Source: a virus
Length of the DNA: 37,134 nucleotides
Strand: one strand, 5' to 3'
IMG/VR virus record: IMGVR_UViG_3300044527_000383
Coordinates: 1 to 37,134 of that record
Shown: positions 1-37,134 of the stretch, one piece after another
Position numbering within the stretch: position 1 is the stretch's first letter
Layout: every line of letters begins with the position of its first letter
The notes under the pieces: generated by a model
What the model was told of the DNA's origin: nothing
What the model saw: only the letters and a program-made list of their open reading frames with translations
Databases searched by the model: none
Translations under genes and position numbers: made by a program

Positions 1-522
1 ACGAACACGATGACGGTTCGCCTGCCGCGCTATTCTGATGGTGCGGGCGTTCAAGCGTTTCTCGTAGCCTCGACGGCGGGCACGGCGGGAACGGGCACGT
101 TCCAGTTGACCTATACCAACAGCGCGGGCACGGGCTCACGCACCACGCCATCCTCGCCCGCGCTGCCAACGAACAACGCAACCTCGCCGCTGCTTGGCGT
201 TCCCTACTCGGGCACGGGCTCGGGCAAGTTCGGGCCGTTCTTCCCGCTCGCTGGCGGTGATGCAGGTATCCGCACCTGTCAGAACATCATCCTTGGCACG
301 GCAGGCGTGACCACGGGCGTCTACAACCTGTGCTTCGCCAAGCCGCTGCTGACGCTGCCGATTACCACGCTGGGCGTTGCCAGTGAGCGCGACCTCGTCA
401 ACCAGCTTCCCTCGATGCCGCGTGTCTATGACGGGGCTTGCCTCGCGTGGATGATTTACGCGGGCTCGGCCATCCCGAACAACTCCAGCTTTTTCGGACA
501 CTTGGATCTGGGATGGGCTTGA
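1..522 (+). CDS. Phage virion-type protein, 5' end probably outside window
   Basis: The frame is open to the left edge; the first ATG is at base 10 but no ribosome binding site can be seen before it, so the gene probably starts upstream. The visible 170 residues are rich in Gly, Thr, Ser and Ala with almost no charge in the first half (runs such as TAGTAGTGTFQLTYTN), then a more ordinary C-terminal half ending in GHLDLGWA. This composition fits an exposed beta-structured virion protein. The next gene starts one base after the stop, so both belong to one late operon. No specific function is recognised. Confidence 0.6.
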   Translation, partial: TNTMTVRLPRYSDGAGVQAFLVASTAGTAGTGTFQLTYTNSAGTGSRTTPSSPALPTNNATSPLLGVPYSGTGSGKFGPFFPLAGGDAGIRTCQNIILGTAGVTTGVYNLCFAKPLLTLPITTLGVASERDLVNQLPSMPRVYDGACLAWMIYAGSAIPNNSSFFGHLDLGWA

Positions 523-523
523 G

Positions 524-1330
524 ATGCTGTGGGGTAACTACAGCGTCCTGAACAAGACGCCGGGACGCTGGCTTGGCGGCAACTCAACCTCTCACGCATC
601 GGGCGTCGGGACGGCGCAGGTCAACACGCGCGCCAATTGGGGTCGCAACGGCGCGCTTCGTAACTTCGCGATCACGGAATACTCGACGGACGCTTACGAA
701 CTGGCGTCGATCCCTGCCGGGTATGGCGCACGCGGCTGGATGATGCCGCGCACGGCGGGCGGGATTTCAGCGCATTCGACGGCCAACGGGCTTGCAGCGT
801 TCACGGCGTCAATCGCTGCGGGCCGCAACCTTGCGGCGACCTTCGCGGGCGTTGCAGCTTTCGCCGGCACGGGCCAGCTAGTTGTCTCGGGTGTCGGCTC
901 TTTCGCAGGTGTCGGGGCCTTCGCAGGCAACGTCACCGCGGCGCTGGGTGCGGTTGGCACGTTCGCGGGTGTCGCCGCCTTCTCTGGCGCAGTACTCGCC
1001 AAGGGCAACATCGTGGGCGCGTTTGCAGGTGTCGCAAGCTTCGAAGCGATCCGGTACGCGACGGGGTCCATGTCTGGCTCATTCGCCCCGCCTGTGACGC
1101 TGGAGGCGCAAGGGTTCTCGTCCTACCTGCTGGATCAGGAAGACATCGAAACGGGAATGACGCTTCGGCAGGCGCTGCGTCTGGTGACGGCGGCGACGGC
1201 GGGCAAGATCAGCGGCGGCGGGACGGCTACCATCACGATCCGCAATGCGGTGGCTGATGGTGCGGACCGCATCGTCGCAACGGTGGACACGGACGGCAAT
1301 CGAACCGCCATAACTTACGACCTCGACTGA
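524..1330 (+). CDS. Repeat-rich virion protein with FAGVAAF-type repeats
   Basis: 268 residues. The N-terminal ~100 residues look globular; residues ~95-185 hold at least five imperfect copies of a hydrophobic small-residue repeat (xFAGVAAFxG). The last ~65 residues form a separate domain (TLRQALRLVTAATAGKISGG onward) of a type I associate with the ends of phage tail or head proteins. No signal peptide or membrane segment is evident. It follows the previous stop by one base and its TGA overlaps the next ATG (TGATG), so translation is coupled. Likely an appendage or decoration protein; the precise role is unknown. Confidence 0.6.
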   Translation: MLWGNYSVLNKTPGRWLGGNSTSHASGVGTAQVNTRANWGRNGALRNFAITEYSTDAYELASIPAGYGARGWMMPRTAGGISAHSTANGLAAFTASIAAGRNLAATFAGVAAFAGTGQLVVSGVGSFAGVGAFAGNVTAALGAVGTFAGVAAFSGAVLAKGNIVGAFAGVASFEAIRYATGSMSGSFAPPVTLEAQGFSSYLLDQEDIETGMTLRQALRLVTAATAGKISGGGTATITIRNAVADGADRIVATVDTDGNRTAITYDLD

Positions 1331-1773
1331 TGGCTAACTTCTTCTCAGCCGACTACTGGAAAGCGCTCTACTTCAAAGCGCTGGGCGGGCAGGCGACTGC
1401 TGTTGACCCCAACGCAATGTCTGGCAGCTTTGCGGGCTCGTCCTCATGGACGGGTGCTCTTGAGCAGCCAGAGGGGTCAATCTCCGGCTCGTTCGCTGGA
1501 TCAAGCACATTCAGCGGAACGCTTACGGCGATCGGATCAAAGCCGTCGCAGGACTTCCGCAACGTACTGGATGGGGTTCGTCGGACCTGGCCCATATCCG
1601 CTGTTGCCTCGTGGTGGCAGCGCGACAGGCAGGAACGACTTGAGCGTGAGGAAAAGGCCCGTGCCATCGCGGGTTCGATTTCGGGCAGCTTTGCCGGTTC
1701 GGCTTCGTTCTCTGCAAAGCCTCGCGACGATGAGGACGAGATAGACATCATGATCCTGCTGTTAGCCGCATGA
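1330..1773 (+). CDS. SGSFAGS-repeat protein, copy 1 of a duplicated two-gene module
   Basis: 147 residues. Three repeats of the form SGSFAGSSxFSG occur near residues 31-43, 51-63 and 116-128. Between them sits SQDFRNVLDG followed by a charged Arg/Glu-rich helix, and the protein ends in a hydrophobic tail IMILLLAA. The SQDFRNVLDG-charged helix-MLLLAA arrangement recurs at the end of the 438-residue protein at 3024-4340, and the downstream genes are also related, so this is one copy of a duplicated module. The stop overlaps the next start in ATGA with no Shine-Dalgarno sequence. Probable structural protein; function unknown. Confidence 0.6.
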   Translation: MANFFSADYWKALYFKALGGQATAVDPNAMSGSFAGSSSWTGALEQPEGSISGSFAGSSTFSGTLTAIGSKPSQDFRNVLDGVRRTWPISAVASWWQRDRQERLEREEKARAIAGSISGSFAGSASFSAKPRDDEDEIDIMILLLAA

Positions 1774-2198
1774 ACCAGCGCACGCGCGGAGATTGGCTTC
1801 AGGAGCTACAGGCATGGCGCACGCCACCTGTTAACCCGCAGGTAAATCCGCTCGTTCCGAAGCCGCCACCTGTTCCGAGAATTGACCCGAACGCTGTGAG
1901 CCGATGGCATGTCGAAGCTGTATCAAAGCAGCTTCAGTCAGCGCAGGTCGAAATTGTGCAGCAGTTCCAGGTTGCGCAGGCGGGACTAGCCGAACAGCTC
2001 AGGGCCACGCAGGCAAAGATGAATGAGCAGATGCAATCGACGCAGGCAATGATTGAAGCGCTCACGCAGCGTCAGGACATGCTGGCGCAGCGCCATGAGG
2101 AACTGACCAGAATACTGAAGGCGCCGCGTGTTCTTGTCCTTGACCCTGAAACGGGCCTGCCGATCGCTTCCAAACCAGATATGACGGGGATTGAATAA
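1770..2198 (+). CDS. Coiled-coil protein with DWLxExxAWRTxP N-terminus, copy 1
   Basis: 142 residues. The N-terminus RGDWLQELQAWRTPP matches the start of the protein at 4337-4615 (RADWLEEFEAWRTLP), so the two are paralogues, each directly behind a protein with the DFRNVLDG tail. A Pro-rich segment (~20-36) is followed by a long Gln-rich amphipathic helix with heptad-like repeats of Q-A-Q-x-L/M (~45-112), a likely coiled coil. It starts in the ATGA overlap with its upstream neighbour and its stop overlaps the next ATG (TAATG). Perhaps an adaptor that binds the tail of its upstream partner; this is inference. Confidence 0.6.
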   Translation: MNQRTRGDWLQELQAWRTPPVNPQVNPLVPKPPPVPRIDPNAVSRWHVEAVSKQLQSAQVEIVQQFQVAQAGLAEQLRATQAKMNEQMQSTQAMIEALTQRQDMLAQRHEELTRILKAPRVLVLDPETGLPIASKPDMTGIE

Positions 2199-2635
2199 TG
2201 GCTGCTGGTAATTGGCAGGTTTTCAACATCGCCAAGACAAAGCTGGCGAATGGCCTCTTCGATCTGGACAGCAACACGTTCAAGATGGCGCTATGCACCG
2301 ACGCGCAAGCGCTAGCTGCGACGTTCGCCGGCACATCGACTGACTGCCGCTATGCTGACCTCACGGCTGAAGTTGCCAATGGCGGCGGTTACACCACGGC
2401 GGGCAAGACGCTGTCGTGTACGTGGGTTCGTTCGACCGGCACGGTGACCTTCGATTGCGATGACCAGGCTTGGACCTCGTCCACCATCACGGCCAAATAT
2501 GCGGTGATCTACGCGGACAACACGAACGATGACCTTCTGTGCTTCTGCGAGCTTGATACGGTGACTAACGTCTCGACGGTATCTGGGACGCTGACTGTGA
2601 CCATTAACGCAAGCGGCGTGTTCACGCTGGCATAG
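2198..2635 (+). CDS. Phage virion-associated protein, small beta-rich
   Basis: 145 residues beginning MAAGNWQVFNIAKTKLANGLFDLDSNTFKMAL, a pattern I associate with small phage structural proteins in which a short N-terminal helix leads into a beta sandwich. The rest is Thr/Ala/Asp-rich with alternating hydrophobic strands. It has several cysteines (for example CTDAQ, DCRY, FDCDD, LCFCEL), unusual for a virion protein. It starts in a TAATG overlap with the preceding gene, so it is translationally coupled. No enzyme motif is visible. Confidence 0.6.
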   Translation: MAAGNWQVFNIAKTKLANGLFDLDSNTFKMALCTDAQALAATFAGTSTDCRYADLTAEVANGGGYTTAGKTLSCTWVRSTGTVTFDCDDQAWTSSTITAKYAVIYADNTNDDLLCFCELDTVTNVSTVSGTLTVTINASGVFTLA

Positions 2636-2644
2636 GGGCGGCAC

Positions 2645-2755
2645 ATGGATATCTGGAGCTTCCTTCTTGGCGTGCAGGTGGGTGTTGTGGTGACGTTTTT
2701 CGCGCTGTCACTGGCGAATGCCGCACGCGAAGATGAGCCGCCGCCCAATGGCTGA
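2645..2755 (+). CDS. Small single-pass membrane protein
   Basis: A 36-residue frame beginning MDIWSFLLGVQVGVVVTFFA, one hydrophobic segment of about 22 residues followed by a short charged Pro-rich tail (AREDEPPPNG). It starts nine bases after the preceding stop and overlaps the likely start of the next gene by eight bases, filling an otherwise empty gap. The form (one membrane span, acidic cytosol-sized tail) is typical of small phage membrane proteins. Function unknown. Confidence 0.45.
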   Translation: MDIWSFLLGVQVGVVVTFFALSLANAAREDEPPPNG

Positions 2756-3020
2756 AACGTGGGTCATGCATCGTATGGCTGAGATCGTGTCCCGGCGCGT
2801 GGTTGCGCCGCTGACTCCAGCCGAACTGGCGGAAGCGTTGGCGGAAGACCCTGCGTTCGTTGAGCAGCCGCAGCCTGAGGAAACCATGTTGATCGCCATT
2901 CCCGGCGACCTGTCCGATGCCGCTGCCTTGGGAGTTGCGGCGCAGACATGGCTTGGCGAGCGTGAGATTGTATCCGTAACGCTCACCGGAGCGCGGGTGA
3001 TGGTTGTCGAGAGGGTCTAA
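2748..3020 (+). CDS. Hypothetical phage protein
   Basis: 90 residues from the ATG at 2748 (MAETWVMHRMAEIVSRRVVA). An in-frame ATG at 2718 would add ten residues but would overlap most of the small membrane gene; 2748 fits the short overlaps seen throughout this operon. The N-terminal half is helical with a PLTPAELAEALAEDPAF segment; the C-terminal half alternates strands and helices (MLIAIPGDLSDAAALG, then VSVTLTGARVMVVERV). No known domain is recognised. The next gene begins four bases downstream. Confidence 0.5.
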   Translation: MAETWVMHRMAEIVSRRVVAPLTPAELAEALAEDPAFVEQPQPEETMLIAIPGDLSDAAALGVAAQTWLGEREIVSVTLTGARVMVVERV

Positions 3021-3023
3021 GCG

Positions 3024-4340
3024 ATGACCTTCCCGACCGTCCAGTCAGTCACACGCGGTAACAGCAACACCAACGCTACGAGCCGGAACGTCACGCTTCC
3101 GGCAACGATCAATGCCAACGACGTTCTCATTGCCCTGTTCGCCAACGATGGCGATGCGACGGTCACATGGGACAACACCACGGCGGGAACATGGACCCTG
3201 CTGTTCTCGACGGCGAGCGGGGTAGCCGCGCGCCTGACGGCGTACTGGAAGGTTGCAGACGGGACTGAAGACGGCGCTGTTCTGTCTATCGACACCTCGG
3301 CCATCGAGCGTTCGGCTTGGCATATCTACCGGATCAGCGGCGCCCAGAGTGTTGAGGCTGGAACGGCGGCAACGGGCACCAGCACGGCTCCGAACTCGCC
3401 CAGCCTGACGCCAAGCTGGGGCAGCGCTGACACCACATGGCTGACGGTTTTTGCGTCTGATAACCAGACGGCGGACCCGACAGACGGCCCGACGAATTAC
3501 ACGACCAATGATATTTACGACGATGCCCCCAACGCGGCGGGCGTTGGTGTTGGATCGTCTTATCGCGACAACGCGGCGTCATCGGAAGACCCGGCTGCGT
3601 GGACGATCGCCGCGTCTCTGGCGTGGGTTGCCAACACTATCGCGGTGCGTCCCGATGGCGGGGCGACCGACGCCACCGCATCGCCCGGCATAGACACGCT
3701 GGTCCTGACCGGACAAGCGCCAACGGTCAGCGCAAGTTCCACGGTCAGCCCCGGCATTCAAGCTCTGACGCTGACGGGCTTTGCGCCGACCGTCTCGACG
3801 GACACAAGTATCGAGGTCCAGCCGGGAGCGGGTTCGCTCGCACTGACAGGCTTTGCAGCTACGGTCAGCGCAACGCAGAGCCCGACAGTCGAGCCGGGAT
3901 TTGGCGCGCTGGTCATAACGGGATACGCGCCGCGGGTGTCCGTTGGCGGCGCATCACAGGACTTTCGCAACGTCCTCGATGGACGGAGCGAGAAATACTG
4001 GCTTGAGCGCAAGCAGAAAGAAAAAGAGAGACGCGAGAAGCGCGAGGCCGATCGCCTCGAAGCTCTGGAAGCCGAGCTTCGTGAACTTGAGGCCGAAACG
4101 GCCAAGCCGAAGAAAGCCGCAAAGAAACCAGTCGAAGCGCCGGCCATTGTCGAGGCTCCGGTTGAGGCGGCAATCAAGCAGCCTCCGCGCGCCAAGTTCA
4201 AACGGCTGGAACCGGAAACGACCGAACTAACGAAGGCAAAGGCGGCGGCGCTTGAAGCCGCAACGATGGCGGAAGCCTCTCAGGCAGCCTGGCAACGTCG
4301 ATACAGGGAAGCGGCTATCATGCTGCTGTTAGCGGCATGA
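3024..4340 (+). CDS. Beta-sandwich plus repeat virion protein, copy 2 of the duplicated module
   Basis: 438 residues in three parts. Residues 1-210 form a Thr/Asp-rich domain that looks like a beta sandwich (strands NVTLPATINANDVLIALFA, WTLLFSTASG, WHIYRISGAQ). Residues ~215-310 carry four repeats of ~27 residues with the core PGxxxLxLTGxAPTVS. Residues ~310-438 share SQDFRNVLDG with the 1330-1773 protein, then a highly charged helix rich in Lys/Glu/Arg with a Lys-Ala-Pro linker, ending in AIMLLLAA. The tail and the ATGA junction with the next gene duplicate the arrangement at 1773/1770. Likely an elongated virion protein. Confidence 0.6.
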   Translation: MTFPTVQSVTRGNSNTNATSRNVTLPATINANDVLIALFANDGDATVTWDNTTAGTWTLLFSTASGVAARLTAYWKVADGTEDGAVLSIDTSAIERSAWHIYRISGAQSVEAGTAATGTSTAPNSPSLTPSWGSADTTWLTVFASDNQTADPTDGPTNYTTNDIYDDAPNAAGVGVGSSYRDNAASSEDPAAWTIAASLAWVANTIAVRPDGGATDATASPGIDTLVLTGQAPTVSASSTVSPGIQALTLTGFAPTVSTDTSIEVQPGAGSLALTGFAATVSATQSPTVEPGFGALVITGYAPRVSVGGASQDFRNVLDGRSEKYWLERKQKEKERREKREADRLEALEAELRELEAETAKPKKAAKKPVEAPAIVEAPVEAAIKQPPRAKFKRLEPETTELTKAKAAALEAATMAEASQAAWQRRYREAAIMLLLAA

Positions 4341-4615
4341 CCCCACAACAGCGCGCAGACTGGCTTGAGGAATTCGAAGCGTGGCGGACGCTGCCTTTCA
4401 CAGTGGCGTTCTTCAACTCGCTCACAAACGAACAGAAGGAACTGCAATCGGATTGGACGCGGGCGGTATGGGAATCAGAAGCAGACCCGCCACCTGACCA
4501 GCTCCGGCAACTGAGAATTCAGGCACGAACGCTTGATGACGTGATCAACAGAAAGGGAACAGATGTCCTTGCATCACTCTACCCTGACCTACGAAACACT
4601 CCCGAAGGTCAGTGA
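4337..4615 (+). CDS. DWLxExxAWRTxP protein, copy 2
   Basis: 92 residues. The first 20 (MTPQQRADWLEEFEAWRTLP) align with the start of the 1770-2198 protein; the remainder is a different helical sequence (FTVAFFNSLTNEQKELQSDW and a Pro-rich turn). Start codon and upstream stop overlap in ATGA, and no Shine-Dalgarno sequence precedes it, so reinitiation after the upstream gene is likely. The last 53 bases overlap the following GroES-like gene. Role unknown; the repeated pairing suggests it works with the protein just upstream. Confidence 0.6.
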   Translation: MTPQQRADWLEEFEAWRTLPFTVAFFNSLTNEQKELQSDWTRAVWESEADPPPDQLRQLRIQARTLDDVINRKGTDVLASLYPDLRNTPEGQ

Positions 4616-4958
4616 AACCAATCCGGGGATGAAGCCCCTTGAGTTCAACTGCCTCGTGCTCCCGCGTGTCGTTCAACGGCAACGGGCCTCGGGCATCTTC
4701 GTTCCCGAAACCAGCGCCCAGCGTGAAGACGAAGGCGGGGATGAGGGGCTGTTAGTGTCCATCTCACCGCTGGCATTCAACGAGGACGACTTCCCGAGCC
4801 CTGACGCAATCCCGAAGGTTGGCGAACGCGTGATGTTTGCACGCTACGCCGGCAAGTCTTTCGTGGGCGCTGATGGACGCGTCTATCGCGTGATGAAGGA
4901 TAAGGAGATCGTTGGGATCAGGACAGCCGACGCGGAAAGCGCCAAGGTGGCGGCATGA
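4563..4958 (+). CDS. GroES-like co-chaperonin (Cpn10 family)
   Basis: 131 residues. From residue 23 the sequence follows the GroES pattern: MKPLEFNCLVLPRV (first strand), then RASGIFVPET, matching the mobile loop whose hydrophobic tripeptide (here IFV) docks on GroEL; a region replacing the roof loop (NEDDFPSPDAIP); then PKVGERVMFARYAGKS and VYRVMKDKEIVGI for the last strands. Cpn10 proteins are ~97 residues; the extra length is an N-terminal 22 residues and a short tail. A ribosome site (aaaggg) lies before the ATG. It precedes scaffold and capsid genes, as expected for a phage protein that redirects the host chaperonin to capsid folding (known for T4 Gp31; inferred here). Confidence 0.85.
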   Translation: MSLHHSTLTYETLPKVSETNPGMKPLEFNCLVLPRVVQRQRASGIFVPETSAQREDEGGDEGLLVSISPLAFNEDDFPSPDAIPKVGERVMFARYAGKSFVGADGRVYRVMKDKEIVGIRTADAESAKVAA

Positions 4959-5815
4959 GCGACGACGTTCTGGAGCAGGAAGCCCCGGCGCAGGTTGCTG
5001 ATGCTCCCGAAGCCAAGGCCGACGACCTCGAAACCATCGCCCGTGAGCTAGGCTGGAAGCCCGAAACCGAGTGGAAGGGCGATCCTCCCGAGGGCGGCTT
5101 TGCCTCTGCGGCAGAGTTCATCCGCTCCCAGCGGACAAGGGCCAAGAACGTTGAGAAGGAGCTGAAGAAGCTCCGCAACGACACCGAGAAGCGCATCAAG
5201 CGCATGGAGGAGCAATCCACCAAGCAGCGCGAGAAGGAAATCGCAGAGCTTCACAGCGAATACGACTGGTACATCCGCAAGGCGATCAAGGAAGGCGACG
5301 AGGCGACCGAGAAGAAGCTGATCAAGGAGCGTGACGCCAAGGTTGCTCAAGCCGAGGACGTCGAGGACGCGGACGACGAGCCCGAAGCGGACGAGGAAGA
5401 GTGGGTCGAGGCGTTCACCCCGTCATATCCGCAGGTCCAGAAGCGCTTCTACAACGAGGGCCATGCCTGGATCTTGGACGACGACGCCGACCCCGATGCG
5501 ATGCGTGTGATGCTGGACTATGTGGATAGCGGCATCCCGTTCGCTGACGCGCTGGAGAAGGCCGACAAGGCGCTCCGCAAGGCTTATCCCGATCGCTACG
5601 AGGACGAGGACATGGACGAGGAACTCGAGGAGAAGCCGAAGAACGGCAAACGCGTTCCCGTGCTGGTATCCGGCTTCAAGGGCGCAGGTGGCGGTGTCTC
5701 TGCTGCCTCTCGCCTCTCGCCTGCTCAACGTGAAATCGGCGCACGCTTCGTGAAGGAGGGCCTGTTCGGCTCCCTTGAAGAGTACGCCGAGCAACGCATC
5801 AAACTGGAATCCTGA
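4955..5815 (+). CDS. Capsid scaffolding protein
   Basis: 286 residues, strongly charged, almost all helical. The N-terminal section contains ELGWKPETEWKGDPPEGGF and AAEFIRSQ, a motif seen in podovirus-type scaffolds, followed by a long Lys/Glu coiled coil (~55-135), an acidic stretch (EDVEDADDEPEADEEE), and a C-terminal segment with RLSPAQREIGARFVKEG. Scaffolds guide coat assembly and then leave the head. Position directly after the GroES-like gene and before the coat genes supports the call. Start overlaps the previous stop in ATGA. Confidence 0.8.
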   Translation: MSDDVLEQEAPAQVADAPEAKADDLETIARELGWKPETEWKGDPPEGGFASAAEFIRSQRTRAKNVEKELKKLRNDTEKRIKRMEEQSTKQREKEIAELHSEYDWYIRKAIKEGDEATEKKLIKERDAKVAQAEDVEDADDEPEADEEEWVEAFTPSYPQVQKRFYNEGHAWILDDDADPDAMRVMLDYVDSGIPFADALEKADKALRKAYPDRYEDEDMDEELEEKPKNGKRVPVLVSGFKGAGGGVSAASRLSPAQREIGARFVKEGLFGSLEEYAEQRIKLES

Positions 5816-5817
5816 TC

Positions 5818-6375
5818 ATGACCGACGAAACCGCGAACGCCGAGCCCTCCAAGGTGGATGGCCGGACCAAGGAAGCACGCGCCACGAAGCCTCTTCGCGC
5901 CCGTACCGATGGCCCGAGTGCAGAGCTTCAAAGGCGGCGTGCGGAGCGCAAGGCGCGCGGCGTCAACGATCATTCCAACGACCAGCGCCTGACGGTTGCT
6001 GGCGCGGAACTGGACTACCAGAATTGGCAATACCGCTGGGCCAACGATGAGTTGGGCAATCTCCAGCAGCTAATGGCGCGGGAATGGGAGCCTGTCTCCG
6101 AGACCGAGCTGAACGGCCTAGATACGGCCAGACTTGCGGGCATGTCCCGTGAAGGCAAGGCGATGAACGCCAAGCTGATGAAGAAGTGGAAGCCCTGGTT
6201 CGATGAAGATCAGGACGCCAAGGTTGCTGAATACCGGGAGCGGGAAAAGGCTCTCAAACGCGGTGCGGCAAAGGCCCCGCAGGAAAGCCCCGACGATGCG
6301 GGCAAGAGCTACGCTCTGAACAACACGATTTCTGCTGCGACCCCGACCAAGTCGGCAGGCAGCTACACCCCTTAA
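5818..6375 (+). CDS. Phage head-region protein of unknown function
   Basis: 185 residues, two bases after the scaffold gene. Lys/Arg-rich start, then a central block resembling proteins often next to phage coat genes: AELDYQNWQYRWANDELGNLQQLMAREWEPVSETE and, further on, GKAMNAKLMKKWKPWFDEDQ. The C-terminus is low-complexity (APQESPDDAGKSYALNNTIS). The pattern of Trp/Tyr followed by a charged helix is conserved in such families as I recall them, but no activity is known. Probably a minor head or assembly protein. Confidence 0.6.
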   Translation: MTDETANAEPSKVDGRTKEARATKPLRARTDGPSAELQRRRAERKARGVNDHSNDQRLTVAGAELDYQNWQYRWANDELGNLQQLMAREWEPVSETELNGLDTARLAGMSREGKAMNAKLMKKWKPWFDEDQDAKVAEYREREKALKRGAAKAPQESPDDAGKSYALNNTISAATPTKSAGSYTP

Positions 6376-6392
6376 ACCCCACAGGATAGAAA

Positions 6393-6974
6393 ATGGCGAA
6401 CACAAACGCGCCGTTCGGTGGGCGTCCGGTCGGCACTTTGCTCGGCGCTCCGATGAACGGCCAAGTCAACACCTATACGGCGTTGGCTAACTACGCGACG
6501 AACATGTTCATCGGCGACCCGGTTGTCGTGACCGGCGCTCGTGGATCTGGTCACCAGGTTGTTGAAGTCGCAACGGCTGGCGCTACCAACCAGATCACCG
6601 GCTTCATTGTCGGCTTTGAGCCAACCCCCGGCATCGTCTCGCTCGGCTACGGCGCGGCTTCCACGCTGCGCTTCCCGATCGTCTGCGATGACCCGGCTGC
6701 AATCTTCGAACTTCAGGAAGACGCAGTGGGCGGCGCAATCGCGGTTGCGAACATCGGCCAGAACATCAACCTAGTGTCAGGCACAGGCAGCACGTTCACG
6801 AAGAAGTCAGGCTGGATGATCGACAGCAGTTCGATTGCGGCGGATGCTACGTACCAGATGACTGTTCGTGACATCGTCACGCGTATCGATAACGAGGAAG
6901 CGACGGCTTACGCCAAGTACCTCTGCACCATCAACATCCACACCCGGCGCCTCGGCGCCGTGGCTGGCATCTAA
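6393..6974 (+). CDS. Capsid decoration / head-stabilising-type protein
   Basis: 193 residues starting MANTNAPFGGRPVGTLLGAP, a beginning I recognise from small head proteins encoded just before phage coat genes. The body is Gly/Ala/Thr-rich and beta-predicted (YIGDPVV-like strands, GFIVGFEPTPGIVSLGYG) without charge clusters, suiting a protein that sits on the capsid surface. AGGA precedes the ATG. It lies 14 bases upstream of the coat gene, consistent with production at similar level. The function is inferred from position and composition. Confidence 0.65.
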   Translation: MANTNAPFGGRPVGTLLGAPMNGQVNTYTALANYATNMFIGDPVVVTGARGSGHQVVEVATAGATNQITGFIVGFEPTPGIVSLGYGAASTLRFPIVCDDPAAIFELQEDAVGGAIAVANIGQNINLVSGTGSTFTKKSGWMIDSSSIAADATYQMTVRDIVTRIDNEEATAYAKYLCTINIHTRRLGAVAGI

Positions 6975-6988
6975 GGAGGGCTTGAAAC

Positions 6989-7897
6989 ATGACAATGACC
7001 AGAGCACTCCACCCGGCAGACCTGTGGCCCGGTATCAAGGCGCACTTCGGCAAAGCCTACAAGTCGATGGAGAAGCAGTATTCCCGCTACTTCGAAGACA
7101 AGTCGTCAGACAAGGCTTACGAAGAGTTCGTGGAATCCACCACGTTCGGCCTGCCGGACATCAAGAACGAAGGCCAAGCGATCCGCTTCGACGCCGACGC
7201 CGAGGGCTACAAGACCCGTCTCACCAACGTGGTCTGGGGCCTTGGCTGGATGGCATCCCGCGAAGAGATCGAGGACAACCAGTACGAGAGCCGCGCTGCA
7301 CGTCGCTCGCGTAACCTCGCCTATTCGATGGGCCAGTCCAAGGAAGTCGTCCACGCGGCGCACTTCAACAACGCCTTCTCGGGCTCGTTCCTTGGCGGAG
7401 ACGGCGCGTCTCTCTGCTCGGTGTCTCACCCGACGCTTGCTGGCAACAAAGCCAACAAGCCGACCGTGGACGCCGATCTGTCGGAAGCCTCGCTGGAAGA
7501 CGAACTCATCAACACCCGCCTGATGACCAACTCGCGCGGGCTGAAGATGTATTTCCGTGCGAAGGAACTGGTTGTTCCCCCGCAACTCGGCTTCGTGGCT
7601 GAACGGCTGCTGAAATCCGAGAAGCAAAGCGGAACGGCGAACAACGACATCAACGCGGTTCGCTCGTCCGGCATGCTGTCGAGGGGCTACTCGGTCTGGG
7701 ACTACCTGACGGACCCAAATGCGTGGTTCCTGATGGTGGACAACGTCCCCGAGGGCCTCGTCACGCTCCAGCGCCGCAAGCTGGAGATGGACCAGGACAA
7801 CGACTTCGACACCGAGAACGCCAAGGCCAAGGCTACTGAGCGTTATATCTCGGGCTGGGTCGATTGGCGCTGCGTCCGCGGCACGTCCGGCACCTAA
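6989..7897 (+). CDS. Major capsid (coat) protein
   Basis: 302 residues. It has the strongest ribosome binding site in the head operon (aaggaggg, eight bases before ATG) and is followed by the best terminator in the window, as expected for the most abundant virion protein. Sequence features fit a coat protein with the HK97 fold: an N-terminal arm (FGKAYKSMEKQYSRYFEDKS), a central domain with SREEIEDNQYESRAARRSRNLAYSMGQ, the loop CSVSHPTLAGNKANKPT typical of such coat families, and a C-terminal segment DWRCVRGTSGT. Identification rests on these and on position after scaffold and decoration genes. Confidence 0.85.
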   Translation: MTMTRALHPADLWPGIKAHFGKAYKSMEKQYSRYFEDKSSDKAYEEFVESTTFGLPDIKNEGQAIRFDADAEGYKTRLTNVVWGLGWMASREEIEDNQYESRAARRSRNLAYSMGQSKEVVHAAHFNNAFSGSFLGGDGASLCSVSHPTLAGNKANKPTVDADLSEASLEDELINTRLMTNSRGLKMYFRAKELVVPPQLGFVAERLLKSEKQSGTANNDINAVRSSGMLSRGYSVWDYLTDPNAWFLMVDNVPEGLVTLQRRKLEMDQDNDFDTENAKAKATERYISGWVDWRCVRGTSGT

Positions 7898-7919
7898 CCT
7901 ACCTCACATCCACTGACGG

Positions 7920-7950
7920 GGCGCGCGGGGTAACAGCCGCGCGCCTTTAT
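7920..7950 (+). terminator. Rho-independent terminator after the coat gene
   Basis: A perfect nine-base-pair stem GGCGCGCGG / CCGCGCGCC with an eight-base loop (ggtaacag) is followed at once by TTTAT. It lies 22 bases after the coat stop and before the GTG of the next gene, so it probably trims or attenuates the head transcript while allowing lower expression of downstream tail genes. Confidence 0.85.
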
Positions 7951-7969
7951 CTCATGAAAGGCGCCCCAA

Positions 7970-8689
7970 GTGGCTAACACTCCGACACGTTTCTCCCGAG
8001 GCGTAACCAACGTCTCAGCATCCGACCCTATGCGGATGCTTCCTATTCCAGATCCGACTGCCGTTCATGTCTGGTTCGATGATTTCGACAACTTCGAAGC
8101 GGACCAGTGGATCAACACCACGACCGAGGCTGGCGCTGGCTCTGCGACCGAAGCCGTAGGCAACCTTGATGGCGGCATTCTCGTCATCACGAACGACGCT
8201 GCCGACAATGACGCGGTGTTCCTGCAATACTCGGGCGACGATGCAACCGGCGCCGTGGAGAGCTTCAAGTTCATCGCGGGCAAGCAGCTCTGGTTCAAGG
8301 CTCGCCTGAAGATCGATGAAGTTGTCCAGTCAGACTTCGTGCTGGGCCTTCAGATCACGGACACCACGCCCTTGGCTGTGTCGGACGGCGTCTATTTCAT
8401 GAAGGATGACGGGGACGCTAACCTCGATTGTTACGTCACGAAGAACGGCACCTCGACCACGGCGACTGCCGCCTCGACGCTGACGGCTGACACCTATGCG
8501 GTGCTGGGCTTCTACTACAACGGCGTCGATGCGATCGAGTTCTTCAAGGACAGCACGGTCATCGCACGGCTGGCGGTCACCAACCTGCCGGACGATGAAG
8601 AGATGACCATCAGCTTCGGCATCCAGAACGGCGAAGCGGTCGCGAAGGTCTTGAGCGTCGATTACATTCTCGTCGCCAAGGAGCGGTAA
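7970..8689 (+). CDS. Beta-sandwich virion accessory protein (lectin/LamG-like)
   Basis: 239 residues from a GTG start with GAAAGG upstream. The sequence FDDFDNFEADQWINTTTEAG, then FKARLKIDEVVQSDFVLGLQ and AVLGFYYNGVDAIEFFKDST, has the strand spacing of concanavalin-A/LamG-type jelly rolls, which bind glycans or pack on capsids. No membrane segment. It is the first gene after the coat terminator and leads a row of small beta-rich proteins. A capsid-surface or neck fibre role is likely; carbohydrate binding is only a possibility. Confidence 0.6.
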   Translation: MANTPTRFSRGVTNVSASDPMRMLPIPDPTAVHVWFDDFDNFEADQWINTTTEAGAGSATEAVGNLDGGILVITNDAADNDAVFLQYSGDDATGAVESFKFIAGKQLWFKARLKIDEVVQSDFVLGLQITDTTPLAVSDGVYFMKDDGDANLDCYVTKNGTSTTATAASTLTADTYAVLGFYYNGVDAIEFFKDSTVIARLAVTNLPDDEEMTISFGIQNGEAVAKVLSVDYILVAKER

Positions 8690-8692
8690 GAC

Positions 8693-9073
8693 ATGGCTGA
8701 CGCAGTCGCCTCCCAAACGCTTCAGGACGGTCCCCGCAACGCCGTGATGAAGTTCACAAACGTCTCTGACGGGACCGGCGAATCCGCTGTTTTGAAGGTG
8801 GATGTGTCGGCGCTGGACACGGCTCCTACCGAAGTCCGGATTATGAAAATCCACTACACGACGAGCGGCATGTCGGTTCGTATCCTCTGGGATGCAACGG
8901 CTGACGTGGTGGCGTGGATACTGCCGGCTGACGACACCGGAAGCATAGACTTCACGGCGTTCGGCGGCTTGGCAAATGATGGCGGCGCTGGCGTGACCGG
9001 GGACATCCTGTTCACCACGGTAGGCCACACAGCCGCAGACACTTACGCCATTGTTCTGGAGATGGCGAAGTGA
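8693..9073 (+). CDS. Small virion structural protein
   Basis: 126 residues, four bases after the preceding stop. The sequence is beta-rich and neutral (SAVLKVDVSALDTAPTEVRI, GMSVRILWDATADVVAWILP) and ends TYAIVLEMAK. This pattern of an eight- to ten-strand sandwich without catalytic residues matches small phage proteins encoded between coat and fibre genes. The stop overlaps the next GTG. Role unknown. Confidence 0.55.
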   Translation: MADAVASQTLQDGPRNAVMKFTNVSDGTGESAVLKVDVSALDTAPTEVRIMKIHYTTSGMSVRILWDATADVVAWILPADDTGSIDFTAFGGLANDGGAGVTGDILFTTVGHTAADTYAIVLEMAK

Positions 9074-9432
9074 CGTGGAAAGGCTCATACCAGCCGGGCA
9101 GGCCATACGCGGTCTGTGACCGTTGCTATGCCAAGGTCCGGCTGGATGAGCTGCGGACGGAATGGTCAAACTCGCGGGTATGTGACGGCTGCTACGACCC
9201 GCGACCTGTCCACCTGTCCACGCCTGTTCTGAGGCCTGGCGAGGGTGCGCCGCTTCCCGGTGCAAGGCCAGACACGCAGCCTGAAGCCGCGGATGCTGAT
9301 CTGGACTTCGAATATCGCGACGGCGTGTCCCGCATCTTCCCGCAATACCCCGATGGGGAAGCCCTGCTGCTGGATGAAGACGGCACAATTCTCACCGATG
9401 AAGATGACACCATTCTGACGGATGAAACCTGA
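9070..9432 (+). CDS. Zinc-ribbon phage protein with acidic tail
   Basis: 120 residues from the GTG that overlaps the previous stop (GTGA). Cysteines at 16, 19, 38 and 41 form two CxxC knuckles (CDRCYAK...RVCDGCYDPR) 18 residues apart, a zinc-ribbon pattern that I recall in phage structural operons. The C-terminus is acidic and ends in a short tandem repeat (DEDGTILTDE / DDTILTDE). Zinc probably only stabilises the fold, and no nuclease residues are evident. Its stop overlaps the next ATG (TGATG). Function unknown. Confidence 0.6.
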   Translation: MTWKGSYQPGRPYAVCDRCYAKVRLDELRTEWSNSRVCDGCYDPRPVHLSTPVLRPGEGAPLPGARPDTQPEAADADLDFEYRDGVSRIFPQYPDGEALLLDEDGTILTDEDDTILTDET

Positions 9433-10889
9433 TGGCGCTCGGTCGAAGGCTCTCACAGTCCACATCCAAGGCTAACAACCTCCGCGTTGATGGCGTTGGT
9501 ACGCAGTCGCTGGAAACATACATCGACAAGCTGGACCTGCTCACCGTCTCGGGGGCGAATACGTTCAACGACCTTACAGTCTCAGGCACGACACCGCGTC
9601 TCAACTTCATCGAAAGCGATGCAGCAACTGACGAGAAATACTTCAGCATCGTCTCCGACGCTGGGCGACTGTTCATCCAGTCTCGAAACGACGCCGGCAC
9701 GTTTGGCGAAAACATCATCGGTATTGATCGCACGGACACAGACGGCACTCAGATCCAGCTAAACGCTCCGGTTGTCATCTCAACAGATGAAAACACGACA
9801 GAAGTCGCCCTGACAATTGACTCATCAGGCCCGCTAAGCGGAACAACGGCAGGGCCATTCAAGTTCAACTACATTTTCGCTGAGTGGACGTCGGGAATGT
9901 CCGGCACAGGCGGTCCGGGCGAGGATGACAGCGCCTCGTTAACCGGAACGGTGTTTCAGTTGAACGTGGGCGGCCCGAACTATGATGGACTCGTGGCGGC
10001 GTTCTCAGTCGCTGTGAGCATTATCACTACCGATGACGACTCGTGCGCCGGAGATAAAACTGCTTTCTCAACCGGATTGCGAATCTCACATGCAAGCCCC
10101 GGCAAGGGGTATGCGGGCGCCAGCGCCGTAACCGTTGAGGCGGGGGGCGAAAGCCCTCAGGTTCTCACTTGGGAATGTGACCTCGCGATCAACACGCCAG
10201 ACGGAGTGATCAATGGGGGCGGGATAAACTCGTGGAGCTGGGGCTCATATCAAGCAACGAACACTTATAGCGCCTATCTGATTGGCGTTAGCGGGGCCCC
10301 CGGTGCCGCCAAATGGAAATCCGGGATCAAGCTTTACACGAATGAGGGCGGGGACGGTGACACGCCGCAGCCGATCGATACAGACGGCAACCTGATCGAC
10401 GCTGACAATCCGGGCACGCTCGGCAGTCTCATCTACCTACCCGATTGGGACGTGGACGAGTATCACATCAAGACACTGAACCTGGAGATCGACGGCGCGG
10501 GGCGTTACAATGGCGCGACCATTGATGAACTGGCATGGTCAAGCCATACGCCAACGATCAGCTCCGCTGGTGGATCAATCACGACGTCTTCCACATCCGG
10601 ACAGTACAGGCGACTTTTCGGCAGAACCATTGTCTACCGCGGTCGCGTCACGTTGACTACGGTCGGCACGGCTACCGGCGCATTGCAGATTGATCTTCCG
10701 GTTGATGCGGACACCACCAATTCTGCGGTGCTGTACGGGCGCGAAGTTGGAACAACAGGAAAAGGCGTTGCAGGCACCATTCAGTCTGCTGACCTTGTGA
10801 ATTGCATTTTAGTAGATGCCGCGAGCGTTTTCACAGGCGGAAACGGCACGATTGTAGACTTCGAACTTGTGTACGAAGCCGCCGCCTAA
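9432..10889 (+). CDS. Tail fibre / receptor-binding-type protein
   Basis: 485 residues, Gly/Ser/Thr/Asp-rich and beta-predicted throughout. After a short N-terminal anchor (residues 1-40) comes a typical fibre shaft segment (TVSGTTPRLNFIESDAATDE, RLFIQSRNDAGTFG), then a large domain with aromatic and Gly turns (INSWSWGSYQATNTYSAYLIG) and a C-terminal knob-like part (SSAGGSITTSSTSGQY onward). Such proteins usually form trimers that contact the host surface. Position among the small structural genes supports this; a role as a head or tail fibre cannot be separated from sequence. Confidence 0.65.
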   Translation: MALGRRLSQSTSKANNLRVDGVGTQSLETYIDKLDLLTVSGANTFNDLTVSGTTPRLNFIESDAATDEKYFSIVSDAGRLFIQSRNDAGTFGENIIGIDRTDTDGTQIQLNAPVVISTDENTTEVALTIDSSGPLSGTTAGPFKFNYIFAEWTSGMSGTGGPGEDDSASLTGTVFQLNVGGPNYDGLVAAFSVAVSIITTDDDSCAGDKTAFSTGLRISHASPGKGYAGASAVTVEAGGESPQVLTWECDLAINTPDGVINGGGINSWSWGSYQATNTYSAYLIGVSGAPGAAKWKSGIKLYTNEGGDGDTPQPIDTDGNLIDADNPGTLGSLIYLPDWDVDEYHIKTLNLEIDGAGRYNGATIDELAWSSHTPTISSAGGSITTSSTSGQYRRLFGRTIVYRGRVTLTTVGTATGALQIDLPVDADTTNSAVLYGREVGTTGKGVAGTIQSADLVNCILVDAASVFTGGNGTIVDFELVYEAAA

Positions 10890-10903
10890 ACAGGAAAAGC
10901 AAT

Positions 10904-11230
10904 ATGTTCTCGCTTACGTTCACCCCGCAGGAACTCGCCGCCATTCAGGTGTCGATTACGAACCCGCCAAAGGGTCATTCGACACCGGATATGCTCAAGG
11001 CGTCTGCGATGCTTGGCAAGTTTAAAGAAGCCATTACAGCCAACGAAGAGCATCCCGATCTTCTGCTCGAAAAAGCAGAGTTCGACTTCCTCAAGAGATG
11101 CTTCGACGGGATGGTGTGGGGCCGCTACGTTGAGGAAGTCAGCACGGCTCACGAAAAGATAATAGCTGCCAAGCAGGTCAAGGTTGAAATCGCCAAGCCA
11201 AACGGCGCGGAATACACTGCGCACAACTAG
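10904..11230 (+). CDS. Hypothetical helical phage protein
   Basis: 108 residues starting MFSLTFTPQELAAIQVSITN at 10904, preceded by AGGAAA; the frame is open further upstream but would overlap the fibre gene. The rest is helical (DMLKASAMLGKFKEAITANE, FLKRCFDGMVWGRYVEEV). It ends the rightward run of genes: its last four bases overlap the end of the convergent methyltransferase gene. No domain recognised; small proteins of this kind often accompany fibre genes. Confidence 0.5.
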   Translation: MFSLTFTPQELAAIQVSITNPPKGHSTPDMLKASAMLGKFKEAITANEEHPDLLLEKAEFDFLKRCFDGMVWGRYVEEVSTAHEKIIAAKQVKVEIAKPNGAEYTAHN

Positions 11231-12012
11231 GCTGGAACATAGAAACCATCATGTCCGGAGGCTTTGCGAAACACCTGCTTGAGCCCAGCGCGTTCCAGCA
11301 TCGCCTTGATTGCAGTCTCTACCGGCTCGCCGTGATGTTCGACCGCGATGAAGTTGATCCGGTAGGGTGTCGCTGCCCTGGCGTTCTCAGCGAAAAACGC
11401 TTCAAGGATCGCGTACTCTGAGCCTTCGGTGTCGCAGCTGAGAAAGTTGATCGTCTGCGGCGCTTCGTGATGCTGAAGCATATCAAAGAGAGAGATCGTC
11501 TCGACGCAGTAGGATCGCCCCCCGAGGTTGCCAGCAGTCATGTGGGCTGAGGTCGTGCTTTGGGTATGATCGTTCTCGGCTTCCGCAAACGTAAGGTATT
11601 CGCCGCTCTTGGCCGATACGCAGCGCGTCTCAATTTTCGCCCTGCGGTTGGCATATAGCCCGCCTTGCCAGTGACGCGACGGCTCAGCGAGGAGGCATGT
11701 CCAGGCAAACTCGCGTTCAAGCATCACAGTGTTAGACATGGCCAAGCCATCGCACGCGCCGAACTCGACTGCGTACCCGCCGCGCTTTCCCTGATTGTAG
11801 ATCAAGGCAAAGACGTCCTGAAAGAACTGTGACGTGGATTGGGGAACAGCATCCGCAATCTCAGCCATTTTGGTTCCGTTCGGAAACGCGCCGAACTGAC
11901 CAAAGGCAGACAGCAGGGCGTGCAGCCTGTCTCGCTGCTTAATCATCTGACGGACAGAGAAGGCATGAAATTCGGCCTGCTGCTGCCAGTTGGGTTCGAC
12001 AACTTCTGGCAT
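11227..12012 (-). CDS. FkbM-family SAM-dependent methyltransferase
   Basis: 261 residues from the ATG at 12012, chosen because AAGGAG stands ten bases upstream. The SAM-binding loop is VEFGACDGL (residues 82-90), followed by an acidic strand end (LLAEPSRHW) and the FkbM hallmark DTEGSE at 194-199. FkbM enzymes O-methylate sugars or secondary metabolites. It is on the opposite strand to the surrounding virion genes, four bases behind a ribbon-helix-helix regulator, so it is probably expressed from its own promoter in the lysogen. Methylation of host surface glycan, altering phage adsorption, is a reasonable inference but not shown. Confidence 0.8.
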   Translation of the reverse strand: MPEVVEPNWQQQAEFHAFSVRQMIKQRDRLHALLSAFGQFGAFPNGTKMAEIADAVPQSTSQFFQDVFALIYNQGKRGGYAVEFGACDGLAMSNTVMLEREFAWTCLLAEPSRHWQGGLYANRRAKIETRCVSAKSGEYLTFAEAENDHTQSTTSAHMTAGNLGGRSYCVETISLFDMLQHHEAPQTINFLSCDTEGSEYAILEAFFAENARAATPYRINFIAVEHHGEPVETAIKAMLERAGLKQVFRKASGHDGFYVPA

Positions 12013-12016
12013 GTTC

Positions 12017-12211
12017 CTACTCCTTGAGTCCAAGGGCCTGAGCGACGAGGCGACGTATCGCTTCGGGGCGCGTTGCTCCTGGCATGTTTTTGACGATCCA
12101 CGCATCCAGTGCTTTGAGCAATGGAGGCTGGAAGCGGACTCCTAAAAGCGTGCCCTTGCCAGTCGGCTTCGGGCCACGTCGTTTCTGTGTTATCACGGTT
12201 TTCTTTGCCAT
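12017..12211 (-). CDS. Ribbon-helix-helix (RHH/CopG-type) transcriptional regulator
   Basis: 64 residues (MAKKTVITQKRRGPKPTGKG...). The basic arm is followed by a strand (TLLGVRF), helix A (PPLLKALDAWIVKN), a turn, and helix B (TRPEAIRRLVAQALG), the classic RHH order in which paired strands enter the DNA major groove. The ATG at 12211 is preferred over upstream codons because it follows the family pattern, although only TTGACA stands before it. A 13-base motif occurs once just upstream of the ATG and once in the first codons, as expected for autoregulation. The gene ends four bases before the methyltransferase start, so both form an operon. Confidence 0.8.
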   Translation of the reverse strand: MAKKTVITQKRRGPKPTGKGTLLGVRFQPPLLKALDAWIVKNMPGATRPEAIRRLVAQALGLKE

Positions 12212-12232
12212 TGTCAACCGTGTTATCACGGT
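12187..12232 (-). promoter_or_regulatory. Likely RHH operator: repeated palindromic site
   Basis: A palindrome ACCGTG-TTAT-CACGGT spans 12217-12232. The 13 bases GTGTTATCACGGT occur at 12220-12232 and again at 12187-12199, 33 bp apart (about three helical turns). One copy is upstream of the RHH gene, the other overlaps its first codons. On the minus strand TTGACA (12216-12211) stands 17 bases from GATAAC inside the second copy, a possible promoter, though its start point would lie within the gene. Binding of the regulator here is inferred. Confidence 0.6.
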
Positions 12233-12284
12233 GGCGAGGCGAGCGGAACCTCGGCGCGATTGCAACGCTTCTGCGTGAGAAAAC

Positions 12285-12956
12285 ATGGCAATTTCCCTCA
12301 CCTACACAGCCGGCGAGTTCGTGGATGAAGCGCTGAAGCGCGTTCAGATCCTCGGAGACGGCCAGACCGCATCGGCCTATCAGTGGACAATAGCGCGCAG
12401 CCACATCAACGGGCTGCTCAAGCTGCTGGTGACGCAAGGTCCGAGCGAGTGGCGCAGGGCAACGCAGACGCCAGCCATGACCGCAGCGCAGGCTTATGTG
12501 ACGTGCAGCCCGCGTCCCGATCGCGTCCACCGCGTCTACTACCGCAACGCAGCCGGGTATGACCTGGAGATGCAGCAATGGAACATGGACGATTACGAGC
12601 GCATCCCGGTCAAGACCAGCACGGGACGCCCGACCATCTTCGCCGTCGATCGACAGCGCACATCCACCACGGTTTACATCTGGCCTGTTCCCGATGCGAC
12701 GATTGCGGCAGGTACGCTGCGCATCTCCTATGAGCGTGTCCCCGAGGATGTGGTGAACACGTCCGACATTATGGACATACCGCAAGAGGCTTTTGATGTC
12801 CTCATGGACCTTGTTGGTGGTCGGACGGGACAATCACTAGGACTTGCGGATAAGTCACCGGTTGCAGCAGCTTTGGAGCGCGGAACGGGCAACCTCAACG
12901 AGTTTTTGGGTTATGATCGCGGACATTCCATTAGGTTTTCCGTGGTGAGCGAATGA
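12285..12956 (+). CDS. P22 gp4-like head-completion / tail accessory protein
   Basis: 223 residues. The helical start (AGEFVDEALKRVQILGDGQT, with AYQWTIARSHINGLLKLLVT) and the following short beta domain (YVTCSPRPDRVHRVYYRNAA, TVYIWPVPDATIAAGTLRIS) match the form of P22 gp4-like proteins, which bind the portal and close the filled head. A C-terminal helix contains DIPQEAFDVLMDLVGG. The gene reopens the rightward late operon after the reversed methyltransferase cassette and lies upstream of ejection-protein genes, as in P22-like phages. Family assignment is by pattern, without alignment. Confidence 0.7.
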   Translation: MAISLTYTAGEFVDEALKRVQILGDGQTASAYQWTIARSHINGLLKLLVTQGPSEWRRATQTPAMTAAQAYVTCSPRPDRVHRVYYRNAAGYDLEMQQWNMDDYERIPVKTSTGRPTIFAVDRQRTSTTVYIWPVPDATIAAGTLRISYERVPEDVVNTSDIMDIPQEAFDVLMDLVGGRTGQSLGLADKSPVAAALERGTGNLNEFLGYDRGHSIRFSVVSE

Positions 12957-13537
12957 AGCTGTGTTCGGTAGAAGGTTGCGAGCGCAAGTTTCTCGCTAAA
13001 GGGATGTGCTCAAGCCATTACGATCGCTTCCGAAAGTATGGAACGACAGAACCCAAGCGTATGACAGAGAGGGGCGCGGGCCGTAGATTTGTCGAAGACA
13101 ACGTCGGGAACGCTTCCCAAGAATGTCTGTTTTGGCCGTTCCCTAACTGCGGATATCCAGAGGTTTCGGTGGATGGAAAGCGCATCAGGGCGCACCGCTA
13201 CATGTGCATTCTGAAGCATGGAGAACCAAAGCTACCGGCGCTGGAGGCGGCGCACTCGTGCGGGCAGGGTCACAAAGGGTGCGTAAACCCGAACCACATT
13301 CGCTGGCTTACCCCGTCAGAAAACCAGCTTGAGCGCCGCAAGCATGGCACCAGCAACGCTGGCGATCGGAATGGCCGTCGCAAGATCAACTCGCTCATCG
13401 CTGAGAAAATCCGCAACGATGCGCGTCGTCCAAAAGAAATTGCGGCAGAGTTCGGCATTACACCTTCGATGATTTGGGAAATCAGAACCGGGCGGGCATG
13501 GGCCATCCCGTCTCAACAGAGTGAGCATAATCCATGA
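12953..13537 (+). CDS. HNH homing-type endonuclease
   Basis: 194 residues in three parts. An N-terminal zinc finger-like region (CSVEGCERKFLAKGMCSSHY); a central HNH core with AHRYMCILKHG, then AAHSCGQGHKGCVNPNHIRW, giving the His-Asn-His metal site; and a C-terminal helix-turn-helix (PKEIAAEFGITPSMIWEIRT) for DNA recognition. This architecture is common in free-standing phage homing nucleases. It sits between structural genes with ATGA overlaps on both sides, so it was inserted without breaking coupling. Local sequence is more A/T-rich than its neighbours, consistent with transfer. Confidence 0.8.
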   Translation: MKLCSVEGCERKFLAKGMCSSHYDRFRKYGTTEPKRMTERGAGRRFVEDNVGNASQECLFWPFPNCGYPEVSVDGKRIRAHRYMCILKHGEPKLPALEAAHSCGQGHKGCVNPNHIRWLTPSENQLERRKHGTSNAGDRNGRRKINSLIAEKIRNDARRPKEIAAEFGITPSMIWEIRTGRAWAIPSQQSEHNP

Positions 13538-13716
13538 GCAAGCCAAAAATCACTGACGACTCGATCCGCGTTCTCCGCAAGGCGCTGCGCACGAAGCTGG
13601 GTATCAGCGCGGGCAAGCCTGCGAAGAAGCAGGTGAAGCGCGAGAAGGTCGAGGACGAGGAGCCCGCCCCGCGCGCGAAGAAAGCGGAACGTCTGGGCTA
13701 CGCTGACCTCTCGTGA
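13534..13716 (+). CDS. Small basic/acidic protein
   Basis: 60 residues. A short helix (DDSIRVLRKALRTKLGISAG) is followed by a Lys/Glu/Pro-rich segment and a conserved-looking end (RLGYADLS). It overlaps both neighbours by four bases (ATGA and GTGA), which supports that it is translated. The charge pattern resembles small virion or scaffold-type linkers; no function can be assigned. Confidence 0.5.
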   Translation: MSKPKITDDSIRVLRKALRTKLGISAGKPAKKQVKREKVEDEEPAPRAKKAERLGYADLS

Positions 13717-14129
13717 ACGTTCGCCCGGCGACGCTGGACGACCTGCCGCGCCTCATGGGCTATGCGGCTGAGTTCCTGTCCTATCATCCGCTCACCAGCC
13801 AGTTTCCGCGCGATATGACGGCGGTGGAAGCCATGCTGCGGCGGATGATCGAGGGCGAGGACGCAGCGTTGCTGGTGCATGATCGTGGGGCCATTGGCGG
13901 GGTCATTGCTCCGCTCTGGTGTTCGCCTGACGTGCGTGTGGCGAATGAGCTGTTCTGGTGGTCCGAGGCCAACGGGCTGAGCCTGATGAAAGCCTTCGAA
14001 GCGTGGGCCAACGAACGCGGCGCGCAGGTGGTCAACATGGTGATGATAATGGGCCGTCGCGACGTTTCACCGATCTATGACCGGGCGGGATACATGCCGA
14101 TTGAACTTTCGTTTGTGAGGGCCGCCTGA
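13713..14129 (+). CDS. GNAT-family N-acetyltransferase
   Basis: 138 residues from a GTG within the GTGA overlap. It starts with the usual GNAT strand-helix (NVRPATLDDLPRLMGYAAEF), then a strand pair around ALLVHDRGAIGGVIAPLW, the helix after the acetyl-CoA loop (LMKAFEAWANERGAQVV), and the closing strand with SPIYDRAGYMPIELSFV. The pyrophosphate-binding loop is not a clear Q/RxxGxG/A. Such genes are often found beside ejection-protein genes in podovirus-like phages, where their substrate is unknown; acetylation of a host or virion protein is possible. Confidence 0.75.
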   Translation: MNVRPATLDDLPRLMGYAAEFLSYHPLTSQFPRDMTAVEAMLRRMIEGEDAALLVHDRGAIGGVIAPLWCSPDVRVANELFWWSEANGLSLMKAFEAWANERGAQVVNMVMIMGRRDVSPIYDRAGYMPIELSFVRAA

Positions 14130-15133
14130 TGGCTGCTATTTCGCTTGGAACCGCTATGATCGCGTCTGCGGTCGTTGGCTCTGGCGCTGCGCTCTATGCC
14201 GGAAGCCAGCAGTCAAAGGCGATCAAGAACGCTGGCAATCAACAGCAGCAAGCCCAGAACCAGGCGCTTCAGTTCCAGCGCGAAAGCCGCGATCAGGCGC
14301 GTGACGTTCTCAGCAAGTACGCGGTCGAAGGCAATGCCTCACGCGGTCGGCAGAACGCATTCCTCGGGCTCAACCAGCCATCGGCAGGCGGCGGGCAATA
14401 CAGCGGCGCGATGGGCTCAACACAGCCCGACTTCGCAGCCTATGTCCGCAACAATCCCGATCTCGCAGCCGAGTTCTCGAAGCCGCAGGTAGCCGCGCAA
14501 TTCGGCGGCGATCCGGCAGCGTATGGCCGCTGGCATTCGCAGAACTTCGCAGGCGAGGGCCGAGCCATGCCCACAAGCGGCATGGGCCAGCCGGGAGCGC
14601 CAGACCCGACCGCGACCCCTGCCGAGACGCAGGAACAGGCATGGGCGGCATTCGAGGCAAGCCCTTGGGGCAAGATCGGCACGATGGAAGCCAACAACGC
14701 CCGTGACGCTTTCATAGCCTCTGCCGGCGCACAGGGCTCGTCACTGTCGGGACGCACGGCGCGCGGCATGGCGGAAGTCTCCGAGGAAGCCAAGCTCCGC
14801 AACTTCGGCGGCTACTATGGCGCGCTGGGCGATGTGACGGAGCGCGGCTACTCGGCAGACACCGGCATCGCCTCTGGCGGGCAGGCATTCGCGGATCGCG
14901 CAGCCAACATCACGCAGCAGGGCGGGCAGAACGCTGCGAACCTTGCGATGATGAAAGGCCAGAACCAGGCGAACACGGCAGGCGACCTCGCAAGCTGGAT
15001 CGGCTGGGGCATGGGCAATATGGGCTCGATGGGCGGCACGGCAGGCGGGACCAGCGTCGGATATGGCAGCAGCGCGGGCTCTACGGCGGGCCGCGCGCGT
15101 TCTGGTGGCCTCGGCAGGAGCCGCATCTCATGA
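14129..15133 (+). CDS. Ejection-type internal virion protein 1
   Basis: 334 residues. A hydrophobic N-terminus (ISLGTAMIASAVVGSGAALYA) is followed by a Gln-rich amphipathic helix, a Gly/Ala-rich central part with DFAAYVRNNPDLAAEFSKPQ, and a low-complexity Gly/Ser/Met tail. This matches the small ejection proteins (P22 gp7-like) that leave the head with the DNA and help form a channel through the cell envelope. It is the first of three consecutive genes with such properties. Its start overlaps the preceding stop (TGATG). Confidence 0.7.
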   Translation: MAAISLGTAMIASAVVGSGAALYAGSQQSKAIKNAGNQQQQAQNQALQFQRESRDQARDVLSKYAVEGNASRGRQNAFLGLNQPSAGGGQYSGAMGSTQPDFAAYVRNNPDLAAEFSKPQVAAQFGGDPAAYGRWHSQNFAGEGRAMPTSGMGQPGAPDPTATPAETQEQAWAAFEASPWGKIGTMEANNARDAFIASAGAQGSSLSGRTARGMAEVSEEAKLRNFGGYYGALGDVTERGYSADTGIASGGQAFADRAANITQQGGQNAANLAMMKGQNQANTAGDLASWIGWGMGNMGSMGGTAGGTSVGYGSSAGSTAGRARSGGLGRSRIS

Positions 15134-16539
15134 GCACGTTCCGCGCATTCCAGACGGGCCTAGAAGCCGGTCAGCAGCAGGCCAAGGTGCGGCGTCAGGA
15201 CGACGCTCGCCGCAAGGCTACCGAAGCCTACGGCATGGGAAACTATGAGGGCGCAGTCACCGGGCTGATGAGCGAGGGGCTGACGGACGAGGCCAGCAAC
15301 TTCAACACGCTGGGCCAGCAGGCCCAAACGCGCAAACAGCAGCAGGGCTATGCAACAGCCTTGGGCAACGCACCCGACCGGCGCACGGGAATGCAGAACC
15401 TGCGCACGTCCGCGATGCAAGCGGGCGACCCAAACACGATGATGGCGGTGGACGAAGCGCTCAAGGGCATGGACGCGGACCAAGCCGCGAAGTTTGGCGA
15501 GGGCATGGAGTTCCTCGGACAGACGGCGCTCAGCCTTAAGGGCGTGGCCCCCGAAGCACGCGGACAGGCGGCGATCGAAGCAATCCAAAGCTCGCCCTAT
15601 GCGAACCCGCAAATCCTTGCCCAGATTCAACAGGCAGCGGCAGACGGCAAGATCACGGACGACGAGTTGGACAACTTCGCAATGCAGACGATGAGCGTTG
15701 CGGAGAGGGTGAAGCTGGCGAAGGGCGAGAAGGCCAAATACACCCCCGTCACTACGCGTGACGGCATCTACGCCTTCAACGATGCCGACCCGACCGACAG
15801 GGTCAGCCTTGGGCAAGCTCCCATTCCAGCATCGCAGATGCAGGGCGCGAAAGACAGTTTCCGCCCCGCGACCCCAGAAGAAGCTGCGCAATACGGCGCG
15901 AAGGCGGGCCAGATCAACACTGCGGACGGCAAGTTTACCGCCACCGGCAAACTGGGTGAGCTGACGCCATTCCAAGAAGAGACGGTGAAAAGGTGGGAAA
16001 CTCAGGACGAGCAGGAGCGCAGCGAGAAGCGCACCAAGCTCGAAAACGCCATTGGCTCCACTGAGAACAGTATATCCATCGTCCGCAAAATTCTGGCGAA
16101 TCCGAAGGCGCCGGGCCGCTATGGCATTGGCGGCATGATGCCAGCGTTTCCGGGTGAAGATGCAGCGGCGCAAGCGCTCATTGATCAGGTCAAGGGCGCG
16201 GCATTCCTTCAGGCGTTCGAAAGCCTCAAAGGCGGCGGCACGATTACCGAAGTGGAAGGGCGGCAGGCTACCGCAGCCATCACGCGACTTGGCGCCCAGC
16301 AGCAGGATTGGGAATCGGCCAAGCAGGCTGCGGCTGAACTCATTGCGATCATGGAAAAGTCTGCCGAGAGGTCGCGCAAGTCGCTTGCCTCGCTCTCCAA
16401 GCCAGCAGGCGAGACAAAGACGCGTGTGGGTGTCCCGCCCCTGATTGCCAAGCCGCAGACCGCAGCTGGCATCCCTGACGGCGTTGACCCTGAAGACTGG
16501 AAGTTCATGCCCGAAGAGATGAAGGCGCTGTTCCAGTAA
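15130..16539 (+). CDS. Ejection-type internal virion protein 2
   Basis: 469 residues, almost entirely helical, with many Gln, Ala and Lys. Near the start RAFQTGLEAGQQQAKVRRQD resembles other phage internal proteins. Residues ~255-415 form long amphipathic helices (FQEETVKRWETQDEQERSEK and a long helix ending AELIAIMEKSAERSRK). It ends GVDPEDWKFMPEEMKALFQ, a tail I recall from DNA-transfer proteins. Position between two similar genes corresponds to P22 gp20. Start overlaps the previous stop in ATGA. Confidence 0.65.
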   Translation: MSTFRAFQTGLEAGQQQAKVRRQDDARRKATEAYGMGNYEGAVTGLMSEGLTDEASNFNTLGQQAQTRKQQQGYATALGNAPDRRTGMQNLRTSAMQAGDPNTMMAVDEALKGMDADQAAKFGEGMEFLGQTALSLKGVAPEARGQAAIEAIQSSPYANPQILAQIQQAAADGKITDDELDNFAMQTMSVAERVKLAKGEKAKYTPVTTRDGIYAFNDADPTDRVSLGQAPIPASQMQGAKDSFRPATPEEAAQYGAKAGQINTADGKFTATGKLGELTPFQEETVKRWETQDEQERSEKRTKLENAIGSTENSISIVRKILANPKAPGRYGIGGMMPAFPGEDAAAQALIDQVKGAAFLQAFESLKGGGTITEVEGRQATAAITRLGAQQQDWESAKQAAAELIAIMEKSAERSRKSLASLSKPAGETKTRVGVPPLIAKPQTAAGIPDGVDPEDWKFMPEEMKALFQ

Positions 16540-18788
16540 TGCCGCTCACAATCGAACAACAAAGGGCGATTGCGGTCGCGCAGGCAAAGCGCAAGCGCGC
16601 CGAGGCGGAAGGCCAGAGCGCCACGCCTGCCGGCCCGTCTCTCCGCTCCGAGACTGACGCTATCATCGAGGAAGCCGCGGCGAACATTCCTGGCGGCTAC
16701 GAAGCGTTCATTGCCAAGCCGCCAAATGCCGAACGCATGAAGGCGATGGGCTATGTCCCTGACCCGCTTGCGCCTGCAAGCACGGGAGGCTTTTCCAAGC
16801 CAAGGGCGCAACCCCAGCAGGTAGTTGGACCTCTAACCGGCGACACGTCGCAGCCTAACGTGTTCACGGACGTGATGCGTGGCCTCGAAGCTCCGATTGC
16901 GGGCCTGACGGGAAATGCGCTGGAAGGCTGGGCGAAAACCACGACGCGCGACCCCGTGCGCGGCGCTGTCGAGGCTGTGGATTTCATCAGCCCCGTGGAC
17001 GACCTCGGACGCGCCTATCAGGGCGTGAAGCAGGCAGGTGCTGGCCTCATAGAAGGCGATATGGCGAAAGCCGCTGAGGGTGCGCAGCAAGCGTCCATTC
17101 AGGGCAGCTATGCGGCACTTCAGATGCTTCCGGGCTCGATGACGCTCAAGGGCATTACGGGACGTGCGGCGCCCACGACGATGGCCGGCGCAGAGCGTGC
17201 AGCGGTGCAGGCGTCACGCGCGCCACAGGTGGTGAAGCCGCAGGCCAAGCCTGAGCCTGTCATCACCCCGCCTAGCGAGGCTCCCAAGCCCTTCAGCGCC
17301 CCTCCTGAGCCCATTGGGCGCGGTGTCGTGAGGCGGAACCTGGATAGGATTGTGGGCGGCGGTGTCGGGGCTACGCTCGGCGGCACTGGCGATGCAATGG
17401 CTGCTCCCGGCGATGGAGACAGCGGCGGCTTGCCTGGTGGCGCTGCGACAGGGGCGGCAATCGGCATATTCGGACCCCGTGCGCTTGCAGCCGCGGGAAG
17501 CCGTGGCTTCCGCTCAGCGGCGCGTATGGTCCAGAGCCCGGCTTCTCGTGCTGGCTTCGATGAGCGCGTGGCATCGCGTGCGGTGCGCAAGGCGCTTGTC
17601 TCTGGCGGCATCAAGACCGAGCAGGACGCGCTGAACGCTGCCCGCGCGAAGTTTGGCGACAAGCCCGCGTCCGTGGCTGACCTGACGCAAGAGGGTGTCA
17701 GCACAACGGCGGGCATTTCGCGCCTGCCGGGTGCGACCGGAGAGGCGGCGCGTGCTCGCGGCGAGGATCTGATCCAGACCCGTGGCGGTCGTCTAGAGCG
17801 CGACATTGGCGGCGCGACCGGCGCGTCACCTGCGACCATTGCTGGCGACGTTGATCGCATGGTGGAGCTTGCCCGTGAGCAGGCGAAACCCGCTTACGAC
17901 GCCCTCAAACAGAAATTCCCGGCAGGCAGTGTCAAAAGCGAGCGCCTTGCCAAGATCGAGGGCATCGGCTCGCACATCAAGGCGGTGGACGAGTACCGCG
18001 CCGCGACTAAAGCGAACGAAGGCCGCGACCTTAGCGATTTTGAATACTGGGATCTGGTCAAGCGCGACATCGACGCCAAGGAACAACAGCTCATCAACAG
18101 CGGCGCCACTCTGGACGATATCAGGGTTCGCAAGCTGGAAGGCGCACGCGCAGCGCTTGTGGTGGAACTCGACGACCTGATGAAAGGATACGCCGCAGCC
18201 CGTGAGCTAGGCGGCGAAGCGCCGAAGATGAATGCGGCGTTCAAAAAGGGGCAGGGCCTGCTTGGCGGGCGCTACACCGCAGAGGATGTGTCCCGCGTTG
18301 CCGAGAGCGTTACAGGCCAGCCCCTGACCGCGCTGCAAGCTGGCGTCATCCGATCAATGGTTGGCAAGACCGAAGGCGCGGGCGGCGCTGTTTCGTCCCT
18401 GACGAGCGCAGGCGCGCGCAAGAAGCTGGAGCGCGTGTTCGGCAAGGGTCCAGCCGACGAGATGCAGGCGCGGTTCAAGGCCGATGCATCGATCGTGCAG
18501 AACGCTTCGCGCATGAACCCGAACGTTGGCTCCGTCACGTCTCAAGCCGAGATGGGCGCGGGAGGCATCCTGCCCACGGCTGCGGACCTTATCCGCATGG
18601 GTACGAACCCCATGCAGACAGCCTTAGCGGCCATGTCGAAGTCCGGCAGCTTTACCAAAGCCCAGCGCGACCTCATGGGCCAGATGTTGCTCGAAGGCGC
18701 AACACCTGAGAACCTGGCTCGCATTTACGCCGGCAAGAAGCCCAAGGGCGGCGCTCCGAATACAGGTCTTGGAACGTCAGGACAATAG
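16539..18788 (+). CDS. Ejection-type internal virion protein 3 (large)
   Basis: 749 residues, the longest gene here. A charged helix at the N-terminus (TIEQQRAIAVAQAKRKRAEA) leads to Pro-rich linkers, a Gly-rich segment (~265-310), and a helical C-terminal half with MVELAREQAKPAYDALKQKF and RKLEGARAALVVELDDLMKG. The Gly/Ala stretch GGGVGATLGGTGDAMAAPGD might insert in membranes during DNA delivery. Size and order match P22 gp16. It ends just before a hairpin shared with the reversed cassette. Function is inferred. Confidence 0.65.
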   Translation: MPLTIEQQRAIAVAQAKRKRAEAEGQSATPAGPSLRSETDAIIEEAAANIPGGYEAFIAKPPNAERMKAMGYVPDPLAPASTGGFSKPRAQPQQVVGPLTGDTSQPNVFTDVMRGLEAPIAGLTGNALEGWAKTTTRDPVRGAVEAVDFISPVDDLGRAYQGVKQAGAGLIEGDMAKAAEGAQQASIQGSYAALQMLPGSMTLKGITGRAAPTTMAGAERAAVQASRAPQVVKPQAKPEPVITPPSEAPKPFSAPPEPIGRGVVRRNLDRIVGGGVGATLGGTGDAMAAPGDGDSGGLPGGAATGAAIGIFGPRALAAAGSRGFRSAARMVQSPASRAGFDERVASRAVRKALVSGGIKTEQDALNAARAKFGDKPASVADLTQEGVSTTAGISRLPGATGEAARARGEDLIQTRGGRLERDIGGATGASPATIAGDVDRMVELAREQAKPAYDALKQKFPAGSVKSERLAKIEGIGSHIKAVDEYRAATKANEGRDLSDFEYWDLVKRDIDAKEQQLINSGATLDDIRVRKLEGARAALVVELDDLMKGYAAARELGGEAPKMNAAFKKGQGLLGGRYTAEDVSRVAESVTGQPLTALQAGVIRSMVGKTEGAGGAVSSLTSAGARKKLERVFGKGPADEMQARFKADASIVQNASRMNPNVGSVTSQAEMGAGGILPTAADLIRMGTNPMQTALAAMSKSGSFTKAQRDLMGQMLLEGATPENLARIYAGKKPKGGAPNTGLGTSGQ

Positions 18789-18791
18789 AAA

Positions 18792-18819
18792 AAGCCCCCG
18801 CCAACTAAGGCAGGGGCTT
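18792..18819 (-). terminator. Terminator of the reversed membrane cassette
   Basis: An 11-bp stem with one mismatch (AAGCCCCCGCC / GGCAGGGGCTT) and a six-base loop (aactaa). On the minus strand it is followed by TTTTTC, making a good rho-independent terminator for the convergent gene ending at 18824. On the plus strand the following sequence is TTCGTTCT, so it may also end or slow the ejection-protein transcript. Confidence 0.75.
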
Positions 18820-18823
18820 CGTT

Positions 18824-19291
18824 CTAGGCGGACTTTTTCCAGCGGAGTTCCGCAAGCTGGCGGGCCGGGTTCGTGATCGGAGCCTGTATCCGATTGTCTC
18901 GCAGGGTGCGGGCAAAGCCGAACGATGCAAAGACATTCACGAGGGAGATGAAGAAGCAGGCGGGCCACAAAGCCCATTCCGGTGCGATCCGGTATTCTGC
19001 ATTGAGATGCTCCAAACCGATGTGGTTGAGGCCAGCCTCAATGAAGCAGAAGCCGAGGGCGAGCGTGCCAGCGACGACTGCGGTGAACCAGTTCTTCGTT
19101 TCCCAAGCTTCCTGCACACGCTCTACAGCGCGCGACAGGAGGAACACGATAACGGCCATTGCGACCGTCAGGAGCATTCCAGGCAGCCAACCCTTGGCCC
19201 AGAAGCCGAGGGTAGCCGTCACGACCGAGAGCCCAACGAACGCGAGGCAAGCCTGCTGTTCAAAGGGACGATCTTGCGTATATTTCGTCAT
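18824..19291 (-). CDS. Four-span membrane protein in a reversed cassette
   Basis: 155 residues from the ATG at 19291, with GGAAAGGA eight bases upstream. Four hydrophobic segments are visible near residues 14-31, 35-54, 68-88 and 107-126, with charged connections (SRAVERVQEAWETKN) and a basic C-terminus (LAELRWKKSA). It is antisense to the late operon and flanked by its own terminator, so probably expressed independently of lytic genes. Phage membrane proteins of this kind can exclude superinfecting phages; that role is inference. No known family is recognised. Confidence 0.65.
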   Translation of the reverse strand: MTKYTQDRPFEQQACLAFVGLSVVTATLGFWAKGWLPGMLLTVAMAVIVFLLSRAVERVQEAWETKNWFTAVVAGTLALGFCFIEAGLNHIGLEHLNAEYRIAPEWALWPACFFISLVNVFASFGFARTLRDNRIQAPITNPARQLAELRWKKSA

Positions 19292-19311
19292 AGCGGGGTC
19301 CTTTCCCGTTA

Positions 19312-19348
19312 GGGGCTGGGAAAACACGGTTCGAGCCGTGCCAGCCCC
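19312..19348 (-). promoter_or_regulatory. Leader hairpin upstream of the membrane gene
   Basis: On the minus strand GGGGCTGG-CACGG-(ctcgaa)-CCGTG-(ttttc)-CCAGCCCC forms a 13-bp two-part stem with one five-base bulge, ending about 12 bases before the GGAAAGGA ribosome site of the gene starting at 19291. No T-tract follows, so it is not a standard terminator. It may protect or regulate the leader of that mRNA. Confidence 0.5.
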
Positions 19349-19497
19349 GATTGATTGTCAAACATCACAGCGCTTCACAGCGCATGTCCCAAACATACGC
19401 ACTCGCCTATTGCGGGATAGGTTACAGCCCCAAGTTACACGGGCCGCTCCAAATCAACTCTTCGTGAAGTACCGCGAAGTAAAGCGTAAGTATTCGC

Positions 19498-19635
19498 TTA
19501 GAACAGTGAGCGTCTACGGTTCTCGTCGTTCAATACAATCAAGACTAGTCCGATTGCGCAGAAGATAAACGGCGTTCCGCCTAGGCCCGTCCACAGGCCC
19601 CACAGAAACAGCCCGACTCCGACCAGTCCCAGCAT
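19498..19635 (-). CDS. Small two-span membrane protein
   Basis: A 45-residue frame beginning MLGLVGVGLFLWGLWTGLGG, with two hydrophobic stretches (residues 2-18 and 22-36) separated by a Gly turn and a charged tail (NDENRRRSLF). AAGGGG precedes the ATG by five bases. It is on the same strand as the four-span protein, 206 bases upstream of it, so the two may form one reversed cassette. The rest of 19292-19717 holds only the hairpin above and weak short inverted repeats. Its size fits accessory membrane peptides; function unknown. Confidence 0.5.
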   Translation of the reverse strand: MLGLVGVGLFLWGLWTGLGGTPFIFCAIGLVLIVLNDENRRRSLF

Positions 19636-19717
19636 AGCAACCCCTTCAGCAAATCAGGGGCCGAACATACCGTATATTCCAGTCGTTCCACAGGCCGACC
19701 GCCGCCAGCGGTACGGC

Positions 19718-21088
19718 ATGGCGCCCCTGCGCCTGCTCAACATGTTCGCCGTCCCCATTCCTGCGGAGACGGGCAAACCTGTTCGGGCGGCTCTCGTGCC
19801 AACGCCGGGCCGTGTCCAGCGTGTTGACCTCGGCGCAGAGATCCAAGGCATCTACTGCGAGGCAGGCGTCCGCAATGGTGCGCTGTTCGCAGTCGCAGGC
19901 GGGACGCTCTTCAGCATTTCGTCATCGTGGATTGCAACCTCCATCGGTGCAATCGGCGGCAGCGGCAATGCGGTGTTCGCCGGCCTGCGTGACAATCTCT
20001 ATGTCGCCCGAGCGGGCAAGCCGTGGCGCTGGAATGGCTCCGCACTGACGCAGGTTGCGGATGTGGACGCGCCAGATGCAACCAGCCTGCTTGTCCTGTC
20101 TCAGCGCCTCGTCGCATCGGAGGCCGGGGCGGATACCTACTACTGGTCAGCCGTGCTGGATGGGACGGCATGGGAAGCGCTGGGCTTTGCCACGGCGGAA
20201 CAGCGGCCCGACGAGATCAGGCGCATGGTCCGCCTGTCAGGCCAGATCCTCGCACTTGGTTCGGCCTCTATCGAGATCATCCGAGCAACCACATCCACGA
20301 CGCTCCCGTTCGCCAACATCACCGGCCAGTCGATCGATGAGACGGATGGCATCCTGAGCCCCGAAGCCTATGCGATCCGCGGTGACAAGCTGTTCCTCAT
20401 TGGCGGGAACCTGTCGCCCTACGTGATGAACGGGTTCAGCATCAATCCGCTCCCGCGTAACGGCGAGATGGAAGACGATCTGCTTGCCCTGTCCGTGGGC
20501 GAACGCCTGGCTGTGACATGCATGGCGTATCAATACGGCTCCAACGAGTTCTTCAAGGTCCGCATTCCGAATAAGGCGGCGTTTGTCCTCAACACCACTA
20601 CCGGCTTCTGGCATCGCGAACAGAATTGGGAGGAGGATACCTACCTCCCGCAATTCCACGCCAACGCATACGGCTACACCGTGCTGGCCGATGAGGGCGG
20701 GTCTGTCCTCTACACGCTGGACAATACCGTCTTTACCGATGCGGGGAACACGGTTGAGCGCATTGCTACGCTGCGCCCGTCCTTTGCCGACTATGAGACA
20801 ATTGGCTCGCTCTGCGTGGACCTGCAAGCCTTCGGGCGTCCGATAAGCGGGCAGGGCTCCAATCCTACCATCATGGTCGAAGTCTCGACGGACGGTCGCA
20901 CGATCCGCGATGACACCCGCTCGGAAATCACGCTCACCCTCGGCGCTGACGGACGCTACCAGAAGCCTGTCATGTGGGGCCTTGGCATGGTGTCACCCGG
21001 CGAGGCGACGAACATCTCAATCCGCATGACCGACCCTGCCGGAATGACGATCTACGGCGCGTGGATCAATGAAGGCCAGCGCTCGTGA
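19718..21088 (+). CDS. P22 gp10-like packaged-DNA stabilisation (hub) protein
   Basis: 456 residues from the first ATG, 19718. The start contains LRLLNMFAVPIPAETG and ALVPTPGRVQRVD, resembling the P22 gp10 N-terminal region with its NML/NMF element, followed by regular beta strands (LFAVAGGTLFSISSSW, NLYVARAGKPWRWNG, EIIRATTSTTLPFANI) of the kind that form the tail hub. Homology-like residues (IPYIPVVPQADRRQRYG) continue in frame upstream. There an ATA codon at 19667 stands six bases after AGGGG, so the true start may be non-AUG, adding 17 residues. Closes the filled head with the gp4-like protein. Confidence 0.75.
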   Translation: MAPLRLLNMFAVPIPAETGKPVRAALVPTPGRVQRVDLGAEIQGIYCEAGVRNGALFAVAGGTLFSISSSWIATSIGAIGGSGNAVFAGLRDNLYVARAGKPWRWNGSALTQVADVDAPDATSLLVLSQRLVASEAGADTYYWSAVLDGTAWEALGFATAEQRPDEIRRMVRLSGQILALGSASIEIIRATTSTTLPFANITGQSIDETDGILSPEAYAIRGDKLFLIGGNLSPYVMNGFSINPLPRNGEMEDDLLALSVGERLAVTCMAYQYGSNEFFKVRIPNKAAFVLNTTTGFWHREQNWEEDTYLPQFHANAYGYTVLADEGGSVLYTLDNTVFTDAGNTVERIATLRPSFADYETIGSLCVDLQAFGRPISGQGSNPTIMVEVSTDGRTIRDDTRSEITLTLGADGRYQKPVMWGLGMVSPGEATNISIRMTDPAGMTIYGAWINEGQRS

Positions 21089-21636
21089 CCAACAACGTCC
21101 CGTTCCTGCAAGTTGGGATGAAGGTCATCAACGAAGACGGCACGCCTGTCGAATGGTTCCGCAACGCCTGGAATACGCTGCTTCTTCGCACGGGTGACGA
21201 GACAACCGACACAGTGTCGAATGCGGTAAGTGGCGCAGCGCAGGCGCGGGCTGATGCAGCAGCAGCGCAAGCCGCCGCCGATGCAGCAGCAGCGGCGGCG
21301 GCAGCTGCGGCGGCTGGAACATCGGGATCATCCATCTTTTACGCCACGGCCAGCCGTTCCACCTGCTTTGCCACAACGGCAACAAGCGGCTCTGTCACGA
21401 CCCCAAGCGTTACGGTTACGCCAACGGGCGGGACAGGCCCTTACACCTACGCTTGGACATACATTTCCGGCGACTCCGGATTCACGGCGAACACAGCTTC
21501 TTCAGCCTCGACCACATTCACCGGATCAGTCGCAGCCGGTGAAGACCGTTCAGCCGTCTGGAAATGCACTGTCACCGACTTTCTCGCAGCAACCTGCTTC
21601 GTGACTGTCGGCGTTTCGATCTCAAGTCTGAGCTAG
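21085..21636 (+). CDS. Tail needle / fibre-type protein with Ala-rich coiled coil
   Basis: 183 residues from the GTG in a GTGA overlap. An N-terminal domain (VPFLQVGMKVINEDGTPVEW, FRNAWNTLLLRTGD) of a kind often seen on phage fibres leads to an Ala/Gln helix (~48-77; long Ala run), a likely trimeric coiled coil. The C-terminal ~100 residues form an Ig-like beta domain (VTVTPTGGTGPYTYAWTYIS ... SAVWKCTVTDFLAATCFVTV). It lies between the hub protein and the spike, which suits a tail needle or short fibre. Confidence 0.65.
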   Translation: MTNNVPFLQVGMKVINEDGTPVEWFRNAWNTLLLRTGDETTDTVSNAVSGAAQARADAAAAQAAADAAAAAAAAAAAGTSGSSIFYATASRSTCFATTATSGSVTTPSVTVTPTGGTGPYTYAWTYISGDSGFTANTASSASTTFTGSVAAGEDRSAVWKCTVTDFLAATCFVTVGVSISSLS

Positions 21637-21643
21637 GATCATC

Positions 21644-22411
21644 ATGGCAAGAAATCTTTTCGGCTTAGTCCATACGCTTCTGGATGATAGCGGAGCTTTG
21701 GAACCGGGCGGGACCATCGAGGTCTATGACGCCGGAACCACGACGCCGCGAACAGTCTATTCTGATCGCGCGCTATCAACGGGTGCGGGCTCAACCATCA
21801 CGGCTGATGCAGCGGGACGCTTTCCAGAACGCTGGATAGCGGACTCGGTTGAGGTCAAGCTTGTCTACAAGGACACGGCAGGGGCCACGCTCAGCACGCG
21901 CGATTACTACAACAATAATTTCAACTCCGTCCCCGCGACGTGGGAAACGTCTGCCCTTGGCGCTGTCAGTGGCAACGAACAGGTTTATCACACACTCCAG
22001 ACGGCTGACGCGAACCAGACGCGCATTATCACCCGCAGCTATCGCTTTTCCAACGGCGCTACTCACGAGACGAACGCGCTGGAACTTAGACGGCGCGTCG
22101 ATAGCACGGACCACGGGCATGTCCGGTTTCAATACGACCGCACCGCCATAGGCTTCAACGGCGTCAATCATTGGGAAGCCACGTCGAGCGGCCATCTACA
22201 GCCAACAACTGATAGCTCATACGACATCGGCGCAACCGCTACGCGCCCACGCGTCATCTATGGCGATGACCTGTCATTGCGTCCCAGCGCCTCCCGAACG
22301 CCTGCTGCGAATGGCGACCTGGAGATCGAGGCGACCAACAACACGACGCTGACCTTCAAGTTCAAGGGATCAGACGGAACAGTCCGCAGCGGAACGGTGA
22401 CACTGTCATGA
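21644..22411 (+). CDS. Tailspike / tail fibre protein with head-binding domain
   Basis: 255 residues. The N-terminal ~100 residues contain GGTIEVYDAGTTTPRTVYSD and ADAAGRFPERWIADSVEVKL, the pattern of the particle-binding domain of tailspikes. The C-terminal part carries SGHLQPTTDSSYDIGATATR and RVIYGDDLSLRP, similar to the end of trimeric fibres. The enzymatic beta-helix found in P22-like spikes is absent, so this protein probably binds rather than cuts the receptor. Seven bases separate it from the previous gene; its stop overlaps the next start in ATGA. Confidence 0.75.
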   Translation: MARNLFGLVHTLLDDSGALEPGGTIEVYDAGTTTPRTVYSDRALSTGAGSTITADAAGRFPERWIADSVEVKLVYKDTAGATLSTRDYYNNNFNSVPATWETSALGAVSGNEQVYHTLQTADANQTRIITRSYRFSNGATHETNALELRRRVDSTDHGHVRFQYDRTAIGFNGVNHWEATSSGHLQPTTDSSYDIGATATRPRVIYGDDLSLRPSASRTPAANGDLEIEATNNTTLTFKFKGSDGTVRSGTVTLS

Positions 22412-22923
22412 GCAAGCTTCCGAACTACCTTGCCCGCGCTGAGCTTCAGCGTTCGGACTGGAGGATCATGCGCGCCGTGGAGCGGGAGTTTGCCTCTCCC
22501 GAATGGTGCGAGTGGCGCGATAAGCTGCGCCGCCTGGTTGGCATGGTTGATGGCTTTGACGAGCTTCCGCCCGAGCCGCCATTCGGCAAGCACATTCCGT
22601 CACCGCCTCCGGTCAAGACTGCGCCCGAACCCGAAGCCCCGCTCCTTCCCGCGCCTGATGCGCTCATGTCGGACTATGGGCCTGTCGGTGAGGGCTATGA
22701 TGACGTGACCGGCGACATGCTTCTCGATGCTTTCGAGCAGGACGAGGCGGAAGCCGTGGCGGTCATCCAGGTGCTGTCAGCGACACGCCAGCGTCACTTG
22801 AGTGAGCAATTGAACGTCGAGAAGGCTCGGCTCCGGCGAGAGCACATGCTGACGGATCAGGCTAATCCGCGAGAGGCATCGATCGACCGTCTGCTTGGGC
22901 TGCTGACGCGACGCGGTGATTGA
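22408..22923 (+). CDS. Hypothetical protein downstream of the spike gene
   Basis: 171 residues. A helical start (LARAELQRSDWRIMRAVERE, with WCEWRDKLRRLVGMVDG), a Pro-rich linker (~52-80), and an acidic then basic helical end (MLLDAFEQDEAEAVAVIQVL). The first part resembles short tail-associated helper proteins, but I do not recognise a family. Translation is coupled to the spike gene by ATGA, suggesting a partner or assembly helper of the spike. Confidence 0.5.
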   Translation: MSKLPNYLARAELQRSDWRIMRAVEREFASPEWCEWRDKLRRLVGMVDGFDELPPEPPFGKHIPSPPPVKTAPEPEAPLLPAPDALMSDYGPVGEGYDDVTGDMLLDAFEQDEAEAVAVIQVLSATRQRHLSEQLNVEKARLRREHMLTDQANPREASIDRLLGLLTRRGD

Positions 22924-22946
22924 GGGACTGAGCTACGGGGCGGGCA

Positions 22947-23375
22947 ATGACCGAGATATTTCACCGCGAGATCGCAGAGATCGAGCGGCAGCGCGATGCG
23001 TTTGCGCGCCTTGATCGCATTGGCAACGCTGAGCGCGATCTGGCGGTCTTGAGAACGCGGTTCGAGGCGGCGTTCGACACGTTCCTCAAAGAGCTTGAGC
23101 GATCGGTTTCGGGCGAAGACCTGAAAGAGTTGAAGCGTGAATGGGAGATGGCATTGCGCGACGCAATGAACGGCGTTTCTGACTTGGTGAAAACGGCAAA
23201 CGATGCGCAGTCAGCGGCCATAATCAGCCGTGTCGAGATGATGCTGCTGCATCAGCACGAGCGCGCTGCCGAGGAAAGCAAGCGCACACGGCAGGAGTTC
23301 ATCCGCTACGTGGTCGGATTCGCGCTGACCATCCTGAGCGCGCTGCTGATCTTCTGGATCACAGAACGCGCTTAG
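22947..23375 (+). CDS. Tail-anchored coiled-coil membrane protein
   Basis: 142 residues. A long charged coiled coil (residues 1-117; AEIERQRDAFARLDRIGNAE, FEAAFDTFLKELERSVSG) ends in one membrane span (VVGFALTILSALLIFWIT) with only three residues after it. The bulk must face the cytoplasm. A GGGGCGGG sequence precedes the ATG. It begins the lysis region, followed closely by another membrane protein, so a role in holin control or envelope tethering is possible. No holin family is recognised. Confidence 0.55.
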   Translation: MTEIFHREIAEIERQRDAFARLDRIGNAERDLAVLRTRFEAAFDTFLKELERSVSGEDLKELKREWEMALRDAMNGVSDLVKTANDAQSAAIISRVEMMLLHQHERAAEESKRTRQEFIRYVVGFALTILSALLIFWITERA

Positions 23376-23394
23376 CGCAACACAGGGGCAGGGC

Positions 23395-24639
23395 ATGGGC
23401 AAGTTTCTGGACACTTTCCTCGAATTTAAGAACGAGGCAGACGCGACCCGCAAGGGCGCGTTGCTGGCCGTCATCATCATCACGTTTGGCCTCGCCTCGC
23501 TGAGTGTCACTGGCGTCGTCGCAACTGCCCACTGGTCGTGGCTTTCTGCGCTGCCAATCATCGCGCTGGTTTTCGCGGTCCTCGGCGCTGAACTGCTCGC
23601 GACCGTGGCGTTCATCAGGATGCTCACGGCATCCACGATGTGGCGCAAAGTGGCGGGCTCTTTCATCTTTCTCGGCTTGGCCGCGATCGGCGTACACAAT
23701 GCGGAGAACGGGGCGAAGGTCGTCTGGCCGGAACGGTTCGCTGTCTCATCCAGCAGGCTTGCAGCAGAGGCTGAGCTTGCCGGCGAGGAAGCGGCAACAC
23801 TGGCGACGGCGCAGGAAGCAGCCATCGGCGGGACCGGCGCAGAGCTTGAGCGTGTCAGGACGCAGATTGCAGAGCTTCGCACCGAACAGCAGATCATGGC
23901 GAGCATGTCCCCAGAGGGCATCTCCAAGGCTCAATCGCTGTTGCTCGCTCAGGGCCTTTATTTCGGCTCCGTCGATGGCATCAGGCAAGACAAGACCGAA
24001 TCCGGGATGCGTGCGCGGGGCGAAGCTATCCAAGGCGAACTCGCGACACTCAGGGCGCGTGAGGATGGCCTCATGGCGGGGCAGGCAAGCCCCGTACAGC
24101 AAGCCAACACTGACAAGCGGCTCCTACAGATTGAGAACGCTGATAAGGCTACTGCGGCGTGGTGGGCGTGGCTGTGGCTGATCATTATGCTGTGCGTTCT
24201 GGAAAGCGCTCGCTCGCTGTCCTTGTGGGCGCTCATCACCGACATCAGCTCAACGGATGCCAAGCGCGACCGGGAGTGGACCGACGAGCTTGCAGCACTG
24301 CGGCACCAGCAGGAGCGGGCGCGGATCATCGCGGAGACGAACGCTGCGGTTGCAGCCTACTCAGCCCCGCCTGAGCCTGTAGCTGCCCCGCCTGTAGCGG
24401 TTGAGCCTCCCCCGGCCATCGAACTAGCCCCAGAGCCAGAACCCGCACCAGTGGTCACGCCAGAGCCTGAGCCGATCGTTCTGGTCGAGCCGGTTGAGAT
24501 GACGGAGCAGGAGCGCCGCTCACGTCTGGGCGGGCTTGCGGCTCAACATCAGCGCCGGGCCGACAAGACCGAGCGCCTGCTTGTCATCGGGCCGACTTCG
24601 ACAATTGACACCCTCGCAATGGGAGTGGCCGCAGAATGA
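23395..24639 (+). CDS. Multi-span membrane protein with peptidoglycan-binding-like motif
   Basis: 414 residues. Spans at ~21-43, 49-75 and 84-101 are followed by a charged coiled-coil domain (~115-255), a fourth span (WWAWLWLIIMLCVLESARSL) and a long Pro/Glu/Ala/Val-rich tail. Between spans three and four QSLLLAQGLYFGSVDGIRQD resembles the PG-binding repeat (LxxLGYxxGxxDGxxG), which would place that domain in the periplasm. Its stop overlaps the ATG of the Hsp70-like gene (ATGA), so the two are co-translated. Not a recognised family; perhaps an envelope sensor for lysis. Confidence 0.6.
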   Translation: MGKFLDTFLEFKNEADATRKGALLAVIIITFGLASLSVTGVVATAHWSWLSALPIIALVFAVLGAELLATVAFIRMLTASTMWRKVAGSFIFLGLAAIGVHNAENGAKVVWPERFAVSSSRLAAEAELAGEEAATLATAQEAAIGGTGAELERVRTQIAELRTEQQIMASMSPEGISKAQSLLLAQGLYFGSVDGIRQDKTESGMRARGEAIQGELATLRAREDGLMAGQASPVQQANTDKRLLQIENADKATAAWWAWLWLIIMLCVLESARSLSLWALITDISSTDAKRDREWTDELAALRHQQERARIIAETNAAVAAYSAPPEPVAAPPVAVEPPPAIELAPEPEPAPVVTPEPEPIVLVEPVEMTEQERRSRLGGLAAQHQRRADKTERLLVIGPTSTIDTLAMGVAAE

Positions 24640-26159
24640 AACTTTCTAGAGTCGTGGGCCTAGACTTGGGTTCGAGCAACAGCAGCATCGCCTGGTACAA
24701 TGGGCGCGTGCCGGAAGTCATCTCCGTTGATGGCTCGCCGCTCATGCCTTCGGTCGTCACCATCGTCCCTGCCGATGCCGTAGGGCCGGGCGAAAGCCAG
24801 ATATTCGTCGGCCTTGATGGCATTGAATCGGGCAAGCGTTTCCCCGATTTCTGCTTCAGGCTGGCAAAGCGGAAGCTGGGTGAAATGTGGCACCCGGACG
24901 AAGATCAGGGCTACCAGACGGTAGGCGCTCCCGATGGCGCGCTGCACTATCAAGGACCGGACGGACACACGTACAGCCCCGTTGAAATCTGCTCGATGCT
25001 CATTGCCAAGCTGCTCGATGCGGCGACGGCAAAGTTCAAGGGCGAGAAGCCGGATGCGGCGGTGATCTGCGTCCCGGCCACGTTCTCTCCAAGCCAGCGC
25101 AAGGCGGTTGAGGAAGCAGGCCGGATGGCGGGCCTTGCCTATGTCGAGCTGATGGACGAGCCGACCGCGGCAGCGCTCGCATATGGCTACGATTTCAAAA
25201 AAGTTCGTCGCATTGCCGTCCTCGATGTGGGCGGCGGCACCACGGATGTGTCGATCATCCAGACAGGCTCTGGCCTCGTCACGGTTCTCGGCACGGGCGG
25301 CTCCAGCATTACGGGCGGGAGCGATGTGGACGCCATCCTTGGCAGGTACATTGTCCACAAGTGGGCGACCGATCATGAGGGTACTGACCTCGCCGTCGAT
25401 GACACGGCGATGTCGCTGGTTCTTCAGGAAGCAGAGGACGTGAAGAAGCGCCTCTCGCGCAAGGTCAAGTCGGAGTTCCGCATCAAGGATTTCGACCGAA
25501 GCCCAGGCGGGACGGACCTCCACATGGACTACATTGTCGATCGTCCGTTGCTGGAACATCTCTCGCAAGACCTCCTCAAGCGGATGCGCGCTGCGTGCCT
25601 CGTCGCCATCGCAGAGGCTACACGGAAAGACGCCAACTTCTCGTCAAAGCGGGATCTAAACGACGTGGTCCTCGTCGGCGGTGGATCGAGAATGCCGGCT
25701 GTTCAGGCGATGGCGAAAGACGTGTTCGGGCAGGAAGCCAAGACCGACATCGATTGCGAAGTGGCGGTTGCGCTTGGCGCTGCGATCCGCGCTGCTGTGC
25801 TTGAGGGCCGGAAGTCTGACCTGACCATCTCGGACATCACCTCATGGTCGATCGCGGTGGAAGTCTACGACAAAGTGGAGGGCGTGGCGTCTGTCGTCAT
25901 TCCCCGCGGAACGCCTTATCCGAGCGAGCGCGTTCTGCCGTTCATCCTCACGAACCGCGAGCCCGGCCAGAGCGTGATGCCTGTTCGCATCGTTGCCGGC
26001 GACCATGACCGCGCTGCGTCCTGCGAGCTGCTTCACAGCATCGACGTGCCGTTGGAGCCGGGTGATCCGCGCAGCGCTCGCGTGCCGTTCACGGTCGGCC
26101 TCAACAGCCGGGGCGAGGCTTATGGAATGTGCGGCGACATTGAGTGGGGCTCAACGTGA
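24636..26159 (+). CDS. Hsp70/DnaK-like chaperone ATPase
   Basis: 507 residues. All nucleotide-binding motifs are present: phosphate-1 GLDLGSSNSS (8-17), the catalytic Lys in LAKRKLGE (K78), connect-1 DEPTAAALAYG (174-184, with the Glu matching DnaK E171), phosphate-2 LDVGGGTTDVS (D197, T202), adenosine motif LVGGGSRMP (346-354) and connect-2 VAVALGAAI. A linker DLTISD (395-400) leads to a domain aligning with the DnaK substrate-binding beta sandwich (from ITSWSIAVEVYDK). The alpha-helical lid is missing (DnaK has ~638 residues). ATGA/GTGA overlaps tie it to a membrane protein before and an endolysin after. It is likely an active ATPase; the target is unknown. Confidence 0.9.
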   Translation: MKLSRVVGLDLGSSNSSIAWYNGRVPEVISVDGSPLMPSVVTIVPADAVGPGESQIFVGLDGIESGKRFPDFCFRLAKRKLGEMWHPDEDQGYQTVGAPDGALHYQGPDGHTYSPVEICSMLIAKLLDAATAKFKGEKPDAAVICVPATFSPSQRKAVEEAGRMAGLAYVELMDEPTAAALAYGYDFKKVRRIAVLDVGGGTTDVSIIQTGSGLVTVLGTGGSSITGGSDVDAILGRYIVHKWATDHEGTDLAVDDTAMSLVLQEAEDVKKRLSRKVKSEFRIKDFDRSPGGTDLHMDYIVDRPLLEHLSQDLLKRMRAACLVAIAEATRKDANFSSKRDLNDVVLVGGGSRMPAVQAMAKDVFGQEAKTDIDCEVAVALGAAIRAAVLEGRKSDLTISDITSWSIAVEVYDKVEGVASVVIPRGTPYPSERVLPFILTNREPGQSVMPVRIVAGDHDRAASCELLHSIDVPLEPGDPRSARVPFTVGLNSRGEAYGMCGDIEWGST

Positions 26160-27376
26160 ACGATCATCACAGGCTGAACGAGTTCGGCCTAGAACTTCTC
26201 ACCGAGTACGAGCGGGGGCCGCAGGACGGTAGCGTTCCGTTGACGCCGGGCGGCGCGGCAATGGAGCCGTACATCTGCCCTGGCGATATGTTGACCATTG
26301 GCTATGGTTGCACGAAGTTTTTCGGCGGCATGGAGGTTCTGCCAACCGACAGGCTCAGCGACGAGGCAAGCGCGCGGGCGCTTCTGGCGGATCAGCTCAT
26401 TGAGTATGAAGCCGCGGTCAAGCGTCTGGTGACGGTCCCGCTCAACTCAAACCAGTTCTCGGCGCTCGTCTGTTTCGCCTTTAACTGCGGTATCAGCGCC
26501 CTCGCTGGATCAACACTGCTGAAGCATGTGAACGCCAACCGCTTCGATAACGCTGCCGACCAGTTTGGAGCGTGGCTCTACTCAACAAGCGGCAAGCATA
26601 AGCAAGCGCTGCGGGGCCTGCTGAGACGCCGCTACAGTGAATCCTGCTTGTGGATGGGCTATTCATGGACCGTCGCCTGCGCTGACGACGCGATCGGCCT
26701 CGTGCGTGAACGACCACCCGGCAACGTCGGCACAGACCGGGTTCTGAGCAAGACCGCATTCAAGGACGTGCTCGCCGTGGCGCAACGCTACCCGCTCCCC
26801 GATGAACTGCCCGAACTCGTTCTAACAAAAGCTGAGCCTGCGGTCGTGCCGATCGCAAGCAAGGCGGTCCAGCCGGCGCCGCTGCCCGGCCCAGCGTCGG
26901 CTGGCACTGCAATCAAGCCTTCTGTCGGTGGTTCCTCAGAAGCGGTGTCGGTCAAGCCAACGGTCCCAGCTCCCCAGCCAGTACCTTCGGCTCGACCGGC
27001 GCCTGCTTCTGTGCCTGCGGTAATTCCCGCTCCGGCTGGAACGAAGGCCAAGAGCCCGAACACCGTCGCGCCTGCTGAAGTCCCTTACAAGATCGACCCG
27101 CAAGCTGGCCTCAAGCCTCTTGAGGAGAGCGACCGCGCCAAAGGCTATTGGTATCAGCAGGCGGGAATCGGGATGATCCGCCTCGGCTCGCTCGGCGTGT
27201 TCGGCACGACGTTGCAGGGCGGGGCGCAAACACTTCAGGGCGATCCGGTTCTCAGCAACCTTGTCCTCACGGGTGTTGTCGTCGGCGGCATCGCGGTCAC
27301 TGGCTACATCGTCAAGGTCTACGGAGACTGGCGCCGCAAGCGTGGCGAGAAGGCCGCAACGCAAGGTCTCTACTGA
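26156..27376 (+). CDS. GH24 (T4-type) lysozyme endolysin with C-terminal membrane anchor
   Basis: 406 residues from the GTG at 26156, which overlaps the Hsp70 stop (GTGA); an in-frame GTG at 26144 is an alternative. The catalytic block has Glu19 (TEYERG), then ICPGDMLTIGYGCT giving C41-x5-T47, the E-(D/C)-T arrangement of phage lysozymes with Cys in the Asp position and a longer gap than the usual eight residues. FNCGISALAGSTLLKHVN supports the fold. A Pro/Ala/Val linker (~220-320) precedes a C-terminal span (VLTGVVVGGIAVTGYIVKVYG) and a basic end. It cleaves murein; the anchor is unusual. Confidence 0.85.
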   Translation: MNDHHRLNEFGLELLTEYERGPQDGSVPLTPGGAAMEPYICPGDMLTIGYGCTKFFGGMEVLPTDRLSDEASARALLADQLIEYEAAVKRLVTVPLNSNQFSALVCFAFNCGISALAGSTLLKHVNANRFDNAADQFGAWLYSTSGKHKQALRGLLRRRYSESCLWMGYSWTVACADDAIGLVRERPPGNVGTDRVLSKTAFKDVLAVAQRYPLPDELPELVLTKAEPAVVPIASKAVQPAPLPGPASAGTAIKPSVGGSSEAVSVKPTVPAPQPVPSARPAPASVPAVIPAPAGTKAKSPNTVAPAEVPYKIDPQAGLKPLEESDRAKGYWYQQAGIGMIRLGSLGVFGTTLQGGAQTLQGDPVLSNLVLTGVVVGGIAVTGYIVKVYGDWRRKRGEKAATQGLY

Positions 27377-27729
27377 TGCAAGCCATTCTGTTCGGCGTCT
27401 TTGATTTCGTCGCCAAGAACCGTTGGGTCCAGTGGATAATCATCGGCCTTCTGATCGTCGGAACGCTAGGCCTCTACCTCGCATGGCGAGACGGCAGCGT
27501 CCGCAAGCGCGTCAAGCTGGAACAGGAAGTCGAAACGCAGAAAGAGCGTGAACGCGTAATCGCAACAGCACAAGAGGAAGTGGACAATGTTCAAGACGCA
27601 AAGGACGCGGCCCTTGCTGCTCCTGACAGCCTGCCTGAGTTTGTTAGCGCTGACGAGCTGCGCGAGCAAGCCCCAGCCATCGCCAAAGTCATTCTCCGTG
27701 ATCGTTCGGGAGACCAGCGCGGAAGTTAA
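27376..27729 (+). CDS. Inner-membrane spanin (Rz-like)
   Basis: 117 residues starting at the ATG in a TGATG overlap. One N-terminal span (WVQWIIIGLLIVGTLGLYLA) is followed by a periplasmic helical coiled coil (VRKRVKLEQEVETQKERERV) and a flexible end, the layout of i-spanins. The second half overlaps, in another frame, the lipoprotein gene at 27587-27853, as in Rz/Rz1 pairs. Spanins fuse inner and outer membranes at the end of lysis in Gram-negative hosts. Confidence 0.85.
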   Translation: MQAILFGVFDFVAKNRWVQWIIIGLLIVGTLGLYLAWRDGSVRKRVKLEQEVETQKERERVIATAQEEVDNVQDAKDAALAAPDSLPEFVSADELREQAPAIAKVILRDRSGDQRGS

Positions 27730-27853
27730 GGACGCCGCCTGCATCGCGCTCAAGCCCGACATGCTGACAAACGAGGAAGAGGCGAACGTTGGCCTGCTCA
27801 ACTACGCCGCCAGAGAAGCCGCTTCGTGGCGCGCGTTCGGCTGTCAGCTTTAA
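27587..27853 (+). CDS. Outer-membrane spanin lipoprotein (Rz1-like)
   Basis: 88 residues. A basic start (MFKTQRTRPLL), a hydrophobic signal segment and a lipobox LTSC place the lipidated cysteine at residue 25; SKPQPSPKS follows. It overlaps the i-spanin gene by 143 bases in a different frame and extends 124 bases beyond it, an overlapping rather than fully nested arrangement. GAGGAAG lies seven bases before the ATG. Together the two make a complete two-component spanin, confirming a Gram-negative host. Confidence 0.85.
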   Translation: MFKTQRTRPLLLLTACLSLLALTSCASKPQPSPKSFSVIVRETSAEVKDAACIALKPDMLTNEEEANVGLLNYAAREAASWRAFGCQL

Positions 27854-27895
27854 GTTTACCCCGCGCTTCGGCGCATTTTCACAGGAGACTACGCC

Positions 27896-28114
27896 GTGGC
27901 TACAACTCAAATTTCTGTACCGGACGTTGATGTCAAGAAGATGTGGCGTCAGCTCAGGGCTGCGCTCTGGACCGTCCTCTGCGCCCTTGCTGCTGGCGTG
28001 TTTCTTGGTGTCATCCAGCCGCCTGAGTTCCTGGTGGGCCTGATGGGCTTCATCTACTTCGTCGCTCTGGTCGTGTTCATCTGGCCCTATTTTGCCAAGC
28101 GCTGGGGCGTGTGA
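27896..28114 (+). CDS. Two-span holin-like protein
   Basis: 72 residues from a GTG start preceded by AGGAGA. An N-terminal charged stretch is followed by two hydrophobic segments (LWTVLCALAAGVFLGVIQ and FLVGLMGFIYFVALVVFIWP) and a short basic end. Size and topology fit a small class II holin. Overlap with the next gene is GTGA. Holin function is inferred from position in the lysis cassette; no family motif is evident. Confidence 0.6.
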   Translation: MATTQISVPDVDVKKMWRQLRAALWTVLCALAAGVFLGVIQPPEFLVGLMGFIYFVALVVFIWPYFAKRWGV

Positions 28115-28344
28115 CGCGAATAACGATACCCCTATCCCCGGCGACGCTTTCGCTCCTCGCGATTGTCGTCGCCGGGGCTGTTGGGGCTGCGGTCTGGCTC
28201 ACCGGGCTTCACATAGATTGCAGCAGCCGGTGGAAGGACAGCGGCCTCCGCGCGCACTACAGGGACGGGACGTGTCTTGTAGAGGCTGGATCGCGCTGGG
28301 TTCCCGAACGGGCGATCCGCATCCACGTCAAACAACAAAACTAG
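28111..28344 (+). CDS. Small single-span membrane protein of the lysis region
   Basis: 77 residues from a GTG in a GTGA overlap. One span (LSLLAIVVAGAVGAAVWLTG) lies near the N-terminus, and the rest (HIDCSSRWKDSGLRAHYRDG...) would be periplasmic, with two cysteines that could form a disulphide. It is the last gene of the rightward late operon before the attachment region. It could be an antiholin or lysis accessory; no direct evidence. Confidence 0.55.
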   Translation: MTRITIPLSPATLSLLAIVVAGAVGAAVWLTGLHIDCSSRWKDSGLRAHYRDGTCLVEAGSRWVPERAIRIHVKQQN

Positions 28345-28353
28345 CGACAACTG

Positions 28354-28370
28354 CACATTAGCCCCCACAA
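28354..28370. repeat. Putative integrase arm-type site, copy 1
   Basis: CACATTAGCCCCCACAA matches CGCAATAGCCCCCGCAA at 28528-28544 in 14 of 17 positions, same orientation. The two lie on opposite sides of the tRNA-derived core, as P and P' arm sites of tyrosine integrases do. Confidence 0.5.
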
Positions 28371-28384
28371 TCCAGTGGCTCGGG

Positions 28385-28412
28385 CTGCGTAAGCTATTGT
28401 TCTGCAACGCAG
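28385..28412. repeat. Inverted repeat beside the attachment core
   Basis: CTGCGT (28385-28390) and ACGCAG (28407-28412) form a six-base inverted repeat with a 16-base gap, on the non-tRNA side of the core. It may bind an integration accessory protein or be chance. It also mimics the long variable arm of a tRNA-Leu, but no T-arm or 3' acceptor strand follows. Confidence 0.35.
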
Positions 28413-28416
28413 ACTG

Positions 28417-28461
28417 ACCGGAACCTAAAACCAGTGCGTCTACCAATTCCGCCACACCCGC
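28417..28461 (-). other. Attachment-site core: 5' half of a tRNA-Leu (UAG) gene
   Basis: Read on the minus strand from 28461, the sequence starts GCGGGTGTGGCGGAATTGG and continues through TAGACGCAC and the anticodon arm CTGGT-TTTAGGT-TCCGG, giving a 5' acceptor strand, D-arm and UAG anticodon. After the anticodon stem the resemblance stops; there is no T-arm and no matching CACCCGC. It lies about 100 bases past the end of the integrase gene. I read it as attP, with crossover in or near the anticodon loop. Phage genes continue on both sides, so it is not a prophage-host junction. Confidence 0.7.
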
Positions 28462-28481
28462 ATGGTGTTTTCCCGTTCTGA

Positions 28482-28520
28482 GGGGGAATATTGGGGGAAC
28501 ATGGGGATTAGCAGGGAATG
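28482..28520. repeat. Helically phased G-run repeats next to attP
   Basis: Four imperfect direct repeats of GGGGGAAT type start near 28482, 28493, 28503 and 28514. The A after each G-run lies at 28487, 28498, 28507 and 28517, about ten bases apart. They lie between the integrase gene end and the attachment core, where excisionase or accessory factors bind in other phages. Confidence 0.45.
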
Positions 28521-28527
28521 CGGTCCA

Positions 28528-28544
28528 CGCAATAGCCCCCGCAA
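28528..28544. repeat. Putative integrase arm-type site, copy 2
   Basis: CGCAATAGCCCCCGCAA, the partner of the copy at 28354-28370 (14/17 identical, same orientation). It is 67 bases from the tRNA 5' end and 19 bases from the integrase stop. Confidence 0.5.
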
Positions 28545-28562
28545 AAGGTTCAGCGCCTGTTC

Positions 28563-29639
28563 TCATGACGCCTTGTCCTGCTTGGCCGGAGCGGGCTCAG
28601 ATCCGAACAGACCATCCCGCACGTCCTGCTCCGAGGCGTGGGCATAGCGTGCGGTCGTGGCGATGTTCTCGTGACCCAGCAGACGCTTTGCGCCGGCCAA
28701 GCTACCCGTTCGCCTGACGTACTGCGTGGCCGCATGGTGGCGCAGGTCGTGGGCCGGGCGGGCGTCATGGATGCCAAGGGCGTCCAGCGTGTCGGCCATG
28801 TAGTGCTGGAAGCTGCTGGGCGAGAGTTCGTGGATTGAGCCGTCGCGGTCTTCCCAGAACCAGACATAGCGCAGGCGGGCTTTGGTGGCCCGTCCAGAGC
28901 GCGCGGCTAGGTCGCGCGCCCATGCCTCATTGATCGGGATGGTATGCCAGTCCCCGCCCTTGCGCTTGCGCAGGGAGATGCGGCGCCCGTCCACGTCAAG
29001 GCAGTTCAGCGGGAACCATGCTTCGCGCAGGCGAACCCCGAACGTCGAGATGAAATCGAACACGGCCAGATGGTGCGGGACGCTCGCCAGCCTAGCCCGG
29101 ATGGCTGTCATCTCTGCTGCGGTGAACTCGCGAACCCGGCCCTTTGGCTCTGGCAAGCGCAGCGCGGACCAATCTATCTCTGGCATCCCCTGAACCTTCA
29201 TCACGCGCCTGGCGTAGTTCAGGATCGGGCGCAGGGTGTCGATAATGTCCCGGTTCGCGGTTGATGGCGTCGTCAGCCTGCCATTGTGCGTGACCTCGCC
29301 CCTACGCTTAGACATGGCCTTTTCAACGTCTGGCGTGTCGATCGATCGGGCGGGCAATGAGAAGTCCAGGCAGCGCCGCAGGATTTCCAGCCGGATGGCG
29401 ACTGTGCCGGCTGATCGCAGGTGTTGACCCCTTGCGGTCCACCACGCGACCGAGGCGTCCGTCAGAGTGACGGTTCCTTTTGTTTCACCCAAGGTAAGCT
29501 GGTCACGGCGCCGCTCGTATTCGCGTCGTTCAACGATCCGCGCTTTGGGCTTTTCCGTCTGCCGCGTGGTCCCGCGATAACGTTCTCCAGCGATTTCAAA
29601 TTCGTAGTGCCAGATACGGCCTCGGCGGGTGAGTGACAC
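28563..29639 (-). CDS. int: Tyrosine-recombinase integrase
   Basis: 358 residues from the GTG at 29639. The N-terminal part (RGRIWHYEFEIAGERYRGTT) is the arm-binding/AP2-like fold usual in phage integrases, followed by a core-binding helical domain (~60-165). Catalytic residues are visible: R203 (STFGVRLREAW), K near 225-227, H297-x-x-R300 (HDLRHHAAT), H323 (LLGHENIATT) and nucleophile Y332 (TARYAH). All required positions are present, so the enzyme should be active. Its 5' end overlaps the excisionase-like gene by 178 bases, and the attachment core lies just past its 3' end. Confidence 0.9.
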   Translation of the reverse strand: MSLTRRGRIWHYEFEIAGERYRGTTRQTEKPKARIVERREYERRRDQLTLGETKGTVTLTDASVAWWTARGQHLRSAGTVAIRLEILRRCLDFSLPARSIDTPDVEKAMSKRRGEVTHNGRLTTPSTANRDIIDTLRPILNYARRVMKVQGMPEIDWSALRLPEPKGRVREFTAAEMTAIRARLASVPHHLAVFDFISTFGVRLREAWFPLNCLDVDGRRISLRKRKGGDWHTIPINEAWARDLAARSGRATKARLRYVWFWEDRDGSIHELSPSSFQHYMADTLDALGIHDARPAHDLRHHAATQYVRRTGSLAGAKRLLGHENIATTARYAHASEQDVRDGLFGSEPAPAKQDKAS

Positions 29640-29809
29640 GGCAGTCCTCGCACATATGCTTCAACGTCTTCCGGACGGAACCTCACGCTGCGCTCGCCCA
29701 TGATAACACGGCGCAGCTTGCCCGATTTCACGAGCTTCCGCACGGTTTTGCGATCCTTGACCTTAAGGATCTGTGCAACCTGTTCAGTGGTGAGCAGGTC
29801 CAGGCTCAC
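29462..29809 (-). CDS. Excisionase-like helix-turn-helix protein
   Basis: 115 residues from a GTG in a GTGA overlap. The first ~57 residues form a MerR/AlpA-type winged HTH (LTTEQVAQILKVKDRKTVRKLVKSGKL..., ending FRPEDVEAYVR), the excisionase fold that bends DNA and directs integrase. The C-terminal half, basic and low in structure, overlaps the integrase gene in another frame. Overlapping xis-int genes are known in lambda. This arrangement makes excisionase and integrase amounts interdependent. Confidence 0.75.
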   Translation of the reverse strand: MSLDLLTTEQVAQILKVKDRKTVRKLVKSGKLRRVIMGERSVRFRPEDVEAYVRGLPCHSPAEAVSGTTNLKSLENVIAGPRGRRKSPKRGSLNDANTSGAVTSLPWVKQKEPSL

Positions 29810-30108
29810 TTCTCCCCGCTCCCCGCTAGTGCTGCGCGGGCGAGATTGATGCAGCTTCCGAATGCCTTCTCGTTGGCGTACAGCAGGTCAATGTCGTCTT
29901 CCGTCCGAAAGCGCGGATGGATTGCGTTGGCGATCAACTGAAGGGCCTCCCGCAGCCTCGCATTCTCCCGCTCCAGCTCGTCGATCTTTTCGGCGGCTTC
30001 GGCGCAAAGCGGGTCTGGAACGTAGCAAAAAACTTCCGGGTTCAGCGGATGCTCAAGAGCGACCGTGGGCTTGCGCAGCCTCTCCACAATCTCACTCGTC
30101 GTGCTCAT
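29806..30108 (-). CDS. Small coiled-coil early protein
   Basis: 100 residues from the ATG at 30108 (MSTTSEIVERLRKPTVALEH), chosen for AGGAG eight bases upstream. After a short N-terminal region, AEKIDELERENARLREALQL gives a leucine zipper-like helix typical of small phage early proteins. The stop overlaps the GTG of the excisionase-like gene, so it is part of the leftward early operon. Specific role unknown. Confidence 0.55.
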   Translation of the reverse strand: MSTTSEIVERLRKPTVALEHPLNPEVFCYVPDPLCAEAAEKIDELERENARLREALQLIANAIHPRFRTEDDIDLLYANEKAFGSCINLARAALAGSGEK

Positions 30109-30127
30109 GGGCGCGGCTCCTGTGCTG

Positions 30128-30787
30128 CTAAAAGTTTGCGCGGTAGAATTGCGCGAGTGCTGCTTCAACATCAGCGGTCGCAAACTCTCCACCCTCGCCA
30201 CCGGGGCGACCTATCCAGATCCCTTTGGGCGCGTGTCGGATGACGAACTGGCCGATGCGGATTTCTGGCTGGCGGGGGTCCTGTGCTGCTGGAGGGGCGG
30301 GGAGAGGACGCCAGTGGGTTGGCTGGGCTGGCTCACGGCCCGGCCATAAGCTCCATAATCCGCCCCTAGCTGTGTCCCAAAACGCGACCCGCCGCAGCCC
30401 GTGAAGCGTATGCACCAGCACATCACGCCCATCCTTCGGCGCAGTCTCTATGTCCCGCCACCCATCGCCAGCCTCGGCTGCCGGAGGGGCGCAGAGAGGC
30501 GTCACGCGCGCCACGACAGTGTCGATAAGATCGACCGCTTCGTATTCGCCCATCTCCGTGAGCCGTGAGGCCAGCGCGTTGAGTTTGGCAATCAGCTCTG
30601 GCGATACGGGCGGAGGCATCGCGTCGAGATACGCGGTGACGGCGGCGCGGGCGCTGTCCATCCAGTATTTGCGCAGAGCTGGGTCAGCGGCCTCTTGCTC
30701 AAACGTCCAGCCCTGCTTGGACCTGTGTTCAAGCGCGAACGCAGCCCTTGCAGCCGCCTCCAGCGCGCGGGGGTCTAGGTCAGTCAC
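30128..30787 (-). CDS. DUF551-like early protein
   Basis: 219 residues from the GTG at 30787 (GTGA overlap with the preceding micro-gene). The N-terminal half is helical (LDPRALEAAARAAFALEHRS). The middle carries WRDIETAPKDGRDVLVHT, then VAFWDTARGGLWSLWPG and PTHWRPLPAPP, the conserved Trp/Pro pattern of DUF551-type domains found in phages and prophages. The last ~45 residues (IRIGQFVIRHAPKGIWIGRP) form another small beta domain. Function of this family is unknown. Confidence 0.65.
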   Translation of the reverse strand: MTDLDPRALEAAARAAFALEHRSKQGWTFEQEAADPALRKYWMDSARAAVTAYLDAMPPPVSPELIAKLNALASRLTEMGEYEAVDLIDTVVARVTPLCAPPAAEAGDGWRDIETAPKDGRDVLVHTLHGLRRVAFWDTARGGLWSLWPGREPAQPTHWRPLPAPPAAQDPRQPEIRIGQFVIRHAPKGIWIGRPGGEGGEFATADVEAALAQFYRANF

Positions 30788-30903
30788 CGCTTCCCTCCCA
30801 TCGGCCAGAGCCACACCGCCAGGAACATCACCACGCCCACAGCAGCCATCGGCGCGGCGAGCATGACGGATTGATAGAGGCGGTCGATTTCGTCGGGGGT
30901 CAT
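30784..30903 (-). CDS. Micro-protein with one membrane span
   Basis: A 39-residue frame (MTPDEIDRLYQSVMLAAPMA, then a hydrophobic segment VGVVMFLAVWLWPMG and GKR). Its ATG overlaps the stop of the methyltransferase gene (ATGA) and its stop overlaps the next GTG (GTGA), filling a 112-base gap exactly. That chain of overlaps is the main evidence that it is real. Possibly an inner-membrane peptide; function unknown. Confidence 0.5.
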   Translation of the reverse strand: MTPDEIDRLYQSVMLAAPMAAVGVVMFLAVWLWPMGGKR

Positions 30904-32069
30904 GCGATTTCTCCGAACATTCCGGCATCGCTTTTGATCCGGCGCTTCGCCATCGCTGCGTAATCGGGGTTCAGTTCGATCAAGATCGCGCTGCGCTGGA
31001 GCCTGTCAGCGACAAGGCCGGTGGTCCCCGCGCCGCCGAACGGGTCAAGCACCGTCCCGCCTTCAGGGCATCCGGCCTTGATGCAACGCTCGGCGAGCTC
31101 AGGCGGGAATGTGGCGAAATGCGCTTCGCTGAAAGGCTGCGTGGCGATGTTCCAGACGGAGCGGGCGTTGCGAGTGTCCGCCGTCAGAAACTCGCGGTAG
31201 TAACCGCCAAGCGCCGCCTTCGCCTCGTCCGCGAGAGCCTGAACCGCTGGATCGTTTTTGCCGGTCCCGCTTTGAGTTTGGCGCGCCTTGCCAGTGTCGG
31301 TGATGCCGACAGCGCGGATGGCCGCAAGATGCTCGTCCGTCAGTCCCGCCTTCTCGGCGAGTTCGGCAGCGCGCTTGGATTGAACGCGAGAGCGTTGCGC
31401 AAAGGCGACGAGTCCTGCTTTCGTGCGATGCTCGGTGGCCCCGCCTTCATAGGCGGTTGCGCCTTTGTGGGACTGATTGCCTGAGGTATGGTCGGAAACT
31501 ACGGGCTCTGAAATAGCCTCAGCGTCATACCAGTAGCGCGGCGACTTGGAGAGCAGGAACACGTACTCATGCGCCTTCGTGCAGCGGTCCTGCACGCTCT
31601 CGGGCATCGGATTGGGCTTGGCCCAGATGATGTCCTGACGGAGATACCAGCCGTCAGCTTGGAGGGCGAACGCGACACGCCACGGAATGCCGATGAGGTC
31701 TTTCGGCTTCAGGTCAGACTTTCGCCGGTAAGTGCTTGAGCCGCCTGCTATCAGTTTCGCAGTTCCGCCCGTGATGCTCCCGGTTGACTTGTCCTCGTTA
31801 CGTCCTTGCGTTGCAGTGTTGCTCCAATAACTATCGCCCAGATTGAGCCACAGCGTCCCGTCATCCCGCAGCACGCGGCGCACTTCGCGGAACACTGAAA
31901 CCAGTTCCGCCACGAAGGCGTCCGGTGTATTCTCAAGCCCGATCTGGCCGTCCACGCCGTAGTCGCGCAGGCCGAAATAGGGCGGTGAGGTCACGCAGCA
32001 GTTGACGCTCTCGTCAGCCAGCTTTGCCAGTTCGGTGCGGCAGTCGCCAATGACCACGCGGACGCTCAC
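30900..32069 (-). CDS. DNA N6-adenine/N4-cytosine methyltransferase (type II-like)
   Basis: 389 residues from the GTG at 32069, chosen because it lies in the GTGA overlap with the gene before it and follows GGAGGG. Motif IV is TSPPY, near the N-terminus, with a downstream target-recognition region rich in charged residues, and the SAM motif I (VLDPFGGAGTTG) near the C-terminus. This beta-class order and the SPPY motif are typical of solitary or restriction-linked methylases. No restriction gene is adjacent, so it may protect phage DNA from host enzymes. Confidence 0.85.
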   Translation of the reverse strand: MSVRVVIGDCRTELAKLADESVNCCVTSPPYFGLRDYGVDGQIGLENTPDAFVAELVSVFREVRRVLRDDGTLWLNLGDSYWSNTATQGRNEDKSTGSITGGTAKLIAGGSSTYRRKSDLKPKDLIGIPWRVAFALQADGWYLRQDIIWAKPNPMPESVQDRCTKAHEYVFLLSKSPRYWYDAEAISEPVVSDHTSGNQSHKGATAYEGGATEHRTKAGLVAFAQRSRVQSKRAAELAEKAGLTDEHLAAIRAVGITDTGKARQTQSGTGKNDPAVQALADEAKAALGGYYREFLTADTRNARSVWNIATQPFSEAHFATFPPELAERCIKAGCPEGGTVLDPFGGAGTTGLVADRLQRSAILIELNPDYAAMAKRRIKSDAGMFGEIA

Positions 32070-32149
32070 AGCACCCTCCGCAGCTTCGCGCACGTCGAGC
32101 GCACCACGTTGACGGTCTGGCGCGGGCGTAGTTCATCAGCGGCTGTCAT
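32066..32149 (-). CDS. Micro-ORF with LRPRQT motif, copy 1
   Basis: A 27-residue frame (MTAADELRPRQTVNVVRSTC, then AKLRRVL). It overlaps the HNH gene stop (ATGA) and the methyltransferase start (GTGA). Its sequence LRPRQTVNVVRSTCA is nearly the same as LRPRQTINLVRTTCA in the 54-residue protein at 34577-34741, which argues that both are translated. Function unknown. Confidence 0.5.
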   Translation of the reverse strand: MTAADELRPRQTVNVVRSTCAKLRRVL

Positions 32150-32559
32150 CGTGCTTCGACCTTTCCATTCATCTTGCGGCGCAGGGTTTTGTTGAAACCC
32201 GCGCTGGTGATCTTCTTTGGATGCTCCGATCTGCGGAGCTTCATCTCAGGGAAGGGGCGGCTGGGGATTGCCTTCGTGACGCGGGGCTTATTGTCACCGC
32301 GTATTCTGCGGCCCTTTTTCGCCTCGCGATTATCCACGCGCGTCTTTTCAGCGTGGCAAGGTTTGCACAGCGCCTGCCAGTTTTCCGGCTCGTGTTTTCC
32401 GAGCGCATCGAGGCGCTGCACATGATCAATATCGAAAGCGATGCCGCACAGATCGACCTTGCAGACGTTGCACAGCCATTCCTGGCGAGTGGCGACCATG
32501 TTCCTCTGCTTGGGCGTGAAGCTGCGGCGCTTCTCAGGCTTGGGAAGCGTGTCATGCAT
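32146..32559 (-). CDS. HNH endonuclease
   Basis: 137 residues. A basic start (EKRRSFTPKQRNMVATRQEW) and a zinc-supported HNH core: CNVCK, FDIDHVQRLD (metal-binding His), PENWQALCKPCHAEKT (Asn and second Cys pair). The C-terminal third is basic and probably binds DNA. Such nucleases occur both near phage terminases and in early operons; here it lies between NinB-like and methyltransferase genes, so a role in DNA processing or recombination is likely. Confidence 0.8.
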   Translation of the reverse strand: MHDTLPKPEKRRSFTPKQRNMVATRQEWLCNVCKVDLCGIAFDIDHVQRLDALGKHEPENWQALCKPCHAEKTRVDNREAKKGRRIRGDNKPRVTKAIPSRPFPEMKLRRSEHPKKITSAGFNKTLRRKMNGKVEAR

Positions 32560-32944
32560 CGGCAGGCTCCTTCATCTTGACGCCATAGCGAGCCGCAAAC
32601 GCCTCGATGATCGTCATCAGGTCTGTCATCTCGTCCTTCGACAGATCCGACGATGACCGGCCAAGCTGGACGAAGCCGTCGCCGTGAATGTTCGGCACGA
32701 TGCGCATCTCTTGCTTCAGAGATGCGAGCATCACCTGCTTCCAGTCTTCCGTAGACAGGCGCTGCCCGTGCCAGAGAAGCTGCGTGGAAAGCTCTGTGAG
32801 CATTGCCCACATGCGATCATTCTGCGGGATGGTGCGCTTTGGTCCCTTGAACTCGACACGCGTTTCTCTCGGCGCGCGACGTATCCAGTCGATCGCCTTG
32901 GCGCGCATTGCGTCATTGTGCAGGACCAGAAGCGCCCGACCCAT
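32552..32944 (-). CDS. ninB: NinB/Orf-like recombination protein
   Basis: 130 residues. IPQNDRMWAMLTELSTQLLW, HGQRLSTEDWKQVMLASLKQ and FVQLGRSSSDLSKDEMTDLM match the conserved blocks of lambda NinB (Orf), a mediator that helps annealing proteins load on single-stranded DNA. Length is close to the family (~140-150). It overlaps the neighbouring HNH gene by eight bases and is one gene away from the ERF annealing protein, a fitting partner. Confidence 0.8.
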   Translation of the reverse strand: MGRALLVLHNDAMRAKAIDWIRRAPRETRVEFKGPKRTIPQNDRMWAMLTELSTQLLWHGQRLSTEDWKQVMLASLKQEMRIVPNIHGDGFVQLGRSSSDLSKDEMTDLMTIIEAFAARYGVKMKEPADA

Positions 32945-33651
32945 CAGAGAACCCGCTCCTCGACAATTTCAACGCCGGGGATCTCAATTGCCTCGCCCTT
33001 GGCGTGCCTGATGTCCGCATTCGCCAACTTGAGCGCCAACTCTTTCATTTCGTTGCGCCCGGCGTAGTGCGCTATCAGCGTGGCATAGTGCGTGACCTTG
33101 GCGCTGCGCTTCGTCTTGAGCGACGTTGCAGCAAACCCGCCAGCGGCAGAGGATACGCGCGAGGCGGCAAGCGCCTGGCCCTCGGCAATCTTCGCCTCGA
33201 CGTGCGCAGCCTTCACGTCCACGGTCGGCGCGGTGGCGGCAAGGAACGGGTCTTCCTCCGGTTCCTCAACAGCCTTGGCGGCGAGGCGTTCGGCTTCCTC
33301 CAGCTTGCGCCGGGCTTCCTCCGCAATGCGCTTGGCCTCGCGTTCGCGGGCGTCAAGGAAGGCGGTAAGCTTTTGCTTGAGCCCCTTGATGATCTTGTCG
33401 CATTCCTCAATCAGAGGCTTGTATGCGCCATCGATCTGCCGGCCAGCCTCAAGATGCGGGCGCTTCTTGTCGTCGCGCGTAGCGTCGATCTCCTTCGCCA
33501 GCTTGCCGCCATACCCGACATGATCTCTGACGAATTGCGCATTCGCTTCCGTGATCTCGGTGACGGCGTCGGCGTCGGCTTTGAAGCGCGCCAGCATCTC
33601 CCGATAGGCTTCGACATCGTCGGCCTTGTTGTGTCCAATATCAGCGCGCAT
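32944..33651 (-). CDS. Coiled-coil early protein
   Basis: 235 residues from the ATG at 33651 (MRADIGHNKADDVEAYREML), preceded by AGGAG eight bases upstream; a TTG two codons earlier is possible. Long charged helices (LIEECDKIIKGLKQKLTAFL, AKRIAEEARRKLEEAERLAA) occupy the centre, with a globular C-terminal part around KVTHYATLIAHYAGRNEMKE. This form is common beside phage recombinase genes, where it may organise single-stranded DNA or the recombinase; unproven here. It overlaps the ERF gene end by 11 bases. Confidence 0.55.
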   Translation of the reverse strand: MRADIGHNKADDVEAYREMLARFKADADAVTEITEANAQFVRDHVGYGGKLAKEIDATRDDKKRPHLEAGRQIDGAYKPLIEECDKIIKGLKQKLTAFLDAREREAKRIAEEARRKLEEAERLAAKAVEEPEEDPFLAATAPTVDVKAAHVEAKIAEGQALAASRVSSAAGGFAATSLKTKRSAKVTHYATLIAHYAGRNEMKELALKLANADIRHAKGEAIEIPGVEIVEERVL

Positions 33652-34417
33652 CTTCAAGCTCCTGTTCGGCTTCTGCGCTGGCTTGTTCGGCGTATTGCAG
33701 GCCCTCCATCAGTTCCTGGTAGGACTTGCGGATTTCGGCCTGCCAGTCTTTCGGCTGGAGCTTCACGCGCTCGGCGTTCATCCGTCCCCATTCCTTGAGG
33801 TCGCGCGTTGACGTGAGGCGGCGCATCTCCTCGACCATGACGCCATAGTCGCCACGGGCGGCGCCCTTGCTCATGGTCTGGACGGGCGCAGACGCGGGGG
33901 GTCTTGCATCTGCGCCCGTCGCTTGCTGGCTCCTCACGGGAGAGGGTGAGGGAGCCGCATCCCTGCGGACTTCGTGGTGGTGCGCGTCGGCGTCATTGTC
34001 GCCTTCGGTCGGGATGCAGAACGTCTGCATCGCCATGTACTTGTAGGCTGCGCTCATCGCCTTGTTCGTGGCCTTGTCGGCGCTGTCCATTGCCTCGCCA
34101 TAGGTCGCCGCTGTGATGCGCGAGCCATCGACAGAGCAGATGATATCGAACTCGACGTGGACAACCACGTAGAACAGGACACCGCCATTTTTGGACGCCT
34201 GCTCTGTTTTGTCGCGTGTCAGGACGCGGGGAACGATAATCAGGCGATGCCGCGCAAGGATCGGCGCAAGCGCGTTGTAGACGTCATCGATGCCGCGAAA
34301 GTTGTACTTCTGCATCTCGTTGCGGCGGCCCTTCGCGATGCCTTCGCGCCCCACGTCTTCCATCACGGCAGCGATTGCCTGGTAGACGGCGGGCAGGGCC
34401 TTCATGTCGTCAGCCAT
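33641..34417 (-). CDS. erf: ERF-family single-strand annealing protein
   Basis: 258 residues. YNFRGIDDVYNALAPILARH, then LIIVPRVLTRDKTEQASKNG, and the signature TYGEAMDSADKATNKAMSAA followed by YKYMAMQTFCIPTE are the conserved core of P22 ERF proteins, which form rings and anneal complementary strands for recombination or circularisation. After residue ~150 comes a variable linker (Pro/Ala) and a helical C-terminus. Start ATG at 34417 overlaps the previous gene by eight bases. Confidence 0.9.
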   Translation of the reverse strand: MADDMKALPAVYQAIAAVMEDVGREGIAKGRRNEMQKYNFRGIDDVYNALAPILARHRLIIVPRVLTRDKTEQASKNGGVLFYVVVHVEFDIICSVDGSRITAATYGEAMDSADKATNKAMSAAYKYMAMQTFCIPTEGDNDADAHHHEVRRDAAPSPSPVRSQQATGADARPPASAPVQTMSKGAARGDYGVMVEEMRRLTSTRDLKEWGRMNAERVKLQPKDWQAEIRKSYQELMEGLQYAEQASAEAEQELEDAR

Positions 34418-34580
34418 TGTTCATATCCTTCTGATTAGCTTGCTCAATCCGCCTAGCGACTGCCTCGATCTCAGCCGCAGCCTGCTCCATCGCCAGCTCT
34501 GTGCGCCTGAGACGTGCGAAGGCTTCATCGAGAGGACAGACGGGACGGCGGCGAAACTCGACGTGGATGACGTTGCTCAT
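34410..34580 (-). CDS. Small helical early protein
   Basis: A 56-residue frame (MSNVIHVEFRRRPVCPLDEA, then a helix rich in Arg/Glu/Ala: FARLRRTELAMEQAAAEIEA). It overlaps the preceding gene's stop by four bases (ATGA) and the ERF start by eight. These couplings and the regular amphipathic helix support it as a real gene. Function unknown. Confidence 0.5.
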   Translation of the reverse strand: MSNVIHVEFRRRPVCPLDEAFARLRRTELAMEQAAAEIEAVARRIEQANQKDMNNG

Positions 34581-34741
34581 TGCTTTCCCCCGAAGGTGCG
34601 AGCCTCAGAGAGCGGGCGGCGCTTCACTGCGCATGTCGTCCGCACAAGGTTGATTGTCTGGCGAGGGCGCAGCCACGCTGCGAGGTCAAACGCGGTGACC
34701 TCGGCAGAGCGGGCGAGGTGCTGGGTCAAATCGAAGCTCAT
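34577..34741 (-). CDS. Micro-ORF with LRPRQT motif, copy 2
   Basis: A 54-residue frame (MSFDLTQHLARSAEVTAFDL...), with GAGGAAA eight bases before its ATG. Residues 24-38 (LRPRQTINLVRTTCA) are the second copy of the motif in the 27-residue peptide at 32066-32149. The N-terminal part adds a predicted helix. ATGA overlaps on both sides. The repeated motif is basic with one Cys; DNA or protein binding is possible but unknown. Confidence 0.55.
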   Translation of the reverse strand: MSFDLTQHLARSAEVTAFDLAAWLRPRQTINLVRTTCAVKRRPLSEARTFGGKQ

Positions 34742-34977
34742 GTGATTTCCTCATTGATCTCGCTGAGAAGGGCCATTGCAGCGTTTGGAACGGGCTCTCC
34801 GTAAGCGCCGTCGCTCACGTCGCTGTAGGGCTCCAGAAACTCGGCGCAGTCAGCGAGCAGTGCTTTCAACTTTGCGATCTGAAGGCGCTGCTGGCCGACC
34901 TTCTTCGCGGCGTCATCGAGCAGGCTGTGAAGCGTCTCGACGCGGTCTTTTGTGAGGTCGTGCTTGGTGAGGTTCAC
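34738..34977 (-). CDS. Small coiled-coil early protein
   Basis: 79 residues. The first 45 form a helix with a heptad pattern (KDRVETLHSLLDDAAKKVGQ, QRLQIAKLKALLADCAEFLE); the end contains AYGEPVPNAAMALLSEINEE. ATGA overlaps both neighbours. This resembles small phage early proteins with a coiled coil and is otherwise unassigned. Confidence 0.5.
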   Translation of the reverse strand: MNLTKHDLTKDRVETLHSLLDDAAKKVGQQRLQIAKLKALLADCAEFLEPYSDVSDGAYGEPVPNAAMALLSEINEEIT

Positions 34978-35273
34978 TGTCCAATCTCCCGATCACGAGC
35001 CGCATCACGCAGATCATCCGCATCCGGCCCGTCGTCCTCGTCGGGGTTCTCCATGATGTCGGTGATCCACTGGTCTTCCTCAGCGTCCGACATCCAGGCT
35101 TCTTCGCCGCTCGCCAGCTTCACGCTAATGACCTCGACCTCGCCGCCTTCGGCGGGGTAGCAATCTTCGGGACGGCCATAGAGCTTGGCGGGGATGAACG
35201 GCGACTGCGTGTAGGTAACGATTACGCAGTCCTCGTTCTCGCGGTAGAATTTGCGGGTGCGGAGCTTTGCCAT
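34974..35273 (-). CDS. Acidic early protein
   Basis: 99 residues. A basic start (MAKLRTRKFYRENEDCVIVT) leads into a small beta region (PFIPAKLYGRPEDCYPAEGG, EVEVISVKLASGEEAWMSDA) and an acidic helical end (MENPDEDDGPDADDLRDAAR). Overlaps of TAATG and ATGA link it to its neighbours. The acidic tail could imitate DNA, but there is no direct sign of an anti-restriction role. Confidence 0.5.
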   Translation of the reverse strand: MAKLRTRKFYRENEDCVIVTYTQSPFIPAKLYGRPEDCYPAEGGEVEVISVKLASGEEAWMSDAEEDQWITDIMENPDEDDGPDADDLRDAARDREIGQ

Positions 35274-35635
35274 TACGCGCGCTCCATCATGCGCTCGTCG
35301 CGGGCCAGATCGTTGTAATAGTCGGCCTTGTCTTCATCTGAAAAACGACCGTCAGCGGCGTACAGCGCATCGGAAGCCTGATTGTAGAGGAACACCCACT
35401 GGCGGTGCTTGGCGGCGGGAACCTCGCTGATGCCGTAGAACTCGATGCGGCAAGCGGAGGCAAACAGCTCCCAGCCGTGTTCGCAGAGGTTCAGGTTGTC
35501 CGCCACGAGATCGAGCGTCATTTCGAACATCTCGATGTCGGTAGCGCGGGGCAGCTCAAGGGCCGCCAGCGCCTCGGATTGGCGGCGCGTGAAGTTCAGC
35601 GCCATCTGGTTGAGTTCGTCTGGGGTGTAGGTCAT
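35273..35635 (-). CDS. First gene of the leftward early operon
   Basis: 120 residues from the ATG at 35635 (MTYTPDELNQMALNFTRRQS), preceded by GGGAG. It is all-helical (LPRATDIEMFEMTLDLVADN, FSDEDKADYYNDLARDERMM), with no recognised domain. It is the first gene after the leftward promoter, where other phages encode early regulators or host takeover proteins. The leader from the promoter is only about 20 bases. Its stop overlaps the next ATG. Confidence 0.55.
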   Translation of the reverse strand: MTYTPDELNQMALNFTRRQSEALAALELPRATDIEMFEMTLDLVADNLNLCEHGWELFASACRIEFYGISEVPAAKHRQWVFLYNQASDALYAADGRFSDEDKADYYNDLARDERMMERA

Positions 35636-35663
35636 CTGGTGGCTCCCAACTGGTGTGAGAGCA

Positions 35664-35692
35664 ATGTGCACTAGGTGCACGTCACCTTGCAA
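35664..35692 (-). promoter_or_regulatory. Leftward early promoter PL
   Basis: On the minus strand TTGCAA (35692-35687), a 17-base spacer and GCACAT (35669-35664). The spacer and -10 box contain the 15-base operator OL1. The spacing and the shared TTG...GAC-GTGCAC-N3-GTGCAC-ATT layout equal those of the rightward promoter at 36113-36142. The start point would be near 35657, about 20 bases before the first early gene. Confidence 0.65.
35666..35680. promoter_or_regulatory. Operator OL1
   Basis: GTGCACTAGGTGCAC, two GTGCAC halves with a three-base spacer, identical to OR1 at 36125-36139. It overlaps the spacer and -10 box of PL, so bound repressor would block it. Confidence 0.75.
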
Positions 35693-35701
35693 GCTTTATT
35701 T

Positions 35702-35716
35702 GTGCACCGGATGCAC
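35702..35716. promoter_or_regulatory. Operator OL2
   Basis: GTGCACCGGATGCAC, the same 6-3-6 layout with one altered half. It lies 36 bp centre-to-centre upstream of OL1, beyond the -35 box of PL, where it could support cooperative binding. Confidence 0.65.
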
Positions 35717-35722
35717 TTTTAT

Positions 35723-36046
35723 TCAAGCGGACTTTTTCGATGTGTTAGTGAGTGCCTGGAGAACGGCCTGCGCTTTGGGGCGTTCGGCTGGCGGGATGCG
35801 GTCCCAAATCGTCCAGATCGCGTCTGGGGCTGTGGGATCGCGCACAAGCAGGTCAGCCGGTTCGCACATCAGCGCATAAGCTGCGGCTTCCAGAAAAGCC
35901 TGATGATAGTCTAGTTTGCCATTCTCGATCTTTGAAACAATCGTGCGGTCAATGCCTATCCGGTCGGCAAGCCCTTCTTGGGTGATGCCACGGTGCTTGC
36001 GCCATTCCTTGAGGAAGATGCGCTGCCGTTGTTGCTTCTTGATCAT
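35723..36046 (-). CDS. XRE-family repressor (CI-like)
   Basis: 107 residues. An HTH domain (EWRKHRGITQEGLADRIGID then RTIVSKIENGKLDYHQ, ~13-50) is followed by EAAAYALMCEPADLLVRDP and a short helix (AQAVLQALTNTS). It lies between two pairs of matching operators and opposite a Cro-like gene, so it is the likely lysogeny repressor. There is no C-terminal peptidase domain, so RecA-driven self-cleavage as in lambda CI is not expected; induction must use another route. No good Shine-Dalgarno sequence precedes the ATG. Confidence 0.8.
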   Translation of the reverse strand: MIKKQQRQRIFLKEWRKHRGITQEGLADRIGIDRTIVSKIENGKLDYHQAFLEAAAYALMCEPADLLVRDPTAPDAIWTIWDRIPPAERPKAQAVLQALTNTSKKSA

Positions 36047-36080
36047 GGCGGCATCGTTCGCCCCCGCTCATTCGCGTCTA

Positions 36081-36095
36081 TGGCATCCTGTGCAC
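36081..36095. promoter_or_regulatory. Candidate operator OR2
   Basis: TGGCATCCTGTGCAC matches the reverse strand of OL2 (GTGCATCCGGTGCAC) at 12 of 15 positions. Placed 44 bp centre-to-centre from OR1, on the side of the repressor gene, it mirrors the position of OL2. It could control the repressor's own promoter. Confidence 0.5.
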
Positions 36096-36112
36096 ATTTC
36101 TCTTGTCCCCTA

Positions 36113-36142
36113 TTGACGGCCGACGTGCACTAGGTGCACATT
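36113..36142 (+). promoter_or_regulatory. Rightward early promoter PR
   Basis: TTGACG (36113-36118), a 17-base spacer and GCACAT (36136-36141). OR1 covers the spacer and the start of the -10 box. Transcription would begin near 36149, the A of the Cro-like ATG, giving a leaderless message. Confidence 0.6.
36125..36139. promoter_or_regulatory. Operator OR1
   Basis: GTGCACTAGGTGCAC, identical to OL1, in the same position relative to its promoter. Occupancy would block PR. Confidence 0.75.
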
Positions 36143-36148
36143 CCGGTC

Positions 36149-36373
36149 ATGACATTCGCCAAGTGGTTAGAGCTTTCGCATATCGATGACGCCAAAGCGG
36201 CGCGCATGTTTCGCCGTGACCGCGCACATATTTCGAAGCTGCGCCGGGGCAAGGTTACACCGTCTTACGAGCTGATGCTTGTAATTCGTGACGTATCCGA
36301 CGGCGCTGTGACGCTCGATAGCTGGGCGCCCGAGGCTTCCCGCGCTTCCCGTAAGGGAAGGGTAGCCGCATGA
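36149..36373 (+). CDS. Cro-like HTH regulator
   Basis: 74 residues from the ATG at 36149 (MTFAKWLELSHIDDAKAARM). HTH helices are ELSHIDDAKAARMFRRDRAH and ISKLRRGKVTPSYELMLVIR, followed by a short C-terminal part rich in Ser/Arg. A frame extension to GTG 36134 would start inside the operator, so 36149 is preferred. There is no ribosome site; the promoter position suggests a leaderless mRNA. It is divergent from the repressor and followed by a terminator, the layout of cro in lambdoid phages. Confidence 0.75.
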   Translation: MTFAKWLELSHIDDAKAARMFRRDRAHISKLRRGKVTPSYELMLVIRDVSDGAVTLDSWAPEASRASRKGRVAA

Positions 36374-36483
36374 CCCACCCCCATTCAGTTTCGCGCGGTC
36401 CCCAACCCCACGCGAACAGCGACGCCGGATCCAAGCCCCCCGGCACCCACCCGGCGTCGCTGACCCTTTTCCGACCATCCTGA
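36370..36483 (+). CDS. Possible micro-ORF after cro
   Basis: A 37-residue frame starting in an ATGA overlap with cro (MTHPHSVSRGPQPHANSDAG). The composition (Pro, His, Ser) is not protein-like, and the strong hairpin at 36417-36462 lies inside it. It may be only leader sequence of the terminator. Confidence 0.2.
   Translation: MTHPHSVSRGPQPHANSDAGSKPPGTHPASLTLFRPS
36417..36470 (+). terminator. tR1-like terminator after cro
   Basis: A perfect 12-bp stem CAGCGACGCCGG / CCGGCGTCGCTG with a 22-base loop, followed by accc and TTTT. It lies 44 bases after the cro stop, where lambda has tR1. It would limit rightward early transcription unless antitermination occurs. Confidence 0.65.
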
Positions 36484-36519
36484 AACGAAACGAGCGGCCC
36501 GCTGTGAACGGACCGCTCG
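36482..36519 (-). terminator. Possible minus-strand terminator
   Basis: Seven-base arms CGAGCGG (36491-36497) and CCGCTCG (36513-36519). On the minus strand the stem is followed by TTTCGTTTC, so it could stop antisense transcription towards cro. The 15-base loop makes this weaker than the hairpin beside it. The rest of 36484-36556 shows nothing else. Confidence 0.35.
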
Positions 36520-36556
36520 CCAAAACTATCGACCACTCGCGGAAGTTGAGATTCCG

Positions 36557-36631
36557 ATGCAAGCCGACTTCAAGACAATACCCGAAAAGTTTGACCGTTC
36601 CACGGCGGATGCTGCGGAGCGCTGCGCATGA
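36557..36631 (+). CDS. Possible micro-ORF
   Basis: A 24-residue frame (MQADFKTIPEKFDRSTADAA, then ERCA) whose stop overlaps the following ATG (ATGA). The coupling is the only support. It may serve to deliver ribosomes to the next gene. Confidence 0.3.
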   Translation: MQADFKTIPEKFDRSTADAAERCA

Positions 36632-36843
36632 GCGAGATCATCGATCGCGCCGATGAGCTGAGAGCCATCGCAGCCAAGCCTTCCTGCAAGACGCTGAACG
36701 ATTTCGCCAAGGCGACCGGGTTCAGCATGGAAATCGCGCGCCATGCTTCGCAAGTCCTCGCCCTCAACCTCCCCGACGCAAAGCTCCAAATAGGGCCGAA
36801 AACCGAGGCGCGATCCGTCCCGAAGCCGGTGAAGCGCAAATGA
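36628..36843 (+). CDS. Small HTH-like early protein
   Basis: 71 residues. Helices SEIIDRADELRAIAAKPS, then KTLNDFAKATGFSMEIARHA and SQVLALN, could form a small HTH; the C-terminus is basic (PKTEARSVPKPVKRK). Overlaps of ATGA occur on both sides. It is the first well-supported gene of the rightward early operon after the cro terminator, where lambdoid phages carry replication or regulatory genes. Confidence 0.5.
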   Translation: MSEIIDRADELRAIAAKPSCKTLNDFAKATGFSMEIARHASQVLALNLPDAKLQIGPKTEARSVPKPVKRK

Positions 36844-37134
36844 TCGAGCAGCAAGCCCCTGACGATCTGCCGCTTTTCGCGTTTGGTGGTCGCACCTTCA
36901 ACGCTGACCTCGACGCAAAGCGCCTCGGCGCACAGCTCACCCGCGTCTTGCAAGCCATGTCCGATGGCCGCTGGCGCACCCTCGCAGAGATCCAGACGCG
37001 CATCCAGGCCACGACCGGGAAGCGCGACCCGGAAGCCTCCCTCTCAGCCCGCCTGAGAGACATCCGCAAGCTCTACGGCGAGGAGGCGATGGAAAGCCGC
37101 CGCCGCACTGAGGACGGCGTGGACGGGCTTTGGG
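36840..37134 (+). CDS. Phage winged-helix-like protein, cut by the right edge
   Basis: The frame starts at ATG 36840 (overlap with the preceding TGA) and is open to the edge; 98 residues are visible. DGRWRTLAEIQTRIQATTGK, DPEASLSARLRDIRKLYGEE and SRRRTEDGVDGLW follow a pattern I recall from small phage proteins with a winged-helix fold (step from a helix-turn-helix to a basic strand ending in GLW). Probably nearly complete. DNA binding is likely; the role is unknown. Confidence 0.55.
   Translation, partial: MIEQQAPDDLPLFAFGGRTFNADLDAKRLGAQLTRVLQAMSDGRWRTLAEIQTRIQATTGKRDPEASLSARLRDIRKLYGEEAMESRRRTEDGVDGLW

Follow-up and report, generated by a model that had tools for sequence, protein, structure and literature searches.

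Introduction

Phage T5 and related phages offer an established example of a receptor-binding gene accompanied by an exclusion gene of its own; in T5, the gene of the exclusion protein Llp adjoins the receptor-binding gene on its downstream side (PMC9586334). The locus described here, found in a 37,134-nt stretch of viral DNA (positions 1-37,134 of IMG/VR record IMGVR_UViG_3300044527_000383; hereafter, the window), is like T5 pb5 (oad)/Llp and like the Cor lipoproteins of T1 and phi80 in that a candidate exclusion gene lies near an inferred receptor-binding gene. Llp, however, is a lipoprotein of small size whose target is a receptor protein that it blocks, whereas the partner in the window is a predicted methyltransferase encoded on the opposite strand, with a repressor of its own and a proposed glycan target. 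Because this partner is a 261-aa FkbM-domain protein rather than a small outer-membrane lipoprotein, we do not place the unit among the Llp/Cor systems.

Serotype-converting modification of the O-antigen (by gtr operons and O-acetyltransferases of temperate phages, by RfbT of Vibrio, and in Sf101) relies on enzymes that alter surface polysaccharide and can change phage receptors; to our knowledge, no serotype-converting genes travel with a fibre tip. Unlike gtr operons and O-acetyltransferases, the enzyme in the window would transfer methyl groups. It gives no match to the RfbT family (PF05575), which proteins of phage AP-16-3 and of the viral locus L107 match below the cut-off only.

A gene order like that of the window, with an FkbM-domain gene directly after a tail fibre gene, occurs in the Sinorhizobium phages phiLM21, phi3LM21 and AP-16-3. 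Unlike in the window, no small ORF separates the two genes in these phages, the FkbM gene of phi3LM21 lies on the strand of the fibre, and the FkbM proteins of phiLM21 and AP-16-3 are no clear BLAST relatives of the window protein (E 0.16 and 0.038). In Serratia symbiotica, one and the same FkbM gene carried insertions in two evolved clones, whose phage resistance is attributed by the authors to altered surface polysaccharide (PMC12505973). Our search of open-licence papers found none that connects FkbM to superinfection and to a phage receptor.

Here, we describe an exchanged segment of phage DNA that combines a fibre C-terminal domain, a small ORF, a convergent FkbM gene and a gene for a ribbon-helix-helix (RHH)-type repressor. 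On balance, we favor the view that it is a cassette that pairs receptor recognition with receptor modification, and with exclusion in the lysogen.

Results

Layout of the locus

The window encodes an integrase and a Cro/C1-type helix-turn-helix protein, and therefore likely belongs to a temperate phage. Two minus-strand genes with their own repeated operator-like element had been noted among its plus-strand virion genes, and we could locate both, as an FkbM-family (PF05050) methyltransferase gene and an RHH-type regulator gene. The features of the locus are as follows.

9070..9432, plus strand: zinc-ribbon-like gene, left of the exchange site
9324..12284, both strands: exchange segment, comprising the C-terminal extension of the 9070-9432 gene, the fibre gene, orf108, the FkbM gene and the RHH gene
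9432..10889, plus strand: fibre-like protein, 485 aa; residues 1-35 are the anchor, residues 36-485 the exchanged C-terminal domain
9585..12070, both strands: block common to the window and the distant phage G001 (IMGVR_UViG_3300037493_003860), 81% DNA identity
10904..11230, plus strand: orf108, 108 aa, no family; 85% identity to the G001 copy
11227..12012, minus strand: FkbM-family methyltransferase, 261 aa, PF05050
12017..12211, minus strand: RHH-type regulator, 64 aa, 4 bp ahead of the FkbM gene
12187..12199: second copy of the candidate operator, within the regulator reading frame, 33 bp from the first
12217..12232: candidate operator copy ACCGTGTTATCACGGT, directly upstream of the regulator start codon
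12285..12956, plus strand: SU10-type adaptor (PF24175, E 2.7e-10), right of the exchange site

The initial annotation had drawn the cassette at 11227-12232. The minus-strand pair stands, but these limits do not: the foreign unit spans approximately 9324-12284 and takes in the fibre gene and orf108. The claim that the cassette is not a virion gene is likewise limited to the FkbM and RHH genes, because the exchange block also contains the fibre gene. That the 9432-10889 product acts as a fibre is suggested by the layout and by the resemblance of its end to other fibres, and gene order suggests that the flanking virion genes form a late operon. The FkbM gene and orf108 are convergent, their ends overlapping by 4 bp, and a promoter scan found none. 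Elsewhere in the window, a full Hsp70/DnaK-type chaperone gene (24636-26159; PF00012, E 2.5e-83), unusual for a phage of this size, lies between a membrane-protein-like gene and a phage lysozyme gene.

The FkbM protein scores above the Pfam cut-off for PF05050 (E 1.1e-9; 39.1 bits against 22.7) and below the NCBIfam cut-off for TIGR01444 (31.7 bits against 37.7), so that we use the name on the Pfam definition only. Both the window copy and the G001 copy retain the sequence EFGACDG (residues 83-89), and the strict glycine-rich motif I pattern has no match in the window, G001 or phiLM21 proteins. The AlphaFold model of the protein is poor (pLDDT 41). With a dN/dS of 0.09 between the window and G001, the gene is kept by selection, and the predicted activity of its product is O-methyl transfer to a sugar or other small substrate. 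Two other identities were rejected: a DNA methyltransferase and, given that sibling phages lack FkbM, a plain assembly protein. The product of orf108 belongs to no Pfam or PHROG family; its dN/dS is 0.047 (window against G001), and structure prediction yields a weak four-helix model (pLDDT 61).

Searches of genome contigs with the FkbM protein and with the adaptor returned no relatives, and searches of solved structures returned nothing useful. At the DNA level, positions 10886-12300 had no distant match, and positions 1-24999 no near match, among 50,697 phage records. An FkbM match was also found on a Rhizobium plasmid, in a record without annotation.

The segment in sibling phages

With the adaptor as query, 12 close siblings at 84-100% identity and a further two that are remote were recovered, and a profile search added L042 (74%). 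The 12 siblings in which the site could be read do not include L019, whose contig stops inside the adaptor, or L021 and L022, which are 24% matches. Positions 9324-12284 are missing in 11 of these 12, the zinc-ribbon gene running straight into the adaptor. Accordingly, the distance from the start of the zinc-ribbon match to the start of the adaptor is 275 bp in each empty sibling, compared with 1871 bp in L016 and 3215 bp in the window. Several siblings are near duplicates as judged by equal match values (L011 with L012 and L017 with L020), and the 11 empty sites thus amount to fewer than 11 independent cases.

The site in L016 holds a fibre gene that shares the first 21 residues of the window fibre (74% identity over 35) and continues into another C-terminal part, without orf108, FkbM or the regulator. 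The extended C-terminus of the zinc-ribbon gene is common to the window and L016 and missing in the empty siblings. Since L016 shares the anchor, the empty state may be a loss. The comparison of these genomes establishes exchange at this site, where the segment is present or absent as a unit. Among the 16 records G000-G015, PF05050 is present in two only (G000 and G001). This patchy distribution, together with the operator-like repeats and the integrase and Cro/C1-type repressor encoded in the window, supports the earlier description of a moron-like, regulated, reversed cassette.

Two further genes were observed to the right of the adaptor. An HNH endonuclease gene (12953-13537), located between the adaptor and the gene starting at 13534, is 100% identical in L019 and has no match at this place in the other siblings compared. 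An acetyltransferase-like gene (13713-14129; PHROG 1249) stands among the virion genes, is 73-100% identical in siblings, and could encode a second modifier of the surface or the virion.

Transfer between the window phage and G001

In viral searches with the FkbM protein, its catalytic part, orf108 and the fibre, G001 was the only other holder of the block, which is thus documented by one further example. The two phages are 94% identical over fibre residues 36-485, 85% over orf108 and 82% over FkbM, while the remaining G001 matches to window proteins show 47%, 44%, 29% and 23% identity. The fibre, orf108 and FkbM genes are contiguous in both phages. In G001, the block occupies another genome position, after an ejection-type protein, and its fibre has a different and longer N-terminus.

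Silent divergence is alike along the block (pS of 0.58 for FkbM, 0.69 for orf108, 0.64 for the fibre tip and 0.66 for the regulator tail), and dN/dS ranges from 0.03 to 0.09 (0.09, 0.05, 0.03 and 0.04, respectively), which fits a single transfer of a functional unit. These sequence comparisons establish that the block has passed from one phage to another that is only distantly related, where it is joined to a different fibre anchor, and that its genes are under purifying selection.

The regulator and its candidate operator

The 64-aa regulator has no Pfam family. It matches PHROG 4738 ('transcriptional repressor', E 8e-4), and an ORF of Komagataeibacter phage phiKM1 that is 40% identical to it (E 3e-4) passes the cut-off of PF01402 (RHH_1); the RHH label rests on these two matches. 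Coagulation-factor matches of the regulator profile among solved structures were put down to chance. In phiKM1, an unannotated RHH gene (L028 4001-4204) lies reversed among late genes, and behind it are a 168-aa gene, whose function is unassigned, and a transposase gene.

A 13-nt exact direct repeat (12187-12199 and 12220-12232, 33 bp apart) occurs before and inside the regulator gene. Dinucleotide shuffling of the 151-bp region gave no exact repeat of this length in 2000 trials; the 16-nt palindrome, taken by itself, is weaker, being equalled in 72 of 1000 shuffles (not significant). The repeat is operator-like, and we consider it a candidate autoregulatory operator to which the regulator is predicted to bind.

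Between the window and G001, the regulators are 48% identical overall: the last 17 residues are identical and residues 1-47 share little. The G001 operator has another sequence, also with one site before and one inside the gene, 32 bp apart (33 in the window). As the last 17 residues are identical while residues 1-47 and the operators differ, the recombination edge lies inside the regulator gene. The regulator head and the operator have thus been replaced together in G001 with the two-site spacing conserved, a co-change that would be anticipated if the DNA-binding part of an autoregulator coevolves with its sites.

A second block of the same layout

The order of fibre gene, 82-aa ORF and convergent FkbM gene recurs at four other viral loci (L084, L085, L095 and L104). 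The 82-aa ORF belongs to PHROG 18617 in L084, L085 and L104, the three in which it was scanned. Within this second block, the fibre tips are 71-87% identical and the FkbM proteins 73-91%, and the tips are joined to three kinds of fibre anchor, one of them shared by L084 and L095. The DNA that L084 has in common with L085 (81%) or with L104 (67%) has its boundary inside the fibre gene. By eye, no recognisable RHH gene occurs in the 700 bases ahead of FkbM at any of the four loci.

The FkbM protein of the window found none of the four FkbM proteins of the second block even at a blastp E of 10, and orf108 has no PHROG family; we therefore regard the two blocks as one architecture in two lineages unlinked by sequence.

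FkbM genes in other phages

The Sinorhizobium phage FkbM genes were picked from papers, regardless of their position. The FkbM gene is convergent with the last tail fibre gene in phiLM21 (49 bp away) and with the tail fibre gene in AP-16-3 (41 bp away), and in phi3LM21 the two genes share a strand, with FkbM beginning 1 bp behind the fibre gene. phiLM21 and phi3LM21 are phages of one strain, and their fibres are 70% identical over nearly the whole length, but their FkbM proteins are unrelated and encoded in opposite orientations; the pairing of fibre and FkbM is thus not strict. The window tail protein at 21644-22411 closes with 46 residues that match the end of the AP-16-3 tail fibre H (L030 from 20093) at 61% identity.

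A search with the AP-16-3 FkbM protein returned 56 viral loci, and one with that of phi3LM21 returned L107. Three of these 57 loci (L065, L066 and L080) have no resolved FkbM ORF, and we scanned the two neighbors of FkbM in 36 representatives of the other 54. At least five of the 36 adjoin a tail-fibre gene (L071, L084, L085, L104 and L107), four of them convergently; this is a lower bound based on the first 25 of 48 and the first 25 of 74 families. At the other representative loci, the neighbors include terminases, glycosyltransferases and resolvases. In L071, FkbM is preceded by two small genes (3270-3860) that, by eye, resemble a toxin of the HigB/RelE type and an antitoxin with a helix-turn-helix.

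The window, G001, phiLM21, AP-16-3, L071, L084, L085, L095 and L104 all have FkbM antisense to the fibre. In phi3LM21, L107 and L051, FkbM shares its strand with the long gene before it, which makes late expression likely there; with FkbM on the fibre's strand in phi3LM21, expression confined to the lysogen is not universal for fibre-FkbM pairs. In six large phages, FkbM-like genes keep company with genes for replication, nucleotide metabolism, tRNAs or sugar functions, and none of the six has one beside a fibre gene (one of them, a Synechococcus phage, has a baseplate gene at a distance of two genes). The FkbM family as such is therefore not tied to receptors. In LR756501 and LR756503 (735,411 bases, uncultured giant phage), FkbM-like matches occur at three places, at approximately 304, 310 and 319 kb.

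Discussion

The reading that we favor on balance treats the segment as an exchange cassette. The fibre tip would bind a glycan on the cell surface, and in the lysogen FkbM would methylate that glycan or a neighboring sugar, so that phages with the same tip would adsorb poorly. The Serratia symbiotica clones with FkbM insertions lend the glycan step indirect support. The repressor would occupy the two operators and limit the operon to which it belongs. Late transcription entering from the fibre would run antisense through FkbM and the regulator, and for this reason we propose that the enzyme is mainly made in lysogeny or early. A swap of the fibre tip would then bring along its own exclusion enzyme. 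The methylation target and superinfection exclusion are both suppositions within this scheme, and the idea of a receptor gains an argument from the fact that FkbM travels with one particular fibre C-terminal domain. A candidate exclusion gene that changes together with the receptor-binding domain is seen in the two exchange blocks, and not between phiLM21 and phi3LM21.

More tentatively, we raise the possibility that such units form a recurrent class, consisting of a tip, a small partner and an antiparallel FkbM, that moves between unrelated phages. The enzyme would methylate the sugar epitope of its own tip, a change of receptor would bring immunity with it, and at least two lineages unrelated in sequence would have arisen independently.

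FkbM might instead be a general lysogenic-conversion gene that changes the surface for other benefits, concerning other phages, predators or plant/immune interaction, with its place beside the fibre reflecting a recombination hotspot. The fibre region is mosaic here too, as L016 illustrates, and phiLM21 and phi3LM21 combine common fibres with different FkbM genes, both of which agree with such a role, as does the treatment of FkbM genes as auxiliary genes of Sinorhizobium phages in PMC5537653. Nevertheless, joint movement of tip and FkbM is seen in two lineages that are unrelated to each other, both of them with FkbM convergent on the fibre side, and we regard this explanation as rather unlikely.

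Less probable still is a function in the lytic cycle, with FkbM or orf108 making or protecting the fibre, or preventing new virions from sticking to the debris of lysed cells. Fibre chaperones are often encoded directly after the fibre on the same strand, as orf108 is, and the FkbM gene of phi3LM21, 1 bp behind its fibre gene, would suit this role as well. Against it, FkbM is antisense to the fibre in the nine phages and contigs listed above, a regulator of its own accompanies it in the window and in G001, and siblings without FkbM are still found as viruses. A selfish stability module, with the RHH protein as antitoxin and FkbM as toxin, was considered and rejected as highly improbable: the layout resembles that of toxin-antitoxin pairs, in that the larger gene follows the small RHH-type gene after 4 bp and the operator looks autoregulatory, but PF05050 is a family of metabolic methyltransferases, and in the second block no RHH gene could be recognised within the 700 bases scanned ahead of FkbM.

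If the cassette does pair receptor recognition with receptor modification, this would account for the presence of methyltransferases alongside some fibre tips, and the sugar methylated by the travelling enzyme would identify the receptor of the fibre. The sequence rule of a fibre tip, a small ORF and a convergent FkbM gene would then find exclusion genes whose targets are glycans, not outer-membrane proteins. For environmental temperate phages, whose glycan receptors are mostly unknown, such a reading would make the question of the receptor testable.
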